A DNA stretch of 64,000 bases from Nitrospira sp. (GTDB lineage: Bacteria > Nitrospirota > Nitrospiria > Nitrospirales > Nitrospiraceae), in contig CP126122.1 in assembly GCA_030123565.1 (NCBI GenBank), positions 4,416,800 through 4,480,799 of the forward strand, in the 5' to 3' direction. A model generated the notes under the pieces. The model saw nothing but the letters and a program-made list of their open reading frames with translations. It searched no databases and was not told the origin of the DNA. Position numbers and translations under genes: made by a program. This document shows positions 1-64,000 of the stretch, piece by piece (within the stretch, counting starts at the first letter, position 1; each line of letters opens with the position of its first letter).

Positions 1-1919
1 GCACGTCGTTGCGCAACAACTTCCACCATCGCGGCATCAACATCCTGATCAACGGGATTTTCTTCGGCGATGCCGACGGCTTTTCGGACTTTGAATCGAT
101 CGACCTGTTGGCCTACGAGCGCATCGAGGTCTACAAGGGCGCCAACGCCTTGCGTTACGGCGCGAACACCATCGGCGGTGCGATCAACCTGGTGCCCCGC
201 ACCGGCTACAACGCCTCGACCCTGCAGATGCGGATGCTGGCCGGCAGCTTCGGCATGGTGAGCGGCCAAGTTTCCAGCGGGAAGGTGCTGCAACCCTTCC
301 AGGTCGGCAACATGAGCGCGACGATGGACTACTACATCAGCGTGTCCGGCAATCGCCAGGATGGATTCCAAGACAACAACCAGCAGGCCAGGGAGCGCGT
401 CAATGCCAACATCGGCATTCAGTTGGGCAATCACCAGGAAATACGCGCCTACTTTCTCCAGGCGAATGTGGCAGAGCGCATTCCCGGCTCACTGACCAAT
501 CAACAGCTGTTTTCCAATCGGCAACAGGCCGGCGGACAAAGCCCTCCCGGAACCCCGCCGTTTTTTGCCTGTAACCTGAGTAACCAGGTCTGTAATTACG
601 GGCGCTACTACAATTTGCAGCGTATCGGGATCGCCTACCGTAACGAGTTTGCAGCCAATCAATATGTCGAGATCGTGCCGTACTTCTCGAACCAATATGT
701 GGACCATCCGATTTTCCAGACGATCAGGCAGGAAAACAACAATGTGGGCGGAGAGTTCCGGTACGTCAATTCCAATTCACTGTTCGGTAAAAACAACTCC
801 TTCGTCGTGGGGGTCCAGCCGCGGTACGGCAATCAGCGTCAGCAACGGTTCGTCAATATCAACGGCAGCATCGGGGCGATGACGCAGAACTACACGGCCA
901 AGACCACGTACTTCGGCGTCTATGCCGAGGATGCCTTCGATGCGACCAAGGATTTCACGATCGTGATCGGCGGCCGCTGGGATTACAGCGGGCGTCAGGC
1001 GACGGTGGATAACTTCGGGCCGGCCGGGAACCCGTTCAACCCCAATACGCCGTCCACGCCGACCGGCACCCAGCGGCCGCTGCAACATTTCGATGCGATC
1101 AACCCGAAGCTCGGATTCGTCTATCGCACGACGCCGACTTCGCAACTGTATTTCAACGCGAGCCGGGCCTATGAGGCGCCGCTCAATCTGGAGTTGCTGT
1201 CTTCGGTCAATGCGAACGGCAGCGCCAACACCGGCTTCCTGAATCTCGATGCGCAACGGGCCTGGCAGTTGGAACTCGGTCACCGGGGAGCGTCGGCCGA
1301 TAAACGCTACAGCTGGGATGTCACGGTCTACAATCTCGAGATGCAAAAAGAGATTCTGGCGTCGAACATCAACAACCAGAGTACGTTTCAGAACGCCAAC
1401 GGGACGCGCCACACAGGCGTGGAGGTCGGCGGCGGAATGGTTTTGACGAAGGGACTGTTCGCGCAGGGTGGAGCCGGCAAGGAGGACAGCCTGCAGACGC
1501 GCGTGGCCTATACCTGGTCGCGCTTCAAGTTCACCGACGATGTGCGGGGGGGAGGCATCGGCGGTCCCAACGTCTTGATTGCGAAAGACGGCAATACGGT
1601 CGCCGGTGCGCCGGAACATAACCTGAACCTGGAGCTTCGATACGACCATCCGGCCGGTTGGTGGATCGCGCCGAATTTCGAGTGGTCCTTGTCAGGGTTC
1701 TATACCGACTATCTCAACACGGTGAAGAATCCGTCTTATTTCGTCGTCAACCTGCGTTCCGGGTACAACATCGGTGACCATTGGACCCTCTTTGCCGAAG
1801 GCCGCAACTTGACCGACAAGACCTACGCCGGAGCGGTGGTCGTCAACGATCAGTTCAATCGGTTCGCCAATCCCGGATTGGGCATCAGTGGATTCGCGGG
1901 GGTGGAATACAAGTTCTAG
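1..1919 (+). CDS. TonB-dependent outer-membrane receptor, FecA-like, 5' truncated by window edge
   Basis: The reading frame is open from base 3 and has no credible start in the window, so the gene begins upstream and the signal peptide, TonB box and first half of the plug are missing. What is visible starts in the plug: RGINILINGIFFGDADG, then the conserved ERIEVYKGANALRYGANTIGG-type segment (the V-x-KG-x-x-A-x-x-YG signature of siderophore receptors). About 560 residues of beta-barrel follow. The protein ends in FAGVEYKF, with the terminal aromatic expected for BAM-dependent insertion. FecA/PsuA-type receptors import ferric siderophores or citrate. The exact ligand cannot be told from sequence. 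Confidence 0.9.
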   Translation, partial: TSLRNNFHHRGINILINGIFFGDADGFSDFESIDLLAYERIEVYKGANALRYGANTIGGAINLVPRTGYNASTLQMRMLAGSFGMVSGQVSSGKVLQPFQVGNMSATMDYYISVSGNRQDGFQDNNQQARERVNANIGIQLGNHQEIRAYFLQANVAERIPGSLTNQQLFSNRQQAGGQSPPGTPPFFACNLSNQVCNYGRYYNLQRIGIAYRNEFAANQYVEIVPYFSNQYVDHPIFQTIRQENNNVGGEFRYVNSNSLFGKNNSFVVGVQPRYGNQRQQRFVNINGSIGAMTQNYTAKTTYFGVYAEDAFDATKDFTIVIGGRWDYSGRQATVDNFGPAGNPFNPNTPSTPTGTQRPLQHFDAINPKLGFVYRTTPTSQLYFNASRAYEAPLNLELLSSVNANGSANTGFLNLDAQRAWQLELGHRGASADKRYSWDVTVYNLEMQKEILASNINNQSTFQNANGTRHTGVEVGGGMVLTKGLFAQGGAGKEDSLQTRVAYTWSRFKFTDDVRGGGIGGPNVLIAKDGNTVAGAPEHNLNLELRYDHPAGWWIAPNFEWSLSGFYTDYLNTVKNPSYFVVNLRSGYNIGDHWTLFAEGRNLTDKTYAGAVVVNDQFNRFANPGLGISGFAGVEYKF

Positions 1920-1920
1920 T

Positions 1921-2030
1921 CTCCTGGTCTCTGAAGTTCGTGGAGTCGATCCGCGAGGCGGCTTCCCCTCTTCCTCCCCTCTCCCCACCGGGGAGAGGGC
2001 CAGGGTGAGGGGCTAAACCGCAGCGGGCCT
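1921..2030. repeat. Intergenic repeat unit A, copy 1 (hairpin CTCTCCCC/GGGGAGAG)
   Basis: The sequence starting at GGTCTCTGAAGTTCGT and running through a C-rich hairpin (CCCTCTCCCCACCGGGGAGAGG) to GGGGCTAAACCGC recurs in the same order with mismatches at about 25101-25210. Both copies sit between genes. The C/T-rich hairpin resembles REP-like elements common in high-GC genomes. It also lies just after the receptor stop codon, so it may act as a transcription terminator. Confidence 0.6.
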
Positions 2031-2160
2031 CCGGCCCTTCCCCGAGGGCTCGGGCCACAATATGCGCAATATGCAATAGACGGCCGCCTGGTGAACGTGT
2101 GATAACTAGACCTGTCGGCGTCTCTGGATGGGGTAATTCAGGGATGGGCCGTGCCGGACC

Positions 2161-4128
2161 ATGTACGGACTGTTTGTCATGCTGTTGGTCGCCTGGTGCG
2201 TGGAATCAGCCCACGCGGTTTCGGGGACCGTCCCTCCGCCGACTGAAGCCTTCGCGGCCCTCCCGCGCATCTCCTCGATTCAACTGTCCCCTTCGGGCAC
2301 ACATCTGGCGGTGTTGCGGAATCAGGATGGGAAGACCGTCCTGGAAGTTCAAACCGTCACCGGTCAGGACGCGCATCGCGTCGTCACCACCGACAATCGG
2401 GACTCTGTCGTCACCTGGTTCCAGTGGGTGAACGACGAACGCCTCCTGGTTGCTATCCGATTCGCGGATCAGCGCGAGGGGATCGACTCACAGGAGACGC
2501 GACTGGTGGGGGTCAACCGGGACGGGACGCAGCGGAACGAGAATTTGTTCAAGCAATCCTCCTTGCCTTCCATCTTCGGAAAGAAACATGTACCTCAGAT
2601 TCAGGACCATATCGTGGGAGCCGTGCCGGGCGATCCTCGGCAGGTCTTGATCGCGCTCGACCTGGAACGGCCGCTGTCGCCGGATGTGTACAGGCTGGAT
2701 GTGTATTCCGGTGACCGGCGGCTGGTGCAGGCGAATCCCGGGCTGAAGCCGGGGGTGCGCAATGTGTTGCAGTGGATTGCCGATCGTGAGGGACAGGTGC
2801 GGGCCGGGGTCGGCCAATTCGGGACCACGGTCCATGTGATCGTGAAACCGCCGGAGTCCAGCGTTTGGCGCGACCTTGCCGAGTACGACCTGGCGAAAGA
2901 AACCGGCTTGATGCCCTTGGCCTTCGATGCCGATCCCGCCTGGCTGTACGTGCGGGATCAACATCGAGGAAGGGCGGCGATTTTCAAGGTCAACATCGCC
3001 GGCGATCCCACGGTCGATCGCAGGCTGGTGGCGGCAGATCCGAAATTCGATCTGGCCGGCGACCTGGTCTATGCGCCGGGGCGGCGGAAAATCATCGGCG
3101 TCCGGTACAGCGCGGAGGATTTGCGGGTACTGTTTTGGGATTTCGACGCCCAGCGCCTTCAGGCTCGCATCGACCGCGCGATTCCAGGGCGCGCCAACGT
3201 CATTCACAGCAGCAGTGACGACGGGCACTTGCACATCGTGAAATCGAACGGTCCGGCGCAGCCGCCGTATTGGTACCTGTTCGACGAGCGTGACGGCCGC
3301 CTGGTGCTGATCGGTAAGGCCTATCCCGATCTCGAAGGGGTCAATCTGCCCGCCCAGAAATCCGTCACCCTGGTCGCTCGTGATGGAAAAGAACTGCAGG
3401 CGCTCCTGACCCTTCCCAAGGATCACATCCCCAGCCGGCTTCCCCTGATTCTGTTTCCGCACGGCGGGCCTGCCGCGTACGAACGCGATGCCTTCAACTA
3501 TTGGACGCAGTGGTTCGCGAGCCGGGGGTGGGCGGTGTTGCAGGTCGACTTCCGCGTCTCCGACGGGTACGGAGAAGAGCTGCTGCGGGCCGGGTTCCAG
3601 CGCTGGGGGCTCGCGATGCAGGACGACCTGACCGACGCGGTGCAATGGGCGATCCAAACAGGTCTCGCGAGCGCGAATCGGATCTGTATCGTCGGGTCCG
3701 GCTATGGTGGGTACGCGGCCTTGATGAGCCTGGTGAAGCAGCCGGATCTCTATCGCTGCGCCGTCAGCCTGGACGGCGTGACGGACTTGCCGCAACTTGT
3801 GGCGGACAGCCGCTGGTACCTGAATCAAAAGCAGGTGGTCGAGTCGCGCATCAGTGCCTGGTGGGGCGATCGCGAACGACTGCGGGAGACCTCGCCCCTC
3901 TACCATGCGCAGGACATCCGTGCGCCCCTCCTGCTGATCCATGGCGCCATGGACCGTATGGTGCCGGTTGCTCATGGACGGGCCATGGCCGAAGCCTTGA
4001 AAAAAGCCAAGGCCGAGACCTATCGCTATGTGGAACTTCCCCTCGCCGATCAGGCCCTCAGCCGTGAAGAGGATCGGCTGCAGGTGTTTGCCGAGCTGGA
4101 GCAATTCCTCACGAGTCATTTAGAGTAG
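2161..4128 (+). CDS. S9 (prolyl oligopeptidase) family protein lacking catalytic Ser and His; probable pseudo-peptidase
   Basis: 655 residues: a signal peptide (residues 1-19, ending ESAHA), a beta-propeller-like middle (TolB/WD40-type, about 40-390) and an alpha/beta-hydrolase C-terminal domain (about 400-655) with the HGGPAAYERDAFNYWTQWFA oxyanion region. Active S9 enzymes have G-x-S-Y-G-G-Y. Here the stretch reads IVGSGYGGYAAL, so the nucleophile position is Gly514 and a Ser sits one residue early. The Asp is kept (HGAMDRMVP, D598). The His position, normally D-H-W/G before SREE-R, is Gln631 (LADQALSREEDR). Two of three triad residues are therefore missing while the fold looks intact. A binding or regulatory role is plausible. 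It follows the FecA-like receptor but is separated from it by repeat A. Confidence 0.85.
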   Translation: MYGLFVMLLVAWCVESAHAVSGTVPPPTEAFAALPRISSIQLSPSGTHLAVLRNQDGKTVLEVQTVTGQDAHRVVTTDNRDSVVTWFQWVNDERLLVAIRFADQREGIDSQETRLVGVNRDGTQRNENLFKQSSLPSIFGKKHVPQIQDHIVGAVPGDPRQVLIALDLERPLSPDVYRLDVYSGDRRLVQANPGLKPGVRNVLQWIADREGQVRAGVGQFGTTVHVIVKPPESSVWRDLAEYDLAKETGLMPLAFDADPAWLYVRDQHRGRAAIFKVNIAGDPTVDRRLVAADPKFDLAGDLVYAPGRRKIIGVRYSAEDLRVLFWDFDAQRLQARIDRAIPGRANVIHSSSDDGHLHIVKSNGPAQPPYWYLFDERDGRLVLIGKAYPDLEGVNLPAQKSVTLVARDGKELQALLTLPKDHIPSRLPLILFPHGGPAAYERDAFNYWTQWFASRGWAVLQVDFRVSDGYGEELLRAGFQRWGLAMQDDLTDAVQWAIQTGLASANRICIVGSGYGGYAALMSLVKQPDLYRCAVSLDGVTDLPQLVADSRWYLNQKQVVESRISAWWGDRERLRETSPLYHAQDIRAPLLLIHGAMDRMVPVAHGRAMAEALKKAKAETYRYVELPLADQALSREEDRLQVFAELEQFLTSHLE

Positions 4129-4236
4129 GCGATAGGCTGGGATGCAGGTGATTTGTGTAGCATCCGTGAGCATCGGTCGGTAGACAAGTTCAGCGGAACG
4201 GCGTACAGGATAGGGGCGACTGAAGATGCTTCGCCC

Positions 4237-4641
4237 ATGATCAGATTGTCCGCTCAAACATCCGTTGCCGTCGCAGTGGGGATTGCCTGGGTCTATCTGG
4301 CTTTGGCGCTCGTGGCGCCAGGCTGCTCCTTCGCCCATCCGGCGCCGTCGAGCAGTCACCATCAACATTCCGGTACCGAATCACATTCCACCCTCTGTTC
4401 CTGGGCTTGCCAGGCGATCTCCGATGCCGGACCGGTCTCCCATGGAGAAGGCGGCAGGGTGTGGGCCGCTCAGTACCAGGCCTTCTCCACTTCTCCGTTC
4501 CTCCTCACGAGCCTGGACTACTTTTCCCTTTACGGTCGCGCGCCGCCGATCCCTGCGAGGGGAGAGTTCTGGCGGGGCGCACATCGCCGCGGGTTCTCGT
4601 CTCAATTGAAAATCTGTTCCGCATCGGCACCTGGCCTGTGA
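4237..4641 (+). CDS. Small exported/membrane hypothetical protein with His-rich segment
   Basis: 134 residues from ATG 4237; the frame is open further upstream but no membrane signal is gained there. The N-terminus (SVAVAVGIAWVYLALALVA) is a signal peptide or membrane anchor. It is followed by a His/Ser-rich stretch (HPAPSSSHHQHSG) and a CSWACQA motif. Small proteins with this layout (DUF2946-like) are often found near metal-uptake genes, and the Cys/His content would suit metal binding, but I cannot assign a family firmly. Lies between the S9 protein and a decayed TPR gene. Confidence 0.5.
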   Translation: MIRLSAQTSVAVAVGIAWVYLALALVAPGCSFAHPAPSSSHHQHSGTESHSTLCSWACQAISDAGPVSHGEGGRVWAAQYQAFSTSPFLLTSLDYFSLYGRAPPIPARGEFWRGAHRRGFSSQLKICSASAPGL

Positions 4642-4835
4642 CCTCCGCTGCCGGTTCCCTTGGTTTCGGTGATACAGCCTGCTTCATGCACGGGAACAAG
4701 CCCAGTCACCGGTGCTGAAGGCGGCTCGATCAGGTGGCACTGTGATGGAGGAGGTGCGGCGATGGGTGGTCTGTGAAACGGTGAGAAGCATGCGATCGGG
4801 TCCCGGAGTTGTGCACCCTTCTTCTGGACCTGTCC

Positions 4836-4866
4836 GGGGCGAGAGGGATGGCCTCCCCCTCGCCCC
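4836..4866. terminator. Hairpin GGGGCGAG...CTCGCCCC, possible terminator
   Basis: Perfect 8-bp arms (4836-4843 and 4859-4866) with extra pairing inside, placed in the 290-base gap after the small exported protein. There is no clear T tract, so intrinsic termination is uncertain. Nothing else is recognisable in 4642-4930. Confidence 0.35.
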
Positions 4867-4933
4867 GGCCCTTGTAGACTTGTGAGGCCATGTACGCAGC
4901 AACGACGACTCTTCGTGGCGGCAAGGTGAAGGG

Positions 4934-5475
4934 ATGAACTGCATGGTGCAGAGAAAATGGATCGGCAAGGGCGGCGGCATCGTGGAGTGGAGAAACGTTT
5001 GCGGCTTCAAGTTTCGACGCCTCCATGCCTGGGCCGAACCCTATTACCTGCGGGCGTTGGCCGTCCGGCGCCATCGATTCGGTGACGGCCACCCCGCGGT
5101 CGCGATGAGTTTGAACAATCTCGGGTGCCTCTATCAGGAGCAAGGTCTGTTCGCTTCTGCCCAACAGTCGTTGGACGAGCCTTGGCGATCGCCGAGCGGA
5201 CGGCCGGCCCGCAGGCAGCGTTGACCGGAACGATCATCGGCAACCTGGCCTTCCTGGTTGATCAGCAGGGCCTCTTCATTCAGGCGCAGTTCCTGTATCA
5301 GCAGGCCTTGGTGATCCAGCAACAGCAGCTGGGGTTGCAGCATCCGATGGTCGGGCTCTTGCTCGATTGCTATGCGCGGGTGCTCGTCTACGCCAGACGT
5401 CCGGTCGAAGCAGGGCTCTTTGCCGCCCGTGCGGCGTCGATTCGATCACGCGATGAGGCGGCGGATCGGAAGTGA
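4934..5475 (+). pseudogene. TPR-repeat protein fragment with frameshift
   Basis: Two overlapping frames together give a continuous run of Kinesin-light-chain-type TPR units: AEPYYLRALAVRRHRFGDGHPAVAMSLNNLG-type sequence in the first frame up to about 5178 (QQSLDE), then RALAIAERTAGPQ and further TPRs (ALVIQQQQLGLQHPMVG) in the next frame to 5475. The break is at TTGGACGAGCC near 5173-5183. Restoring one base would give SL-(D/E)-RALAIAE, so a 1-base deletion (or sequencing error) joins the frames. The N-terminus also starts in the middle of a repeat. A remnant of a longer TPR gene. Confidence 0.6.
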
Positions 5476-5632
5476 GAGACGGAAAGGCTTAAGTTCGGCG
5501 GTCGGCGGACCGGCAGGGTCGTTTCCGCCGGATCGAGAAAGGACGGTGCCCCATTTCATGATCGGTGGACTGGGCTCGATGGTTGGACTGCGTTGACCAC
5601 ACAGTGAGTCTCGATGAGGGAGGCGTAGACCC

Positions 5633-5977
5633 ATGCGCAAGCTTCTCACAGTCATGCTCCAGATGTTTCTGTTGGCCGGTGGATCGCAGGCCTTCGCCGC
5701 CGACGATTCGCTGGAACGGTTGTTGCGCGCGCAAGCCTTCAATAGAGAGTTCGAAGGGTTCGATTCCTATTTCGTCATCATCGAAGAGGATCATCCGCAG
5801 GCTGACGGCTCGCACGAAGTCGTGGCGGTCGCGAGCGGAAAATTTTCGGACAATATGAAGCGTATGAAGGTGTTGTTCCTGATCGTCGATGGTCACATTA
5901 TCGGTGGCCAGGTCTTGGAAGGCACAGGCCTGCCGCCCTGCTTGGCGCCGGAGCATCGTCCGTCCTCATCCCTTTAA
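5633..5977 (+). CDS. Exported conserved hypothetical protein
   Basis: 114 residues with a clear Sec signal peptide (MRKLLTVMLQMFLLAGGSQAFA, cleavage before ADDSL). The mature part is about 92 residues and acidic in the middle (FVIIEEDHPQADGSHEV). No catalytic motif is visible. It lies 18 bases before the cupredoxin-like gene and could be co-transcribed with it. I do not recognise the family. Confidence 0.55.
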   Translation: MRKLLTVMLQMFLLAGGSQAFAADDSLERLLRAQAFNREFEGFDSYFVIIEEDHPQADGSHEVVAVASGKFSDNMKRMKVLFLIVDGHIIGGQVLEGTGLPPCLAPEHRPSSSL

Positions 5978-5995
5978 CCAGACAGGAGGTTTCGT

Positions 5996-6475
5996 ATGCT
6001 GAGCAGGATTGCGGTCTTCTCGCTTGGAGTGCTGAGTCTGTTGTCGATCGGTACGTCGGCGTGGGCCCTACAGGCCGGCGGCGTGGAAGTCGGTGATCTG
6101 GAGACCGGTTCCGTCGTGGGACAGCCGTTCAAAGAACTGGAAGTCGATGTGCAGCTGTTCGCCGTCGATTTAGGACCGGTGAAGAGTTGGTATCCCCCGA
6201 CCACGGTGATCGATTTCAAGGTTCGACCTGGCCGGCCTCTGCTGATCAAGGTGATGAATACGTCGTCGAGCGAGCGGGGCTTTCAGATGACCGACCAATT
6301 GAATGCAGGCTCGCCCTTCGTGTTGAAGGCGGAAGTCGTGTTGAAGCCGGGTGAGACCAAGTACATCGGGGTTCCGACGAGCGACCTGTTTTATGCGACC
6401 CAGGGCAATACAATCTCCTACCACGACCACCTCAACCCAAAACAGCCGGGTGGAAAGTTGATCATGTTGAAGTAG
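5996..6475 (+). CDS. Periplasmic cupredoxin-like protein
   Basis: 159 residues, ATG 5996 preceded by a strong AGGAGG ribosome site at 5982. Signal peptide to about residue 25 (SIGTSAWA). The mature part is rich in beta-strand and ends FYATQGNTISYHDHLNP followed by GGKLIMLK, the layout of the last strands of cupredoxin-like domains. A single His pair (YHDH) is present but the Cys/Met of a type I copper site is not obvious, so copper binding is unproven. A terminator follows directly. Confidence 0.55.
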   Translation: MLSRIAVFSLGVLSLLSIGTSAWALQAGGVEVGDLETGSVVGQPFKELEVDVQLFAVDLGPVKSWYPPTTVIDFKVRPGRPLLIKVMNTSSSERGFQMTDQLNAGSPFVLKAEVVLKPGETKYIGVPTSDLFYATQGNTISYHDHLNPKQPGGKLIMLK

Positions 6476-6495
6476 CGTCCCGGTCCGCTGCGGCA

Positions 6496-6544
6496 GCGAC
6501 GCCCCGGTCACCATCGAGGATGGCCGGGGCGTTGCTGTTTCTTC
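6496..6544 (+). terminator. Rho-independent terminator after cupredoxin-like gene
   Basis: 12-bp stem GCGACGCCCCGG (6496-6507) with CCGGGGCGTTGC (6524-6535; one G-T pair), 16-base loop, then TGTTTCTT. It sits between convergent genes and ends transcription of the + strand gene. Confidence 0.75.
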
Positions 6545-6559
6545 AGGAAGCCTTGCCGG

Positions 6560-7123
6560 TTACCAGTAGTAAGGCCAGACACGCCCATAGGGGCCCCAAT
6601 AGGGATGCCAAAACGGGCTGTAGTAAGGAATGGGCCGGCTCCTCCACAGCATGGAGTCTTGTGGTTGCACCCAGGTTCGGAGGTTCTTGATGTCGATCAC
6701 CGGGTAGGTGTAGTCGGTCTCGTCGAGCGGCAGGGTGACCGTGCCGGTGATCTCGCCGATGACGGTGATGAACGTTCCGTGGGGAATGGTCGCGGGGTCG
6801 AGAAATTCCCGGTGCACCGCCACAAAACGTCCCTGGGATTTCATGAGGTCGATCGTCGGCTGCTGCGAATCGTTGAGCGGGAGTTGCAGCACTTCGATGC
6901 GTGTCCCGTCTTTCATGCGACGGGCCGCGAGCACCTGCCCGCCGAACACGAGGGTTTGCCCCCGGAAGGAATCCGGCGCGGCCTTGACCTGGGAAAACGG
7001 CGGTGTCTGTTGCCCGCCTTGCGTCGACTCGTGCGATTCGTTGGTCGATGCGCAGGCTGCCAGGACGACGCCGACCGCGAGGACGCCGATCCCTTGTAGA
7101 ACTTTGAGTCGCATCGCGGGCAT
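6560..7123 (-). CDS. Slp family outer-membrane lipoprotein
   Basis: 187 residues with a lipoprotein signal (GVLAVGVVLAACAS, lipobox LAAC with the modified Cys), then the Slp domain: PPFSQVKAAPDSFRGQ, GGQVLAARRMKDGTRIEVLQLPL, GRFVAV and the IGEITG core. The C-terminus is rich in Pro, Tyr and Trp. Slp proteins are starvation or stationary-phase-inducible outer-membrane lipoproteins of uncertain function. The start may be Met4 (7114) instead of Met1 (7123), because a TATAAT box on this strand overlaps Met1. Transcribed divergently from the DsbA-like gene. Confidence 0.8.
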   Translation of the reverse strand: MPAMRLKVLQGIGVLAVGVVLAACASTNESHESTQGGQQTPPFSQVKAAPDSFRGQTLVFGGQVLAARRMKDGTRIEVLQLPLNDSQQPTIDLMKSQGRFVAVHREFLDPATIPHGTFITVIGEITGTVTLPLDETDYTYPVIDIKNLRTWVQPQDSMLWRSRPIPYYSPFWHPYWGPYGRVWPYYW

Positions 7124-7167
7124 TATAACAGACGCACAAGAGCACGGGCATTGTTTATAATGCCCGC
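7116..7167. promoter_or_regulatory. Divergent promoter region inside a 13-bp perfect inverted repeat
   Basis: GCGGGCATTATAA (7116-7128) is exactly mirrored by TTATAATGCCCGC (7155-7167). Each arm carries a TATAAT hexamer pointing outward: 7156-7161 for the DsbA-like gene and the complement of 7122-7127 for slp. The symmetry could also bind a dimeric regulator that controls both directions. The -35 elements are weak. Confidence 0.5.
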
Positions 7168-7209
7168 AAGGCCTTCGAAACGGATCGCAGTTGGAAAGGA
7201 GTTCAGCGT

Positions 7210-7854
7210 ATGGTGAAGAGTCGTGGATGGCAAGGTTTGGTGGTCGGCGCCTTGATGGTGTTGGCGGCGGACTGGTTCGCCGGCACGGCGGCGGCCGGGA
7301 AGACGGAACTCAAGGGCACCTTCGAGTTGCTCAAGGATGAACCGTCGACGCACAAGCCGGGGAAGGTCCAGTTGGTGGAGTTTGCGGATTTTTACTGTCC
7401 GCATTGCCACCGGTTCGACGGCGAAGGTCTGGCGATTTTGGAAAAGGAATTCGGGAACAAGCTGGACGTCGTCATGGTGGGCTATCCGGTCATTCCGGGC
7501 AAATTGCCGACGGCGTTCGACATGTACGAACAGGCCAAGACCATGGGCAAGGGCAACGAGATGAAGCGGGCGCTCTTCCGGACCATCCATAAGGACAAGA
7601 TCGGCATCATCGATCGGGCCATCCGCGAGGTGCTGATCCGAGAGGTCGGTCTCGACCCGGTGGCGTTCGAAGCGGGGTTGTCCAGCGCCAAGCCGGCGAA
7701 GGCCTTCGAGGACGGACGGAAATGGGGCGATCGGATCAAGATTCAGCAGACACCCACCGTGTTGCTGGACGGCAACATCAAGGTCGAGCAAATTGACCCG
7801 GACAATTTGAAGGTTATTATTCACAGTATTCTGGATGGAGACGGGAAACGGTAG
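7210..7854 (+). CDS. DsbA-like thiol:disulfide oxidoreductase
   Basis: 214 residues, ATG 7210 with AAAGGAG upstream. Signal peptide (LMVLAADWFAGTAAAG), then a thioredoxin-fold domain starting VQLVEFADFYCPHCHRF with the CPHC redox site typical of DsbA. The helical insertion follows (KMYEQAKTMGK-like region), and the cis-Pro loop is QQTPTVLLDG. It would oxidise or shuffle cysteines of exported proteins. It sits upstream of copA, a Cys-rich membrane ATPase, with 80 bases between. Confidence 0.88.
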   Translation: MVKSRGWQGLVVGALMVLAADWFAGTAAAGKTELKGTFELLKDEPSTHKPGKVQLVEFADFYCPHCHRFDGEGLAILEKEFGNKLDVVMVGYPVIPGKLPTAFDMYEQAKTMGKGNEMKRALFRTIHKDKIGIIDRAIREVLIREVGLDPVAFEAGLSSAKPAKAFEDGRKWGDRIKIQQTPTVLLDGNIKVEQIDPDNLKVIIHSILDGDGKR

Positions 7855-7862
7855 CAACGCAC

Positions 7863-7915
7863 CGTATCTCGTGAAGCGAGAAGCGTCGTTCGTCGGACAC
7901 GAGATACGAACGACG
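7863..7915 (+). promoter_or_regulatory. Two overlapping hairpins in the leader before copA
   Basis: Hairpin 1 pairs CGTATCTCGTG (7863-7873) with CACGAGATACG (7898-7908). Hairpin 2 pairs CGTCGTTCGT (7884-7893) with ACGAACGACG (7906-7915). They share bases 7906-7908, so both cannot be fully formed together. This could act as an RNA switch ahead of copA, or be debris of a repeat; a related GAAGCG/ATCTCG motif occurs near 28877. Confidence 0.35.
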
Positions 7916-7934
7916 AGAAACGCGAGGCGAACCC

Positions 7935-10595
7935 TTGGCGATTGATCCGATCTGCGGCATGACGGTGGAGCCGGCGACGGCGGCGGGCCGGTTCGAGCAC
8001 GCAGGCACAACCTACTACTTCTGTTCTCAGGGTTGCCTCGAAAAGTTTCGGGCCGATCCCGTCCGCTTCCTGTCGTCCGCAGCCGTGGAACCTATGAAAA
8101 TAAAGCGGCCTCTCGGCGGCAAGGCCCTGCCCATGGTGGCTCCACCCCAGCCTGAGGAACGGGTGGCCGGCGTCATCGATCCTGTCTGTGGCATGACGGT
8201 GGAGCCGGCGACGGCGGTCTGGTCCTTTACGTATCAGGGCAAGCCCTACTATTTTTGCTGCCAGGGTTGCCTCACCAAATTTCGCGCTGACCCTGAACGG
8301 TATCTCAAACCCTCGTCATCGAAACAGACCACTTCCGAAACAGTTGCGGCTCCTGGGACGAAGTATGTCTGCCCCATGTGTCCTGAAGTGCTGGAGGAGA
8401 AACCGGTACCCTGCCCGAAATGCGGCATGGCGCTGGAGCCGGCTTCGTTCCTCCCGCCGCAAACAAAGACAGAATATGTCTGCCCAATGCACCCGGAGGT
8501 CGTGCAGCCGGAACCAGGAGCCTGTCCGAAGTGCGGCATGGCGTTGGAACCACGCACGGTCATGGTCGAGGAGGAACAGAATCCCGAGCTGGTGGATATG
8601 ACCAGGCGATTCTGGGTCGCCTTGGGCCCGGCGGCGGCGGTGTTCGTGCTGGCCATGTCCCATATGGTCCCCGGCCACCCGATCCAACAGGTCTTGTCGG
8701 ACGAACAGTCGGCCTGGGTGCAGTTCCTACTCAGCACACCGGTCGTGCTTTGGGCCGGATGGCCCTTCTTTCAGCGCGGGTGGGCGTCGATCGTGCATCG
8801 CAGTCCCAACATGTTCACGTTGATTGCGATCGGCACCGGGACGGCCTATCTCTACAGTGCCTTTGCCACCTTGTTTCCGTCGTTGATTCCACAATCGTTT
8901 CACCTTGAGAGCGGGGCGGTGCCGGTCTATTTCGAAGCGGCGGCCGTCATCACGGTGCTGGTCCTGCTCGGCCAGGTATTGGAACTGCGCGCAAGGAGCC
9001 GAACGACCGGGGCCATCCGGGCGCTGCTGGGGTTGGTTCCGAAGACTGCGCGGCTGTTGCTCGAGGACGGTCGAGAGGAGGATGTTCCGCTCGATCGCGT
9101 GTCGGTCGGGAATCGCCTGCGTGTGCGGCCGGGTGAGAAGGTGCCGGTCGACGGCACCATCCTCGAAGGCGCGACCTCTGTCGATGAATCGATGGTCACC
9201 GGTGAATCCTTGCCGGTGGAGAAGGTCGTGGGTGATCGAGTGACGGGCGGTACGATCAACGGTACCGGCGGCATGGTGATGCGGGCGGATCATGTCGGTG
9301 CGGATACGTTGCTGGCGCACATCGTTCAGATGGTGACCGAGGCACAACGCAGCCGGGCCCCCATCCAACGCGCGGCCGATGTGGTGGCAGGATACTTTGT
9401 TCCCATCGTGGTCGCAGTCGCGATCCTGACCGGGCTGGCCTGGGCGTTGTTCGGGCCGGAACCGCGGTTGGCCCATGCGTTGCTGAACGCCGTGGCGGTG
9501 TTGATCATCGCCTGTCCCTGCGCGCTGGGCTTGGCAACGCCGATGTCGATCATGGTGGGGACAGGCCGCGGCGCTGCGGCGGGCGTTTTGTTCAAGAAGG
9601 CCGAAGCGCTGGAAACTATCGAAAGAGTCGATACGTTGGTCTTCGACAAGACCGGCACGCTTACCGAGGGGAAACCCAAGCTGCGGGCGGTGAGCGCGTT
9701 GCCCCCTTGGTCGGAAACGGATCTGCTGCGATTGGCCGCTTCCGTGGAACGGGGGAGCGAGCATCCGTTGGCCGGCGCCATCGTGAGAGGCGCCGAGGCG
9801 CGCGGCATCACACCGGAGCAAGTGGTCGAGTTCACCTCCAAGACGGGGAAGGGTGTCCGAGCCACCGTCGGGGGAAGAAGAATCGCGGTCGGCACCGCCG
9901 ATCTGTTACGGGAGGAGCGGATAGGCGAGGACACTTCTCTCGCTTCGTTGGAAGCGACTGCGGAACTGATGCGGCAAACCGGGCAAACCGTGATGTTTGT
10001 CGCAGTCGACGGCCGCCCTGCCGGTCTGCTCGGCGTGGCAGATCCGATCAAGGGTTCGACCCCGGAGGCGTTGCATCTGTTGAAGCAAGAGGGGATCCGG
10101 CTGGTGATGGTCACAGGCGACCATGCCGCGACGGCTCACGCGGTGGCGAAGGAACTGGGATTGGATGAGGTGCAGGCCGGTGTGAAGCCGGAACAGAAGG
10201 GGCGGATCGTGCAGGACCTTCAAAAGAAGGGCCGTGTGGTTGCGATGGCCGGCGATGGGATCAATGATGCGCCGGCCCTGGCCCAGGCTGATGTCGGCAT
10301 TGCCATGGGGACCGGGACCGACGTGGCGATGGAACATGCCGGTGTGACGCTGGTCAAGGGAGATTTGCGGGGCATCGCGCGGGCTCGCCGGTTGAGCAAG
10401 GCGACGATGCGGAACATCCGCCAGAATCTCTTTTTCGCGTTTGTGTACAATATGGTCGGAGTCCCGGTCGCGGCAGGCCTGCTGTACCCATTCTTCGGCA
10501 TCCTCCTCAGTCCGATGTTGGCCAGCGCCGCGATGACCTTCAGTTCCGTCTCGGTCATCTCGAACGCCTTGCGCCTCCGGCATGCTGATTTATGA
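7935..10595 (+). CDS. copA: Copper-translocating P1B-type ATPase with duplicated YHS and heavy-metal-binding modules
   Basis: 886 residues from TTG 7935, where the protein opens directly with the YHS motif [13 protein letters not shown]. Order: YHS domain 1 (about 2-45), YHS domain 2 (about 79-123), zinc-ribbon-like heavy-metal-binding modules 1 and 2 (YVCPMCPEV...[10 protein letters not shown] and YVCPMHPEV...[10 protein letters not shown], about 137-200), then the transport core. The core has the TGES motif, the CPC transmembrane metal site (about residue 526), phosphorylation motif DKTGTLTEG (about 571), [17 protein letters not shown], and the C-terminal YN...AAGLLYP and [13 protein letters not shown] signatures of Cu(I) exporters. 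It likely pumps Cu(I) out of the cytoplasm. The first HMBD has CPMCPE where CPMHPE is usual. Confidence 0.93.
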
Positions 10596-10663
10596 GTTAC
10601 ATGTGTGCAACCTCCGGCAGCGTGGTAGGCTGGGGCCTGCCGTTCCCCAGGATATTCAGGGCC

Positions 10664-12100
10664 ATGGTCCCTCGTACCGCTCATCCGTTCGTTTCGGCGG
10701 CGCTGCTTGGCGCCCTGATCGGACTCTGCCCTCCGGGGCCTGCCGCGGCAGTCGGCTCTTCGTCCTTGCCGGCGCGGCCGCTCCTCGTGACCACGAACGG
10801 AGACTTGCAGGCGCAGGTTCGCGCCACTGCTTCGAAGGTCATTCCCGCCGTCGTCAGCATCGCATCGACCGTGGTGGTGCATGACCAGGCCTTCAGCGAC
10901 GAAGGTCTGCCCTTCGGCATGTTCAAGGACGTGCCTCCCCGCCGGCAATACGGCCAAGGTTCCGGGGTCATCGTCTCGCCGGACGGGTACATCATCACCA
11001 ACAACCATGTCGTCGCCGATGCGCCGGATGTGGAAGTCATCCTGGCCGATCGACGGCAGTTCAAGGGCCGCGTGGTCGCCACCGACCCGAAGACCGATGT
11101 CGCGGTCGTGAAGATCAGCGCCACCGGCCTTCCCACCGTACCATGGGGAGATTCCAGCGCCCTGGCCGTCGGCGATTTCGTACTTGCGATCGGCAATCCG
11201 CTGGGATTGAGCCGCACGGTGACCTTCGGCATCGTCAGCGCGGTAGGGCGCGCGGATGTGGGTGTGGCCGACGTGGAAGATTTCATTCAAACCGATGCGC
11301 CGATCAATCCAGGAAACTCGGGCGGGGCGCTGGTGAACATCAACGGTGAGTTGGTGGGGATCAATACGGCCATCGCCAGCCCGACCGGCGGCAGCGTCGG
11401 CGTCGGATTTGCAATTCCCAGCAACATGGCGAGAACGGCCATGCAGAGCCTCATCAAGACGGGCCGCGTGGTGCGCGGGTTCTTGGGGGCCTCCACCCAG
11501 GATGTCACGCCGCTGCTGGCCAAGATTTTTCACCTGCCGGATGTGAAGGGCTCGATTGTGACCGACCTGCAGGCCAAGGGGTCGGCGGAGCGCGCCGGGT
11601 TGAAGCGCGGCGACGTCGTCGTGCGGTTCGATGGACGTGACGTGATGGACAGCGGCCATTTGCGCAACCTGATGGCGGCTGCTGCCATCGGCAGCAAACA
11701 TCGTATTGAATTGATCCGCGATGCCAGGTTGATGCAGACGGACCTCACGGTGCAGGAGGCCCCGCGGGAACGGGTCAAAAAACCCCAGCCGGCGGATGCC
11801 TCGAGCACGGCGGCGCATCCCTTGGCAGGCGTGATCGTGGACGACATCACTCCGGCGTTGGCGCGGCAGATGGATCTCCCCGTCCATTCAGGACTCGTCG
11901 TGACGGATATCGAAGAGGGCAGTCTGGCCGAGGTGTCTGGCCTCCAGCCTGGCGACCTCATCCTGGAACTCAACCGGCAGCCGATCCCGAATTTCGCCAC
12001 CTTCCAACGGCTCGCCGAGCCGCTGCGCCCCACCGACCTCGCCCTCCTGCTCGTCAACCGCCAGGGCAGCGTGCTCTACGTCCCCATTCAAGGGGAATAA
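10664..12100 (+). CDS. Do/DegP-type periplasmic serine protease with two PDZ domains
   Basis: 478 residues from ATG 10664, which gives a clean signal peptide (AALLGALIGLCPPGPAAA). An alternative ATG at 10592 overlaps the copA stop (ATGA) but adds 24 unconvincing residues. The trypsin-like domain has the complete triad: His115 (ITNNHVV), Asp145 (KTDVAVV), Ser219 (NPGNSGGAL). PDZ1 starts near GFLGASTQDV and PDZ2 near HPLAGVIVDDIT. It degrades or refolds damaged envelope proteins. Its place after copA suggests envelope quality control under metal stress. Confidence 0.9.
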   Translation: MVPRTAHPFVSAALLGALIGLCPPGPAAAVGSSSLPARPLLVTTNGDLQAQVRATASKVIPAVVSIASTVVVHDQAFSDEGLPFGMFKDVPPRRQYGQGSGVIVSPDGYIITNNHVVADAPDVEVILADRRQFKGRVVATDPKTDVAVVKISATGLPTVPWGDSSALAVGDFVLAIGNPLGLSRTVTFGIVSAVGRADVGVADVEDFIQTDAPINPGNSGGALVNINGELVGINTAIASPTGGSVGVGFAIPSNMARTAMQSLIKTGRVVRGFLGASTQDVTPLLAKIFHLPDVKGSIVTDLQAKGSAERAGLKRGDVVVRFDGRDVMDSGHLRNLMAAAAIGSKHRIELIRDARLMQTDLTVQEAPRERVKKPQPADASSTAAHPLAGVIVDDITPALARQMDLPVHSGLVVTDIEEGSLAEVSGLQPGDLILELNRQPIPNFATFQRLAEPLRPTDLALLLVNRQGSVLYVPIQGE

Positions 12101-12141
12101 GGCCGCGCCGATCTTTTCCTCGCTGTGCCATGATTCTTCGG

Positions 12142-12188
12142 TTGACGAGAGATTTCCTGTAGTGTTACGTTCTTAAAATTCGTAACAC
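12142..12188 (+). promoter_or_regulatory. NikR operator overlapping the nikR promoter
   Basis: GTGTTAC (12162-12168), 13 bases, GTAACAC (12182-12188): a perfect dyad identical to the GTGTTAC-N13/14-GTAACAC sites described for Geobacter-type NikR rather than the E. coli GTATGA-N16-TCATAC form. A plausible -35 (TTGACG, 12142-12147) is 18 bases before TACGTT (12166-12171), so the left half-site covers the -10. Bound NikR should repress its own operon when Ni is plentiful. Confidence 0.85.
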
Positions 12189-12201
12189 CTGAGGGAGTCT
12201 C

Positions 12202-12621
12202 ATGAAGAAGCTCGTGCGCTTCGGCGTCTCGCTCGACCGGCATCTCCTCGACGATTTCGATCGCCTGATCGAAAGGCGCAAATATACGAATCGGTCCGAA
12301 GCGATCCGCGACCTGATTCGAGACAACCTCGTCGAGCAGGAGTGGGATCAAAACAAAGAGACGATCGGGACCATCACGTTCGTCTACGACCACCACGTGC
12401 CGGACCTGTCCCGAAAACTCACGCACATTCAGCACGGCTTTCAGGGGCGCATCATGGCGGGAATGCACGTCCATCTCGATCACGACCATTGCCTCGAAGT
12501 GCTGGTCGCGAGGGGCAAGGGGACCGACATCCGCAAGGTCGCCGACGCCCTGCTCAGCGTGAAGGGTGTGAAGCATGGGAAGTTGACCATGACGACAACC
12601 GGCAAGGGGCTGAGCCTCTGA
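12202..12621 (+). CDS. nikR: Nickel-responsive transcriptional regulator NikR
   Basis: 139 residues, the usual length. An N-terminal ribbon-helix-helix domain ([19 protein letters not shown]) is followed by the ACT-like nickel domain. The high-affinity Ni ligands occur with exact family spacing: His78, His89, His91, Cys97 (HGFQ...[11 protein letters not shown]). ATG 12202 is preceded by GAGGGAG. The operator directly upstream implies autoregulation. The next gene overlaps its stop codon, and a TonB-dependent receptor lies 0.5 kb downstream, so the local regulon may include outer-membrane nickel uptake (inference). Confidence 0.96.
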
Positions 12622-13040
12622 TGACGATCTGCGTCGTGGATGGACGGGGCGGAGGCCTGGGCAGCCGGATGGTCGCAGGGTTGCGCGGCCTTGCGGCGGA
12701 CGGCCATGCCATCGTCGGATTGGGGCTCAACCGGGTATCCGCGGAGGCGATGAGAAGGGCCGGCGCGACCTCCATTGAAACGACTCCGCAGATGATTCAC
12801 CGCCGGCTCGACGGAGCGGACATGATCGTCGGGTCGTTGAGTCTCCTCATGCCGGGGGCCATGTTGGGCGAGGTGACGCCGGTTCTAGTGCAAGCTCTGT
12901 TGGAGTCTCATGCGAAGAAGGTGCTCCTGCCCGTCAACAAACGGAAGGTCGAAGTGGTCGGCGCCGAGGGACGAACCCTCGATGCCTTGATCGACCATGC
13001 CGTTCAGCGCATTGCGTCCCTCCTCAAGCCGATCGCCTGA
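12621..13040 (+). CDS. DUF3842 family protein
   Basis: 139 residues. The ATG at 12621 overlaps the nikR stop (TGATG), so the two are translationally coupled. The sequence starts ICVVDGRGGGLGSRMV, a Rossmann-like glycine-rich loop, and continues with the family pattern ALGLNRVSAEAMRRAGA..., DGADMIVGSLSLLMPGAMLGEVTP and KKVLLPVNKRKVEVVG. DUF3842 has no known function. Coupling to nikR suggests a role in nickel homeostasis or in sensing a nucleotide-like ligand, but that is inference only. Confidence 0.8.
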   Translation: MTICVVDGRGGGLGSRMVAGLRGLAADGHAIVGLGLNRVSAEAMRRAGATSIETTPQMIHRRLDGADMIVGSLSLLMPGAMLGEVTPVLVQALLESHAKKVLLPVNKRKVEVVGAEGRTLDALIDHAVQRIASLLKPIA

Positions 13041-13065
13041 GCGGGGTCGATCATTCACAGCACAG

Positions 13066-13146
13066 TCAGATCACGAGGGTCTGAACCGGCCGAGAGGGGC
13101 CGCGCGCGAACCCTTGTGAACGCCTCATCACGTTCACGTGATCTGA
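13066..13146 (+). promoter_or_regulatory. Nested inverted repeats upstream of the second TonB receptor
   Basis: TCAGATCACG (13066-13075) is mirrored by CGTGATCTGA (13137-13146). Inside lie GTGAACG-N8-CGTTCAC (13116-13137) and ATCACG-TTCA-CGTGAT (13127-13142). Such stacked dyads just before the start codon suggest a regulator site or a structured leader. The motif differs from the NikR operator upstream. Confidence 0.45.
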
Positions 13147-13152
13147 TTCCTG

Positions 13153-15204
13153 GTGGATATGCGGTGGTTGAGGCGGTTGGGTTGCACGGGGGTGGTGATG
13201 CTTTGTTTCGGTCCGGCGGCCTATGCGCATGATCCGGACCTGCCGGACATCGAGGTGCCGGAAGTGAATGTGGCGGCCGATCGTCCCGTCGCGGCCTCGT
13301 CGCAGCAATTCATTCCCGATAAAGAGTACGTCATGCAGCCGCAGGGCCGTCCTGCGCAGGTGCTCCGCCTGATTCCAGGCCTCATTACCGTGGAACATTC
13401 CGGCGGGGCCGGCAAAGCCGACCAATATTTCCTGCGCGGGTTCGATGCGGACCACGGCACCGACGTGGCGTTCTTCACCGACGGGATGCCGATCAATTTT
13501 CGATCCCATGCGCACGGGCAGGGCTATGCCGATTTGAATTTCATCATTCCGGAAACGATCGAAGGGCTGGATGTGTACAAGGGGGCCTATCACGTCGAAT
13601 TCGGTGATTTCGATACGGCCGGCGCGGTCAATTTCAGAACACGTGAGGTGGTGCGAGAAGGATTGGTGCAGGCGGCCGGCGGCCAGTTCGATACCCAACG
13701 GTACCTCTTGATGCTTTCCCCCACGAAAGACAAGGTACGGACGCTGTTCGCCGCCGAGGGCTATTACACCAACGGGCCGTTCCAGAACGACAATCGCTAC
13801 TTTCGAACGAACCTGCTGGGCAAGATGACGATGAATCCGACGAGCCGGTCGGAACTGAGCCTCACGGGGACCTTTCAAAAATCCCAGTGGAATGCGTCCG
13901 GAGAAATTCCCCTGCGGGCGGTGCAGGACGGGTCGCTCGATCGGTTCGGGGCGATCGACCCGAGCGAGGGAGGAAAAACGCTTCGTTCGACCGCGCGCTT
14001 GAATTACCACTACGACACGACTTCCGGCGGCCGTTTCTTCGCGAATGCCTATGGGCAGTATTACAAGTTTGATCTCTTTACGAACTTCACGTTCTTTCTC
14101 AACGACCCAATCAATGGAGATGGCATTCAGCAATCCGATCGGCGAGTCATGTACGGAGGCGATCTCGGCTATCGGCAGGCCGGTCGGTTCATGGACATGG
14201 ACGGCGCCGTGACGGTGGGCCTGCAGTCGCGGGTGGACAATATCCACGCCAGGCTGGGCACCCAAACGAAACGCGCTCCAACAGGGACGACGATCGACAG
14301 CGATATTCTCGAAGCCTCCTACTCGCCGTTCGTAAAGCTGGAGGTGCAACCGATCCCATGGATGCGACTGAGCGGTGGCATGCGAAGCGAGCTGTTCACC
14401 TTCGATGTCCGCAACCGTTGCCCCAATTGTCCGGAGCAGCCTGCTGGGAGAACCAACAGCGGCCTTGTTCTGCCGAAGGCCAATATGATGCTCGGTCCCT
14501 GGTATCGCACGGAGTTCTTCGTCAACTATGGCGAAGGCTATCACAGTAACGATGCGCGCTCGGTGGTCGTTCCCGGTTCGGCGCCGCTCGCCCGCGCCAA
14601 GACCTATGAGGTCGGTGTCCGATCGAAGCCCTGGGGTCCTGAGGGGCTGGAGTTCATTGCGACCATCTGGGCCATCGATCTTAAGTCCGAACTGGTGTTT
14701 GTCGGCGACGAAGGGACCACCGAAATCCGCGGGGCGACAAGGCGGCGCGGGGTGGAGGTGGCGGCGCGAGGGCAGATCGTCGGGCCGCTCTATTTCAACG
14801 GCAGCGTGACATGGTCGGAGGCAGAGTTCAAGAACGGCGACGCGATCCCCCTTGCGCCGAAACTCACTGGTTATGGCGCGTTGATTCTGCAATGGCCGGA
14901 AGGCCTGACCTCGCAGCTCCAAGCGACTTACCTGGGGGTGCGGCCGTTGACGGAGGACCGCAGCATCAACTCGCCGTCTTGGCTGGAGTTCGATCTGTCC
15001 GAGCGATATCACATCCCGGTCAAACTTTCGCATGGGCGTCTGGAGGCGTTTCTGTTCGTTCAAAATCTATTCAACACCAAGTGGGAGCAGGCCGTGTTCG
15101 CATTTGAATCGAGGCTCAGAAATGAACCGGCGGGCGTAACCGACATTCACTTCGTGCCGGGCAATCCGCGGTTTGTAATGGGGGGGCTCGCGTGGTACTT
15201 CTAG
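13153..15204 (+). CDS. TonB-dependent outer-membrane receptor, candidate metal transporter
   Basis: 683 residues from GTG 13153 (ATG 13159 is equally possible). Signal peptide to about residue 25 (CFGPAAYA, then HDPDLPDIEVPEVNV). The plug has LRLIPGLITVEHSGGAGKADQ, the LRGFDADHGTDVAFFTDGMPIN box and VYKGAYHVEFGDFDTAGAV. The barrel ends MGGLAWYF with terminal Phe. A His-rich plug loop (NFRSHAHGQGY) and the nikR/DUF3842 neighbourhood make nickel or another metal complex a reasonable substrate, but the promoter lacks a NikR site, so this is uncertain. Confidence 0.88.
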   Translation: MDMRWLRRLGCTGVVMLCFGPAAYAHDPDLPDIEVPEVNVAADRPVAASSQQFIPDKEYVMQPQGRPAQVLRLIPGLITVEHSGGAGKADQYFLRGFDADHGTDVAFFTDGMPINFRSHAHGQGYADLNFIIPETIEGLDVYKGAYHVEFGDFDTAGAVNFRTREVVREGLVQAAGGQFDTQRYLLMLSPTKDKVRTLFAAEGYYTNGPFQNDNRYFRTNLLGKMTMNPTSRSELSLTGTFQKSQWNASGEIPLRAVQDGSLDRFGAIDPSEGGKTLRSTARLNYHYDTTSGGRFFANAYGQYYKFDLFTNFTFFLNDPINGDGIQQSDRRVMYGGDLGYRQAGRFMDMDGAVTVGLQSRVDNIHARLGTQTKRAPTGTTIDSDILEASYSPFVKLEVQPIPWMRLSGGMRSELFTFDVRNRCPNCPEQPAGRTNSGLVLPKANMMLGPWYRTEFFVNYGEGYHSNDARSVVVPGSAPLARAKTYEVGVRSKPWGPEGLEFIATIWAIDLKSELVFVGDEGTTEIRGATRRRGVEVAARGQIVGPLYFNGSVTWSEAEFKNGDAIPLAPKLTGYGALILQWPEGLTSQLQATYLGVRPLTEDRSINSPSWLEFDLSERYHIPVKLSHGRLEAFLFVQNLFNTKWEQAVFAFESRLRNEPAGVTDIHFVPGNPRFVMGGLAWYF

Positions 15205-15302
15205 CCGCGGAGCGGCCCATTCTGAATGGTGAAAATGGAAGATGGAATTGACAGGTGCCTCCTGACCGATTCACCATGCCTCATCTTTAAGTCGGAATTG
15301 CC

Positions 15303-15887
15303 ATGCCGTCCATTGTGTTGCCGCGTGAGTTTTTCTCCCGTTCCACCCTCCGAGTCGCGAGGTCTTTGATCGGCAAGTACCTGATCCGTGAGAACGGGCG
15401 GGGGCTGGTTGCCGGCAAGATCATCGAGGTCGAGGCCTATGTCGGGGCGGAGGACAGAGCCTGTCACGCCTCGAAGGGGCGGACGGCCAGGACGGAGGTG
15501 TTATTCGGTCCGCCCGGCCATGCTTATGTGTACCTCTGCTACGGGATGTATGAAATGTTGAACGTCGTGACTGAAGCGGAAGGGTTTCCTGCTGCGATCC
15601 TGTTGCGAGCCGTGGAGTGTGATGGCACGCTCATCGATGGGCCGGGCCGACTGACTCGCGCCTTTGACATTGATCGGCGGTTGAATTGTCTCGACCTGAC
15701 CGCGCGTGAGGCCCTCTGGTTCGAGGATCGTGGAGAAGCCGTGCTTCGCGGAACCGTAAAGACCTATCCGCGCATAGGGGTGGACTATGCGGGGGAATGG
15801 GCCAAGAAACCGTGGCGGTTTCGTTTGGAGACGGGAACCGCGAATCGGCGGTCGCCCGATCGCGCCGGAAGGCGGCGCAGCAAATAA
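15303..15887 (+). CDS. DNA-3-methyladenine glycosylase (AAG/MPG family)
   Basis: 194 residues, ATG 15303. Family signatures are present: LPREFFSRSTLRVARSLIGK at the start, KIIEVEAYVGAEDRACHAS with the catalytic Glu, the minor-groove-inserting Tyr region (GHAYVYLCYGMYEMLNVV), AAILLRAVE, and GPGRLTRAF. It excises alkylated purines in base-excision repair. The C-terminal 15 residues are basic and probably disordered. A bidirectional terminator follows. Confidence 0.93.
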   Translation: MPSIVLPREFFSRSTLRVARSLIGKYLIRENGRGLVAGKIIEVEAYVGAEDRACHASKGRTARTEVLFGPPGHAYVYLCYGMYEMLNVVTEAEGFPAAILLRAVECDGTLIDGPGRLTRAFDIDRRLNCLDLTAREALWFEDRGEAVLRGTVKTYPRIGVDYAGEWAKKPWRFRLETGTANRRSPDRAGRRRSK

Positions 15888-15919
15888 AAAGGGGCAGCCG
15901 TGCGGCTGCCCCTTTCTTC
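15885..15919. terminator. Bidirectional rho-independent terminator
   Basis: GGGGCAGCCG (15891-15900), TG, CGGCTGCCCC (15903-15912), flanked by AAAAA on the left and TTTCTTCTT on the right. It lies between convergent genes and can stop transcription from both sides. Confidence 0.85.
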
Positions 15920-15936
15920 TTCCTATCGAGGAGGTG

Positions 15937-16302
15937 TTACTTCACGCCCAAGCTGGCATCTGCCTTGGTTGCAGCAGACACCGGAGGTTCGATCTTGATT
16001 TGCGGCCCCTGCACGTTCGGTAACCGGCCGGCGCCCTGGCTTTCAGTGATCCGCGCGTTGTCCGTCTTGACCAGCTTCTGCTCGGCGCTCTTGATCGACT
16101 CTGCCGACTTCAGCAAGGTGGCCTCGCCACGGGCGTCCTTCTGTCCCGGGTCATTGGCTGTCGGCTGACCGTTCACCGGACTGCCGTCGTTCTTCATCGG
16201 ATAACCTTCATGCTTCGGTAATAAGGCCGGATTTGCGGAGGCCAATGAGAGGGTGAAAAATACGCCTGCAAGGGTCGCCACAGTGCCGATCACGAATTTC
16301 AT
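15937..16302 (-). CDS. Exported hypothetical protein
   Basis: 121 residues. The ATG at 16302 is chosen because it follows AAGGAGTAGGGGT and starts a good signal peptide (MKFVIGTVATLAGVFFTLSLASA). The mature part (about 98 residues) is hydrophilic, rich in Asn, Pro and Lys and probably largely disordered (PKHEGYPMKNDGSPVNGQ). No motif is recognised. Confidence 0.6.
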   Translation of the reverse strand: MKFVIGTVATLAGVFFTLSLASANPALLPKHEGYPMKNDGSPVNGQPTANDPGQKDARGEATLLKSAESIKSAEQKLVKTDNARITESQGAGRLPNVQGPQIKIEPPVSAATKADASLGVK

Positions 16303-16424
16303 ACCCCTACTCCTTTGAAAGAATGTGAAAGTATGGTGGCCGATGATAATCGTTGAAAGCCTAAAGAGTGCGGGAATCTTAGCTGGCCGGAGAAGCGCTG
16401 TCAAGGACAAAGGGGAGGGAGGAG

Positions 16425-16516
16425 GCGGCGGTCTAGGGAGCTGTTTTGCTCGCGCAACGCACGGCCTCAGAAGGCCCTCGTTGGACGCGCGCAGGAACAG
16501 GTCCCTAGACCGCCGC
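16425..16516. repeat. Palindromic intergenic element B, copy 1 (92-bp long hairpin)
   Basis: The ends GCGGCGGTCTAGGGA and TCCCTAGACCGCCGC are perfect 15-bp inverted repeats, and pairing continues imperfectly inward. The core TGCTCGCGCAACGCACGG with CCTCAGAAGGCCCTCGTT recurs at 26125, 28100-28140 (inverted) and 63950-64000 (inverted). Confidence 0.75.
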
Positions 16517-16611
16517 TTGAGCAGGTCATCGGAATGTGCTCGGTCGATGCGCGCAGGTGGATGGCCCCTCAAGACCACCCGCACGAAGGGATAGTGATAA
16601 CGCTCAGAAGG

Positions 16612-16700
16612 AAAATGAACACGCGGCCTGGGAAGGCCATCGCCTGGGCAAGGGTGCGCCTTTGGCGCGCCGGGGTTGGGAGGTGAAGGTTGCGCAGGTG
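16612..16700. repeat. Palindromic intergenic element B, degenerate copy 2
   Basis: ACGCGGCCTGGGAAGGCC, then GGGCAAGGGTGCGCCTTTGG and GGGGTTGGGAGG, matches the reverse complement of 28030-28142 in the same block order (GCGCGGCCTCAGAAGGCC, GCTTGGGTAAATGGCACG, AGGGTTGGGCGG). Confidence 0.55.
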
Positions 16701-16748
16701 GATCGGCCCTGGCCCGCAGGATGGTCGGGGGTTGGCGTGAACGGAGGA

Positions 16749-18572
16749 TCAGTTGGTCGGGCGGCGGGGCGGCCGGCGGCCGCGTCCGCGATAGCGGTGT
16801 GCGGGGCCGCGGCTGACACCGGGCAGGCGTATGGTCACGGTCGTTCCTTCGCCCGGAGTCCCGGAAATGGCGATGTTCCCCTGGTGTTCTTCGACGATCT
16901 TTTTCACAGTGGCGAGTCCCAATCCGGTGCCGGACCGTTTGGTCGTGAAGAACGGTTCGAACACCTTGTCTACATGTTCGGGAGGGATCGGCGTGCCGTT
17001 GTTCTTGATCAGGATCTGTACTTCCAGATGTCGTCCTGCCCGCTGGTTGCTCATCGAGATGGTCAGGATGCCGCCCGGCGTCATCGCCTCGATCGCATTC
17101 TTGAAAATGCTGAGAAAGACCTGTTGCATCTTGGCCTCGTCGGCCCGCACCGGGGCTAGGACGCTGGCATATTCCTTGACCACTTGAATGCGTGTCGCTT
17201 CCAACTCCGTCCCCACCACCGTCAGGGCGTTTTCGACCATTTCCGGAACACGGCAGAGGCGGCGGTTCAGATCCAGCGGTTTGGCGAAGTCGAGAATTTC
17301 GTTGAGGATGGCTTCGATGCGGATCAGGTCCCGCATCGCATTCTCGACGCGGGTCTGAGGGTCGAAGTCGAGGATGCCTTCCGCCGTGACCTCCTCCAAC
17401 TGCGCGCGAATCGAGGCCAGGGGCTCGCGGATTTCCGTGGCGAGGAAGGCGCTGAATTCTCCGATGGCAGCCTGCCGCTCCTGTTTCCTGATGACCGGCT
17501 CCGCGGGCGTCAGGGGAGCTGAGCCTGGCTCGGCATCCGGAGCCCCTTCGGCCTTGGCGGCGTTCGACGGCGCGGGCGGTGCCGCCTGGAGCAAGTCCAC
17601 CAATTTAAGATTGATCGGTTCGAGCAGGCGGGCGTCGGTGACCGCAAAACGGTCCGCCTCTTTCGAGGCCAACGTGATCGTCCCGCCGACCTGGCCGCGC
17701 AGAAAGAAGGGCAAGACGAGCGACGATTGGAACCGGTCTTTGTACAGGTGTTTGTGGTCCAGGAACCGACCCTGAGTCGAGGCGAGGTCGTGATCGACGC
17801 GGGGCTTTCGATGGCGGACCGCCCAGCCGGCGGCGGAGGCGTCCAGCGCCAGGCGTTGGCCCGTTTTAAGATCCTTCTTTTGGTCCTTGGGATCGGTCTT
17901 CTGTTCTCCGGCGATGCCGAGCACTTCGACATTGCCGGCGAGCGGATCATAGGCGCCGATCCAGGCGCGGTCGAACGGCAGAGTTTGTCCCAATTCATTG
18001 AGCAGCGCGACGACTTTCTCCTGGATCTCCGGTGTCGCATGGGAGGTCGGCGCGTTGTAGACATCCGCGGGCGCGCTCGACGGCAACGGCTCCTGCGACA
18101 CCAAGGGACGACTCAAAAGGATGTTCAGGTCGAAGAGGTTGTCCCGTTCGAGGGCCTTGGTAATGTCGTCGCCGGCCTGCTCCAACATGGTCTTGTCTTT
18201 TTTGGCATAGGTGGCGTTGTCTTTTCGTCCGATCACCAGGAATCCATAGGTACGTTGGCGATGGCGGAGAGGCACGCCGAGGAGCGACTTTGCGCCGGGC
18301 GTGATCAGCCGGAGACGCAGGGTGCGTGAGGCGTCAGGGTCGTTTCCGGCCGGGACTGCCGTCAAGACTTTCTGCGAGGAGAGCGTGCGGACAACCGATT
18401 GGACATCACGAGGGGTGAACCCGCGGTGCACCTGCGCCGTGAGCGGCCCCTGTTCCTGGTGGAACACGGCGGCCAATGCCGCATCGGCCGGCAGCCCGTT
18501 GAGGACGGTAGTCAAGGTGCGTTGTAGATGGGTTTCAGCGGCGGCTTTGGCTTGTTCGACTGGAGGACTCAT
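16749..18572 (-). CDS. GAF-domain sensor histidine-kinase homologue lacking the phospho-acceptor His
   Basis: 607 residues, soluble. A first GAF-like domain (about 15-155), a second GAF domain (about 180-330), then an HK-type core: dimerisation helices around 370-430 and an HATPase_c domain (about 465-580) with N box FLSIFKNAIEAM, F box VFEPFFTTK and G2 box GTGLGLATVKKI. The H box normally reads x-A-H-E-I-R-x-P-L. Here it is FLATEIREPLASI, with Thr379 in place of His. The G1 box is NNGTPIPPE rather than DNGPGIPPE. Autophosphorylation on His is therefore not expected. It may bind ATP and signal by another route, or modulate a partner kinase. The tail is Arg/Pro-rich. No response regulator is adjacent. 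Confidence 0.85.
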   Translation of the reverse strand: MSPPVEQAKAAAETHLQRTLTTVLNGLPADAALAAVFHQEQGPLTAQVHRGFTPRDVQSVVRTLSSQKVLTAVPAGNDPDASRTLRLRLITPGAKSLLGVPLRHRQRTYGFLVIGRKDNATYAKKDKTMLEQAGDDITKALERDNLFDLNILLSRPLVSQEPLPSSAPADVYNAPTSHATPEIQEKVVALLNELGQTLPFDRAWIGAYDPLAGNVEVLGIAGEQKTDPKDQKKDLKTGQRLALDASAAGWAVRHRKPRVDHDLASTQGRFLDHKHLYKDRFQSSLVLPFFLRGQVGGTITLASKEADRFAVTDARLLEPINLKLVDLLQAAPPAPSNAAKAEGAPDAEPGSAPLTPAEPVIRKQERQAAIGEFSAFLATEIREPLASIRAQLEEVTAEGILDFDPQTRVENAMRDLIRIEAILNEILDFAKPLDLNRRLCRVPEMVENALTVVGTELEATRIQVVKEYASVLAPVRADEAKMQQVFLSIFKNAIEAMTPGGILTISMSNQRAGRHLEVQILIKNNGTPIPPEHVDKVFEPFFTTKRSGTGLGLATVKKIVEEHQGNIAISGTPGEGTTVTIRLPGVSRGPAHRYRGRGRRPPRRPTN

Positions 18573-18799
18573 CGACCTCTGTGCAGGATGCTATGACCAA
18601 ACTGCAGGTATCGGTCGCTCACCGGCGCGCATAGGTTCGTTGGTGAGCCGGGACCCGCAGCCTGTTCGGAGCACGGTGCTCGTTATAGGTTGTGCGCTCT
18701 ATGCAATATATGTTGAGCGTCGGGGCGCATTGTAACAGCCGGATCATGGTAACTCAAGGAATGCCCGTCTTGGGCCGCAAGCTTTTTCCGCTCCGGCCG

Positions 18800-19252
18800 T
18801 CAGTCGGGATTGATGATCGTCGGAGGGCGATGGGGCCGGTCGATCGTGCCGACCCTCGTCTGCTCGACCGCCAGGAACAGGTTCAGCACGGCGCTGACGA
18901 CACTGATGACGAGGGCGCCCCAAAAGGAGGACCAGAAGCCGGCCACGGTAAAGCCCTTCACGAGGGCGGCGGTGAGTTGCAGCAGCAAGGCATTGATCAC
19001 CACCATAAAGAGGCCGAGCGACACGACGATCAACGGCAGCGAGAGCAGATACAGCAGCGGTCGGATCAGGGCGTTCAAGATGGTCAGTACGAGCACGGCC
19101 GCCAGTCCTGCTCCGAGGCTGTCCGATTCGATGCCTGGCACGACCGTCACGGCCAGAAAGACGGCAATGCCCATGACCAGCACCCGCATGAAGATGGGTC
19201 GCAGGCCGTCGCCGCCGGTCTGTTGTATCTGCTGAACCTGAACGATGCGCAT
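18800..19252 (-). CDS. Phage holin family 4-type small membrane protein
   Basis: 150 residues with four predicted membrane segments (VLVMGIAVFLAVTVV; LAAVLVLTILNALIRPLLYLL; LIVVSLGLFMVVINALLLQL; FWSSFWGALVISVVSAVLNLFL). The N-A-L-I-R-P/L pattern is that of the PF04020 (YvlD/holin IV) family. ATG 19252 has AAGGATTCC just upstream, inside the end of the preceding gene, so it is probably co-transcribed with it. These chromosomal proteins are usually not phage genes; function unknown. Confidence 0.8.
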   Translation of the reverse strand: MRIVQVQQIQQTGGDGLRPIFMRVLVMGIAVFLAVTVVPGIESDSLGAGLAAVLVLTILNALIRPLLYLLSLPLIVVSLGLFMVVINALLLQLTAALVKGFTVAGFWSSFWGALVISVVSAVLNLFLAVEQTRVGTIDRPHRPPTIINPD

Positions 19253-19259
19253 GGAATCC

Positions 19260-19580
19260 TTAGGGAGTCGTTTTCGGTTTGGAGTCCGAGTAGTGGACTT
19301 CCGTGGCGGTCAGTCCTCCGGCATCCTTCTCGGTTTCCACCACCACCCGGTCGCCTACCTGGGGCGGACTCTTCGGTCGGCGAAGGTTTTTAGATAGGTA
19401 TTGGGTCTTGTCGGTGAGGCGTACCGATACCAACTTGCCTTTGGGCGTCTTGATCTCGATGTGGGTGGCGTCGATGGCGGTCACGACGCCGAGCACATGT
19501 TGGCCGCTGCCATGGGCGGCCGCCCAAACAGGCATGGAAATCAGAACCAGAGCTACAATAAGCACTCGCAAGCAGGTCAC
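19260..19580 (-). CDS. Small periplasmic protein, DUF5666-like OB-type fold
   Basis: 106 residues from GTG 19580, chosen because it has AAAGGA upstream and opens a signal peptide (LRVLIVALVLISMPVWAAAHG); longer frames would overlap the cytochrome gene. The mature part, HVLGVVTAIDATHIEIKTPK and later VGDRVVVETEKDAGGLTA, has the repeated short-strand layout of DUF5666/OB-like domains. Role unknown; often seen with metal or redox genes. Confidence 0.6.
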   Translation of the reverse strand: MTCLRVLIVALVLISMPVWAAAHGSGQHVLGVVTAIDATHIEIKTPKGKLVSVRLTDKTQYLSKNLRRPKSPPQVGDRVVVETEKDAGGLTATEVHYSDSKPKTTP

Positions 19581-19602
19581 AGGGCAGTCCTTTCGTTGCG
19601 TC

Positions 19603-20229
19603 TCAGTGGCGATGTGAGCCGGCGGCGCGGGATTCTGCCGCATCGTCTCCCTCAAGGAACTGGTCGATCAGGGCTTCTTCTTCCAACTCTTTTTTCGTCT
19701 TCGGATTCAGGGATTTCATTTCCTCCAGCTCTTCTTCGGTCAAACTGGGCAGGTGGCGGATGAAATGCACCAGTTCCCAGCTGCTGCCGTCTTTCGCGGG
19801 GTCGCCGGTGCCCCAACCGGGCATGGCGGTGAAGCGAATCCCGTTCTGGATGATAAAGAACAATTCACCGTCGGACATGGTTTGTGTGTCTGGCTTGCGG
19901 AGGTCCGGCGCCTTCGGATACACGTTCTTGCCGATGGCGGTCTGTCCGCTGCCGTCGTTGGCATGACAACCGGCGCAGTGATCGGCAAAGTGAGCGCGGG
20001 CTTCCTTGAGCAGGTCCTGGGTCAGGGGCAAGGGATTGCGGAGCCGCCGGTTCTCGATCGGAATCGCGAGGTGCCGGAGCTGTCTGGCGATCAGCACTTC
20101 TATGTCGTTCGGCTCGGCCTTGGCGCTGAACCCTGTGCTGTAGGACTGATACCCGAACCATCCCAGCAGTGCCAAGGCAGCCAGAAACCCAAGCAACAGC
20201 AGCCCGCAGAGTTTCTTCACCGTGCGCAC
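19603..20229 (-). CDS. Membrane-anchored c-type cytochrome
   Basis: 208 residues from GTG 20229. One N-terminal membrane anchor or signal (LLLLGFLAALALLGWFGY) is followed by a class I cytochrome c domain with the haem site CAGCH (FADHCAGCHANDGSG) and a probable axial Met in RFTAMPGWG. The charged C-terminal tail (LTEEELEEMKSLNPKTKKELEEE) is a predicted helix. It probably carries electrons in the periplasm. It heads the small minus-strand group ending with the holin-like gene. Confidence 0.88.
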   Translation of the reverse strand: MRTVKKLCGLLLLGFLAALALLGWFGYQSYSTGFSAKAEPNDIEVLIARQLRHLAIPIENRRLRNPLPLTQDLLKEARAHFADHCAGCHANDGSGQTAIGKNVYPKAPDLRKPDTQTMSDGELFFIIQNGIRFTAMPGWGTGDPAKDGSSWELVHFIRHLPSLTEEELEEMKSLNPKTKKELEEEALIDQFLEGDDAAESRAAGSHRH

Positions 20230-20327
20230 ACCTCACAGTTCGGACACAGGGTCCTTCTACAATATACAGAGTCCGGGAAATGAATGCCAATCATGCCGGG
20301 TCCGGAGAAGCTGCCGCCGGTTCGTCG

Positions 20328-21134
20328 TCAGGTTGAGGTCGTCGAGGGAGTGAACAGGCGCAGGAGGAGGAGCGCCGTGACCGGCACGTACATCAGCAAG
20401 CCGGTGGTGCCCTGGAGCGATTCACCGATCCAGAACGTCACGCCGAGGTTGAAGGCCAACACGCCGTAGTAGAGCCCGGCGCCCAACAGCAGCTGGTGGG
20501 TCGTCGTGGGGTGGTGCGCCGGCAAGGGATCGCGGAGTCGCCGGTCGAGAGGAAAATAGAGCAAGAGAGAGATCCCCCCGACCACCGCCCAGCCGACATA
20601 GTTCGCCATCGGGACGCCGAAATGCACGCCAGGGTCGGGATAGTAATAGATCTTACCCAGGAACCATCGGTCTCCTCGCAAGGCGACTGGATCGATCACC
20701 ATGTCGATGCAGGCGAAAAAGAGCAGGGTCAGCACAAAGACCGGCCAAGAGGTTCTGAACGGCAAATCGAACCGCAGATCGGGAAGCAGGGGGGCGATAC
20801 CGGACGGCGGCCGAATCGGCAGCAGGAACAACAGCGCCAGGCAATAGCTGGCGAACAGCAGGAAGGAGAACGAGATCGAATCCATGAAGGGGATGTTTGA
20901 GAAGTACAGCTCCTGCCCGACGGTGGAGCCGGTATAGTGGTACCAGCCGAAGGGGATGCCGTTCCGCGTCGAAGAGAACTCGCAGACGAAGGCGGTGATC
21001 CAACTGATGAGCCAGAAGCGCCAGGTGCGCGGCCAGCCGAGCAGTGCGATGGCCGAAAATAGAAACACCGCCAGGAAGATGAAGACGTAGGGGCGGAAAA
21101 GGATGGTCTTATAGAACAGAGTCGGAACATCCAT
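20328..21134 (-). CDS. Carotenoid 1',2'-hydratase-like membrane protein (CruF/DUF422 family)
   Basis: 268 residues with about seven membrane segments. Family features include ITAFVCEFSSTRNGIPFGWY followed by HYTG, and the conserved acidic motif FACIDMVIDPVALRGDRWF, then WYYPDPG-like YYYPDPGVHFGVPMANYVGW. CruF adds water to the psi end of gamma-carotene or lycopene. The neighbouring isoprenoid genes (hpnA, prenyl synthase) support a role in terpenoid or carotenoid synthesis. Confidence 0.8.
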   Translation of the reverse strand: MDVPTLFYKTILFRPYVFIFLAVFLFSAIALLGWPRTWRFWLISWITAFVCEFSSTRNGIPFGWYHYTGSTVGQELYFSNIPFMDSISFSFLLFASYCLALLFLLPIRPPSGIAPLLPDLRFDLPFRTSWPVFVLTLLFFACIDMVIDPVALRGDRWFLGKIYYYPDPGVHFGVPMANYVGWAVVGGISLLLYFPLDRRLRDPLPAHHPTTTHQLLLGAGLYYGVLAFNLGVTFWIGESLQGTTGLLMYVPVTALLLLRLFTPSTTST

Positions 21135-21213
21135 AGGAGAAAGCCTTCAGCTTTCAGCGATCAGCCGTCGACCCGGAGCTGACTGCTGAGACCTGATGGC
21201 TGCATGCTGTCTC

Positions 21214-22197
21214 TTACGCGTACCCGTGCGACCGAAACCACCTCACCGCCTTTTCCAGCGCGACCTCGACCGGCGTTTGGGGCAGGCCGAGTTCTCTGAT
21301 CGCCTTGCTGCAGTCGTAGTGCATCTTGTACTTGGCCATCTTCACGCCTTCCAACGGAATGCGCGGCGGCAGGCCGGTCAGATTCGAGAGCCACTGATTC
21401 GCATAGGCCAGGGGCAGAATGGCCAGGCGCGGCAACTTGATCGTCGGGGCCTTGACCCCCGTGATCCGACTCAAGATCTGAAACACCTCATTCAAGAGGA
21501 GATTCTTGTTGCCGAGGATGTAGCGCTCGCCTTGGCGGCCCTTCTCCATGGCGAGTAAGTGGCCCTGCGCCACGTCGTCCACGTCGATCAGGTTCATACC
21601 GGTTTCGATGTAGGCGGGCATCCGGCCCTTCATGAAGTCCACAATGATCTGGCCGGTGGGAGTCGGCTTCACGTCGGCCTCGCCGACCGGCGCACTGGGG
21701 TTCACGATGACGACCGGCAACCCTTCCTTCGCAAGCTTCAGCACTTCCTGCTCGGCCAGGTATTTTGACCGTTTGTAATGGCCTGCCATTTGCTCCAGCG
21801 AGACAGGCGTCTCTTCCGTCCCGAGTCCTCCGTCCGGCGGCAGGCCGATCGCGCCGATGGTGCTGCAATAGACGGTGCGCTCGATGCCGACCTCACGGGC
21901 CGTTTCGAGCAGCGTTCTCGTGCCGGTCACGTTGATGTCGTAGAAGATGGAGGGATCCTTGGCCCAGAGGGCGTAGTGCGCGGCAACGTGGTAGAGCTGC
22001 CGGCAGCCGGTCAAGGCGCGCCTGAGTGAATCGCGGTCGCGCAGGTCCCCGTCCACCTGTTCCACCGGGAGTCCGGCAAGGTTCTGGAGGTCCGCGCCCT
22101 TGCGAGACAGCACCCGGACTTCGGCACCGGCCTTGACCAGGGCTCGCGCCACGGCCCCTCCGACGAATCCTGTTGCCCCGGTGACGAGAGCTTTCAT
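21214..22197 (-). CDS. hpnA: Hopanoid-associated sugar epimerase/dehydratase HpnA
   Basis: 327 residues, extended SDR family: NAD-binding TGATGFVGGAVARAL at the N-terminus, DLRDRDSLRRAL, YHVAAHYALW, active-site Y-x-x-x-K (HYKRSKYLAE), and NPSAPVGEADVKPTPTG as in HpnA proteins. It is thought to act on the sugar-like C35 side chain of hopanoids. Located between a CruF-like gene and a prenyl diphosphate synthase on the same strand. Confidence 0.88.
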   Translation of the reverse strand: MKALVTGATGFVGGAVARALVKAGAEVRVLSRKGADLQNLAGLPVEQVDGDLRDRDSLRRALTGCRQLYHVAAHYALWAKDPSIFYDINVTGTRTLLETAREVGIERTVYCSTIGAIGLPPDGGLGTEETPVSLEQMAGHYKRSKYLAEQEVLKLAKEGLPVVIVNPSAPVGEADVKPTPTGQIIVDFMKGRMPAYIETGMNLIDVDDVAQGHLLAMEKGRQGERYILGNKNLLLNEVFQILSRITGVKAPTIKLPRLAILPLAYANQWLSNLTGLPPRIPLEGVKMAKYKMHYDCSKAIRELGLPQTPVEVALEKAVRWFRSHGYA

Positions 22198-22203
22198 GGG
22201 ACC

Positions 22204-22240
22204 GTAAGGGGTAAGGGGTAAGGCGTGAGGGGTGAATGGT
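22204..22240. repeat. Short tandem repeat (TAAGGGG-type) upstream of hpnA
   Basis: GTAAGGGGTAAGGGGTAAGG followed by CGTGAGGGGTGAA: about five imperfect 7-base units just before the hpnA start. A related GTCAGGC heptamer tandem occurs at 41031-41058. Confidence 0.5.
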
Positions 22241-22303
22241 CGAGCGGATGAACTATCATAGATCGACAGCGCTTTACGCCTAACGCTTCACGCCTGACGC
22301 GTG

Positions 22304-23227
22304 TTAGTTTTTCCGCGAGGTGATGTAGCGCGCCAGTTCGCGGAGGGGCTCGGCCTTGGCGCCGAACGAGACGAGCCGGTCGTTGGCACGGGTGACGCAA
22401 TCCTCGGCCAGCTGCTTGGCCCCCTCGACGCCGTAAAACGTCGGGTAGGTCTTCTTGCCCCGCTGCGCGTCGGTGTTGGGATTCTTCCCCAATTCTTCTC
22501 TTGTGCCGGTCACGTTCAATACGTCATCGGCGATCTGAAAGGCCAAGCCGATGTTCTCGGCATAGAAAGTCAGGTCATCGAGTTGCGCCGTGGTGGCTCC
22601 GGCCGTGATCGCGCCCATCCGCACGGCGGCGCGAATCAACATGCCGGTTTTGTGCTTGTGGATGGATTGCAATGTGGCCAAGTCGATGTCTTGGTTCTCC
22701 GCCTGAATGTCGAGCACCTGTCCGCCGACCATGCCGAGGTTGCCGGACCCGACGGCCAGTTCCTGAATCAGCCGGACCTGGCGTGCGGCATCGAGGCCAT
22801 GTTCGCCGTTTGCACGGGTGCAGAGTTCGAAGGCCATGGTGAGCAACGCGTCTCCGGCAAGGATCGCCATCGCTTCGCCGTAGACCTTATGGTTGGTCGG
22901 CTTCCCGCGGCGAAAATCATCGTTGTCCATCGCCGGAAGATCGTCGTGAATGAGCGAATAGGTATGGATCAGCTCCAACGACGAGGCGACCGGCAAGACG
23001 GCCCGGCTCGCGTCGCCGACCGCTTCGGCGGCGGCGATCGCCAGAATCGGCCGGACGCGCTTGCCGCCTGCGAACAGGCTGTAGCGCATGCTCTCATGCA
23101 GGGTCGTGGGCATGGTCTCGGCGGTCGGGATCACCGACTGGAGGTAGTGGTCCACTTCTTCACGCTTTTGTTCGAGGTACCGGCGGATATCCATGCTGGT
23201 CGGGGTGAGGTGGCTCGTGGAGCTCAT
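22304..23227 (-). CDS. Polyprenyl (farnesyl/geranylgeranyl) diphosphate synthase
   Basis: 307 residues from ATG 23227, or 296 from ATG 23194 (MDIRRYLEQ); the frame stays open much further upstream but through repeat DNA. IspA-type signatures: GGKRVRPIL, first Asp-rich motif LIHDDLPAMDNDDFRRG, GGQVLDI, KTGMLI, and second motif FQIADDVLNVTGT followed by KKTYP. The second motif is D-D-x-x-N where D-D-x-x-D is usual. It condenses IPP with allylic diphosphates and likely supplies the hopanoid and carotenoid genes downstream. Confidence 0.9.
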   Translation of the reverse strand: MSSTSHLTPTSMDIRRYLEQKREEVDHYLQSVIPTAETMPTTLHESMRYSLFAGGKRVRPILAIAAAEAVGDASRAVLPVASSLELIHTYSLIHDDLPAMDNDDFRRGKPTNHKVYGEAMAILAGDALLTMAFELCTRANGEHGLDAARQVRLIQELAVGSGNLGMVGGQVLDIQAENQDIDLATLQSIHKHKTGMLIRAAVRMGAITAGATTAQLDDLTFYAENIGLAFQIADDVLNVTGTREELGKNPNTDAQRGKKTYPTFYGVEGAKQLAEDCVTRANDRLVSFGAKAEPLRELARYITSRKN

Positions 23228-23670
23228 GCCGAGGCGGCTCGGAGGCGGTGTGTCTTCATGTGCGCGAGAGAGTAACAAAGGGGTTCGGGGGGTGTCAAAC
23301 GGAGAAGAGGGGGGGTGGCCTGTTGGTCTCTGTGCTCGCAGACCGCGCACGATCGGAATGTGCTCGGTCGATGCGCGCAGTAGGAGACTAATCAGGCCGC
23401 CCTCCCACGAGAAGGAACAAGCGAGCTTAGAGGGACCATTTTGAGGCGTGCTCGCTCGATGTGCGCGGTGGAACCAACCACGGATGCCGGCTCGAGAGAG
23501 GGTAAGGCAATGTGGAAGGATCATTGAGATGTTGGGCGCGCGCAGTGGGAGAGTAACCAGAGCTCCTTCCTTAAGAGAGGGAGCGAGCTTGGAGGGCATT
23601 GAATTGGGTTCGGAGATTGATTTCCCTCTGGATTCCTGCCACGTTTAATCGCGTTGCAGGGACTGTTCGA
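23228..23670. other. Gene-free stretch with repeats of the palindromic family
   Basis: About 440 bases with no credible coding. It contains element B copy 3 (23314-23402) and two degenerate partial units (CGTGCTCGCTCGATGTGCGC near 23449, GGGCGCGCGCAGTGGGAGAG near 23533), each followed by an AAC-CA/AGAG-type motif. Confidence 0.5.
23314..23402. repeat. Palindromic intergenic element B, copy 3
   Basis: GGTGGCCTGTTGGTCTC at the left pairs with GAGACTAATCAGGCCGCC at the right with few mismatches, giving an 89-bp hairpin like copy 1. It also shares the exact block ATCGGAATGTGCTCGGTCGA and following bases (23352-23380) with 16531. Confidence 0.65.
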
Positions 23671-23793
23671 ATGAAGCTGGCCTCCGATTCCGTGATTGCC
23701 CGGGCGAAAGTAATCGGCTACCATTTGGAATGGTTGAGGCGGCGAGCGGCGTGACCAAATTCATCACGCTCTATCCGACGAAGGGAGTTTGAT
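23671..23793 (+). pseudogene. Remnant of a small gene upstream of DUF4926 (DUF6883-like)
   Basis: ATG 23671 opens 27 codons (KLASDSVIARAKVIGYHLEW), then stops. In another frame GTG 23752 encodes TKFITLYPTKGV, ending 6 bases before the next start. The first piece resembles the N-terminus and the second the last strand (FITLYP) of DUF6883 proteins, which are usual partners of DUF4926. The middle appears deleted. Identification is tentative. Confidence 0.4.
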
Positions 23794-24045
23794 ATGGCGT
23801 TTGAACTGTTCAGCAAGGTGGCATTAAAGGTTGATGTGCCCGCCCACAAACTCCGAATAGGTGATGTGGCCTCTATCGTGGAAACTTACCCCGGTCGGCC
23901 GGGAGAAGAACCGGGGTATTCGCTGGAGGTGTTCAACGCGGTTGGAGAGACGCTGGCGGTCGTGACCGTGCGTGAATCGCAGATCGAGCCGTTGACCAAT
24001 AACGAAGTCTTACATGTACGGCGACTGAACGAAGTCTCGGTGTGA
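23794..24045 (+). CDS. DUF4926 domain-containing protein
   Basis: 83 residues, ATG 23794 with GAAGGGAG upstream. Pattern FSKVALKVDVPAHKLRIGDVASIVE...GYSLEVFNAVGETLAVVTVRESQIEPL is that of DUF4926, a small SH3-like beta protein. These occur with DUF6883 or other small partners in mobile or defence-type loci, where they may serve as immunity or antitoxin-like partners. Function unproven. Confidence 0.75.
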   Translation: MAFELFSKVALKVDVPAHKLRIGDVASIVETYPGRPGEEPGYSLEVFNAVGETLAVVTVRESQIEPLTNNEVLHVRRLNEVSV

Positions 24046-24284
24046 CCTGTTAAGCCACATCTTGCCTCAAACCTGACTCCCCCCATACTTGCATCACGCG
24101 CATCTCGTACCCCCCAGGATGAACCGAATTGATCCGACAGGCTGTCGGAGCCCACACCAACCGTCTCGCTTGATCGAATCAAGCAGAGTGAAGCCCACAC
24201 TTGGACGGATGGTATGCCGAGGCGTACCAAGCAAACTCCCGCAGGGTAAAGAAGCCCGCATCAGCGCTGCCGGCGGCCTGGTTG

Positions 24285-24332
24285 ATGTCCCGCCTGGAAA
24301 CGGGTATCCCTCAGCGGCTGAGCGTGAGGGGC
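24285..24332 (+). repeat. Direct repeat C, copy 1
   Basis: GTTGATGTCCCGCCTGGAAA, then CGGGTATCCCTCAGCGGC and GAGCGTGAGGGG, matches 26221-26270. 23 bases (24296-24318) are identical to 26236-26258. It ends just before the MNT start codon. The rest of 24046-24284 holds no recognisable feature. Confidence 0.65.
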
Positions 24333-24339
24333 CCTCGAT

Positions 24340-24660
24340 ATGGCTGAAAAGATTCACATCGATGTACCGAAGGACCAGATTGCTGCCTTCTGCCGAAAAT
24401 GGAAGGTCGCGGAACTGGCTCTGTTCGGCTCCGTGTTGCGGGGAGATTTCCAACCAGAGAGTGATGTGGACGTACTGGTCACATTCGCCCAACAGGCGGA
24501 TTGGGGATTCGAGCACCTGTTGGATATGAAGACAGAGCTGGAAGGGCTATTGGGGCGACCGGTCGACCTGGTGGAAAAAAGACTGATAGACGAAAGCCCC
24601 AACTACATCCGCCGAAAACATATCCTGACCCACATGGAAACCATCTATGTGGCGCGATGA
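24340..24660 (+). CDS. MNT-domain nucleotidyltransferase (antitoxin of HEPN/MNT pair)
   Basis: 106 residues. The minimal nucleotidyltransferase motif is complete: [20 protein letters not shown] (Gly30-Ser31, Arg34-Gly35, Asp42, Asp44), followed by GRPVDLVEK with the third acidic position. MntA-type antitoxins AMPylate the partner HEPN toxin to silence it. The next gene overlaps its end by 14 bases, the usual arrangement of such pairs. Confidence 0.88.
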
Positions 24661-24943
24661 TGCGTATCTGTTGGACATGCTCCTCGCAGCTAAACGCGTC
24701 ATGGAATTTCGAAGCGACCTCACGTGGGATCAATTTCGACAAAGTCACCTACACCAGCAGGCTATTGCAAAAGCTCTTGAAAATATCGGAGAGGCTGCCG
24801 GGAAAGTGTCGGAAGAGATCGCAATACGACATCGAATTGTTCACGATTATTTTCGTCTGGATCTCTTAAGAGTCTGGGAGGTCGCAACCAATGATGTGCC
24901 GAACTTGGTAGCTGCGATTGAACCTCATGCCCCGCCCGAATAG
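24647..24943 (+). CDS. HEPN (DUF86) toxin-like protein with internal deletion
   Basis: 98 residues. The N-terminal helix ([15 protein letters not shown]) and [19 protein letters not shown] are typical DUF86, and the RNase motif R-x4-H-x-Y is present (Arg61, His66, Tyr68 in [10 protein letters not shown]). Between SEE and IRHR about 14 residues normally reading like HPEIPWRQIIGM are absent. The missing part lies immediately before the active site, so the toxin may be weakened or inactive. Overlaps the MNT gene. Confidence 0.8.
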
Positions 24944-25100
24944 CCCCGACGGCGGCCGCAGCTGTTAGCTGTTGCCTTCAGGAAAGTCGAGCCATCTGTC
25001 GGTATCTGAACAACCCTCTGTCGTGATCCCTCTCGCTGCGGCCCGTTTACACCACCTCTTGCCTCACACCTAACCGCCATCCCGCATACTCGCCAGCTAG

Positions 25101-25210
25101 TGTCCTGTCTCTGAAATTCGTTGCATTGATCCGCAAGGTTGCTCCCCCTCTCTCTTACCCTCTCCCCCACCGGGGGAGAGGAGACAGTGAGGGGGCAAAC
25201 CGCTGGGGGT
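25101..25210. repeat. Intergenic repeat unit A, copy 2
   Basis: GTCTCTGAAATTCGTTGCAT, then the C/T-rich run with CTCTCCCCCACCGGGGGAGAG and GGGGGCAAACCGC, collinear with 1921-2030. The remainder of the 24944-25237 gap shows nothing. Confidence 0.6.
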
Positions 25211-25241
25211 TATGACATGAATCTTTGAGACATCACACTAG

Positions 25242-26074
25242 ACAGTGTCGTCACGAGATGTGACATGATGGAGGGTCATGCTGCACCGAAGGAGGTTGAG
25301 CATGAAACCATCACATCGTCGACAGGATCTATCCGACAGAACGTGGGAACTGCTGGAGCCGCATTTGCCCGGGCGCAAGGGCGTGTGGGGCGGCATCGCG
25401 AAGGATAATCGCATGTTTCTCAATGCCGTCTTCTGGATGTTACGCACCGGCGCCCCGTGGCGGGATTTGCCGCCGGACTTGGGGGACTGGAAGAACGTGC
25501 AGCGGCGGTTTTGCCGTTGGCGGGACGAAGGGATGTGGGAGAAACTGCTCGAAACCGTGCTCGATGAGCCGGACGATGAATGGCTGATGATCGACGCCAG
25601 TCATTGTAACGTGCACCCGCACGCGGCAGGCGCCAAGGGCGGCAATCAAGAGATGAGCCGGACAAAAGGGGGCTCACCACCAAGATCCATCTGGCCGTGG
25701 ATGCGCATGGTATGCCGCTCAGAGTCGTGGTCACGCAAGGTACCGTGGCAGATTGCACGCAAGCTGGCCGCTTGATGGAAGGGATCGCGGCAGAGCATCT
25801 GATTGCCGATAACGGCTACGACAGCGATGCGATCGTCGATCAGGCCACAAGCCGGGGCATGAACGCGGTGATTCCGCTCAGAAAAAACAGAACCACGCAA
25901 AGGCTTTACGACGAGGATCTGTACAAACTGCGGCATCGGGTCGAGAACGCATTCCTGCAGCTCAAACGCTGGCGCGGTATCGCCACCCGATACGCCCAAA
26001 ATGCCGCGTCATTCCTCGCTGCCGTGCACATCAGGTGCATCGCTCTTTGGGCGGCTATCTCGTGACGACACTAT
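25242..26074 (+). mobile_element. Complete IS5-family insertion sequence (833 bp)
   Basis: Terminal inverted repeats ACAGTGTCGTCACGAG (25242-25257) and CTCGTGACGACACTAT (26059-26074, complement ATAGTGTCGTCACGAG) match 15 of 16. Both ends are bordered by CTAG (25238-25241 and 26075-26078), a 4-bp target duplication of the kind IS5 elements make. One transposase in two frames fills the interior. Intact ends and DDE residues suggest recent arrival. Confidence 0.9.
25302..26065 (+). CDS. IS5-family transposase made by -1 frameshift (two overlapping frames)
   Basis: ATG 25302 has AAGGAGG 7 bases upstream. The first frame encodes KPSHRRQDLSDRTWELLEP through MIDASH (first catalytic Asp) to NQEMSRTKGG. 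The second continues GL-TTKIHLAVDAHGMPLRV, IADNGYDSD (second Asp) and HRVENAFLQLKRW (Glu). The frames meet at the run AAAAGGGGG (25664-25672), a slippery sequence of the type used by IS427-like members for programmed -1 frameshifting. The zero frame alone runs on to 25775. Stop TGA 26063-26065 lies within the right terminal repeat. Confidence 0.88.
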
Positions 26075-26100
26075 CTAGCAAATCACGATCAGAGTGGGAG

Positions 26101-26150
26101 GCGAGGTGGGTGGTGTGGTCTCTATGCTCGCGCAACGTACGGCCTCGGAA
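26101..26150. repeat. Palindromic intergenic element B, partial copy 4
   Basis: GGTGTGGTCTCTATGCTCGC followed by GCAACGTACGGCCTCGGAAG matches the left half of element B (16440-16470). The right half is missing. Lies 27 bases right of the IS. Confidence 0.6.
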
Positions 26151-26220
26151 GAAAATAAAGGGAGTCAGCCTGAGATCAAGGAACACGTGTGTTCGGGGCA
26201 CCGGCATTTCTAGAGACTTG

Positions 26221-26272
26221 GTTGATTTCTCGACGGGAAACGGGTATCCCTCAGCGGCGCAGGCTCAGGGGA
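26221..26272 (+). repeat. Direct repeat C, copy 2
   Basis: GTTGATTTCTCGACGGGAAA, CGGGTATCCCTCAGCGGC, GGCTCAGGGG; same orientation as 24285-24332. The two copies bracket the MNT/HEPN pair and the IS. Confidence 0.65.
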
Positions 26273-26279
26273 TTGTTGC

Positions 26280-26384
26280 ATGCCCACACTGAATTGGATC
26301 GGGAAAGAAGCGGTCGTGAATCATCACCGGCGGACGGAACGCATTTTGATTCGGCTGAAGCCCTACGAGATCACCGTGAGTTGA
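26280..26384 (+). pseudogene. N-terminal stub of a type III DNA methyltransferase (mod)
   Basis: ATG 26280 encodes MPTLNWIGKEAVVNHHR, the strongly conserved opening of type III Mod proteins. Then, without a stop, come 17 residues (RTERILIRLKPYEITVS) that end at TGA 26382. The methyltransferase body (DPPY and FxGxG motifs) is absent. The stub is immediately followed by the ORF6N gene, so the junction is probably an internal deletion that left the operon spacing intact. Confidence 0.6.
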
Positions 26385-26387
26385 TTG

Positions 26388-26927
26388 ATGTCTTCCCGCA
26401 AACCCGCCGTCGCTCTTGATTCTCTGGAACCCTTGATCCTCGTCATCAGGGGGTGCCGCGTCATTCTCGACACGGATTTGGCTCGGTTGTACGGGGTGCC
26501 CACCTTTCGCTTCAATGAAGCAGTAAAACGCAATTCCCGCCGTTTTCCCGAGGATTTCATGTTTCAGTTGACGGGCGATGAGTTGGCCGGTTTGACATCG
26601 CACATTGCGATATCAAAACCAGGCCGTGGTGGGCGGCGAACGCGTCCCTATGCGTTTACGGAATACGGGGCCGTCATGGCCGCGAACATTCTTCGCAGCG
26701 ATCGGGCTGTCCAGATGAGCGTGTTTGTGGTGCGGGCGTTCGTCCGCTTGCGTGAGCATATTGCCGCCAATCAAGCCATTCTGAAACGTTTGGGCGAGAT
26801 CGACCGGACCTTGCTTGAACATGACTCAGCGCTGTTGGATTTGTATGAGAAGCTGTTGCCGCTGTTGCAGCCGCCTCCCGACCTTCCCAAACGGCGAATC
26901 GGTTTCCATTCGAAGGGCAAAGCGTGA
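26388..26927 (+). CDS. ORF6N (KilA-N-related) DNA-binding domain protein
   Basis: 179 residues from ATG 26388 (TTG 26385 also possible). The ORF6N domain fills residues 10-100: LILVIRGCRVILDTDLARLYG, VKRNSRRFPEDFMFQLT, and YAFTEYGAVMAANILRSDRA. The C-terminal half is a predicted coiled coil (IAANQAILKRLGEIDRTL). Such proteins occur in phages and between mod and res of type III R-M operons. Here it is the only intact gene between a mod stub and a res stub. Likely a DNA-binding regulator. Confidence 0.85.
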   Translation: MSSRKPAVALDSLEPLILVIRGCRVILDTDLARLYGVPTFRFNEAVKRNSRRFPEDFMFQLTGDELAGLTSHIAISKPGRGGRRTRPYAFTEYGAVMAANILRSDRAVQMSVFVVRAFVRLREHIAANQAILKRLGEIDRTLLEHDSALLDLYEKLLPLLQPPPDLPKRRIGFHSKGKA

Positions 26928-27037
26928 TTGCGCTCAAGGATTACCAAGAGCGGGTGCCCGATTCGCTGCGTGCGGTCGAAAAGGGCGAGGTGACCGGACT
27001 CCTCGCGCAAGACTCGAAGAAGCCAAACGACTCGTAG
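26924..27037 (+). pseudogene. N-terminal stub of a type III restriction enzyme (res)
   Basis: GTG 26924 overlaps the ORF6N stop (GTGA) and encodes VIALKDYQERVPDSLRA, matching the conserved start of type III Res helicase subunits (I-x-L-K-x-Y-Q-x-R-V-L-D-S-L-R). After that the frame runs 20 unrelated codons to TAG 27035. All helicase and nuclease motifs are missing. Together with 26280-26384 it outlines a collapsed mod-orf6N-res operon. Confidence 0.55.
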
Positions 27038-27432
27038 AAGAGGCGCCGGGGTAAATCATGGTCTGGGTGACTTGTTGGTGCTAGCCTGCTTACGGCGTAA
27101 ATAACTGATCACAAATTATGATCAGTTGCAGCGTTGACGCAGAGGAAAAACGAGCGGTCGGGGCCGTGTGGGCTTCTCGGAGCGGCGGCCGCTGCCTGTT
27201 TGCGATGCCGACTGCAGGCGATTTTTCGGGAATCAGGAAGATCCTTGAGCGGAGATAAGCTGCAGTCTGTCTGTCTGGCATGGTTGCTGTTAAACCTCTA
27301 TGCGCTGTGGTCCTGCAGCCGATGGGCTGTGGGCTAGAATAGGGTACTGCGTCGCTCTCGCGGCATCGGTGGTCCATTGTCTCGAATTGACGGCGAGCGG
27401 CGAGTGGCATAGAGTAATTCTTACAATAGGGG
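27038..27432. other. Gene-free stretch with a 9-bp dyad
   Basis: About 395 bases without a convincing gene. The only clear structure is AACTGATCA (27103-27111), 7 bases, TGATCAGTT (27119-27127), a possible operator or small hairpin. A promoter for the toxin-antitoxin pair should lie near 27380-27430, but no strong boxes are seen. Confidence 0.4.
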
Positions 27433-27624
27433 ATGTCGACCATGGGTGCTCAGACCGCCAAACAAAAGATTCTTGAAGCTGTTGAGCGACTGCCGGATGA
27501 TGCCACGCTCGAAGATGCCATCGAGCGGCTCTGTTTCCTCTCAAAAGTAGAAGAAGGGGTTCGCCAGTCTGATGCCGGTGAGACGGTACCGCATCAAGAA
27601 GCTGTTCGCCAACTACTCGGATGA
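27433..27624 (+). CDS. Antitoxin of a ParE/RelE-type module
   Basis: 63 residues (ATG 27433, or 27442). Mostly helical: KQKILEAVERLPDDATLEDAIERLCFLSKVEEGVRQSDAG. The I-E-R-L-x-F-L-x-K-V-E-x-G pattern is common in small antitoxins encoded ahead of ParE-like toxins. The toxin ATG overlaps its stop (ATGA at 27621), so translation is coupled. Confidence 0.8.
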   Translation: MSTMGAQTAKQKILEAVERLPDDATLEDAIERLCFLSKVEEGVRQSDAGETVPHQEAVRQLLG

Positions 27625-27908
27625 CCCTCCTCTGGACTCGGCGTGCTCTTGCTGACGTTCAGGCCATCAAGCAATTCATTGCCAAAGATTCTCCGCATGC
27701 CGCCAAATTGGTGACGCAACGACTCGTGGCCGCAGTGGACCGCTTGATACTGTTTCCTCAGTCGGGTCGGATTGTGCCCGAACTTGCCGATCCACAGATT
27801 CGTGAAGTCGTTCAGGGCTCCTATCGCATTGTCTATCGCTTGATCGAGAAACAGGTGCACATCCTCACCATCCACCACACAGCCCGCCTGTTCGCTTTGG
27901 GACAATAG
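27621..27908 (+). CDS. RelE/ParE superfamily toxin
   Basis: 95 residues, the usual size. Family pattern is complete: LLWTRRALADVQAIKQFIAK, ...RLILFPQSGRIVPELADPQ, IREVVQGSYRIVYRLIEK and VHILTIHHTARLF. ParE toxins poison DNA gyrase, while RelE relatives cut mRNA on ribosomes. The R-x-V-x-x-x-Y-R-I-V-Y-R core alone does not decide between them. Downstream of its antitoxin, in the accessory region. Confidence 0.9.
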   Translation: MTLLWTRRALADVQAIKQFIAKDSPHAAKLVTQRLVAAVDRLILFPQSGRIVPELADPQIREVVQGSYRIVYRLIEKQVHILTIHHTARLFALGQ

Positions 27909-28029
27909 GCCGGTCAATCCTCCCTACCCACTGCTCTATTAGGGACTGGCACCTGATCGGTTCCTTCGTTTCTCCCCGAGGGAGTCGTCTGGCGATCCTC
28001 TCGCCCTTTTTCCCTCGGGAGGGTGGCCC

Positions 28030-28142
28030 GGTGGGCTCCCAACTGCGCGGGACCGTCTTACCCGCCCAACCCTCTGGCACGCCGAGACGTGCCATTTACC
28101 CAAGCAAGGGCCTTCTGAGGCCGCGCGTTGCGCGAGCACGGG
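28030..28142. repeat. Palindromic intergenic element B, inverted copy 5
   Basis: GTCTTACCCGCCCAACCC, GCACGCCGAGACGTGCC and GGGCCTTCTGAGGCCGCGCG with TTGCGCGAGCAC read as the reverse complement of the 16440-16700 family. GTCTTACCCGCCCAACCC also recurs at 36351-36368. Fills most of the 27909-28205 gap. Confidence 0.6.
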
Positions 28143-28205
28143 GGGCCACCGGGCCAACCCTCCCTCCTTGTTTTTCCTTCGACCCCTTCGCTATACTTCG
28201 GCGCT

Positions 28206-28496
28206 ATGAGTATCAGAAAAGCCGCCGGTGATTGGGAGCCCATGCTGCTGGGGATCGAGCCCCGGCTGTGCAAGGTCTGCCGGCAGGGCCTCTATCGCGA
28301 CAAGACGATGTTGCGCGGCGGGTGGTCGCGTTGCGCGGTCTGCGATGAGTTCGTGCACTACAGTTGCCTCGCCAGCGGCAAGGTCAATTTCCTGAAGGCT
28401 CGTCCGCGCATCTGCAAAACCTGCCGGACGGCCGAGGAGCAAGCCAAGCAGGCCGCTCCTTCCCCTTCGAACCAGCCCGCTCCCGTCGGGTCATGA
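28206..28496 (+). CDS. Small protein with a PHD-finger-like C4HC3 zinc motif
   Basis: 96 residues. The putative ligands are Cys22-x2-Cys25-x17-Cys43-x2-Cys46-x4-His51-x2-Cys54-x15-Cys70-x2-Cys73, the exact ligand order and loop sizes of a PHD finger. The centre, CAVCDEFVHYSCL, resembles C-x-x-C-D-x-x-x-H-x-x-C-L of eukaryotic PHD domains. No other domain is present; the C-terminus is Ala/Pro/Ser-rich. Its stop overlaps the start of the next gene (ATGA). It could be a generic zinc ribbon rather than a true PHD domain. Confidence 0.7.
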   Translation: MSIRKAAGDWEPMLLGIEPRLCKVCRQGLYRDKTMLRGGWSRCAVCDEFVHYSCLASGKVNFLKARPRICKTCRTAEEQAKQAAPSPSNQPAPVGS

Positions 28497-28825
28497 CCCT
28501 CGTCGATCCTCAACAACGATCAACCAGGCCTGCCTGGCACGTGTTCTTTTCCCACGGCCTGCGCTATGTGCTCGCCCCGGTTTTGTTTCTCTCCAGCGGA
28601 TTCTTTACGGCCAATTTCATCGTGAGCGGACATTACACCTGGCCGCGGACGAGCCGGGTCTTCGTGCTGACGCTCACCTTGCTCATTCTCGCCTACGAGT
28701 TCATATACAAAGACCATACGGTTCGGTCCGGATCGCCCGATCGGGCATTCAACGCCGTACTGTATTCCTGTATGGTTCCCTATGCTCTCGGTGTGCTCAT
28801 GATGCTGGGGTTGGCGAAACTGTAG
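28493..28825 (+). CDS. Small integral membrane protein, function unknown
   Basis: 110 residues from ATG 28493, which overlaps the zinc-finger gene stop. Three predicted membrane helices: YVLAPVLFLSSGFFTANFIV, SRVFVLTLTLLILAYEFIY and LYSCMVPYALGVLMMLGLAKL. No motif is recognised. Coupling to the zinc-finger gene suggests shared function. Confidence 0.65.
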   Translation: MTLVDPQQRSTRPAWHVFFSHGLRYVLAPVLFLSSGFFTANFIVSGHYTWPRTSRVFVLTLTLLILAYEFIYKDHTVRSGSPDRAFNAVLYSCMVPYALGVLMMLGLAKL

Positions 28826-28945
28826 CAGATGTTGAAAAAGTCCGCCGGCTTTGTTCTCGCGTCGCGTGTCGATCCGTGAAGCGTGAAGCATATCTCGCGA
28901 ACGTGCCGAGGCCGGTTCTGAAACGAGAGACGGCCGACGCGTCCA
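28826..28945. repeat. Intergenic repeat unit D, copy 1
   Basis: CAGATGTTGAAAAAGTCCGC, CGGCTTTGTTCTCGC then GTGAAGCGTGAAGCATATCTCG. The reverse complement matches 35565-35608 (GCGAGAACAAAGCCGGCGAC, CATTTTCAGCATCCTGC), and its end resembles GTTTTTCAACATCCTGCT at 61803. Confidence 0.5.
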
Positions 28946-28962
28946 TTTTCAAATAGGTGGCT

Positions 28963-29340
28963 ATGGGGCAGCGGTACCAAAGCGGCGCCTTCGTGCAACA
29001 ATGTTTCGCGGTCCATCCCCTGTGTCTGTCGTTGAAGCGAATCGACGACGAGGGACGGCTCCTGGTCGCCTGCACCTCCTGCCGCATGATGCATCTCATG
29101 GTACCGGAGCAGGTGGTGGCGCGCGTGGCCGTCGTGCCGCTCGGAGGCGAGGCGGTCGGGGGGAAGGCGGCGCCGACCACGGCGAAGGAATTGCTGACGG
29201 CTTGCCTCCAGGAGCATGCGATGGCGGTCACCATTCGAGAGCTGGATGTGATCCGTGACAGCGTCGGATTGCGTTGCGCCGAGTGCCGCCGCATGTTCGA
29301 CCTGCAGATCTCAACCTTCGAATCCCACCAGAAGTCGTGA
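28963..29340 (+). CDS. Conserved hypothetical protein with two CxxC knuckles
   Basis: 125 residues from ATG 28963 (GTG 28957 is in frame). Two zinc-knuckle-like pairs, LVACTSCRMMHLM and LRCAECRRMFDLQ, lie about 60 residues apart and could form one zinc site. The first follows LCLSLKRIDDEGR. Family not recognised. The GTG of a possible longer form of the next gene overlaps its stop. Confidence 0.6.
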   Translation: MGQRYQSGAFVQQCFAVHPLCLSLKRIDDEGRLLVACTSCRMMHLMVPEQVVARVAVVPLGGEAVGGKAAPTTAKELLTACLQEHAMAVTIRELDVIRDSVGLRCAECRRMFDLQISTFESHQKS

Positions 29341-29363
29341 TCGGGATCGTTGATCCATCCCAC

Positions 29364-29993
29364 ATGGCTACCCTCTCACCTGATCGATTCCTGACGCCGG
29401 ACGAGGTGAAGCTGGTCGCGGACCGGGATCTGTTCCGAGCCAAGGAGCGTATTATCCTCAAGGTTCGAGACCTGCTCACGGAGCTTCACCGGGGGCTGCG
29501 GGAAGACCTGGGTCGGAGCACGTTGCTGTTGCCGCCGGAATTCGACCCAACCAAAGTGCAGTTCGTCAAGGGCGAGCATCTGGAGCATTGCCCCTATCAA
29601 TACCTGGACTACCCGAAACATTTCCTGGGCGACGAGAAGTTCACCTTTCGATCCCTGTGCTGGTGGGGGCACCAGCTCGTCTTCGCGATGATCGTCGAAG
29701 GGGGCCAGGTGAAGCAGTACCGGAAAAACTTCGTCGATCGATTCCATCAAATGGCCGGTCAGGGGCTGGAACTCTCGCTGGCTCCCACGTTGTGGGAATG
29801 GAAACAGGGCGAGGGCTACACCCTGCCGATCACCCACGACCGCAAGGCTCAACTGGCGGCGGTTCTGTCGGGCCGGTCCCGATTCAAGATCGCACGGTTT
29901 CTGCCGTTGGATCACCCGGTGATGCGTGAAGGCCGTTTGCCGGAATTGGGCCGTGACACCTTCCGGAGCCTGCTTCCGCTTCTGAGTCCCTGA
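29364..29993 (+). CDS. Hypothetical cytoplasmic protein
   Basis: 209 residues from ATG 29364; GTG 29337 would overlap the previous stop and add 9 residues. The sequence is soluble: FLTPDEVKLVADRDLFRAKERI at the start, then TFRSLCWWGHQLVFAMIVEGG. No catalytic motif is recognised. It probably forms one unit with the preceding CxxC protein, given the spacing. Confidence 0.6.
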   Translation: MATLSPDRFLTPDEVKLVADRDLFRAKERIILKVRDLLTELHRGLREDLGRSTLLLPPEFDPTKVQFVKGEHLEHCPYQYLDYPKHFLGDEKFTFRSLCWWGHQLVFAMIVEGGQVKQYRKNFVDRFHQMAGQGLELSLAPTLWEWKQGEGYTLPITHDRKAQLAAVLSGRSRFKIARFLPLDHPVMREGRLPELGRDTFRSLLPLLSP

Positions 29994-30028
29994 TGCGGCT
30001 GGTTCGGCCCCTTCAGGGCGGCTTCTGC

Positions 30029-30247
30029 CCTAGCCCACATTATTCATGACCGCTTCTACTGCAACCGCCGATACGCCGCTGCGACAAGCTCGGCTGCTGG
30101 GTTCCCGCAGCCAAGCGGGCAGGCTCGCCGCTCGGTCGGTCGACAGACTGTTTCAAGTATGCCTTCCTTCCTCGCGGCTCCGCGTGCCCGTCTCGCGTGG
30201 CGTCTTGGCGGTTTCGTCACGAACCGTCATGAATAATGTGGGCTAGG
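30029..30247. mobile_element. MITE-like element with 22-bp perfect terminal inverted repeats
   Basis: The left end CCTAGCCCACATTATTCATG-AC (30029-30050) is exactly mirrored at the right end (30226-30247). The 219-bp element carries no functional gene. The interior (GCTGCTGGGTTCCCGCAGCC hairpin; ACAGACTGTTTCAAGTATGC) could be IS-derived. GCC lies on both sides of the CTAG...CTAG ends and may be a 3-bp target duplication. The rest of 29994-30362 is empty. Confidence 0.7.
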
Positions 30248-30362
30248 CCGTCAGCCCGGGTTTTCCCCTCCGATCCGCCCTTCCCGTTTGTCATCCGGCT
30301 TCGAGATTGGGTAGACTGGGGCCCGTCTTGCCGAGGAGCCACTTACCGATAGGGAGGGACGT

Positions 30363-31013
30363 GTGATTGCACAGGGATGTCGGATCGCAAGTCAGGTCTG
30401 TGTCGTGGTGGGCTTGGCCCTGCTCTGGGGCTGTGCCGGAACCGGAGAGATGGTCTCGCTCAACGTTCAGCCGCAGCTGCCGTTCGTGTCGAGCGGCCAG
30501 CCGGAGCCATTGAAGATCGTCATCGAGCCCTTTGAAGATCTGCGGGCGGACAAGGGGAAGATCGGCCAGCGTACCCACCTGGGCGGCGGGGTGACGAATT
30601 TCAACGTCAGCGGGGGGCAGCCGGGTGTGACGATCGCGGAAGCCCTGGCCGAAGCCCTGCGCCAGCGTGGATGGAACCGCCGGGGGTGGGATGCGCGGGT
30701 CGTGCAGTCCGGGGTGGAGGTGTCGGGAGCCGATATCGTGATCAGCGGTGAAATACGGGAGTTTGTCGCGCACGTGAAGAGCCGCGTCTTCAATACGAAG
30801 CTGACCGGCGAAAGTCGTCTGACCATCAAGGCCAAGAACCTCGCGGACGAGAGCAGCACGGTGCGCAACATGCAGGGTGAACAGTCCAAGCTCGTGTTCT
30901 GGTTCACGAGCGAGGATGTCGAGACCCTCATGGCCGGACTTCTGCAGGACGCGATCGATCGCTTTATCACCGATACGAAGATCGAGGGGCGCGCGTTGAA
31001 GTCCGCCCGGTGA
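30363..31013 (+). CDS. Outer-membrane lipoprotein, YajG-like
   Basis: 216 residues from GTG 30363 (GGGAGGGAC upstream). Lipoprotein signal GLALLWGCAGTG with the lipobox Cys. Mature part: KIVIEPFEDLRADKGKIGQRT, ADIVISGEIREFVAHVKSRV and LLQDAIDRFITD, the layout of YajG and related secretion-type lipoproteins (alternating strand/helix with a GE-I core). Role unknown; probably anchored in the outer membrane. Confidence 0.65.
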   Translation: MIAQGCRIASQVCVVVGLALLWGCAGTGEMVSLNVQPQLPFVSSGQPEPLKIVIEPFEDLRADKGKIGQRTHLGGGVTNFNVSGGQPGVTIAEALAEALRQRGWNRRGWDARVVQSGVEVSGADIVISGEIREFVAHVKSRVFNTKLTGESRLTIKAKNLADESSTVRNMQGEQSKLVFWFTSEDVETLMAGLLQDAIDRFITDTKIEGRALKSAR

Positions 31014-31058
31014 GGAGTTCCTGCTTCGGCGGCCTTGCGGGGCCTGCGGAGGGTTGTC

Positions 31059-32120
31059 GTGCGTGAACGGCGGTGGGAAACTCCGGACCGGCTGACCTTT
31101 CGCGAGGTCTTGGCGGTCGGCGACCGGCTCGGGGCCTTGGGATTGAAACCGGCGCACCCCGCCAAGGACGTGATTTGTTATGTGGAAGATTGGTCGGTCG
31201 ACTCCCCGGCGGAGTTCGATCAGCTCGATCACTGGGCCACCGAAGACGTCACCCTGCTCCATGTCCGCGAAGGGTGGCAGGGCGATTTTTTTCTATTGGC
31301 CGGCGGCTACCACACGGTCTATCAGCGCTATCAGGACGTCGGGACCTACTGTTCGATCAGCCATCCCTGGCGGACGAGCGGGCCGCTGCGGTTTCATCAC
31401 CCGACCCAGATGTTGTGGCTGGGCTTCCGGCACAACCACGCCTTCATCCGTGTGCGGTTGCATACGCGGGAGGTGGTGACTCCCGGGGAAACACGCGAGG
31501 ACGCCCGGCGCAGCGATTGGATCGATGAACGGCGGACGATCTTTCTCGACGCGATTGCCCTGTTGGACCTTCCGGTCGAGACCTCCGTGGACAAGGGCAA
31601 TCTCCTGTTGACGCCCGCGGACCCGGCGACCCCCTTTTTCTGCTCGTGGCCAGACGCCTTCGGCCCCTGCCAGTTCGAATACAACTCGTCGGATGCCTAT
31701 GAGTTCCTCGTGCCGGCGAGCAAGCTGGCCGCTACCTTCTCTCCACAAGCCGCCGGCGTGCGGGCCTATTTGACCGGCTTCTCGGAGGCGGCGTTGGAGA
31801 AATTTTCCGCGGTTCAGCCGGGCGCCCGATCCCTGTACCGCTGCTCCGTGCATTGCGCCCTGGGCGAATTGCCGGAAGTGCTGGGGACGATCGAGCCGCA
31901 GGGCCGCCTGTACAGCACGCTCTGTGAATTCCAGACGCAGGAGTTGATGCCGGACGGTGAGGAGGCCTCGGCCATCATCGGAGTCGTCGGCAACGCCGGC
32001 GGCTTTCAGCTGGAAGCGCGGTTGAACCGTGCTCCGTTGCCGGAGGACCATATGGCGGGGTGGTTGGAGCGTCTGCTGGGGTATCCGGTTCAGTATGCCC
32101 CCTTGCCGCCATTTGTATAG
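31059..32120 (+). CDS. Hypothetical protein
   Basis: 353 residues from GTG 31059, chosen for GGAGGG 10 bases upstream; a TTG at 31035 is in frame but has no ribosome site. Soluble, without signal peptide. Contains FREVLAVGDRLGALGLK, YCSISHPWRTSGPLRFHHPTQ and a C-terminal FQLEARLNRAP. No family recognised. Confidence 0.6.
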   Translation: MRERRWETPDRLTFREVLAVGDRLGALGLKPAHPAKDVICYVEDWSVDSPAEFDQLDHWATEDVTLLHVREGWQGDFFLLAGGYHTVYQRYQDVGTYCSISHPWRTSGPLRFHHPTQMLWLGFRHNHAFIRVRLHTREVVTPGETREDARRSDWIDERRTIFLDAIALLDLPVETSVDKGNLLLTPADPATPFFCSWPDAFGPCQFEYNSSDAYEFLVPASKLAATFSPQAAGVRAYLTGFSEAALEKFSAVQPGARSLYRCSVHCALGELPEVLGTIEPQGRLYSTLCEFQTQELMPDGEEASAIIGVVGNAGGFQLEARLNRAPLPEDHMAGWLERLLGYPVQYAPLPPFV

Positions 32121-32231
32121 GGCTGGCGGTTGACATGGCCTCCCACACCGTTCTCTGGTCGAAATAATTTTCCGGCAGTCCGATTCCTCTCTTCGTTTGA
32201 CAATCCCGCTCTTCTCCTGAACTCTAGCCCC

Positions 32232-33341
32232 ATGGTTTCGATGCAACGGTTCCAATCGGTCCTGGGGAAGCCCTACCTGCCGCCGCTCTTTTTTTTCAGC
32301 GGGGTGACCTACGACACGGTGACGCTGACGCGCATCGATCGGCTTCAGGATAACCTCCTGCTCCTTCTCTATCTTACGCTGCTGGGCTTTCTCATCGTGC
32401 TGACGGGCCGGTTGGGGACGAATGAGGCGACGGTTGAGGATCTCCCGCCGGATGCTCCAGCACCCATGAAATGGATCATCCAGGCCAAGCCTTACGCGCC
32501 GATGGCCATTCAGTTTCTGCTGGGCGGGCTCTTCAGCGCCTATGCGATCTTCTACTCGAAAAGCGCCACCTTGACCGGGACCGCCGTGTTTTTCTGTCTG
32601 CTGGTCGCCCTCCTCGTCGGGAACGAATTCCTGCGCGATCGACTGTCCAATCTGCAACTGTTGGTCGGTCTCTACGCCCTGGTCTGTTTCGGGTTCTTCA
32701 CGTTTTTCCTGCCGGTGATGACGGGTTGGATGAACCAGGCGATGTTTCTCGCCGGGGCGGCGTTGAGCGTGCTCGTGACCCTGCGGGTGGTGGAGCTGAT
32801 CTATCGCGGCAACACCGACCGGACGCGCCGCGAGGCGTTGTTGACCGGCGCACCGGCCTTGGCCGTGATCGCCCTGTTGGTGGGGTTCTATTTCCTGAAC
32901 TGGATTCCGCCCGTGCCGCTGTCGATGAAGTTCGGCGGGATGTACCACGAGGTCAAGCGGTCCGGCGACCGTTTCGAGCTGTCGTACGAAAAACAATGGT
33001 ATGAGGTCTGGAAACGGTCGGACAACACCATCCCAACCGACGAACCGATCTACTGTTTCACGGCGGTCTTTGCGCCGGTGACGCTGAAGACCACGGTCTA
33101 TCACCACTGGTACTACCGCAGCGACAAGAGCAAGCCCTTCAGCCACGCCGACAAGATTCCCCTCAAGATCGCCGGCGGCCGCGAAGGTGGGTACCGGGCC
33201 TATACCTTCAAGCAGGGCCTCGATCCAGGCGACTGGCGAGTGGATGTCGAAACCGAAGACGGCCGCGTGATCGGGCGGGTTAGGGTCCGGGTGGAAGGGC
33301 AAAGCGGGGGACCGCCGGCACTGAACACGATCGTCTACTGA
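32232..33341 (+). CDS. Membrane protein with C-terminal DUF2914 domain
   Basis: 369 residues from ATG 32232. Six or seven membrane helices occupy residues 15-235 (LLLLYLTLLGFLIVLTG; AMFLAGAALSVLVTLRVVEL; ALAVIALLVGFYFLNWIPP). The periplasmic C-terminal domain follows: YHHWYYRSDKSKPFSHADKI, then GDWRVDVETEDGRVIGRVRV, the hallmark of DUF2914. Function unknown, probably envelope-related. The next gene starts 20 bases on. Confidence 0.75.
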   Translation: MVSMQRFQSVLGKPYLPPLFFFSGVTYDTVTLTRIDRLQDNLLLLLYLTLLGFLIVLTGRLGTNEATVEDLPPDAPAPMKWIIQAKPYAPMAIQFLLGGLFSAYAIFYSKSATLTGTAVFFCLLVALLVGNEFLRDRLSNLQLLVGLYALVCFGFFTFFLPVMTGWMNQAMFLAGAALSVLVTLRVVELIYRGNTDRTRREALLTGAPALAVIALLVGFYFLNWIPPVPLSMKFGGMYHEVKRSGDRFELSYEKQWYEVWKRSDNTIPTDEPIYCFTAVFAPVTLKTTVYHHWYYRSDKSKPFSHADKIPLKIAGGREGGYRAYTFKQGLDPGDWRVDVETEDGRVIGRVRVRVEGQSGGPPALNTIVY

Positions 33342-33361
33342 GAGGGGGATCGAGGGACTCC

Positions 33362-33766
33362 ATGAAGCCTGTCAGTGGACTCAAACTGCTTGAAGAGCGG
33401 GAAGGCGAGGGGCCGGCGGCGCAGAAGGGGGATCGTATCGTCTACAACTGTCGAATTTTTTTGAATCGAGGCGAGGAAGTGCCGTTGAATCAGCGACAGG
33501 CGGCGCAATTGCCGGAACACATGGTTCGGATCGAGGACGGCCTCACGCTCATCGACCACACGATTGTGTTGGGACGGCGTCAGGCCATCGCCGGGATCGA
33601 ACAGGCGTTGACGGGCATGAAGGCAGACGGCTACCGAAAGGTCCGCATCAGTCCACACCTGGCCTATCGGGACGAAGGTATTCCCGACCTGATTCCCCCC
33701 GATGCGGTGCTCATTGTGGAGTTGTGGCTGCGACAAAACCTGTATGATGACATGACCGGTGTGTGA
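33362..33766 (+). CDS. FKBP-type peptidyl-prolyl isomerase
   Basis: 134 residues, no signal peptide, so cytoplasmic. FKBP pattern: GEGPAAQKGDRIVYNCRIFL, the GIEQALTGMKADGYRKVRIS core, LAYRDEGIPDLIPPDAVLIVELWL. Catalyses cis-trans Pro isomerisation or acts as a chaperone. Several active-site aromatics of canonical FKBP (Tyr, Phe, Trp) are not all conserved (G-I-E for W-E), as in divergent SlyD/FklB-type members. Confidence 0.8.
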   Translation: MKPVSGLKLLEEREGEGPAAQKGDRIVYNCRIFLNRGEEVPLNQRQAAQLPEHMVRIEDGLTLIDHTIVLGRRQAIAGIEQALTGMKADGYRKVRISPHLAYRDEGIPDLIPPDAVLIVELWLRQNLYDDMTGV

Positions 33767-33811
33767 AGGCCGTAAGAGGGATGGAAGGTATCGTGGGAGG
33801 AGGTTGGGTAT

Positions 33812-34708
33812 ATGGCGCGGTTTCGTTTCACGCTCGTAGCTGTTGTGGTCTTGCTGGTGGGAGGGGGCTGGAACCTTTCTGCCGTGGCTCAGGAGTCTTC
33901 CCAGCCGGCCCTTGCCTGGCAAGTCGGGCCGACTGAGGCGAAGCTGGGCGACCAGGCCCTGTTGAAATTGCCGCAGGGCTATCGGTTCCTCGGGTCGCAG
34001 GAGACGCAGCGGCTGCTCAAACAGATGGGCAATTTTCCGTCCGGTTCGGAGTTGGGCTTGATTACGTCGGCAACCGCGGGGGAACAGTGGTTCATGGTGG
34101 TCCGCTACATCGATGCTGGCTACGTCAAGGACGACGAGGCGGCCAACTGGGACGCAGATGCGCTCATGGCCTCGATCAAGGAGGGGACGGAGGAGGACAA
34201 CAAGACCAGGCAGGCGCAGGGATTCCCGCCGCTGGTCATTCGCGGTTGGGAAGAGAGGCCGCATTACGACAAGGCGGCGAACAAGGTGGTCTGGGCCATC
34301 TCGGCACAGGAGCGGGAGTCGGTGGGGGTCAATTACAACACGCTGGCGCTGGGACGGCAGGGCTACCTCAGCATGAACATGGTGGGGTCGTTGGAGGAAC
34401 TGCCGACCTTGAAGCCGCATGTGGGGCTCTTGCTGGCGAATGTGGAGTTCGTCGAAGGGAAACGATATGCCGATTTTGATAGCACGACCGACAAGGTGGC
34501 GGCAGTCGGACTGTCGGCGCTCATTGCCGGTGCGGCGATCAAGTCCGGCCTCTTGGCCAAGTTGTGGGCCTTCATCGTTCCCCTGGTGCTGGCGGGAAAG
34601 AAAGTGCTGATGTTGTTGGTGATCGCGCTCGGCGGGTTGGCCGCGAAGTATTTGAAAAAGAAACCCAAGCCGGAACAGCTGGAGGGTGGCGGGGGTCTGT
34701 CGTCGTGA
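33812..34708 (+). CDS. DUF2167 membrane-associated protein
   Basis: 298 residues: signal peptide (VVVLLVGGGWNLSAVAQ), a periplasmic DUF2167 domain (VGPTEAKLGDQALLKLPQGY, WFMVVRYIDAGYVKDDEAANW, YDKAANKVVWAISA, YNTLALGRQGYLSMNMVG) and one or two C-terminal membrane helices (LWAFIVPLVLAGKKVLMLLVIAL) with a Lys-rich tail. Function of the family is unknown. Its stop overlaps the GTG of the M50 protease gene, so the two proteins probably work together. Confidence 0.85.
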   Translation: MARFRFTLVAVVVLLVGGGWNLSAVAQESSQPALAWQVGPTEAKLGDQALLKLPQGYRFLGSQETQRLLKQMGNFPSGSELGLITSATAGEQWFMVVRYIDAGYVKDDEAANWDADALMASIKEGTEEDNKTRQAQGFPPLVIRGWEERPHYDKAANKVVWAISAQERESVGVNYNTLALGRQGYLSMNMVGSLEELPTLKPHVGLLLANVEFVEGKRYADFDSTTDKVAAVGLSALIAGAAIKSGLLAKLWAFIVPLVLAGKKVLMLLVIALGGLAAKYLKKKPKPEQLEGGGGLSS

Positions 34709-35418
34709 AGATCCTGTTGCTGTTGCTCTCGGGCATCAAGCTGGGCAAGGTGGCACTCACCGGCGGGACGATGCTGCTGTCGATGGTGGTCTATAGCTTC
34801 GTGTTCGGCTGGTGGTACGCGGTGGGGTTCGTGTTGTTGATCCTGTTTCATGAGCTGGGCCATTATGCCGCCGCCAAGCAGCGCAATCTGGATGTGGGTG
34901 CGCCGACCTTCATTCCCTTCGTGGGCGCCTGGATTCAGCTCAAAGAACAACCGATGGACGTCGAAACCGAAGCCTATGTCGGCATCGCCGGACCGGTGGC
35001 GGGAACCGTGGCGGCGATGGCCTGTTATTACGCGGCGGAATATACCCACAGCCAATTGCTGTTGGCCCTGGCCTATGCCGGGTTCATGATCAATCTGTTC
35101 AACCTTATCCCGCTCTCCCCCTTGGACGGCGGCAGGATTACGGCCATCATCTCGCCGAAGGTCTGGTGGCTGGGCGTGCCGATTCTCATCGGGTTGTTCA
35201 TCATGAACCACAGCCCCATGTTGCTGCTGATCGCCATCCTCGCCATCCCCCATGTGATGTCCACTTTCCGAGGCGGCCCCCAGGGCCTGCCGGAGCGGTA
35301 CTACGACGTGCCGCTCGCGACTAGGCTCAGTTACGGCCTGTACTATCTTGGATTGGCGGCCTTTCTTGGTATCATGAGTTATGAGACGCACTTGCTCTTG
35401 CCCTCCTCGCAAGGCTAA
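34705..35418 (+). CDS. Site-2-type M50 metalloprotease
   Basis: 237 residues from GTG 34705, overlapping the DUF2167 stop. An intramembrane zinc protease: the active-site helix is VLLILFHELGHYAAAK (HELGH) and the third ligand lies in NLFNLIPLSPLDGGRI. Six membrane segments; no PDZ domain is present, so it is a short, single-domain member. Likely cleaves a membrane-bound substrate; the coupled DUF2167 protein is a candidate partner. Confidence 0.88.
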   Translation: MKILLLLLSGIKLGKVALTGGTMLLSMVVYSFVFGWWYAVGFVLLILFHELGHYAAAKQRNLDVGAPTFIPFVGAWIQLKEQPMDVETEAYVGIAGPVAGTVAAMACYYAAEYTHSQLLLALAYAGFMINLFNLIPLSPLDGGRITAIISPKVWWLGVPILIGLFIMNHSPMLLLIAILAIPHVMSTFRGGPQGLPERYYDVPLATRLSYGLYYLGLAAFLGIMSYETHLLLPSSQG

Positions 35419-35492
35419 TCGAATCAGTCTGTTGAATCGATGTTCACGACCTGGTCCATAATGAGGTTGATGAAAACTATTTTGAGGGCTGC

Positions 35493-35610
35493 CTGAGGTT
35501 TCTTGCAGGATGTTCAAAATGGTTGTCCAGCGCGGCCGCAGCAATGAGCGGAGGCGAGGCGGCAGTGTCTTGCGAGAACAAAGCCGGCGACCATTTTCAG
35601 CATCCTGCGA
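35493..35610. repeat. Intergenic repeat unit D, copy 2, with flanking 12-bp inverted motif
   Basis: TTGCAGGATGTTCAAAATGG at the left is mirrored by CCATTTTCAGCATCCTGCGA at the right, making a long imperfect hairpin. The right half matches the complement of 28826-28870. Confidence 0.55.
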
Positions 35611-35620
35611 CGGAGGCGCT

Positions 35621-36328
35621 GTGCAACAGTTCACCGCTGAGGTGAGTCGCATCCAGGACCTGACGTATGACGTGCGGGCGATCGAGCTGCGGCTGTTGGA
35701 GCCGGGCACCATGACGTTCAAGGCCGGGCAGTTCGTCTCATTCGAGGTGCCGAAGGAGGGGCAGCCCCGCCCTGTGACGAGGCCCTATTCCATCGCCTCG
35801 CCGCCAGGCCAGCGGGACCGGCTCCTCCTGATCCTCAATCTGGTCAAGGATGGACCCGGCTCGAATTACCTCTTCAGCCTGCGGGAAGGATCGCGAACGG
35901 AATTCAAAGGACCGGCCGGCGCCTTTTACCTGCGGGATGATCCGACCAGAGACCTCTTGTTCGTCGCCACGGGAACCGGCATCGCTCCGATCCGAAGCAT
36001 GATCCTGGCTCAGTTGGAGCGCGCCTCTTCGCAGGCGGTCACCCTGTTCTGGGGCCTTCGCAGTCAGCGGGATCTCTATCTGCAGGATGAGCTGCAAGCG
36101 CTGGCCCAGGCCCATCCCAAGTTTTCATACGTGACGACCCTTTCCAGGCCGGACTCGGGGTGGGAGGGGGCCGTGGGACGCGTGACGGCCTTGATCGAGC
36201 AGCGGGTGTCCTCCGTAGCGAACCTCGCAGTCTATCTCTGCGGCGGGAGCGGCATGATCAAGGATGTGACGGCCAGGCTCAACGCCAAGGGGCTGTGCCC
36301 GATCTATCGGGAAAAGTATTACGACTGA
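35621..36328 (+). CDS. FAD/NAD(P)-binding ferredoxin-reductase-type flavoprotein
   Basis: 235 residues from GTG 35621 (GGAGG upstream). The open frame extends to 35510 but only through repeat D. FAD domain: motif RPYSIASPP; NAD(P) domain: LLFVATGTGIAPIRSMI and LFWGLRSQRDLYLQDEL, then VYLCGGSGMIKDV and the C-terminal REKYYD aromatic. It is a stand-alone reductase without an iron-sulphur domain and must pass electrons to a separate partner. Confidence 0.88.
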   Translation: MQQFTAEVSRIQDLTYDVRAIELRLLEPGTMTFKAGQFVSFEVPKEGQPRPVTRPYSIASPPGQRDRLLLILNLVKDGPGSNYLFSLREGSRTEFKGPAGAFYLRDDPTRDLLFVATGTGIAPIRSMILAQLERASSQAVTLFWGLRSQRDLYLQDELQALAQAHPKFSYVTTLSRPDSGWEGAVGRVTALIEQRVSSVANLAVYLCGGSGMIKDVTARLNAKGLCPIYREKYYD

Positions 36329-36344
36329 CGGCTGCTGAAACAGG

Positions 36345-36500
36345 CCGCTGGTCTTACCCGCCCAACCCCGTCGCGCCAAGACGCGCCTTGTCCTCGGCTG
36401 CGTTCTCGCGTCGCTCAATCCTTCGACGTACACAAACACTACGCCTCGGTCTTTCGCTTGCCGCGGCCTTGCTCGGGAAGGGCTGCGTCTTGGCGCAGCC
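36345..36500. repeat. Palindromic family element B, degenerate copy 6
   Basis: GTCTTACCCGCCCAACCC (36351-36368) then CGCGCCAAGACGCGCC, as in 28048-28085, followed by GGCTGCGTCTTGGCGCAGCC (a perfect small hairpin, 36480-36499). No coding in 36329-36562. Confidence 0.5.
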
Positions 36501-36562
36501 GAGGATGGGGAGGGGAAAATGAATACCTTTTTAAGCGGCCCGTGGCGGTGGTAGAGGTCGAA

Positions 36563-36757
36563 CTACTCAGTCTGGGCTGCTCGCTTGGTCGTGTGTTGGA
36601 ACACGCACTTGGGGCAGGTGTAATGGATGAACCGCCCGCCTGCGACCAGCCGTTTGGTCATCGTCACCTTGCACCAGGTGCAGAGGCGATCGGGCAAGTC
36701 GGCGAGGGGAGGGGAGGGGATGGTTTGCGGTGCGGATCGGTCGGCCATGGTCGGCAT
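36563..36757 (-). CDS. Small zinc-ribbon protein
   Basis: 64 residues (Met1 36757 or Met4 36748). Four Cys in two pairs: LCTWCKVTMTKRL and YTCPKCVFQ, typical of a zinc ribbon. The rest is short and basic. No partner domain. Several such small Cys-pair proteins occur in this window (28206, 28963). Confidence 0.65.
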   Translation of the reverse strand: MPTMADRSAPQTIPSPPLADLPDRLCTWCKVTMTKRLVAGGRFIHYTCPKCVFQHTTKRAAQTE

Positions 36758-36903
36758 TCTCTCTAAGGCGTCGCGAGTTTGTCAATGTGCTCGAGTCGGG
36801 AGAAATTTCGGAGATAAACATTTACAGTGTTTCAAACGTTGAGTATATTGCAACCATATGTGCTTCCACTCCACCCATCCTCAACAGAAAGGTCGTATCG
36901 TTT

Positions 36904-37347
36904 ATGCACAACGCCGAAGGCGCCACGTCCGACGACATCTCATCATCTTCAGCCAGGCTTGCTGACTCACCGATCCAGCCCGACTCCGTCGGGCCCGGCA
37001 AAGCCTGGGGAATTTGCACTTCCGTCGACCTCCACGATTGCATCCCAGACCGTATCCGCGATGCCAAACAGATCGAAGCCTACGTTGTGCAGCTCTGCGA
37101 GCTGATTCAAATGAGTCGGTATGGCGCCTGCCAAGTCGTTCATTTCGGAGAAGGCCGCGTGGCCGGCTACAGCATGGTGCAGTTGATCGAGACCTCGCTG
37201 ATCAGCGGTCACTTCGCCAACGATACGAACAGCGCCTATCTCGACATTTTCAGTTGCAAGGGCTACGATCCGGCCGTCGTCGAAGAATTCTCCAAAGCCT
37301 TTTTCGGCGCCCGTCGTTCGAGCCATCGGGCCATGTTGCGGTACTAG
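36904..37347 (+). CDS. S-adenosylmethionine-decarboxylase-fold protein (pyruvoyl-enzyme family)
   Basis: 147 residues from ATG 36904. The C-terminal 115 residues match bacterial AdoMetDC-type proteins: AWGICTSVDLHDC, QVVHFGEGRVAGYSMVQLIE, TSLISGHFANDTNSAYLDIF and SCKGYDP. If Ser98 is the processed Ser, His103 is at +5 and Cys118 at +20, the same spacing as Ser63/His68/Cys83 of the Thermotoga enzyme. The usual E-S-H motif is E-T-S here. No spermidine synthase is nearby. It may be a true AdoMetDC or one of the relatives with another amino-acid substrate. Confidence 0.75.
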   Translation: MHNAEGATSDDISSSSARLADSPIQPDSVGPGKAWGICTSVDLHDCIPDRIRDAKQIEAYVVQLCELIQMSRYGACQVVHFGEGRVAGYSMVQLIETSLISGHFANDTNSAYLDIFSCKGYDPAVVEEFSKAFFGARRSSHRAMLRY

Positions 37348-37409
37348 CGCAAGGTTGTGAGATTCCTGTCTCTGTGCAGGACCTGTTGTCTTGCCGGATA
37401 AGGCCTGCG

Positions 37410-37754
37410 ATGAGCCAGACTCAACCCAAAACAGTGCGGGCGTTTTTCTCCACACTCGCCGGCAAGCTGGATCCGGAGGCGGCCGAAGGACTGGATGCGG
37501 TGTACCAGTTCGATTTGGACGGTGCCGACGGGGGACAGTATCAACTGCAGATCCGGGACGGTGCCTGCCATGTTTCGGAAGGCACCCACCCGGATCCGCA
37601 CGTGACGCTGGCGATGTCGGGGGAGGATTGCCTCCGGGTTCTGAACGGTCAGGTGAGCGGGGCGGCCGTGGCCATGTCCGGGCGCCTGCGCATCAGCGGA
37701 GATGTGGGGTTGGCGCTCCAGCTGGCCTCGCTTTTTCCGACTCTTCGCCCCTAA
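37410..37754 (+). CDS. SCP2 sterol-binding-domain protein
   Basis: 114 residues forming one SCP2 domain: FFSTLAGKLDPEAAEGLDAVYQF, HPDPHVTLAMSGEDCLRVLNG, and SGRLRISGDVGLALQLASLF. SCP2 domains bind lipids or other hydrophobic ligands in a tunnel. With hopanoid genes elsewhere in the window a hopanoid or lipid ligand is conceivable, but not shown. Confidence 0.85.
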   Translation: MSQTQPKTVRAFFSTLAGKLDPEAAEGLDAVYQFDLDGADGGQYQLQIRDGACHVSEGTHPDPHVTLAMSGEDCLRVLNGQVSGAAVAMSGRLRISGDVGLALQLASLFPTLRP

Positions 37755-37838
37755 GGGGCGGTCGCATTCTCCCGTTCCTTCCGGCGCTACCGCCCATCCT
37801 CATCATCTCCGAAGTGGAGGGTTCATCTCAGTGAGTCC

Positions 37839-40800
37839 TCAGGCCTGCTGAATCACCGGTACGCCCGATTCCGCCCCAGCCAGTTGCTCCGCGCTCCGTG
37901 GAAACCGCTCTTCCAACATCGCATAGACCGTCGGCACCAGGAACAGGGTCAGGACCGTCGAGACCGTGAGCCCTCCCACGACCGCCCGTGCCAACGGCGC
38001 ATTGGTCTCGCTGCCTGTGCCGAGGCCGAGGGCCATCGGGATCAGTCCCACTACGGTGGCCAGCGAGGTCATGAGAATCGGGCGGAGTCTGGTGCGCGAG
38101 GCCGTGACGACCGCGGCGGCGAGGGGCAAGCCCCGGCGGCGCAGCACATTCGTGTAGTCCACCAGCAAGACGCCGTTCGAGACGACGATGCCGAGCATCA
38201 TGATGATGCCCATCATCGAGGAGGTGGAGATGGTCGTATTGGTCAGGTAGAGCATGACGATGACGCCCGGGATGCCCATCGGTACCGAGAACATGATGAT
38301 GAAGGGGTCGATCAGTGATTTGAACTGTGCCGCCATGACCATGTAGACAAGAATCAGCGCCAGTGCGCTCGCGAACAGCAGGCCCTCGAAGGTCTCCCGC
38401 TGCTGCTGGATCTGTCCGGCGAGGCGGATGGTGAAGCCCGGCGGCAATTGCAGGCGGGCGAAGGCCGTTTCCAGGTCCTGGGCGATGGAGCCGAGGTCGC
38501 GGCCGACGGGGTTGGCGGTGATGTGGATGACCCGCTGGAAGTACTTGCGCTCGATCTTCACGGGGCCGGCATTCAACTTCAACGTGGCCAAGTTCTTGAG
38601 GAGCACCGGCTCCCCGTTTTTCGTCGTCAACAGGACATGCTCGATGTCCGTCAGGTCCTTGCGGTGGTCCTCCGCGAGCCAGGCGCTGATGTAGTATTCG
38701 TTACCGTTCTGGGGGTCGGTGAAGATGATCGGGTCGGTCTGGCCGTTGCCGTTCAAGGAGTACAGCACGGCATTGGCCACGTCGGTTTCACTGATGCCTA
38801 GGAGGGCGGCCTTCTCCCGGTCCACGACCACGTTCACCTCCGGGTAGTTCTCCTCCCGGCTGACCTCGACATCCGCCATGCCCGGAATCTTGTGCATGAT
38901 GTCCTGCACCTGGTGGATGACGGTGCGGGCCTTCTCGAAGTCGTAGCCGTAGATCTCGACATCGATGGCTTTTTGCGAGCCGAAACTCGTCACGCGTTTC
39001 ACCAGGCCTCCGGGATCGAAAAACATCGCCACGCCGGGGAAGAGCTTGAGGACCGCCGGACGCACGGCATTCATGATCTCGACCTGGTTGCGGCGACGCT
39101 TATCCGGAGAGGCCAGATAGACGGAAATGACCGACGTGTGCGGCCCGGTGTTGGGGTTGAACAGCGAAGAGCGGCCCTGCGCGAGGACGCCGGTGCTGGA
39201 GGAAATCGCTTCGAGTTCATCCGCTGGAATCTTCTCCCGCAGCACCCGTTCGACCTCGGCGACCTGTTCGACGGTCTTTTCCACCCGCTGGCCGACCGGC
39301 CCCCGCAGGACGATGCGGAACTGGCTTTCATCGGAGACCGGCAGGAATTCGGTTCCGATGAGGGGCAGCAACGCGAGGGAACTCAAGAAGAGCAGGACGA
39401 CGGAGACGACCAACGTCCGCCGGTGGACCAGGATCCAGCGAAGACTGCGCTCATACCCTTCATCGAGGGCTTCGTAGCGCCGCTGGCTCCACTGCATGAT
39501 CCGCACGAACCAGTTCGGCAGATTGCGATGCGCCTCCTGTTCCGGTTTCAGGAATCGATAACAGAGCGCCGGCGTCACGGTGCGGGAGACGAAGAACGAA
39601 GTGAAGAGGGCAATCGCGATGGTGAGGGTCAGCGGAATGAGCAGGAGGCGCGCGATGCCGACGATGAAAAACATGGGCAGGAAGACGACGACGGTCGTGA
39701 CCGTGGAGGCGAAGATCGGCATGGCGACCTCGCGGGCGGCGTTCACGATGGCGTCCCAGCGGTTCCGATCCACGTTCAAGTGGCGTTGGATGTTTTCCAA
39801 TTCGACGATGGAGTCGTCCACCAAACGCCCGATGCCGAGCGCCAACCCTCCCATGGTAAAGACATTCAAGGTCTGGTTGGTGAAATAGAGCACGATGAAG
39901 GTCACGAGAATCGAGAGCGGGATGGCGACAGAGATGATCAGGGTGCTGGTGAGATTTCTCAGGAACAGCAGGATGACCGCCGCCGCCAGCAACGAGCCAT
40001 GGAGGGCCTGCTCAATGAGGTTCTTGATCGATTGCCGGATATAGATCGATTGGTCGAAGGAAATGCCCAATTGCACGCCCGGCGGGATGCCGATCATTTT
40101 GGGGATCGCCTTCCGCAGGGCATCGACCACTTCCACCGTGTTGGCGATCGGTTGTTTGTTGACCCGGAGGTAGACGGAGCGTTTACCGTCCGTGCGGACG
40201 ACGTTGGTTTGAATGTCGGAGGAGTCCGTCAGGGTGCCGATGTCGCGCACGCGCACCGGGTTGCCGCGCGGATCGATCTTGACCACCACGTCGGCGATCG
40301 GCTCCACCGTCTTGAATTGGGTGTTCGTGAATACGTTGTAATCGAGGTTGCCGGCCTTGATGTCGCCCGAGGGCAGAATCAGGTTGGAGGCCTTCACGGC
40401 CTTGACCACGTCGAGGATGGAGAGGCCGCGCGCCTGGAGCAGGGCCGGGTCCAGGTTGATGTTGATCTGGCGGATTTTTCCACCTTCGACCGTGGCAGCC
40501 GCGACGTTGGCGATCTGTTCGATCTGGGGCGCGATCGTGTTGTAAGCCAGGTCGTAGAGCGCCCGCTCGTCGAGGTCGCCGCCGGCCGCCGTGACGATGG
40601 CGACCGGAATGTTGGAGACGTCGAACTTGACGATGAAGGGTTGCAGGATGCCGGGCGGCAGGCTGTTCAGGATCTGGGTAATGCGTTGCATCACCTCCAT
40701 CTGCCCCACGTTGATGTCCGCGCCCCAGTTGAACCAGACCTGCACCGCCCCGATTCCCTGTTTGGCGAAGGACTCCACATGTTCGACGTTGGAGGCGGAA

Positions 40801-41015
40801 CTGACGGCCTTCTCGATCGGGTAGACGACGCTCTGTTCGATGTCGAGCGGAGGGGCGCCCTTGTAAATGACGCCGACGAAGGCGACCGGGACCTGGATGT
40901 TGGGGAAGAGGTCGACCGGGAGGCGATCGAGTGACGTAGCCCCCAGGATCACCATGGCCAGGGACAGCATCAGGATGCCGATGCGGTTACGAAGTGCGAG
41001 GAGCGTCAGCCACAT
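37839..41015 (-). CDS. RND efflux transporter, inner-membrane permease
   Basis: 1058 residues, standard AcrB/MexB-type length: 12 membrane helices and two large periplasmic loops. N-terminal ALRNRIGILMLSLAMVILG, PVDLFPNIQVP and later GGLALGIGRLVDDSIVELENI with the proton-relay acidic pair in TM4, and MIIMMLGIVVSNGVLLVDY in TM11. The second half ends LVPTVYAMLEE. Uses proton influx to expel drugs, solvents or metals. The Asp-Asp pair but no clear metal signature favours the hydrophobic-compound (HAE1) type. Confidence 0.93.
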   Translation of the reverse strand: MWLTLLALRNRIGILMLSLAMVILGATSLDRLPVDLFPNIQVPVAFVGVIYKGAPPLDIEQSVVYPIEKAVSSASNVEHVESFAKQGIGAVQVWFNWGADINVGQMEVMQRITQILNSLPPGILQPFIVKFDVSNIPVAIVTAAGGDLDERALYDLAYNTIAPQIEQIANVAAATVEGGKIRQININLDPALLQARGLSILDVVKAVKASNLILPSGDIKAGNLDYNVFTNTQFKTVEPIADVVVKIDPRGNPVRVRDIGTLTDSSDIQTNVVRTDGKRSVYLRVNKQPIANTVEVVDALRKAIPKMIGIPPGVQLGISFDQSIYIRQSIKNLIEQALHGSLLAAAVILLFLRNLTSTLIISVAIPLSILVTFIVLYFTNQTLNVFTMGGLALGIGRLVDDSIVELENIQRHLNVDRNRWDAIVNAAREVAMPIFASTVTTVVVFLPMFFIVGIARLLLIPLTLTIAIALFTSFFVSRTVTPALCYRFLKPEQEAHRNLPNWFVRIMQWSQRRYEALDEGYERSLRWILVHRRTLVVSVVLLFLSSLALLPLIGTEFLPVSDESQFRIVLRGPVGQRVEKTVEQVAEVERVLREKIPADELEAISSSTGVLAQGRSSLFNPNTGPHTSVISVYLASPDKRRRNQVEIMNAVRPAVLKLFPGVAMFFDPGGLVKRVTSFGSQKAIDVEIYGYDFEKARTVIHQVQDIMHKIPGMADVEVSREENYPEVNVVVDREKAALLGISETDVANAVLYSLNGNGQTDPIIFTDPQNGNEYYISAWLAEDHRKDLTDIEHVLLTTKNGEPVLLKNLATLKLNAGPVKIERKYFQRVIHITANPVGRDLGSIAQDLETAFARLQLPPGFTIRLAGQIQQQRETFEGLLFASALALILVYMVMAAQFKSLIDPFIIMFSVPMGIPGVIVMLYLTNTTISTSSMMGIIMMLGIVVSNGVLLVDYTNVLRRRGLPLAAAVVTASRTRLRPILMTSLATVVGLIPMALGLGTGSETNAPLARAVVGGLTVSTVLTLFLVPTVYAMLEERFPRSAEQLAGAESGVPVIQQA

Positions 41016-41030
41016 AATAATGATGAAGGC

Positions 41031-41058
41031 GTCAGGCGTCAGGTGTCAGGCGTGAGGA
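41031..41058. repeat. Tandem heptamer GTCAGGC x4
   Basis: GTCAGGC GTCAGGT GTCAGGC GTGAGGA. It overlaps the last codons and stop of the adaptor gene (SRLTPDA), so the repeat encodes the extreme C-terminus. Confidence 0.55.
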
Positions 41059-42264
41059 TTCGAGGGGTTGGACCTGCACCGGCGCGCCTTCGCTCACCAG
41101 GTCTTTTCCGGAGACGATCAGTTGTTCGTCGCCGTTCAATCCTTTCAGGACCTCAATGCGGTTCTCCACGCGGATCCCCAGTTCGACCGGCACCTGGTGG
41201 GCCTTTCCGTCCTTGACCACATAGACGTATTGGAATTCTTCCAGACGGCTCACGGCATCCAGCGGGATCTGAATCGCCCGGGGATGGGTGCCGACCAGGA
41301 CCTCGACACGGGCGAACATGCCGCCCTTGAGACGGTGGTCTTTGTTGGGGAGGTCTACTTCGACGGTCATGGTGCGGGTGGCGCGATTCAATGCCTGCAC
41401 GATCCTGGTGACCGTGCCCTCGAACACCTCGGTCTGGTAGGCTTCGGCGCGCACCTCCGCGCGCTGCCCGACCTTCACCAGCGGCACGTCCTTCTCCACG
41501 ACTTCGATCAGGGTGCGGACGGTGTCCACGTCATGCAGGCTCAAGATGCCGCGCGACATGGTGGAGGTGCTGGCGGTGGTGCCGCTCACGTAGGAGCCGG
41601 GATCGAGGTTGCGTTCGGCGATATAGCCGGCGAACGGGGCGCGGATGTAGGAGTAGGCCAGATTGGTTTCGGCCTGGGCCAAGGCCACCGCCATCTGCTG
41701 CACCTGGGCGCGCAAGGAGTCCTGCAGGGCCAATGCTGCGTCGCGGTTCACCAGGGCCGTATCCAGGTCCTGCTGCGATACGAACTGATCCTTGATCAAG
41801 GCCTGCATGCGGTCGAGCGTGAGGGCGGCGTTGCGCACGGCTGCCTCCTGCTGCACGACCTTCGCCTTCGCGGACTGCAGATTGGCCTTTGCCTGGTTGA
41901 CGGCATGGATGTAGTCGGTGTGGTCGATTTCGACGAGCAGTTGGCCGGCCTTCACGAAGTCGCCCTTGTCCACGTAGATCTTGGCGATATAACCGTCCAC
42001 GCGTGAGAACACATTCACCAATTGATTGGGGATGAGGTCGGCCGTGTAGGTCAGCCGCACGTCCAGGTCTCGCTTGATGGGGCTCATCGTACCGACCGTG
42101 AGGACGCGGTTTTTCCGGGGGTCCGTCTTGGCCCCGCTGCTGAGGCGGAACACGACCAAAGCCGTCACGGCGAAGAAGAGGATGATGCCCAGGGTGACGA
42201 TCGGATGCCGCAGGATGGGATTACCGGCCACGCGACGGTCCCCGCTTCTTTCTTGTGGATGCAC
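41032..42264 (-). CDS. RND efflux periplasmic adaptor (membrane fusion protein)
   Basis: 410 residues: one N-terminal membrane anchor (IVTLGIILFFAVTALVVF), the barrel-sandwich half (VDGYIAKIYVDKGDFVKAGQLLVEID), an alpha-hairpin (about 120-215, KANLQSAKAKVVQQEAAV) and the second lipoyl half (SYIRAPFAGYIAERNLDPGSYV), then beta-barrel and membrane-proximal domains. It links the permease downstream (16-base gap) to an outer-membrane channel; no TolC-type gene is in the operon. Confidence 0.93.
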   Translation of the reverse strand: MHPQERSGDRRVAGNPILRHPIVTLGIILFFAVTALVVFRLSSGAKTDPRKNRVLTVGTMSPIKRDLDVRLTYTADLIPNQLVNVFSRVDGYIAKIYVDKGDFVKAGQLLVEIDHTDYIHAVNQAKANLQSAKAKVVQQEAAVRNAALTLDRMQALIKDQFVSQQDLDTALVNRDAALALQDSLRAQVQQMAVALAQAETNLAYSYIRAPFAGYIAERNLDPGSYVSGTTASTSTMSRGILSLHDVDTVRTLIEVVEKDVPLVKVGQRAEVRAEAYQTEVFEGTVTRIVQALNRATRTMTVEVDLPNKDHRLKGGMFARVEVLVGTHPRAIQIPLDAVSRLEEFQYVYVVKDGKAHQVPVELGIRVENRIEVLKGLNGDEQLIVSGKDLVSEGAPVQVQPLESSRLTPDA

Positions 42265-42868
42265 GTTTCAGTCCATTCAGGAAGAGTTCTACGTAGGTGG
42301 CGACGATCTCCTCATGCGAGCAATGCAGCGGCACCTCGAAAATTTCGTGCAACAGGCGGTGGTGCACCACCATGCCGATGAAGGCCCGCGCAGCCAACAG
42401 CGGATCGACCGTGCGGAAGGCGCCTTCCCGGATCCTGGTCCGAATGTAGCCGGCTAAATAGTCGTAGAACACACGGTGTTGCTTGCCGAAAAACATGTCC
42501 GCCAGTTCATGCCCTTCCAGCGCGCTGAAGAGCAGCAGCCGCAGCATCGTGGGATCGGCTCCGGGCCGGATGCGGTAGCCGGCGATGAGGGTAAAGACCC
42601 GGTGATCGTCTCGTTTGCGGGCGACGTCTTCGACGGCGCCGAGGAGTTCGCTGAGCGGAGCTTTTTCGGCGAGGATCGCGGTGTAGAGCGCCCGTTTGGT
42701 CGGGAAATACTTGAACACCAGGGCTTCGCTCACGCCGGCGGCGCGGGCGATTTCCTTGGTGGTGGTTCCCTTGAACCCTTTGGCGGCAAAGAGAGATGCG
42801 GCAGCCGAGATCAGACCGGCCTGCCGGTCGTGGCTCGAGGAACGGGCCGTTGTGGGCGACGTGGTCAT
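42221..42868 (-). CDS. TetR-family transcriptional repressor
   Basis: 215 residues. N-terminal HTH: LISAAASLFAAKGFKGTTTKEI, ARAAGVSEALVFKYFPTKRALY. The C-terminal ligand domain is helical (VFYDYLAGYIRTRIREGAF) and the tail is basic. Its end overlaps the adaptor start by 44 bases, so it is first in the operon. The dyad 18 bases upstream of its ATG is the likely operator; an efflux substrate would be the inducer. Confidence 0.92.
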   Translation of the reverse strand: MTTSPTTARSSSHDRQAGLISAAASLFAAKGFKGTTTKEIARAAGVSEALVFKYFPTKRALYTAILAEKAPLSELLGAVEDVARKRDDHRVFTLIAGYRIRPGADPTMLRLLLFSALEGHELADMFFGKQHRVFYDYLAGYIRTRIREGAFRTVDPLLAARAFIGMVVHHRLLHEIFEVPLHCSHEEIVATYVELFLNGLKRASTRKKRGPSRGR

Positions 42869-42885
42869 CGAATGGATCCGGACTC

Positions 42886-42907
42886 GGTGAGTGAGTGGTC
42901 ACTCACC
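42886..42907. promoter_or_regulatory. TetR-type operator dyad
   Basis: GGTGAGTGA-GTGG-TCACTCACC, perfect 9-bp arms, just before the tetR start on the minus strand. TGAGTGA-type half-sites are common for TetR repressors. It presumably controls the tetR-adaptor-permease operon. Confidence 0.75.
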
Positions 42908-42977
42908 AAAAGACTATCATGAGGCGGCTCATCTCCACAAGGATGAGAGGGGTTCGGAACGGCGCGTGAGCGGGCGG

Positions 42978-43511
42978 TCAAAACCCGGAGGGCGTGGTGC
43001 TCTCGGTGAATTTGGCGCGGAACACCTGGCTTTCGAAGAAGATGATGCCCTGGCCGGTCCGCACGTCGTAACGGAGGATGATCTCGCTGTCCGGCCCTTG
43101 CCAGTTGAAAAACTTCACGGCGCCCGCGGCGATCTGGCCGAGGGTCCGATCCAACGGGCCGAACCGGTCTTGCAAGAACCCCAAAATCCGGTCGTGGGTC
43201 TCCCTGCCGCTGTACCGCACGATGACGCGGGCGAATTTTCCATCGATCGTGTTGAAGCGCATGGAATCGACCTTGGCCGGTCCCAAGGTCGGCGATGCCG
43301 ACTTCAGCTCGTAGGTCTGGACTCGGTCGGCGTCCTCCACCTTGGTGAACCGGTCGGATTCCGAGAAGGCCGCTCCCCAGGGAATGTCTTCGAATCCGTT
43401 CGGGTCGTTGTGCATGGGGACGGCCAGGGCGAGGGTGACCGGCAGCAGCGCCGCCGTCAGAACGACCCCGGCGATCATCGACCACCGATGAAAAGGGAGA
43501 TAGCCGGTCAT
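42978..43511 (-). CDS. Exported hypothetical protein, tandem paralogue 2
   Basis: 177 residues from ATG 43511, one base after the stop of the preceding paralogue. Signal peptide (AGVVLTAALLPVTLALA), then AVPMHNDPNGFEDIPWGAAF, DSMRFNTIDGKFARVIVRYSG, and WQGPDSEIILRYDVRTGQG. The same order of motifs is seen in the gene at 43513-44064. Family of unknown function. Confidence 0.65.
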   Translation of the reverse strand: MTGYLPFHRWSMIAGVVLTAALLPVTLALAVPMHNDPNGFEDIPWGAAFSESDRFTKVEDADRVQTYELKSASPTLGPAKVDSMRFNTIDGKFARVIVRYSGRETHDRILGFLQDRFGPLDRTLGQIAAGAVKFFNWQGPDSEIILRYDVRTGQGIIFFESQVFRAKFTESTTPSGF

Positions 43512-43512
43512 G

Positions 43513-44064
43513 TCAATCAGGCGTATCCGAGATCTGATCCTGGAACCGAGGCGCGAGCGTGCGGCTTTCGATGAACAGATAACCGCGGTCCCGATTGGCT
43601 TCATAGGTGAGGGTGATTTCGGTATCCGGTCCACGCCAGGTATATTGCTGATTCAGCCCCCGCATCATCTGTCCGGGAATCCGCTCGATCTTGCCGTAGG
43701 TCTGTTCGAGAAATTGCAACACCCGCGTATGGGTCTGTACCCCTCGGTATCGAATGGTGACGCGCGCGAATTGGGCATCGACGGCCGAGAGGTGGAGGCT
43801 CTCGACGGGGATGTCGTGGTAGACGGGAGGGCGATCCCGGAATTCGTAATCGGTGATACGGGATCCAGCGTTGGCGACGGCGAGTTCCGGAATGTCGGTG
43901 AGCGGCGCGCCCCATTGAAGATTGCGGAATCCGTGCGGATCGTTCGCCATCGTGATGGCGGATGCGGGGGCGGCATACCCTGCGAGGAGCGCACCGAGAA
44001 ACCAGACGCAGCTCGCGATGCGGGCAGGCGACCATATCGAAGCGGCAGAGGTCATGGTCTGCAA
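43513..44064 (-). CDS. Exported hypothetical protein, tandem paralogue 1
   Basis: 183 residues (Met1 44064 or Met4 44055). Signal peptide FLGALLAGYAAPASA, then MANDPHGFRNLQWGAPL, LHLSAVDAQFARVTIRYRG, WRGPDTEITLTYEANRDRG. Paralogue of the next gene: N-D-P-x-G-F...W-G-A and W-x-G-P-D-x-E-I are shared. Both probably come from a tandem duplication and act in the periplasm. Confidence 0.65.
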   Translation of the reverse strand: MQTMTSAASIWSPARIASCVWFLGALLAGYAAPASAITMANDPHGFRNLQWGAPLTDIPELAVANAGSRITDYEFRDRPPVYHDIPVESLHLSAVDAQFARVTIRYRGVQTHTRVLQFLEQTYGKIERIPGQMMRGLNQQYTWRGPDTEITLTYEANRDRGYLFIESRTLAPRFQDQISDTPD

Positions 44065-44207
44065 GCAGTCTCCTCCGGCACGCTACCACGGTTGCCGAGG
44101 CGACGGCAACTCTTCGTCCGCATCCTTGAGAATGGGAAACCCCTTGGCTATAATGCGCCTCTTGCGCGCGGACACCTCGCGCCGTTCCGTCAAGAGAGGC
44201 CTGGTTC

Positions 44208-44705
44208 ATGATCGACAGCGACCTGTTCGTGCAAGCGCTCCAGGACATGGGCGTGAATTTTTTCACGGGTGTACCCGATTCGATTCTGGGCGGCATCATC
44301 GAAGAGCTGATGACGCGCAAGGTCTATACCCCCGCCGTCCGTGAAGACGAAGCGGTCGCCATGGCCGCCGGCGCCTACATGGCCGGAAAGATTCCCGCCG
44401 TCCTCATGCAGAACTCCGGGCTCGGGACCTCCCTGAACGCCCTCATCTCCTTGAACATGATTTATCGGCAGCCCTGCATCCTGATCGTTTCCTGGCGGGG
44501 CTTCGAAGGCAAAGATGCGCCGGAACATTTGGTGATGGGGGAGACGATGCTGCAATTGCTCGACACCATGAAAATTCCGCACCGGACCCTGTCGGAGCAG
44601 ACAATGGCCGACGACCTCCGGTGGGTGAGCCAGACCTTCATGAAGCAACGGGTTCCGCTGGCGCTCGTCATCAAGAAGGGCGTCGTCAAGGGGTTGCATC
44701 CATGA
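44208..44705 (+). CDS. Phosphonopyruvate decarboxylase-like ThDP enzyme, alpha (PYR) subunit
   Basis: 165 residues forming only the pyrimidine-binding half of a ThDP enzyme: FTGVPDSILGGIIEEL, then the catalytic Glu region AVREDEAVAMAAGAYMAGK, LMQNSGLGTSLNAL and the RGFEGKDAPEHLVMG loop. G-V-P-D-S and N-S-G-x-G-x-x-x-N are typical of phosphonopyruvate and sulfopyruvate decarboxylases. The partner PP domain is the next gene, overlapping by ATGA. With PhnW downstream, phosphonoacetaldehyde formation is the best guess. Confidence 0.85.
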   Translation: MIDSDLFVQALQDMGVNFFTGVPDSILGGIIEELMTRKVYTPAVREDEAVAMAAGAYMAGKIPAVLMQNSGLGTSLNALISLNMIYRQPCILIVSWRGFEGKDAPEHLVMGETMLQLLDTMKIPHRTLSEQTMADDLRWVSQTFMKQRVPLALVIKKGVVKGLHP

Positions 44706-45280
44706 GACCGGAAGAAGGCACCATGCAGAGCCGGGCACAGGCCATGGCCGCGCTGCTCGAATTGTTGACCGACCAGCCGGTCATCATCTGCAACGGCTTT
44801 CCGTCGCGTGAAGCGCACAAGATCGCCGACCGGCCGACCCATTTTTATATGATCGGCTCCATGGGAAACGCGCCGGCGATCGGGCTCGGCGTCGCACTCG
44901 CCAAACCTTCCAAACAGGTGATCGTCTTCGACGGTGACGGCAATGTCCTCATGGGGATGGGCACCCTGGCGACCGTGGGCGCCTTGAAGCCGAAGAATTT
45001 CATCCACGTGGTGTTCGACAACGAAGTGTACGGCACGACCGGGAATCAGCCGACGATTTCCAACGTCGTGCCGCTGGAAAAGGTGGCCAAGGCCGCAGGG
45101 TATGTCCATGTCGAGCGCGTCCTCGACCGGGACGACCTGGTGTACGAGTTCAAAGACATGCTGAAGAAAGAGGGGCCGAGCATGTTGCTGGTCAAGGTCA
45201 ACGAGTTCGTCGAGGATGCCGGGCGAGTCCTGCATGAGCCGCCGGACATCACCGCCCGATTCATGAAAGCGATCGAATAG
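44702..45280 (+). CDS. Phosphonopyruvate decarboxylase-like ThDP enzyme, beta (PP) subunit
   Basis: 192 residues from ATG 44702 (a Met at 44723 is also possible). The ThDP/Mg site is VIVFDGDGNVLMGMGTLATVGA (GDG...N family motif), followed by FDNEVYGTTGNQPTISN. GSMGNAPAIGLGVALAKP is the usual PP-domain opening. Together with the alpha subunit it makes a complete decarboxylase split into two chains, as in ComDE-type sulfopyruvate decarboxylases. The substrate is inferred from neighbours. Confidence 0.87.
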   Translation: MRPEEGTMQSRAQAMAALLELLTDQPVIICNGFPSREAHKIADRPTHFYMIGSMGNAPAIGLGVALAKPSKQVIVFDGDGNVLMGMGTLATVGALKPKNFIHVVFDNEVYGTTGNQPTISNVVPLEKVAKAAGYVHVERVLDRDDLVYEFKDMLKKEGPSMLLVKVNEFVEDAGRVLHEPPDITARFMKAIE

Positions 45281-45357
45281 TGCGTCGTTCGTGACGCGCC
45301 GCCGGCGCCTCGTCCTGCGCTTCACGAGCGACCTGTCACGAAGAACGGAGTTCGCAG

Positions 45358-46449
45358 GTGATCTTACTCAATCCCGGTCCAGTCAATGTGTCCGAACGGG
45401 TGCGGCAGGCCTTGATGCGCCCCGATATCTGCCATCGAGAAGCGGAATTCTCCGACCTGTTGGGGCGAGTCCAACAAAAATTATTGACGGCGTTCGTGCC
45501 CGGGAACGAAGCGGACTACGTCGCGGTCTTGCTGACCGGCTCAGGCACTGCCGCGGTGGAATCCGCCATCATGTCGTGCCTCCCGATGGGAAAGCGTATG
45601 CTGGTGCTCAACAACGGCATCTACGGCGAGCGCATCTCCAACATGATCGGCCTGCACCGGCTCGGCGTGTCCGAACTCAAGTCGGAGTGGCATGTCAGGC
45701 CGGACCCGGAGCGGCTGCGCTTGGCCCTGCGCCAGCATCCCGAGGTCCATGCGGTGGCGATGGTGCACCATGAAACGACCACCGGCTTGATCAATCCCGT
45801 CAAGGAGATCGCCGAGGTCGTCGATAGTCAGAACCGCGTGTTCGTGCTCGATTCCGTGAGCGGCCTGGGAGGCGAGCCGATCGATATCGCCGGCTCTCAC
45901 ATCTATATGGTGGCGGGGACTGCCGGCAAATGCATTCAAGGATTTCCCGGCGTCTCGTTCGTCCTCCTTCGTAAGGGGTTTCTGGAGCGGATGCGAGGGT
46001 ACCCGAAGCGATCCTGGTACCTGCATCTGACCCACTATGTCGACAATCAAGGGAAAGGGACCGTGCCCTTCACCCCGGCGGTGCAAGTTTATTATGCGTT
46101 TGAAGAGGCCCTCGACGAGTTGTTGGAGGAGGGGGTCGCCAATCGCATGAGGCGGTACAAGCTGACCGCCTCAAAGATTCGGGAACGCATGGGGCAACTG
46201 GGAATCAAAGCCTTGTTGCCGTCCGAATCCCAATCGAACACGATCACGGCATTCCATTTGCCGCCCGGCATCGATTACGCCACATTACACGATCAGCTGA
46301 AGGCCCGTGGCTATGTCATCTATGCCGGACAGGGACAATTGGAATCGAAGATCTTCCGCATCGCCAACATGGGTGCCCTGACCGAAGCGCAGATCCAAGG
46401 ATTTCTGACGGCCTTCGAGCAGGTGCTTGCAGGTGCAAGTCGTCCATGA
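45358..46449 (+). CDS. phnW: 2-aminoethylphosphonate:pyruvate aminotransferase
   Basis: 363 residues from GTG 45358. Class V aminotransferase: LLNPGPVNVSERVRQALMRP, HREAEFSDLL, LTGSGTAAVESAI, MVHHETTTGLINPV, LDSVSGLGG and the PLP Lys191 in AGKCIQGFPGVSFV, where K-C-I-Q-G-x-P-G marks PhnW. In a biosynthetic setting it converts phosphonoacetaldehyde to 2-aminoethylphosphonate. No phnX or phnA/phnY degradation genes are adjacent, which favours synthesis over catabolism. Confidence 0.9.
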   Translation: MILLNPGPVNVSERVRQALMRPDICHREAEFSDLLGRVQQKLLTAFVPGNEADYVAVLLTGSGTAAVESAIMSCLPMGKRMLVLNNGIYGERISNMIGLHRLGVSELKSEWHVRPDPERLRLALRQHPEVHAVAMVHHETTTGLINPVKEIAEVVDSQNRVFVLDSVSGLGGEPIDIAGSHIYMVAGTAGKCIQGFPGVSFVLLRKGFLERMRGYPKRSWYLHLTHYVDNQGKGTVPFTPAVQVYYAFEEALDELLEEGVANRMRRYKLTASKIRERMGQLGIKALLPSESQSNTITAFHLPPGIDYATLHDQLKARGYVIYAGQGQLESKIFRIANMGALTEAQIQGFLTAFEQVLAGASRP

Positions 46450-47165
46450 AAGCCGTCATCCTGGCCGCCGGGGTCGGCAAGCGCCTCTGGCCGATCACAC
46501 AACACAAGCCGAAATGTCTGATCGAGATCGGGGGGCAGACGTTGCTGTCCCGCTATTTCGATGCGCTGGCCGGCGTCCGGATCAGAGAGGCCACCATCGT
46601 GGTCGGTTACAAGCAGGAGATGATCAGGGCGGCGGCCGGTTCGCAATGCCGCGGGGTGGACATTTCCTATCTGGTGAACGAGGAGTTTCACCGCGGCAGT
46701 ATCTCGTCTTTGTGGGTCGCCCGGTCGGCATTGTCCGACGACGTGGTGATCATGGATGCGGATGTGTTGTTCCACCGTGAGATTCTGCGCTGCCTGGTGG
46801 AGTCGCCCTTTACGAACTGTCTGCTGATGGATGATACGGTGAAACAGACCGGCGAGGAATGCATGGTGGTGGTCCAGGGCGGACGGGTGATCGCCTTGAG
46901 CAAGAAGATGCCCGAGCGGTACGATGTGGCGGGAGAGGGCGTGGGGTTTCTGAAAGTGTGCCGGGCCGATACGGCCCAGGTGATCGACTCGCTCAAGGGC
47001 TATATCGATCAGGGCCGATGGGAGATGGAATACGAAGACGGACTGTCGCAATATTTCCGGAACGTGAAGGTGGGGCATGAAAAAATCGGGGACCTGCCCT
47101 GGACCGAGATCGATTTTCCCGAGGATGTGACGAGGGCGGAGCGGGAGATCCTGCCGAAGCTGTAG
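46446..47165 (+). CDS. PntC-like phosphonate cytidylyltransferase
   Basis: 239 residues; ATG 46446 overlaps the phnW stop. Nucleotidyltransferase fold: AVILAAGVGKRLWPITQHKPKCLIEIGG, VVGYKQEMI, the metal-binding VVIMDADVLF, and LPWTEIDFPEDVTRAEREI at the end. Sugar and choline NTP transferases share this fold, but the position after phnW and before a CDP-alcohol transferase points to CTP:2-aminoethylphosphonate activation. Unlike some PntC proteins it is not fused to PEP mutase or an aminotransferase. Confidence 0.8.
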   Translation: MKAVILAAGVGKRLWPITQHKPKCLIEIGGQTLLSRYFDALAGVRIREATIVVGYKQEMIRAAAGSQCRGVDISYLVNEEFHRGSISSLWVARSALSDDVVIMDADVLFHREILRCLVESPFTNCLLMDDTVKQTGEECMVVVQGGRVIALSKKMPERYDVAGEGVGFLKVCRADTAQVIDSLKGYIDQGRWEMEYEDGLSQYFRNVKVGHEKIGDLPWTEIDFPEDVTRAEREILPKL

Positions 47166-47184
47166 CTTCGCGGGACCTAGTCTG

Positions 47185-48639
47185 ATGAGTGAAAGCACAC
47201 TGGAACGCGGTGCCGAACTGCAGGGGTTGAGCACGGCCATTCTGTTGCCCGGCGCGGGGCTGTTCGGAGACCGGCTCGGGCGCGGCCTTACCGACGTGGG
47301 GCCGCTGACGCCCATCGGAGGGCTGAGCCTCTTTCAACGCACCGTGCTCACGCTGCAACGGGCGGGCATTCGCCAATTGATCGTGCTGGCCGGTGCCGAT
47401 GAAGAATTGCTCAAACATACGTTGGCGCGGGGGGCGCGCGTCACGATTCCCGTTCGCTGGATGCCGGTGCGGGAGTTTCCGCTCGACGATCCGCGCACGT
47501 GGGAATCGTTGGCCGCCGAGGTGCGGGGGTTCTGTCTGATCGCCGGCGTGCAGGCGGTGTTTTCCAAAGGATTGATCGAACACCTGCGGCAGACCGTGCG
47601 TGACGGAGAGGCGTTGGTGGTGACCCGCGCGGCCGGTCCTATCGAGCCGGCCGTGGGCCGACGGAACCCGGCGGTCGCGCTCCAGGAAGGCCGGCTCATT
47701 TCCTTTCACAATCAAACCGGGTACGAAGGCCACCAGGTGGCGGCGGATCTGGTCGTGTTGCCGGCGAGCATTTTGAATCCTCCGAACGGGAGGGCGGTCT
47801 CCGCGATCGGGGGAGGAACGGAGCCGCTGGGCATGATTCCCGTGCGCCGTTGGTTGGAACGGGCGGCGGCGGAGGGGCGCGTGCGGGTGGTCACGGCAGC
47901 TTCCCATGCCGGCTTGTGGTATCGGGACGTGTGGGACCAGCCGAGTGCCGGCCTTGCCGAACGTACGCTCTTCCGCTCGCTCAAGGGGGAGTCCGAGGGA
48001 TTGGTCGACCGGTATTTCAATCGGACCTTCTCGCGCCTGTTGACGAGGGCCTTCTTATGGATGAAATGCTCTCCCAACGCGATCACTATGATCGCCACGG
48101 CGGTCGGGCTGCTCTCCGCCGTCTGGTTCGGCTTCGGCACCTATCAAGCCGGGATCGTCGCCGCGTTGTTGTTCCAATTGGCAGCCGTCATCGACTGTTG
48201 CGACGGTGAGGTGGCGCGGTTGACCTTTACGGAATCGCCCTTCGGTGCCTGGCTTGATATCGCCATGGACAACGTGGTGCATATCGCCATCTTCGCCGGA
48301 ATCGCCTGTGGGGCTTACCTGCGGCAGGCCGGCCAGGCCGGCGCCTGGATTCCGTTGGCGCTGGGCTGCGCGGCAGTGCTCGGCAACGTGCTGTCGTTTT
48401 GGCTGGTCACGAAGGCCCAAAAAATCGGCGCCGTCCGCGGCTGGAGCACGCCCACGCAGGCGGCCTGGTCCGACTTTATTCTGAAGAACGTGGCGAGCCG
48501 GGACTTTTCCGTGGTGGTGTTTCTGTTCGCCTTGCTGGACAAGCTCGACTGGTTTTTGTGGATCGCGGCGCTCGGTTCGACGGTGTTTTGGTCGTTGATG
48601 GTGTGGGTCATCAGACCTTCGGCACGCGCCCGTGCTTAA
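47185..48639 (+). CDS. CDP-alcohol phosphotransferase with N-terminal nucleotidyltransferase-like domain
   Basis: 484 residues. Residues 15-270 look like a degenerate nucleotidyltransferase (ILLPGAGLFGDRLGRGL instead of LAAG-x-G-x-R-L). The C-terminal membrane half holds the complete CDP-OH-P motif D-x2-D-G-x2-A-R-x8-G-x3-D-x3-D beginning at Asp337 (DCCDGEVARL...GAWLDIAMDN), plus five or six membrane helices. It should move a CMP-activated headgroup, here probably AEP, to an alcohol on a lipid. The layout recalls archaeal IPCT-DIPPS fusions. Confidence 0.88.
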   Translation: MSESTLERGAELQGLSTAILLPGAGLFGDRLGRGLTDVGPLTPIGGLSLFQRTVLTLQRAGIRQLIVLAGADEELLKHTLARGARVTIPVRWMPVREFPLDDPRTWESLAAEVRGFCLIAGVQAVFSKGLIEHLRQTVRDGEALVVTRAAGPIEPAVGRRNPAVALQEGRLISFHNQTGYEGHQVAADLVVLPASILNPPNGRAVSAIGGGTEPLGMIPVRRWLERAAAEGRVRVVTAASHAGLWYRDVWDQPSAGLAERTLFRSLKGESEGLVDRYFNRTFSRLLTRAFLWMKCSPNAITMIATAVGLLSAVWFGFGTYQAGIVAALLFQLAAVIDCCDGEVARLTFTESPFGAWLDIAMDNVVHIAIFAGIACGAYLRQAGQAGAWIPLALGCAAVLGNVLSFWLVTKAQKIGAVRGWSTPTQAAWSDFILKNVASRDFSVVVFLFALLDKLDWFLWIAALGSTVFWSLMVWVIRPSARARA

Positions 48640-49627
48640 AGCGGCTCTCTTTCTTCTCGGGGCGCTGACGCTTTCGGCATTGGTCTGGCACATCGGCATC
48701 GATCGTATTTATGGGGCGGTGGCGCAACTCGGCCCTGCCGCGATGCTGGCGATCCTCCTGCCCTCTCTTCTCATGTATGTGCTGGAAGCCTACGGCTGGC
48801 GCGTGACGCTCGGCGCCTGGGCGAAGGATGTGCCGTTTTGGCGGCTCTTGGCGATTCGCACCGCCGGCGAAGTCGTGAACATGACCACGCCCACGGCCTA
48901 CGTAGGCGGCGAACCGCTGAAGGCGTTCCTTCTCAAACGGCAGGGAGTGCCGCTGGTGGAAGGGTTGGCGTCGGTCGTGACGGCCAAAACCACGATGACG
49001 ATCGCCCAGATTCTTTTCATCCTGGCAGGGATCGGCTTGGGGTTCTGGTTGTTGGAAGTGGGCGGATCGGCCGGGCAGACCATCACGGCGGGATTGGTCA
49101 GCGTGGGGCTGCTGCTGTTCGGAGTCGGCGCCTTCGTCCTCGTGCAGCGACACGGCATGTTTTCATGGATCCTGAAGATCCTGCGCTTCATCGGGTTGCG
49201 GCTGCAGTCCTTGGAGTCACGGGAACAGAAGCTTCTCGAATTGGATCGCACCATCGCCCACTTCTACAGCCATCGGCGATCGGCCTTCTTGTTATCGACC
49301 GGGCTCTTTCTCCTCGGCTGGCTGGCCGAGGCTTTAGAGGTGTTCGTCATGGTTCTATGCCTAGGGCAACCCATCACGGTGCTGTCCGCCGTGGCGATCG
49401 GAGCCCTGTCGGTGTTCATCAAGGGCGGCACCTTTTTCATCCCCGGCAGTTTGGGCGCACAGGATGCGGGCAATCTATTCTTATTGACCACGTTCGGGTA
49501 CGGCGATGTGACCGGCATCACCTTTGCGTTGTTGCGGCGCTTTCGGGAATTCGTCTGGATCGCGCTGGGGCTTGCCTGTCTGGCGATCGTGACGAAGGGT
49601 GCCGATCGTTCCCTCTCCATCGACTGA
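48632..49627 (+). CDS. LPG-synthase-like/HpnL-like multi-pass membrane protein (UPF0104)
   Basis: 331 residues from GTG 48632, overlapping the previous gene by 8 bases. Eight or so membrane helices; family features EVVNMTTPTAYVGGEPLKAF, SVVTAKTTMTIAQIL, FIKGGTFFIPGSLGAQDAGN. The catalytic C-terminal domain of MprF is absent. Such stand-alone domains are thought to flip or move polar lipids, so it may translocate the aminoethylphosphonate lipid made by the preceding enzymes. Confidence 0.83.
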   Translation: MLKAALFLLGALTLSALVWHIGIDRIYGAVAQLGPAAMLAILLPSLLMYVLEAYGWRVTLGAWAKDVPFWRLLAIRTAGEVVNMTTPTAYVGGEPLKAFLLKRQGVPLVEGLASVVTAKTTMTIAQILFILAGIGLGFWLLEVGGSAGQTITAGLVSVGLLLFGVGAFVLVQRHGMFSWILKILRFIGLRLQSLESREQKLLELDRTIAHFYSHRRSAFLLSTGLFLLGWLAEALEVFVMVLCLGQPITVLSAVAIGALSVFIKGGTFFIPGSLGAQDAGNLFLLTTFGYGDVTGITFALLRRFREFVWIALGLACLAIVTKGADRSLSID

Positions 49628-49819
49628 CGAACATCGACAGTGATTCGGAATCAGTCACGCCTGCCTCTGTGTACAGGTCTTCGAGGAATTTCCTCGCGAG
49701 AAGTGGCTGAAATGCACGTTCTTCGGTACACTTGGGATCGGAGCCGTCTCCGGCCTGCCGAGGACGAACAACCGGGCAGCCGCAGGCGGATGCCCGCATG
49801 TGAGGAAAGAGTTTCAACC

Positions 49820-50983
49820 ATGCAACGACCGAATTATCCCGATTCCCAGGGCCGGCCGGCCGACAAGGAAGCGCCGAGCATGGCGGGGGCGGAACCAACC
49901 GGCGAGCGCCTGCTGCCTCCGTTGGAAGATCCCGCCGAGGCATTGAAATTCTGCCGAACCCTGGCCGCGGCGATGGAGCTTGCCTCGGATGTCGAGGGAC
50001 GGCGCCCTCAGCCGACGCACCTTGCCGCTTTGATGGCACAGGCCGGCGAGTTTGCACCACCGCCGACGTTGTCGATCGTCATTCCGGTCTTCAATGAAGC
50101 CGAGAACCTTCCGACATTGCATGCCCGCCTCACCGCCGCGCTGAACGACCTGGGATTCGATTATGAAATCGTGTTTGTCGACGACGGGAGCCAGGACCAG
50201 AGCCCCGACATCTTGCGGCGGCTGGAAGTCGAGGATCGCCGGATCGTCGTCGTGGAGTTTGCCAGAAATTTCGGCCATCAAGTCGCGATCAGTGCCGGGC
50301 TGGAGCATAGTCGCGGACGCGTCGTCTGTATCATGGATGCCGACCTGCAGGATCCTCCCGAGGTGTTGCACAAGTTCTTGGCCAAGTGGCAAGAAGGCTG
50401 GGAAGTGGTCTATGCCGTCCGAACCGAGCGGAAAGAGTGGTGGGGGAAGCGGCTGGCCTATGCCGGGTTCTACCGACTGTTGCAGCGGGTGGCCAACATC
50501 GACATTCCGTTGGACGCCGGGGATTTTTGCGTCATGGACCGGCGCGTGGTCGATCTTCTGGTCCGGATGCCGGAACGCAATCGATTCGTCCGAGGCATCC
50601 GCAGCTGGGTGGGTTTCAAGCAAATCGGGGTTCCCTACGAGCGTCAAGCGCGCCATGCCGGAAGTCCGAAATACACCTTCCGCAAACTCCTCTATCTCGC
50701 GCTCGACGGCTTGATTTCGTTCAGTCACATGCCGCTGCGCATCATCACGATCGTGGGTTTCACCGTCTCGGCATTGTCCTTCCTGGTCGCGATGATCTAC
50801 GTCATCAAGAAGGTGACGATGGGAGTCGGTGTCCCGGGGTTCACTACGCTCGTGGTCTCGATTTTCTTTCTCGCCGGCATTCAGTTGATGACGATCGGGG
50901 TGATCGGCGAATACATCGGCCGGATCTCCGACGAAGTCAAACGCCGTCCGCTCTATGTCGCCCGCCGCGTCACGAGGAGATAG
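49820..50983 (+). CDS. Family 2 glycosyltransferase, DPM1/ArnC type
   Basis: 387 residues from ATG 49820. A 90-residue hydrophilic extension precedes the GT2 domain: LSIVIPVFNEAENLP, IVFVDDGSQD, MDADLQDPPEV (DxD-like), and the RQARHAGSPKYTFRKL motif of polyprenyl-phosphate glycosyltransferases. Two C-terminal membrane helices. It likely loads a sugar on undecaprenyl phosphate. About 190 bases separate it from the phosphonate genes on the same strand. Confidence 0.88.
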   Translation: MQRPNYPDSQGRPADKEAPSMAGAEPTGERLLPPLEDPAEALKFCRTLAAAMELASDVEGRRPQPTHLAALMAQAGEFAPPPTLSIVIPVFNEAENLPTLHARLTAALNDLGFDYEIVFVDDGSQDQSPDILRRLEVEDRRIVVVEFARNFGHQVAISAGLEHSRGRVVCIMDADLQDPPEVLHKFLAKWQEGWEVVYAVRTERKEWWGKRLAYAGFYRLLQRVANIDIPLDAGDFCVMDRRVVDLLVRMPERNRFVRGIRSWVGFKQIGVPYERQARHAGSPKYTFRKLLYLALDGLISFSHMPLRIITIVGFTVSALSFLVAMIYVIKKVTMGVGVPGFTTLVVSIFFLAGIQLMTIGVIGEYIGRISDEVKRRPLYVARRVTRR

Positions 50984-52205
50984 CGCCATTCGTATCCTCA
51001 TGTTCGATAACGAGTTCCCTCCGCTCGGCGGCGGCACCGGGGTGGTGAATTTTCACCTCTTACAGGAGATGGCGCAGCGCCCGGAGGTCATCGTCGATCT
51101 GGTCACCTCCTCGCGCAGCCGGACGACCTACGAAACCGAACGGTTTGACGAGCGCATCACGATCCATAAGGTGCCGGTCGATAATCGCAACATTCACCAT
51201 GCGACCAACCGCGAGCTGCTCCGCTACGGCCGGCGTGGGCTGCATCTGGCGCGACGATTGGTGAAACAGCATCGTTATGACCTGAGTTTCGCCTTTGCCG
51301 GCGTGCCGGCCGGCGCCATCAGTTACCTGCTGCGGCTCACGCACGGACTGCCCTACGTATTGTCGCTGCAGGGGCCGGATGTGCCGTGGTTCGAGGCGCG
51401 CTATCACTATCTCTATCCGGTGCTGACGCCCCTGATCAAACAGATCTGGCGGCAGGCGGGAGCCGTGACCGCCATCAGCGCGGAGCAGGAACAGCTGGCG
51501 CATCGCACGATGCCGGGCTTGAACCTTGTGACCATTCCAAACGGCGTCGATACGACCCTGTTCGCGCCCGCACCGGTCGAGCCGAGGCGGGCCTTCACGA
51601 TCGTCTGTGTCGCGCGGTTGATCGAACGCAAGGGGCAACAGTACCTGCTGGAGGCCTTCGCGCGATTGCGGGCCGGTTGTGGGCAACCGCTGAGGCTGAC
51701 GTTCGTCGGCACGGGGGATGCCGAGCCGCAGTTGCGGCAATCGGCCGACCGCCTGCATGTGGCCGATGCCGTGACCTTCACAGGCTTCGTCTCGCGTGAA
51801 CGGATGCCGTCCGTCTACCGAGAGGCGGATGTGTTCGTCCTGCCGTCGCAGCAGGAGGGAATGTCCATTGCGTTGCTGGAAGCGATGGCGTCCGGTCTGC
51901 CCGTCATCGTGACCGACACGGGCGGGACCGCCGAATTGGTGACGAAGGGAGAGAACGGCGAGATCGTTCCCTGGGCGGATGTTCCGGCCCTGACGCTCGC
52001 GTTACGCGGCCTGCTGAACGCGGAGGGCCGCCGCCGGCAGATGGGTGTGGAGAGTCGGAGACGGGCGATGCAGTTCGGATGGCCGGTGTTGGCGACAAGG
52101 TACCTCGACCTCTGCGCTCGGCTCATGGCATCGACGGTTCAGCCAGTGACCGGTCGTTCAGCCGTGGAGATCGACGGCGATTGGCGCAAGGAACATCGGA
52201 CATGA
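50955..52205 (+). CDS. Family 4 glycosyltransferase
   Basis: 416 residues from ATG 50955, inside the end of the previous gene (29-base overlap). GT-B fold: N-terminal ILMFDNEFPPLGGGTGVVNFH with a glycine loop; C-terminal VARLIERKGQQYLLEAFA and the E-x7-E motif PSQQEGMSIALLEAMASGLPV. The next gene overlaps its stop (ATGA). Adds a sugar in surface-glycan assembly; donor unknown. Confidence 0.9.
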   Translation: MSPAASRGDSAIRILMFDNEFPPLGGGTGVVNFHLLQEMAQRPEVIVDLVTSSRSRTTYETERFDERITIHKVPVDNRNIHHATNRELLRYGRRGLHLARRLVKQHRYDLSFAFAGVPAGAISYLLRLTHGLPYVLSLQGPDVPWFEARYHYLYPVLTPLIKQIWRQAGAVTAISAEQEQLAHRTMPGLNLVTIPNGVDTTLFAPAPVEPRRAFTIVCVARLIERKGQQYLLEAFARLRAGCGQPLRLTFVGTGDAEPQLRQSADRLHVADAVTFTGFVSRERMPSVYREADVFVLPSQQEGMSIALLEAMASGLPVIVTDTGGTAELVTKGENGEIVPWADVPALTLALRGLLNAEGRRRQMGVESRRRAMQFGWPVLATRYLDLCARLMASTVQPVTGRSAVEIDGDWRKEHRT

Positions 52206-53311
52206 AGCAGCATCCCCACGTCTGTATCCTGACCAGCCAGTATTTCGACTGGGGTATTTATGGCGGGTTCGGCAGCATGTCGCGCAAGCTCGCCGAAAGT
52301 CTCGTTCTGTCGGGCTATCGGGTCAGCGTCATCGTTCCAGGCCGTCGGGGACAACGGCCGATCGAAACGATCGGAGGGGTCGAGGTCCGGAGCTTCTCGC
52401 CGCGGAATGTCGTTGAGGCCTGCCGGATCATTCGGGCCTCGTCGGCGGATATTTTTCATTCCCAAGACCCGACCCTGCTGACCTATCTGGCGCAACGCCT
52501 CCATCCACGTCGGACCCATCTCGTCACGAGTCGCGATCCCAGAGAATGGCATGACTGGTGGATTGAATTTCGTTATGCGACGCCGAAGCGCCGGCTCTTG
52601 ACCCCCTTCAACTACTTCACCGAATCCGGGCTGTTCGTACGGCAGGCAGTGCGTCGAGCCGACGGGGTCTTCTGTCCGGCGCATTTCCTGAAAGAAAAGG
52701 TCAAACGGCTGTATGGGTTGGCGACCTTGCCGACGTGGCTCCCGAACCTCATCGATGTGCCAGCAGTCCTTCCTCAGAAAAGCGCGCGCCCGACCATGAC
52801 GTTCGTGGCCCGCTGGGACAAGCGCAAACGGCCCTGGCTCTTCCTGGAACTGGCCAGGCAGTTCCCGGCCTATCGGTTCGTGGCGGTGGGGCAGGGCAGC
52901 GCCTCGGCGGAATCTGGCTTCGACGCGCAATTGCGCCAGCGGTTTCGCGACGTACCGAACCTTGAGATGCCGGGGCTCATCAACCGCTTCCGCGAGCCGG
53001 AGCGCATGCATCGGATTTTGTCCGACACCTGGATCTTCGTCAGCACGGCGGTGCGCGAGGGGCTTCCGTTGACGTTTCTGGAAGCGGCGGCCTACGGCTG
53101 TCCGATCATCAGCCGGGTCGATCCGGACCAGTTCGCCAGCCGGTTCGGAAAACAGGTCCAGGATGACGACTATGCGTCGGCCATCCGAAGCCTCCTCGCG
53201 GACGGACCGCTGGAAAAGGGGCGGACCGCCTATGAATATGTACGCGAGACGTACGAGACCTCCAAGGCCCTGGCGGCCCATCGACAACAGTACGAGCGGT
53301 TTGCGGCCTGA
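52202..53311 (+). CDS. Family 4 glycosyltransferase
   Basis: 369 residues. GT-B type: CILTSQYFDWGIYGGFGSMSRKLAESL at the N-terminus, FVARWDKRKRPWLFLELARQ, and the E-x7-E region STAVREGLPLTFLEAAAYGCP. Less similar to standard GT4 in the middle. Coupled to the previous gene by ATGA. Confidence 0.88.
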   Translation: MKQHPHVCILTSQYFDWGIYGGFGSMSRKLAESLVLSGYRVSVIVPGRRGQRPIETIGGVEVRSFSPRNVVEACRIIRASSADIFHSQDPTLLTYLAQRLHPRRTHLVTSRDPREWHDWWIEFRYATPKRRLLTPFNYFTESGLFVRQAVRRADGVFCPAHFLKEKVKRLYGLATLPTWLPNLIDVPAVLPQKSARPTMTFVARWDKRKRPWLFLELARQFPAYRFVAVGQGSASAESGFDAQLRQRFRDVPNLEMPGLINRFREPERMHRILSDTWIFVSTAVREGLPLTFLEAAAYGCPIISRVDPDQFASRFGKQVQDDDYASAIRSLLADGPLEKGRTAYEYVRETYETSKALAAHRQQYERFAA

Positions 53312-53369
53312 CCGGTCCGACCGTCGTTTCTTCAGCGCTCACCAGCGATAGGTTGGGGCAAGCAGACCC

Positions 53370-54914
53370 ATGTCGGTGAAAGCGGTCTCTAAAGGCATTG
53401 TCTCGGTCGGGAGCTGGTCGGTCGCGAAGATGGCGACCTCGGCCCTCCTCTCGCCTGTCCTGGCCCGTTTCCTCGGCATCGAGGGCTACGGCCAATATGC
53501 CTACTACCTGGCCCTGCTCCTGCTCGCCTCTCAGTTTGCCAACGTGGGCATGATGCAGACCATGACGAAACGCATTGCAGAGCGGCCCGACGATCTGCCT
53601 TGGTGCCGGGCGGTGGCATGGGCCGGCGCCCTCATAAATGGAACGGGAGTGATCGTCGTCGGTTTCGCCGTGGGGCTCCTGATCGTGAGTACCGCTCCTC
53701 GCTGGGCTGCCGCCGTTCCGATCGCCCTCGTGGTCGCCGGGGTGTTGCTGTTCGATCAGATCTGGTTCTACGCGCGCGGGATCCTCTATGGTCTCCGGCA
53801 GGAGGAACGGGCGGCGATTCCCGGTATCATCGGAGTCGTGACGGCGGGAGTGCTCGGCGTGGTGTCGGCCCTGGGCGGCATGGGGGTGGTGGGTGTGTTC
53901 ACCGGACTCTTGACGGCTGATCTCTTCGTGGCGGTCGTCTGTCTTCGGTCGGTCGTGCGGACGCTCAACGTGACCGGGCATGAGCAGCCGGATCAAGTGG
54001 TGCCTCTTCCCACAGGAGCGATACTGCGTTTCGGAGTTTCGGCGATGGTCTTCTCCGTGTTGAACATGGCCTTGTGTTCGCTCGATGTCATCCTCGTTCG
54101 GCACCTGGCCGGGGAAGCGCAAGCCGGTCTCTATGCGGCGGCAGTCCAATGGTCGCAATTCGTCTGGTTCATCCCGATTGCGGTCGAAGGGGTGATGTTG
54201 CAGGCGACGGCGCGTTTCTGGGCCGAGCAACGGGTGGGAGCAGTGACGAGGTTGGTGAGCCGGCTCGTGCGGTACGTGGTGCTCGGGACATCGTTCCTGC
54301 TCCTGCTGGTCTCGGTCCTGGGCGACCACATCATCCTGCTGTATTTCGGGCCTCCATTCTCAGAAGCCGCCCTGGGATTGCGGCTGTTGGTGCCGGGAGC
54401 CTTCTTTTTCGCATTGGCGCGCGTGATGTGGCCGGTGATTCAAGCCGGCGGCGAGGCGGCACATTTGATTCGGGTCATGGGCGCGATCGTGCTGGTGGAT
54501 GCGGGGCTCTGCCTGGCTTTGGTCCCGGTCTGGGGTGCTGCCGGAGCTGCCGTGGCCACCTCGATGTCCTTCGCACTGGTGGCCCTTGGATATGTCTTGA
54601 TTTTGCATCGCCGGCAGGTCCGCATGTTCGAAGGCTTTCCGACTTCCAGGTTGATCGGTCTCTGGTTGGGAACCGGTGCGGCTGTTGCCGGAGCAGCGGC
54701 GTTGGTCCCGATGCCGATGCTGTCGATCGTGGTGGGGGGGCTGATCGGCACGATGGTGTACGGCGGCGGAGTGTTTTGGCTCGGCCTCTTGAAGGTCGAA
54801 GAAGTCGAGTCGATGGTGCAGAGTTTGCCGGGCGCTTTGCGACAGGTGGGAGAACCGATGTTTCGTTGCGTCGAGCCGCTGTTGCTCAGGCTCAAGGCCG
54901 TGGCGTTGAATTAG
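53370..54914 (+). CDS. Wzx-type oligosaccharide flippase
   Basis: 514 residues with about 12-14 membrane helices and the MATE/MOP-like N-terminus VSKGIVSVGSWSVAKMATSALLSPVLARFLGIEGYGQYAYYLALL. Typical later motif LYAAAVQWSQFVWFIP. Flips lipid-linked oligosaccharides across the inner membrane. Its presence shows that the cluster builds a repeat unit or capped glycan by the Wzx route; no Wzy polymerase is recognised in the window. Confidence 0.87.
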   Translation: MSVKAVSKGIVSVGSWSVAKMATSALLSPVLARFLGIEGYGQYAYYLALLLLASQFANVGMMQTMTKRIAERPDDLPWCRAVAWAGALINGTGVIVVGFAVGLLIVSTAPRWAAAVPIALVVAGVLLFDQIWFYARGILYGLRQEERAAIPGIIGVVTAGVLGVVSALGGMGVVGVFTGLLTADLFVAVVCLRSVVRTLNVTGHEQPDQVVPLPTGAILRFGVSAMVFSVLNMALCSLDVILVRHLAGEAQAGLYAAAVQWSQFVWFIPIAVEGVMLQATARFWAEQRVGAVTRLVSRLVRYVVLGTSFLLLLVSVLGDHIILLYFGPPFSEAALGLRLLVPGAFFFALARVMWPVIQAGGEAAHLIRVMGAIVLVDAGLCLALVPVWGAAGAAVATSMSFALVALGYVLILHRRQVRMFEGFPTSRLIGLWLGTGAAVAGAAALVPMPMLSIVVGGLIGTMVYGGGVFWLGLLKVEEVESMVQSLPGALRQVGEPMFRCVEPLLLRLKAVALN

Positions 54915-54925
54915 ATCGCGTGATC

Positions 54926-55840
54926 ATGCCTGTCGATCGACACACAGTCTCGGTCGTCATCCCCACTCTGGGACGCGACACATTGGCATTGTGCCGGGCG
55001 GCCTTGGCGAAACAGACCAGGCAGCCGGATGAAGTGATCGTGGTCGTCGATCAGCAGCGACGCGGCGCTGCCTGGACCAGAAATGAAGGGATCGCCAAGG
55101 CGAGCGGCGACCTGATTGCATTCGCCGATGACGACGGGATTCCGCCAGAAGACTGGCTGGAGCGGCTGATCGCGGCGCTGGATCGCCATGATGCAGCCGC
55201 TGCGGGCGGTACGTTTCACGAAACCGATCCGCTCTTGGATGCGATCCGTCGCCGGCATCCTTTGCCGACTACAGAGCAGGTCGACGCGGGAGGATTGGTC
55301 GGCAACAGCGGCAATATTCTGTTCAGGCGTGACTGGTTGGAAGCCTGTATCCGAGAGGACGGCTATGCGTTTAATCCGTTGTTCGGCGCAGCGGGTGAAG
55401 ATTGGGAACTGATGTTGCGACTGCGAAAACGGGGAGCCATCCTGGTCTACGTGCCCAATCCGATCACCCATCTGCGCCGGGCGACGGCGGGGGAACACCT
55501 TCGCCATGCCTTTCACCGCGGCGTGGGGATCGCGCGATTGTTTCGCGTGATGCGAGCGGATAGGAGCGGGATCATTCCTCAAGACAGTCTCTTATGGGGA
55601 CGGGCCGGCAGGAAAGCCGATCCGCGATGGGGCAGAGCCCTGTGGGAGAAATTGTTCGGGCCGTTCGACTTGGGACGATTCCAAGACAAGCGGCATTTCT
55701 GGCTGTTCTGGATCGGGGAGAAATGTCAGGCCGCCGGCTTCCTCTGGGAGCTGTGGAGAGGAACGAAAACAGTGACGGGTGCGACCGGCGCATCCATCGA
55801 ACGGACGGCCGATCCCTATAGGATGGAATCCAAGTCATGA
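54926..55840 (+). CDS. Family 2 glycosyltransferase
   Basis: 304 residues from ATG 54926 (GTG 54920 is in frame). GT2 motifs: SVVIPTLGRDTLALCRAAL, VIVVVDQQRRG, IAFADDDGIPPEDWL (DDD metal site) and GAAGEDWELMLRLRKRGA with the catalytic E-D. Cytoplasmic. The stop overlaps the start of the LarA-like gene. Confidence 0.88.
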   Translation: MPVDRHTVSVVIPTLGRDTLALCRAALAKQTRQPDEVIVVVDQQRRGAAWTRNEGIAKASGDLIAFADDDGIPPEDWLERLIAALDRHDAAAAGGTFHETDPLLDAIRRRHPLPTTEQVDAGGLVGNSGNILFRRDWLEACIREDGYAFNPLFGAAGEDWELMLRLRKRGAILVYVPNPITHLRRATAGEHLRHAFHRGVGIARLFRVMRADRSGIIPQDSLLWGRAGRKADPRWGRALWEKLFGPFDLGRFQDKRHFWLFWIGEKCQAAGFLWELWRGTKTVTGATGASIERTADPYRMESKS

Positions 55841-57168
55841 GCAGGGTGCTCCTGCGTACAAAGGCCTGGTTCGGGGATGAAACCCTGGCGATCGATTTCC
55901 CTCCCTCGTGGAACATCGTCGAGGTCGGCCCTCAGGACCAGCCGGCATTGACGGTGGAGGCGATGCGCGAGGCTTTGAGTCGGCCAATCGGAACGCCGAG
56001 GCTCTCCGAACTCGCCAAACGAAAAACCAAGGCGGTCATCATCGTCGATGACCTCACCAGGCCGACGCCTGCCGCCGACCTGCTTCCCCTGCTCCTCGAA
56101 GAGTTGGCGCGCGGTGGTCTGCCTGCGCGGGCCATCACGGTCCTGCTGGCGGGAGGAACGCATCCTCCTGCCTCCGCCGAGGAGATGGCGAAAAAAGTCG
56201 GGCTGGGCCTTCCGCCGGCGATCAGGGTGGCGGCCCACGACAGTCGTGGCGAACTGGTGGATGTGGGGCAATCTCCGGGCGGCTTACCGATCCGGATCAA
56301 TCGGACCGTGATGGAGTGCGACCTCAAGATCGGGGTGGGCTGTATCTATCCCCATCCTGTGGCGGGCTTTTCCGGCGGCGCGAAGATCATTCTTCCGGCG
56401 GTCTGCGGCGTGGAGACGACCAGGATGATGCACGACTACCTGCGCGGGTCGCGTGAACGGGGCGGCTCGATCCACACGGAGCTGCGGCAGGATATGGTCG
56501 CGGTGGCCAGGAATGTGGGACTCGATTGTATCGCGAATGTCACCCTCAATCACCGGCGGCAGATCAGCGGCCTGTTTGTGGGTGATGTGGTCTCGGCGCA
56601 TGAAACAGGCGTCCGTGCGGCGCAACGGATGTACGGGGTCTCGTTGCTGTCTCAGGTCGATGTCGTGGTGGCCGATATGTATCCCTTCGACACCAGTTGG
56701 CAATTCGCGCAGGATCGTGGTATGTGGCCGGTCGAGCATGCGGGAAGGGGCGCCTCCCGGGTCGTGATCGCCGCCTGCCCTCTCGGCATGGGCACCCACG
56801 AGCTGTTTCCGGTGGCGAGCCCGTTGTGGTCGCGCATCGCCAGGCGGCTCAGCCACTTTCGCCTCGCCGATCTGGATCGTCCTTTCGAAAAGCTGCGGAC
56901 AGTGGCCACGTTGATCCGCCGGAAACAGCACCACCTGATGGTCTTGTCGCCGGGCTTGAAGCCGCAGGACTTGAAATCCCTGTTTCCCAATGCGCAATGG
57001 TTCGGAGATTGGCCGAGCGTGAAGGATGCCTTGCTGGCGCGGCATGGAGAGAGGGCGGTGACCGTGGCGGTCTACCGTTGTGCGCCGTTTCTCATTCCCG
57101 GAACGAGGCAAACACAGGGCGCGAAGGCCGACAGTCTGATGCTTGAACGGCTGCCGACATCGGCATGA
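55837..57168 (+). CDS. larA: LarA-type nickel-pincer racemase/epimerase
   Basis: 443 residues from ATG 55837 (ATGA overlap). LarA signatures: VIIVDDLTRPTP, LAGGTHPPAS, the HDSRGE segment, and IYPHPVAGFSGGAKIILPAV in which Lys183 matches the Lys that binds the nickel-pincer nucleotide. Characterised homologues racemise or epimerise alpha-hydroxyacids. The cofactor genes larB, larC and larE are not in the window. Its place inside a glycan cluster suggests a sugar-acid or hydroxyacid substrate used for decoration. Confidence 0.85.
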   Translation: MSRVLLRTKAWFGDETLAIDFPPSWNIVEVGPQDQPALTVEAMREALSRPIGTPRLSELAKRKTKAVIIVDDLTRPTPAADLLPLLLEELARGGLPARAITVLLAGGTHPPASAEEMAKKVGLGLPPAIRVAAHDSRGELVDVGQSPGGLPIRINRTVMECDLKIGVGCIYPHPVAGFSGGAKIILPAVCGVETTRMMHDYLRGSRERGGSIHTELRQDMVAVARNVGLDCIANVTLNHRRQISGLFVGDVVSAHETGVRAAQRMYGVSLLSQVDVVVADMYPFDTSWQFAQDRGMWPVEHAGRGASRVVIAACPLGMGTHELFPVASPLWSRIARRLSHFRLADLDRPFEKLRTVATLIRRKQHHLMVLSPGLKPQDLKSLFPNAQWFGDWPSVKDALLARHGERAVTVAVYRCAPFLIPGTRQTQGAKADSLMLERLPTSA

Positions 57169-57181
57169 GCAGTGAGGGGCG

Positions 57182-58051
57182 ATGAACAGAGGCATCTGGC
57201 TTTTTCTGGAAGTCTGCTTCGATACGGTGATGTTCGCGCCCTATTTGCTGCGGGGCCGCTTCTCCCTGCGGGTCAAGGCGCAGATCCTTCTGACCTATAT
57301 GCGTTTGAGCGTGAAACTGCTGCTTGTTCATCCGTTCCGGCCGATCACGCAAGAGAGGGTCTGGAGTTTTACCGTGCAATGTTTCGACTATCGCACCCTG
57401 CATCTGTTGTTCAGGGTGATCCTCTTGCGCAACGAGTACTATTTCGAGACATCCACAGAGAGAGCGGTGATCTTCGATTGCGGTGCCAATATCGGCCTGG
57501 CCACGCTCTTCTTCAAATGGCTGTACCCGCGCAGTGAGGTCTACGCGTTCGAGCCGGATCGGGAGACGTTCGCCCTGTTGAAACGCAACGTCGAGGCGAA
57601 TCACTTGACCGGGGTGCGGCTCTACAATGTGGCGCTGTCCGACAAGACCGGGACTGCCGATTTCCATGTCGATCATGCAGCCCCCGGGTCGGTACGCATG
57701 AGCCTCAATTATCAACGCATGCCGAAAGACACCATCACCGTCGAGACCCTTGCGCTCTCGGAGATGATCGGCCGACAGCTGCCGGACAGGGACATCGACT
57801 TTCTCAAGCTCGACGTCGAAGGCGCGGAAGGTGCCGTGCTGCAAGATCTTGCAACCACGGGACGGTTGAAGAGGGTGCGGGAGCTGTTGATCGAGTTCCA
57901 TCACAAGATCGGCGGCGAACGGGGCAAGCTCGGGTCCTTCCTGACCACGCTGGAGACGCAGGGTTTCGACTACCAGGTGGATGCGGTCTGTATGCCGCTG
58001 TACGCTCGCGGCCGGTTTCAAAATATCATGCTCTATGCCTATCGTGTGTAA
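57182..58051 (+). CDS. FkbM-family methyltransferase
   Basis: 289 residues. SAM-binding motifs: VIFDCGANIGLATLFFKWL, VYAFEPDRETFALLKRNVEAN, and FLKLDVEGAEGAVLQDL, the standard FkbM set. The N-terminal 100 residues are membrane-associated or basic. Probably O-methylates a sugar. The stop TAA overlaps the ATG of the next gene. Confidence 0.9.
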   Translation: MNRGIWLFLEVCFDTVMFAPYLLRGRFSLRVKAQILLTYMRLSVKLLLVHPFRPITQERVWSFTVQCFDYRTLHLLFRVILLRNEYYFETSTERAVIFDCGANIGLATLFFKWLYPRSEVYAFEPDRETFALLKRNVEANHLTGVRLYNVALSDKTGTADFHVDHAAPGSVRMSLNYQRMPKDTITVETLALSEMIGRQLPDRDIDFLKLDVEGAEGAVLQDLATTGRLKRVRELLIEFHHKIGGERGKLGSFLTTLETQGFDYQVDAVCMPLYARGRFQNIMLYAYRV

Positions 58052-59688
58052 TGACCCACGAGACATCGCGTGAACCCTTCCGCTCGTTTCCCCTTATTGA
58101 TAACCGGTATGACGGGCCTGGAACTATGATGAGCATCGGATGGGTCGGTGTCGGATCGCTCCTGATCCTGTCGACGCTTATCATGGGGGCGTTCGAGTTG
58201 GAAATCACGCCTCCGCCCTGGTGGGATGAAGGCTGGACACTCTGTGTGGCGCGGCAATGGGTGGAAACCGGCCATTATGGTTGCCTCCTGAAGGGGCAGC
58301 CGGCCCCGCCGCTGCTGGCAGGACATTTTCCGGTGGTCGCGTCCATCGCGGCGGGCTTTCGCCTCTTCGGTATCGGCATCTGGCAGGCGAGGCTCGTGGA
58401 ACTGCTCTATGCGTTCGGTGCACTGGGCCTGCTCTACTATCTGACCGCGGAACTCTATAACCGCAAGGTCGCCGTCGGGACCCTCGTGCTGGTGCTGTTT
58501 TTTCCTGCCGGTTGGGAGATGCATCCGCTCATCATGGGCCGTCAGGTGTTGGGGGAAATGCCCATGGTGTGCTTTCTCTTGGCCGGCTTCGTCTGCCTGC
58601 TATCGGTCGAGCGGCACAGGGCCTGGTGGTTAGGTGCCGTCGGTTTCTGGGGGCTGGCGTTGTTCACGAAATTGCAGGTTCGTCCGTTTTGGATGCTGTC
58701 ATTGGCGGTGCCGATCCTGCTGAGCCTGTGGCGGCGAGAATGGAGCCTCGCCAAGTTGCTGGGAAGCGCGACCGCCGGTTCGTGGGCGGTCTACTTCCTC
58801 CTGGGGTGGCTCAAGTCGATGCTGCTGCAGGGTCATACGATGGCGATGCCGCCCATGAACGGACTCCTGCAAGTCTCGGCGATCGTGCTGGTCCCGATGG
58901 TTCGGCTCGAAGCCCTCGTCTTTACCGTCAGCCATCTCATGCCTACGATCTGCGGATTGGCCTATGCGGCCGGTAGTATGGTGAATCGGTGGCGTGGCCA
59001 AGCTCCGATCGGTCTCCTCGATGCTGTCCGTACGATGCTGCTGACCTTCTCGCTCGGCTGGTACGGATGGTTCGTGGCGCTCTCTCTCGGCGGAGAACGG
59101 TATGCCTTTCCCCTCTGGTTCCTGGCGACGCCGTTCGTGGCGGCGCTCCTGTGCGAATGGAGCCAAGGGTATGACATTCGAGCCCTGGTCACGTCTCTCG
59201 GATCGCTCATCCGCGCCGGGCGGGGAGGAGCGGTCCAGACACGACAGGTGTCGGTCGTGATTCTGATCGTCCTCATCGTGGGAACGGCGGTGCAGGCACG
59301 GTATGATTTCCGCGGTCGTGAGGATGGGTCGGCATTTCATCGCGCCGTCGATTTTCTCCATCGCCAGGTGCCTGCCGATGCCTTGATCGAGACGTACGAG
59401 AGCGAGCTGCTGTTCCTGCTCCCCGGTCCCTATCACTACCCTCCGGCGGAACTTGATGTGGGTTTGATTCGGAAAGGGTGGGAGAAGGAATTGCATCTCT
59501 CTTATGACGCGTTGGGTGCCGATCCTGATTATGTCGTGGTCGGTGAATTCGGGCGTCGAGCCGGCATCTACAAGGCCATCGTTGAAACGGGGCAGGTTCG
59601 TCTGATCTCTCAAATCGGCCGCTATCAGATCTACGAGCGGGTCAGACCATTTCCCGCCCTATCGGTCGGGAGAGCCGACCGTCGCTGA
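58051..59688 (+). CDS. GT-C-type (ArnT/PMT-like) membrane glycosyltransferase
   Basis: 545 residues from ATG 58051 (ATG 58126 removes 25 hydrophilic residues). About 11 membrane helices. The first periplasmic loop carries ITPPPWWDEGWTLCVARQW, with the acidic pair expected for lipid-phosphate-sugar-using GT-C enzymes, and YHYP-type residues in the C-terminal domain. It would transfer a sugar from a polyprenyl-phosphate carrier, such as the one the GT2 at 49820 makes. Confidence 0.8.
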   Translation: MTHETSREPFRSFPLIDNRYDGPGTMMSIGWVGVGSLLILSTLIMGAFELEITPPPWWDEGWTLCVARQWVETGHYGCLLKGQPAPPLLAGHFPVVASIAAGFRLFGIGIWQARLVELLYAFGALGLLYYLTAELYNRKVAVGTLVLVLFFPAGWEMHPLIMGRQVLGEMPMVCFLLAGFVCLLSVERHRAWWLGAVGFWGLALFTKLQVRPFWMLSLAVPILLSLWRREWSLAKLLGSATAGSWAVYFLLGWLKSMLLQGHTMAMPPMNGLLQVSAIVLVPMVRLEALVFTVSHLMPTICGLAYAAGSMVNRWRGQAPIGLLDAVRTMLLTFSLGWYGWFVALSLGGERYAFPLWFLATPFVAALLCEWSQGYDIRALVTSLGSLIRAGRGGAVQTRQVSVVILIVLIVGTAVQARYDFRGREDGSAFHRAVDFLHRQVPADALIETYESELLFLLPGPYHYPPAELDVGLIRKGWEKELHLSYDALGADPDYVVVGEFGRRAGIYKAIVETGQVRLISQIGRYQIYERVRPFPALSVGRADRR

Positions 59689-59728
59689 TGATGCGCCGGC
59701 TTCCCCTCACTGCCGCTCAGATCTGCCG

Positions 59729-60742
59729 TCATGATCGTGGTGGCGGAGGGGTCTGGCGGACGGTGTCGATCATCCGGTGAATGGCTTCGGTGACAAGAGC
59801 CGGTTGATCGAATTGAATGAAGTGGCTGCTCCGGTCGGCGAAGACCTGGCGGCTATCGGTCGAGAGAGTGGTGAGGTCCTGTTGGAGATCCAACCACATC
59901 CGCCTGAACTTGTCGGGGTTCACTTGCTCCGGCATGTCCGGCCACCAAGTCGGACCGGTCGCGGTCAGGACGACCAGCGGCAGGTCGCCGAGGGAGCCGG
60001 TACGGCGCACATCATCGAGCGTCTCGGGCAATGCGTCTCCCTCATCGATCATGGCCGCGAGATAGTCGGTCCTCAGCCAACCGGCACGCAGCATCGGTCG
60101 AATCGTTTCAGGCAGGGCTTCCTCCTGCCGGATCAACAACGGCGGTAGTTTCTCGAACGATGCGAGGAGTCGCGAGATGTCGAGGATCGTCATCGCGTGG
60201 ATGATCGGAATCCCCGCCTTACCGGCATTGACGAAATTCCTGAACTCCGGTCGGCGCAATTCCATCTCATGCCCCGCATCGACCAACAGCATGCCGACGA
60301 CTGTATCGGGATGGTTTCGGCGGTAGAGGCGAACGATGAAGCCGCCGAGCGAGTGGCCGACGAGGAGATAGGGACCTGAGACTCCCGCGCGATCGAGGAG
60401 GGTGTGAAGTTCTCGCGCCAGTTTCTGTCCGGTGCGGGGCAAGAGGCCCGGCTCGCTCCATCCGAATCCGGCGCGATCGTAGGCGCAGACTCGCGTCATC
60501 CTTGCCACTTCCGGCTGCACCAGATTCCAGTAGAGCGACCAACCCGATGCCGCGGCTTCGAGCACGACGGTCGGACTTCCCTCGCCCGTGCAATGGAGGT
60601 GCAGCCGATGGCCTCCGACGTCGATCAGTCGGCTGGGCGGTGGGTACTGCGCTCGGTCGAGCACCATGCCGACGAATTGATAGCCGGCATCGATCGCGGT
60701 AAGTAGAACGAGTGTTCCGAACAGCCACTTGAGAACACGCAT
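59729..60742 (-). CDS. Alpha/beta hydrolase, membrane-anchored
   Basis: 337 residues from ATG 60742 (MRVLKWLFGTLVLLTAIDAGY, an N-terminal anchor or signal); ATG 60778 is an alternative. Alpha/beta-hydrolase fold with nucleophile elbow VGHSLGGFIVRLY, oxyanion region TVVLEAAASGWS, acid in LLVDAGHEME or LATGP-type loop, and His in SSHFIQFDQP. An esterase or lipase of unknown substrate, convergent with the glycan cluster. Confidence 0.88.
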   Translation of the reverse strand: MRVLKWLFGTLVLLTAIDAGYQFVGMVLDRAQYPPPSRLIDVGGHRLHLHCTGEGSPTVVLEAAASGWSLYWNLVQPEVARMTRVCAYDRAGFGWSEPGLLPRTGQKLARELHTLLDRAGVSGPYLLVGHSLGGFIVRLYRRNHPDTVVGMLLVDAGHEMELRRPEFRNFVNAGKAGIPIIHAMTILDISRLLASFEKLPPLLIRQEEALPETIRPMLRAGWLRTDYLAAMIDEGDALPETLDDVRRTGSLGDLPLVVLTATGPTWWPDMPEQVNPDKFRRMWLDLQQDLTTLSTDSRQVFADRSSHFIQFDQPALVTEAIHRMIDTVRQTPPPPRS

Positions 60743-60904
60743 GGGGACTATGATCTCCGGAATGGATGGAGGAAGCAAACCCAGCTGAAAGAGATGCCGT
60801 AGGGCAGGTCTCCTTGGCTACTCAGGGCCTCGCATATGCAGCAGTGCCATGCTGGCGATGGCTCCGGAAGTTTCGCGAGGATTCTTCAACGAAATAGGGT
60901 CTGG

Positions 60905-61552
60905 CTAGAGAGGCTTGGTCATCGCGCGATGCCATCGTCGCAGGTGTTTGAGGTCGGGAAGCTTGGTTTTCCCGTTGAACAGGTAGTTCCCGATCACGCC
61001 GTACAGGTTGTAATCGACAAAGAGTGGCCGATCGGAAATCAGAAATGATGATGTGTGCAGCATCTTGTCGAGCGGCTGTAGTAGCTCTGCGAATTGACCG
61101 CACAGGTACATACGATGACTTATCCACTCCTGGAGGCAGCCCCTGCCGAACTTCCTCTCTTTGTGACGGATAAGCATGACACGCTCAACCATGGGGCGTG
61201 AGGAGATAATAAGGGAATCATTCACTTTGAACCCCACCATCTCGAGGTCGTTCTCAATATAACGGGACAAAATGAGCTGAAGGCCTTCGAACTCCTTCGG
61301 AAACAGATTCAGCTCGTAACGGCGGTCAATATACCGGGCGACCTCCTGTCCCAAATCCGTGACGTCACATACCGCTCGTTTCCCGTCGACGATGCAGGGG
61401 ACGGAATGACCACGCCCCTTGGTCGCTCTGATAATGGAATCTCGTTCGTGATAGGGAATGTTGCGCACACGAAACGGAATGCCGTTTCGCTCAAGGATAT
61501 GTCGCACGGTGATGCAGAATGGCGACCAAGGAAACTGAATCAGGGTAAGCAT
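60905..61552 (-). CDS. Glutathione S-transferase-like protein
   Basis: 215 residues from ATG 61552 (LTLIQFPWSPFCITVRHIL). The N-terminal thioredoxin-like domain has W-S-P-F-C and VPCIVDGKRAVCDVTDLGQ with the cis-Pro and Asp typical of GST G sites. The C-terminal half is helical and ends FVDYNLYGVIGNY and LRRWHRAM. May bind glutathione or another thiol. The + strand neighbours to the right are AT-richer. Confidence 0.78.
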   Translation of the reverse strand: MLTLIQFPWSPFCITVRHILERNGIPFRVRNIPYHERDSIIRATKGRGHSVPCIVDGKRAVCDVTDLGQEVARYIDRRYELNLFPKEFEGLQLILSRYIENDLEMVGFKVNDSLIISSRPMVERVMLIRHKERKFGRGCLQEWISHRMYLCGQFAELLQPLDKMLHTSSFLISDRPLFVDYNLYGVIGNYLFNGKTKLPDLKHLRRWHRAMTKPL

Positions 61553-61924
61553 GGGGTCTATATGAAGGAAATATGCCGAAACTTCAAGATTGCGGTGCAA
61601 ACCGTCCTGTGCCGACGATCAGGTTCAGCTATCGCATGGCGGGCTATTTTCTGCTTTAAATAATCGGGTATCGATCTGAAAAGTTAGGCGTAGTAGGAAG
61701 AGATGGTTCCCGACACCATTTCCTTTTTTCGAAGTTAGAACGCGGCGCGAATACGTTCCGGCTACCGCAGGAAGGTCCAAAAGTATCGCAATCCAGAATC
61801 AGGTTTTTCAACATCCTGCTAGAGAAGAGTGTACGGATGCCGTTCCTTTCCAAGTCACTCTCGAAGAGTTGTCTGGTATTCGAAAAATAGCACTCTCTTT
61901 TCTCAAAATTGTGAGTTGCATCAA
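61553..61924. other. Gene-free stretch at a composition change
   Basis: 372 bases without a supported gene. Base composition becomes visibly more AT-rich from about 61640. It contains GTTTTTCAACATCCTGCT (61803), a short match to repeat D, next to the new region. A possible junction of acquired DNA. Confidence 0.4.
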
Positions 61925-62764
61925 ATGATCGTCTACTTCGACACAAATGTCTTTGACCACCTCGAGCAGTGTAACGGTGTTACAACGTGGGATCTGTTTC
62001 GCATCCAGCGAGCAATAAAGCACGGGTGCATGCGGCTCGTTCTAAGTTACTTGAATATTGAGGAGACTCTTTTCATCGTTTCATCACAGCCTAAACGAGC
62101 GGATGCCCGAATAAGGTTAATCCTGGAGCTGGCTGATAAGCGCCTTTTTGTTCTAGGCCAAGAAATGATTATGAACAATGATATCCGAGCTTACGCGGGC
62201 GCAACACAGGCTCCATCACCTTTTATGGCAATGCCTCCCTGGGTGGAAGTTGAGATCAGAAACCTGGCGAAAGCAGTTGGGCATTACTCACAAAAACTTG
62301 AAAGTTTGATCGACGAGACTCGGCAAGACAAGAAGGTGTTCCAAGAGTTTCTGATTGAAGGCAGGGCGAAGTTGAAGCCAATGGCAGACTCTATAGGGGG
62401 CAAGCAGTACCCTTTCGCGAACTATTGGGTAAGCAACTCTGGTTGGCTGGTAGAAGGTCTCGCACGGCGTGTTCGAGTATTGGGCAAAGTCAAAAAAAGA
62501 GGGGTAGATGGGTTGCTGAAGGTCAAAAGTGTGGCGCTGGCCGTCGGAGCCAATTTGTCCCTGCTGTATTCGCATCACATGGAAAATTGCACTCCAGCCT
62601 CGGGTGATTCGCGAGATATACTTCATGCAGTCCTGGCGAGTACCGCAGATGTTTTTGTGACCAACGATAAGAGGCTTGAAGCAGTTCTTGCTCGCGTACC
62701 AGTTGACGGGTTTCGCGTTATGAGCTTGCGGAAATTCCTGAGCATTCTTCCTCAATGGGTGTGA
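61925..62764 (+). CDS. PIN-domain nuclease-like protein
   Basis: 279 residues from ATG 61925; upstream in-frame codons are unlike protein. Acidic PIN residues: MIVYFDTNVFDHL (first Asp), IEET (Glu near 43), and SGDSRDILHAVLASTADVFVTNDKRL with the third and fourth acids. A 120-residue helical insert lies between, making it longer than VapC toxins. No antitoxin gene precedes it. Lower GC than the rest of the window. Confidence 0.75.
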   Translation: MIVYFDTNVFDHLEQCNGVTTWDLFRIQRAIKHGCMRLVLSYLNIEETLFIVSSQPKRADARIRLILELADKRLFVLGQEMIMNNDIRAYAGATQAPSPFMAMPPWVEVEIRNLAKAVGHYSQKLESLIDETRQDKKVFQEFLIEGRAKLKPMADSIGGKQYPFANYWVSNSGWLVEGLARRVRVLGKVKKRGVDGLLKVKSVALAVGANLSLLYSHHMENCTPASGDSRDILHAVLASTADVFVTNDKRLEAVLARVPVDGFRVMSLRKFLSILPQWV

Positions 62765-62834
62765 CAAGATTGGATATAGTGAGCCTTAGGTTAATGAGCA
62801 GCATGTATCTATCCTTGTTTGAATAGTCCACCTT

Positions 62835-63734
62835 ATGGGTTCATTTTTTCAGCTAGGTCCCGCTTCTGCTCCTTATGAAGCTGTCCGTGATTCGGGTCAT
62901 CTAGCCAACGTTAAGACATTCATCGAACACCTCTGGGCTGAGTATCGACCCTCGTCTGATCCTCATTTCCTGGAAGATGCCAAAAAACATTTTCATCACC
63001 GTACCTGGGAATTGTATTTGTGGCACGTTTTGAAGCGGCACGGCTTTGACCCTCAGAAATCTGGTTCTGTTGGGCCTGACTTTTACTTCATGTCTGACGA
63101 AGAAAGGACTTGGGTTGAAGCTGTTGCGCCTGGCAGAGGAATCGGCCCGGACGCCGTTCCAAAACTACGCACCGTCAATGAGATGATTGAAGCTGGAGAG
63201 GAACCTATCGCGCAGGAAGTTCCAGAGGAGGCAATCATTCTTCGTTTCACTCAGGCGATGAGAGATAAGCTGATGAAATATGCTGAGTATCGATCGAAAG
63301 GGATTGTTCGTAGTAATGACAGGTTTATCATCGCCATAAATGGATGCGAGGCGACGGATTATCGTGGTGAACCCCATGTTCCATATGTCATCAAAGGCAC
63401 ACTTGCACTTGGGAACTTGCAAATCTCGTTCGACCCAAATGGTTTGGAGCCATCGGATAGTAGTTATCAACGGAGAGAACTAATAAGGAAGAAAAACCAG
63501 GAGTCGGTATCAACAGATCTTTTCCTGAAAGATGAATATTGTCCGGTGAGCGACGTTTTGTATTCGCCGAAGGATATCCTCAAGGTCCCTGAGCGAATAG
63601 GATCGGAGATGTATTACTTTCATAATCCGTTGGCCGCGAATCCTATTCCCCGTGGGGTCTTTCGATTCTGCCGAGAGTATTGGGCTGATCATGAGCGAGG
63701 GAGGCTAGACCACAGAGATTGGCATTTGGGGTGA
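62835..63734 (+). CDS. Hypothetical protein with PD-(D/E)XK-like segment
   Basis: 299 residues. The segment HHRTWELYLWHVLKRHGFD, then GPDFYFMSDEERTWVEAVAPG resembles the restriction-endonuclease-like core: Glu59 in the first helix, Pro81-Asp82 and Glu95-x-Val97. The usual final Lys is Val here, so activity is uncertain. The C-terminal 170 residues have no recognised motif. Lower GC, 70 bases after the PIN gene; together they could be a small defence module. Confidence 0.55.
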   Translation: MGSFFQLGPASAPYEAVRDSGHLANVKTFIEHLWAEYRPSSDPHFLEDAKKHFHHRTWELYLWHVLKRHGFDPQKSGSVGPDFYFMSDEERTWVEAVAPGRGIGPDAVPKLRTVNEMIEAGEEPIAQEVPEEAIILRFTQAMRDKLMKYAEYRSKGIVRSNDRFIIAINGCEATDYRGEPHVPYVIKGTLALGNLQISFDPNGLEPSDSSYQRRELIRKKNQESVSTDLFLKDEYCPVSDVLYSPKDILKVPERIGSEMYYFHNPLAANPIPRGVFRFCREYWADHERGRLDHRDWHLG

Positions 63735-63949
63735 GTTGAGACATGATGATGCCGCCGCTTCTTGATCATGGCTCGGAAAGCTATCCCGATTACAGCTTCA
63801 GAAGAAAGGCCATTATCGTTCCAACCTCGCTCGTTGTGGAGAGGCCATTTTTGTTCGTTCCTCATCGGTCGTCGAATGAGCACTGAAACATCAATGGCCC
63901 CGAGCTTACTTACTGTCTTTCCCCTTCGCGGGAGGTGTCAGGGGCCCTT

Positions 63950-64000
63950 CAATTGCGCGTGTCGAACGAGGTCCTTCTGAGGGCGCGCGTTCCACGAGCA
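63950..64000. repeat. Palindromic intergenic element B, inverted copy 7, cut by window end
   Basis: The reverse complement TGCTCGTGGAACGCGCGCCC, TCAGAAGGACCTCGTTCGAC matches 16447-16487. The stretch 63735-63949 contains no gene I can support. Confidence 0.6.

Follow-up and report, generated by a model that had tools for sequence, protein, structure and literature searches.

PHD and FYVE fingers are usually regarded as devices of eukaryotic chromatin and endosomes. A canonical PHD finger carries a Trp two residues before its seventh zinc ligand, and RINGv domains, which also use C4HC3 ligands, are membrane associated in MARCH proteins. Among prokaryotes, binuclear treble clefs that include the Prok-RING and bacterial B-box domains were reportedly described by Burroughs et al. 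in 2011. FYVE and PHD domains are counted among the cross-braced treble clefs, which hold two zinc ions at interlaced sites (PMC4999995), and the prokaryotic B-box, another binuclear treble clef, is described as acting on membrane proteins, in their folding, stability, and proteolysis (PMC4506424).

A C4HC3 zinc motif in a small Nitrospira gene

The window analyzed here is a 64,000-nucleotide stretch of a Nitrospira genome. A gene on its forward strand (28206 to 28496; ATG at 28206, TGA at 28496) encodes a 96-residue protein, and alignments of homologs place a C4HC3 zinc domain between C22 and C73 (28269 to 28424, same strand). A sequence-only reading of this DNA had claimed that ligand order and loop lengths match those of a PHD finger, and this was borne out exactly: the open reading frame contains C22-x2-C25-x17-C43-x2-C46-x4-H51-x2-C54-x15-C70-x2-C73. 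When a general PHD pattern was run across all six frames, this gene was the one match in the whole window, and none was found in 100 codon-shuffled windows. The PHD-type ligand motif is real and above chance.

Conservation of the ligands extends across 121 distinct homologous sequences. All seven Cys ligands are invariant, and ligand 5, the His51 on whose conservation the sequence-only reading had staked its claim, is His in 120 of 121, the single Cys occurring in the zinc gene of locus L041 (FVCYACL). The first loop is 17 residues long in all 121 sequences, and the last loop is 15 residues in 113, 13 in seven, and 16 in one. Sequences had to carry GGW and the set spacing of ligands 3 to 6 to enter this collection, with no condition placed on the His, the last CxxC, or the precise first-loop length; a separate alignment of sequences gathered without the GGW and spacing requirement gave the same invariants. 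Beyond the ligands, V24, R31, T34, G38, G39, W40, R42, L55, K64, R66, P67, and R68 are invariant, as is L15 directly before the zinc domain. The domain is basic in every member, with a net charge of +3 to +10.

The zinc gene is a core gene of one order

Homologs were present in 57 of 61 relatives of the window genome, including all 47 of good quality, and spanned four families of the order. A sample of the phylum included 98 genomes from the order, of which 96 had the gene, as a single copy; none of the 197 other genomes had it. Relatives beyond the phylum were assessed by a single peptide-pattern scan of a species collection, in which the best 80 of 133 matches were labeled Nitrospira, Nitrospirae/Nitrospirota, or Nitrospiraceae, with two exceptions, one record labeled Nitrosospira and one labeled Proteobacteria. 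Median dN/dS was 0.05 across 98 pairs. The gene is under strong purifying selection, and it is a nearly universal, strongly constrained core gene of the order.

A mobile origin was considered and rejected, as plasmids, phages, and IMG/VR viral contigs yielded no homolog. Membership in a known family was also rejected: NCBIfam has no family for the protein, and matches in PHROGs and PADLOC were at chance level. A literature search found no paper on this protein family. A long frame extending upstream of the gene in genome G275 resembled a natural fusion and was likewise rejected, since the frame merely runs over the divergent farnesyl diphosphate (FPP) synthase gene and the real zinc gene begins at the usual ATG.

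Predicted fold

Two structural models address whether the zinc sites are interleaved, as in a cross-brace, or arranged as tandem ribbons. An AlphaFold2 model of the window protein, built from a 41-sequence alignment, was of moderate confidence (pLDDT, 67.6; pTM, 0.46) and contained a beta hairpin (residues 40 to 42 and 49 to 51) and a C-terminal helix (71 to 82). Among the 50 Foldseek matches listed for this model, nearly all were FYVE, Rab-effector FYVE-like, or PHD domains, and none had an E value below 0.001. After realignment the best matches were melanophilin (2zet; Z, 6.5) and rabphilin (1zbd; Z, 5.5); a FYVE domain (2yw8) gave a Z of 5.2 and a root mean square deviation of 1.9 over 50 residues, and the top PHD match was BPTF (Z, 4.4). 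A divergent relative of 76 residues was modeled separately from an alignment of its own (pLDDT, 65.3), and most matches to this second AlphaFold model were PHD fingers. The two models draw on overlapping sequence sets, and their matches are nearly all of the PHD/FYVE type, yet with Z scores below 7 at pLDDT values of 65 to 68. An interleaved two-zinc cross-brace is thus the likely fold, and the models favor it over tandem ribbons.

A PHD/FYVE-like domain outside PHD and FYVE proper

The window protein fell short of Pfam cutoffs for both PHD models, scoring 18.3 versus 30.6 bits for PF16866 and 16.1 versus 24 bits for PF00628. Across 26 family members, PHD and PHD_4 gave subthreshold matches in 23 each (best PHD E value family-wide, 0.0004), while C1 (PF00130) matched all 26 (best E value, 4.6e-5), again below threshold for the window protein. 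In a profile comparison with ligand positions held fixed, the PHD score was equaled or exceeded by 3 of 40 shuffled sequences and the C1 score by 1 of 40, a result that favors neither PHD nor C1 over the other; likeness to FYVE was no better than that of ligand-fixed shuffles.

At the position of the canonical PHD Trp, all 121 sequences carry Arg (R68). This residue is followed mostly by Ile or Val at position 69 and by the invariant C70, a combination that we take to correspond to the RVC motif of FYVE domains. The other FYVE motifs, R(R/K)HHCR and WxxD, are absent, with GGWxRC present instead. Loss of the conserved Trp is also seen in atypical PHDs (PMC3799622). In being basic in every member, the zinc domain differs from most of the PHD sequences with which it was compared.

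The family shares with PHD fingers (PF00628/PF16866) the C4HC3 order, the four residues from ligand 4 to the His and the two from there to ligand 6, and, as predicted by the models, a two-strand sheet, a C-terminal helix, and the cross-brace fold. It differs in its scores below Pfam cutoffs, the Arg at the Trp site, and its basic charge, and the bacterial domain stands alone beside a membrane gene with no histone substrate found. Rab-effector FYVE-like fingers (rabphilin, melanophilin, and Slp4) and FYVE domains provided the best structural matches to the window-protein model and have in common with it the RVC motif at ligand 7, the C-terminal helix, the basic character, and a link to membranes, whereas the family has His rather than Cys at ligand 5, lacks R(R/K)HHCR and WxxD, and resembles FYVE profiles no more than the shuffled control does. 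C1 domains (PF00130) have a similar GxxCxxCxxxxHxxC-like core and are the best Pfam match by member count, but the family has no conserved N-terminal His ligand and ends in a CxxC pair that is absent from C1. Like the prokaryotic Prok-RING and B-box treble clefs, this would be a bacterial two-zinc cross-brace linked to a membrane protein, although neither model was among the matches listed in the Pfam scan. Taken together, the subthreshold PHD and C1 scores, the replacement of Trp by Arg, the missing FYVE motifs, the basic charge, and the failure to find a histone fold in 21 genomes place the domain as PHD/FYVE-like and not as PHD or FYVE proper.

The sequence-only reading had pointed out that PHD fingers read histone tails in eukaryotes, a role that found no support for this protein. 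A search for the histone fold (PF00808) found none in 21 genomes, with control matches in three archaea; on this basis a histone substrate was rejected, and binding of the histone H3 tail is unlikely. With PHD scores that are subthreshold and shared with C1, an invariant Arg at the Trp site, and conserved basic residues, a histone-reader role is unsupported. The protein could instead be a genuine PHD-type peptide reader whose target is a free N-terminal tail on some bacterial protein of the nucleoid or envelope. Its C4HC3 ligands and PHD-like loop lengths, the nearly exclusive PHD matches of the most divergent member's model, and the recurrent PHD and PHD_4 matches noted above speak for such a reader; the Arg at the Trp site and the missing histone-fold proteins weigh against it, as does the basic character of the domain, in contrast to BAZ2A/B, which require acidic patches to bind H3 (PMC5415848). 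We judge this reading unlikely.

A modification-system component of the RING or RINGv (C4HC3) type, acting on a membrane protein, would also account for the ligand set and a membrane association like that of MARCH proteins, and zf-RING_2 matched weakly in 8 of 26 members. The spacing of two residues between ligands 3 and 4 and four between ligands 4 and 5 is instead PHD/FYVE-like, the model scores are weak, RINGv matched a single member of 26 (E value, 0.027), and no ubiquitin-system gene was noticed beside the zinc gene, making this explanation very improbable.

A membrane protein gene is coupled to the zinc gene

Directly downstream, in ATGA overlap with the zinc gene, lies a forward-strand gene (28493 to 28825) whose 110-residue product has three hydrophobic stretches and reaches no Pfam cutoff. 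Pairing with this gene, described from the sequence alone as translational coupling to a three-helix membrane protein, was confirmed across the family: the 4-base start/stop overlap occurs at 127 of 142 loci, and a profile search of the phylum sample found the membrane gene in 68 genomes, each of them a member of the order that also has the zinc gene. In each of the 68 the two genes adjoin on the same strand and contig, the membrane gene lying 18 to 319 bases away from where the zinc-gene match ends, and no genome of the sample had the membrane gene without the zinc gene.

The reverse situation exists. Within the Nitrospira family, a single genus-level group accounts for 28 genomes that have the zinc gene but in which the membrane gene was not detected anywhere; at loci of this type the next gene comes directly after the zinc gene. 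The membrane gene has thus been lost from one Nitrospira lineage that keeps the zinc gene, which means that the membrane partner is not always needed; with 28 genomes carrying the zinc gene only and none the partner only, the dependence is that of the partner on the zinc gene and not the reverse. The lineage includes loci L114, L117, L120, L144, and L176, among others, and several of its records are, judging by name, presumably complete ammonia oxidizers. Residue 28 of the zinc protein tracks the loss, being mostly Gly in genomes with the partner and Asp in those without; because a single lineage is involved, ancestry may be the cause of this pattern.

Gene neighborhood

In three families of the order (f1 to f3), the gene pair stands back to back with genes for FPP synthase, the hopanoid-associated epimerase HpnA, and a CruF-like protein, the first scoring above the NCBIfam FPPsyn cutoff and HpnA above its own. 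These three genes form a conserved divergent block, seen for example at loci L031, L033, L037, L042, and L049. In the window, an insertion of about 4.5 kb with transposase and toxin-antitoxin genes parts the pair from the FPP synthase block. The inserted block (24340 to 27908) carries a ParE toxin gene (PF05016) with a small gene upstream of it and, judged by reading the sequence, a putative nucleotidyltransferase/HEPN-type pair, a putative IS5-like transposase split over two frames, and a putative ORF6N-like gene. Downstream of the pair on the forward strand are genes for a small four-Cys protein (CxxC...CxxC; 28963 to 29340; 57 of 58 Nitrospira loci) and a 209-residue protein (29364 to 29993; 58 of 58 Nitrospira loci), both restricted to the window's own family (f1) and neither belonging to a Pfam or NCBIfam family.

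The arrangement raises the possibility that the zinc protein is a nucleic-acid-binding regulator, perhaps of the divergent FPP synthase, HpnA, and CruF-like genes that share its intergenic region. Strong basic charge and the back-to-back orientation with FPP synthase in three families fit this idea. Many genomes, those of the window and of family f4 among them, retain the membrane gene although the FPP synthase block is lost or far away, and no DNA-binding fold was detected; a regulator of this kind therefore seems improbable.

A conserved promoter next to the start codon

Conserved across the upstream regions are a −35 element (TTGTTT, 28168 to 28173) and a −10 element (TATACT, 28192 to 28197) on the forward strand, the latter ending 8 nucleotides before the ATG. 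Of 119 distinct upstream regions, 116 had TTG followed by TANA(C/A)T at a spacing of 17 to 18, ending 6 to 10 bases before the ATG, where shuffled sequences would give 0.1. The arrangement was absent from the starts of the window's 73 long open reading frames; it is kept in three families of the order, the three exceptions all belonging to family f4. Shine-Dalgarno-like bases occurred in only 2 of the 119 regions. With the −10 element this close to the ATG, the start codon falls at the predicted transcription start, and the zinc-gene mRNA is predicted to be leaderless. A generic promoter scan did not find this promoter, because its −35 element holds only three consensus bases.

The small size of the gene, its conserved and predicted leaderless promoter, and the seven invariant Cys residues would also suit a sensor of zinc or of zinc-thiol redox state, or a chaperone under redox control, through which oxidation of the Cys ligands would govern the membrane partner in the manner of Hsp33 or mycobacterial Ruc. 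Such a sensor leaves the invariant basic residues unexplained, and the interleaved structural zinc sites of a cross-brace fold are usually inert. We consider it rather unlikely.

Proposed role

Near-constant co-encoding with a small membrane protein makes the cell membrane a more likely site of action than histones. The protein would be a small, strongly basic, cytosolic one consisting of a single PHD/FYVE-class zinc domain, binuclear and cross-braced, and its translationally coupled three-helix partner would tether it to the inner membrane. The invariant R31, R42, K64, R66, and R68 would hold an anionic partner, for which phospholipid head groups, an acidic protein segment, and nucleic acid are candidates. 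Linked to the membrane, the protein may thus serve as an adaptor or an assembly factor and be a housekeeping part of the envelope that does not read histones. In favor of this role are the invariant ligands and basic residues, the strong purifying selection, the nearly universal single-copy presence in the order, the FYVE, Rab-effector, and PHD matches of both models, the RVC-like motif, the constant adjacency of the membrane gene where that gene is present, the back-to-back isoprenoid neighborhood in three of four families, and the membrane-protein roles described for prokaryotic B-box domains. Against it stand the moderate confidence of the models, the missing R(R/K)HHCR and WxxD motifs, and a profile likeness to FYVE no better than that of shuffles. 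That it is a zinc adaptor linked to the membrane and directed at an anionic partner, and not a histone reader, is a function we infer and put forward as a good possibility at somewhat short of even chances, confidence being limited by the lineage that lacks the membrane partner. The fuller proposal, in which the PHD/FYVE class has a branch native to bacteria that is inherited vertically as a core gene of one order and acts as a membrane-linked adaptor with a dedicated membrane partner outside both chromatin and ubiquitin systems, is offered more tentatively.

If this is true, a bacterial relative would reveal a role for this fold outside chromatin and endosomes, and the PHD/FYVE fold would be in use in a lineage without detected histones. 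The two genes are a small, tractable, and so far unnamed core gene pair of an order that includes the Nitrospira nitrite oxidizers.
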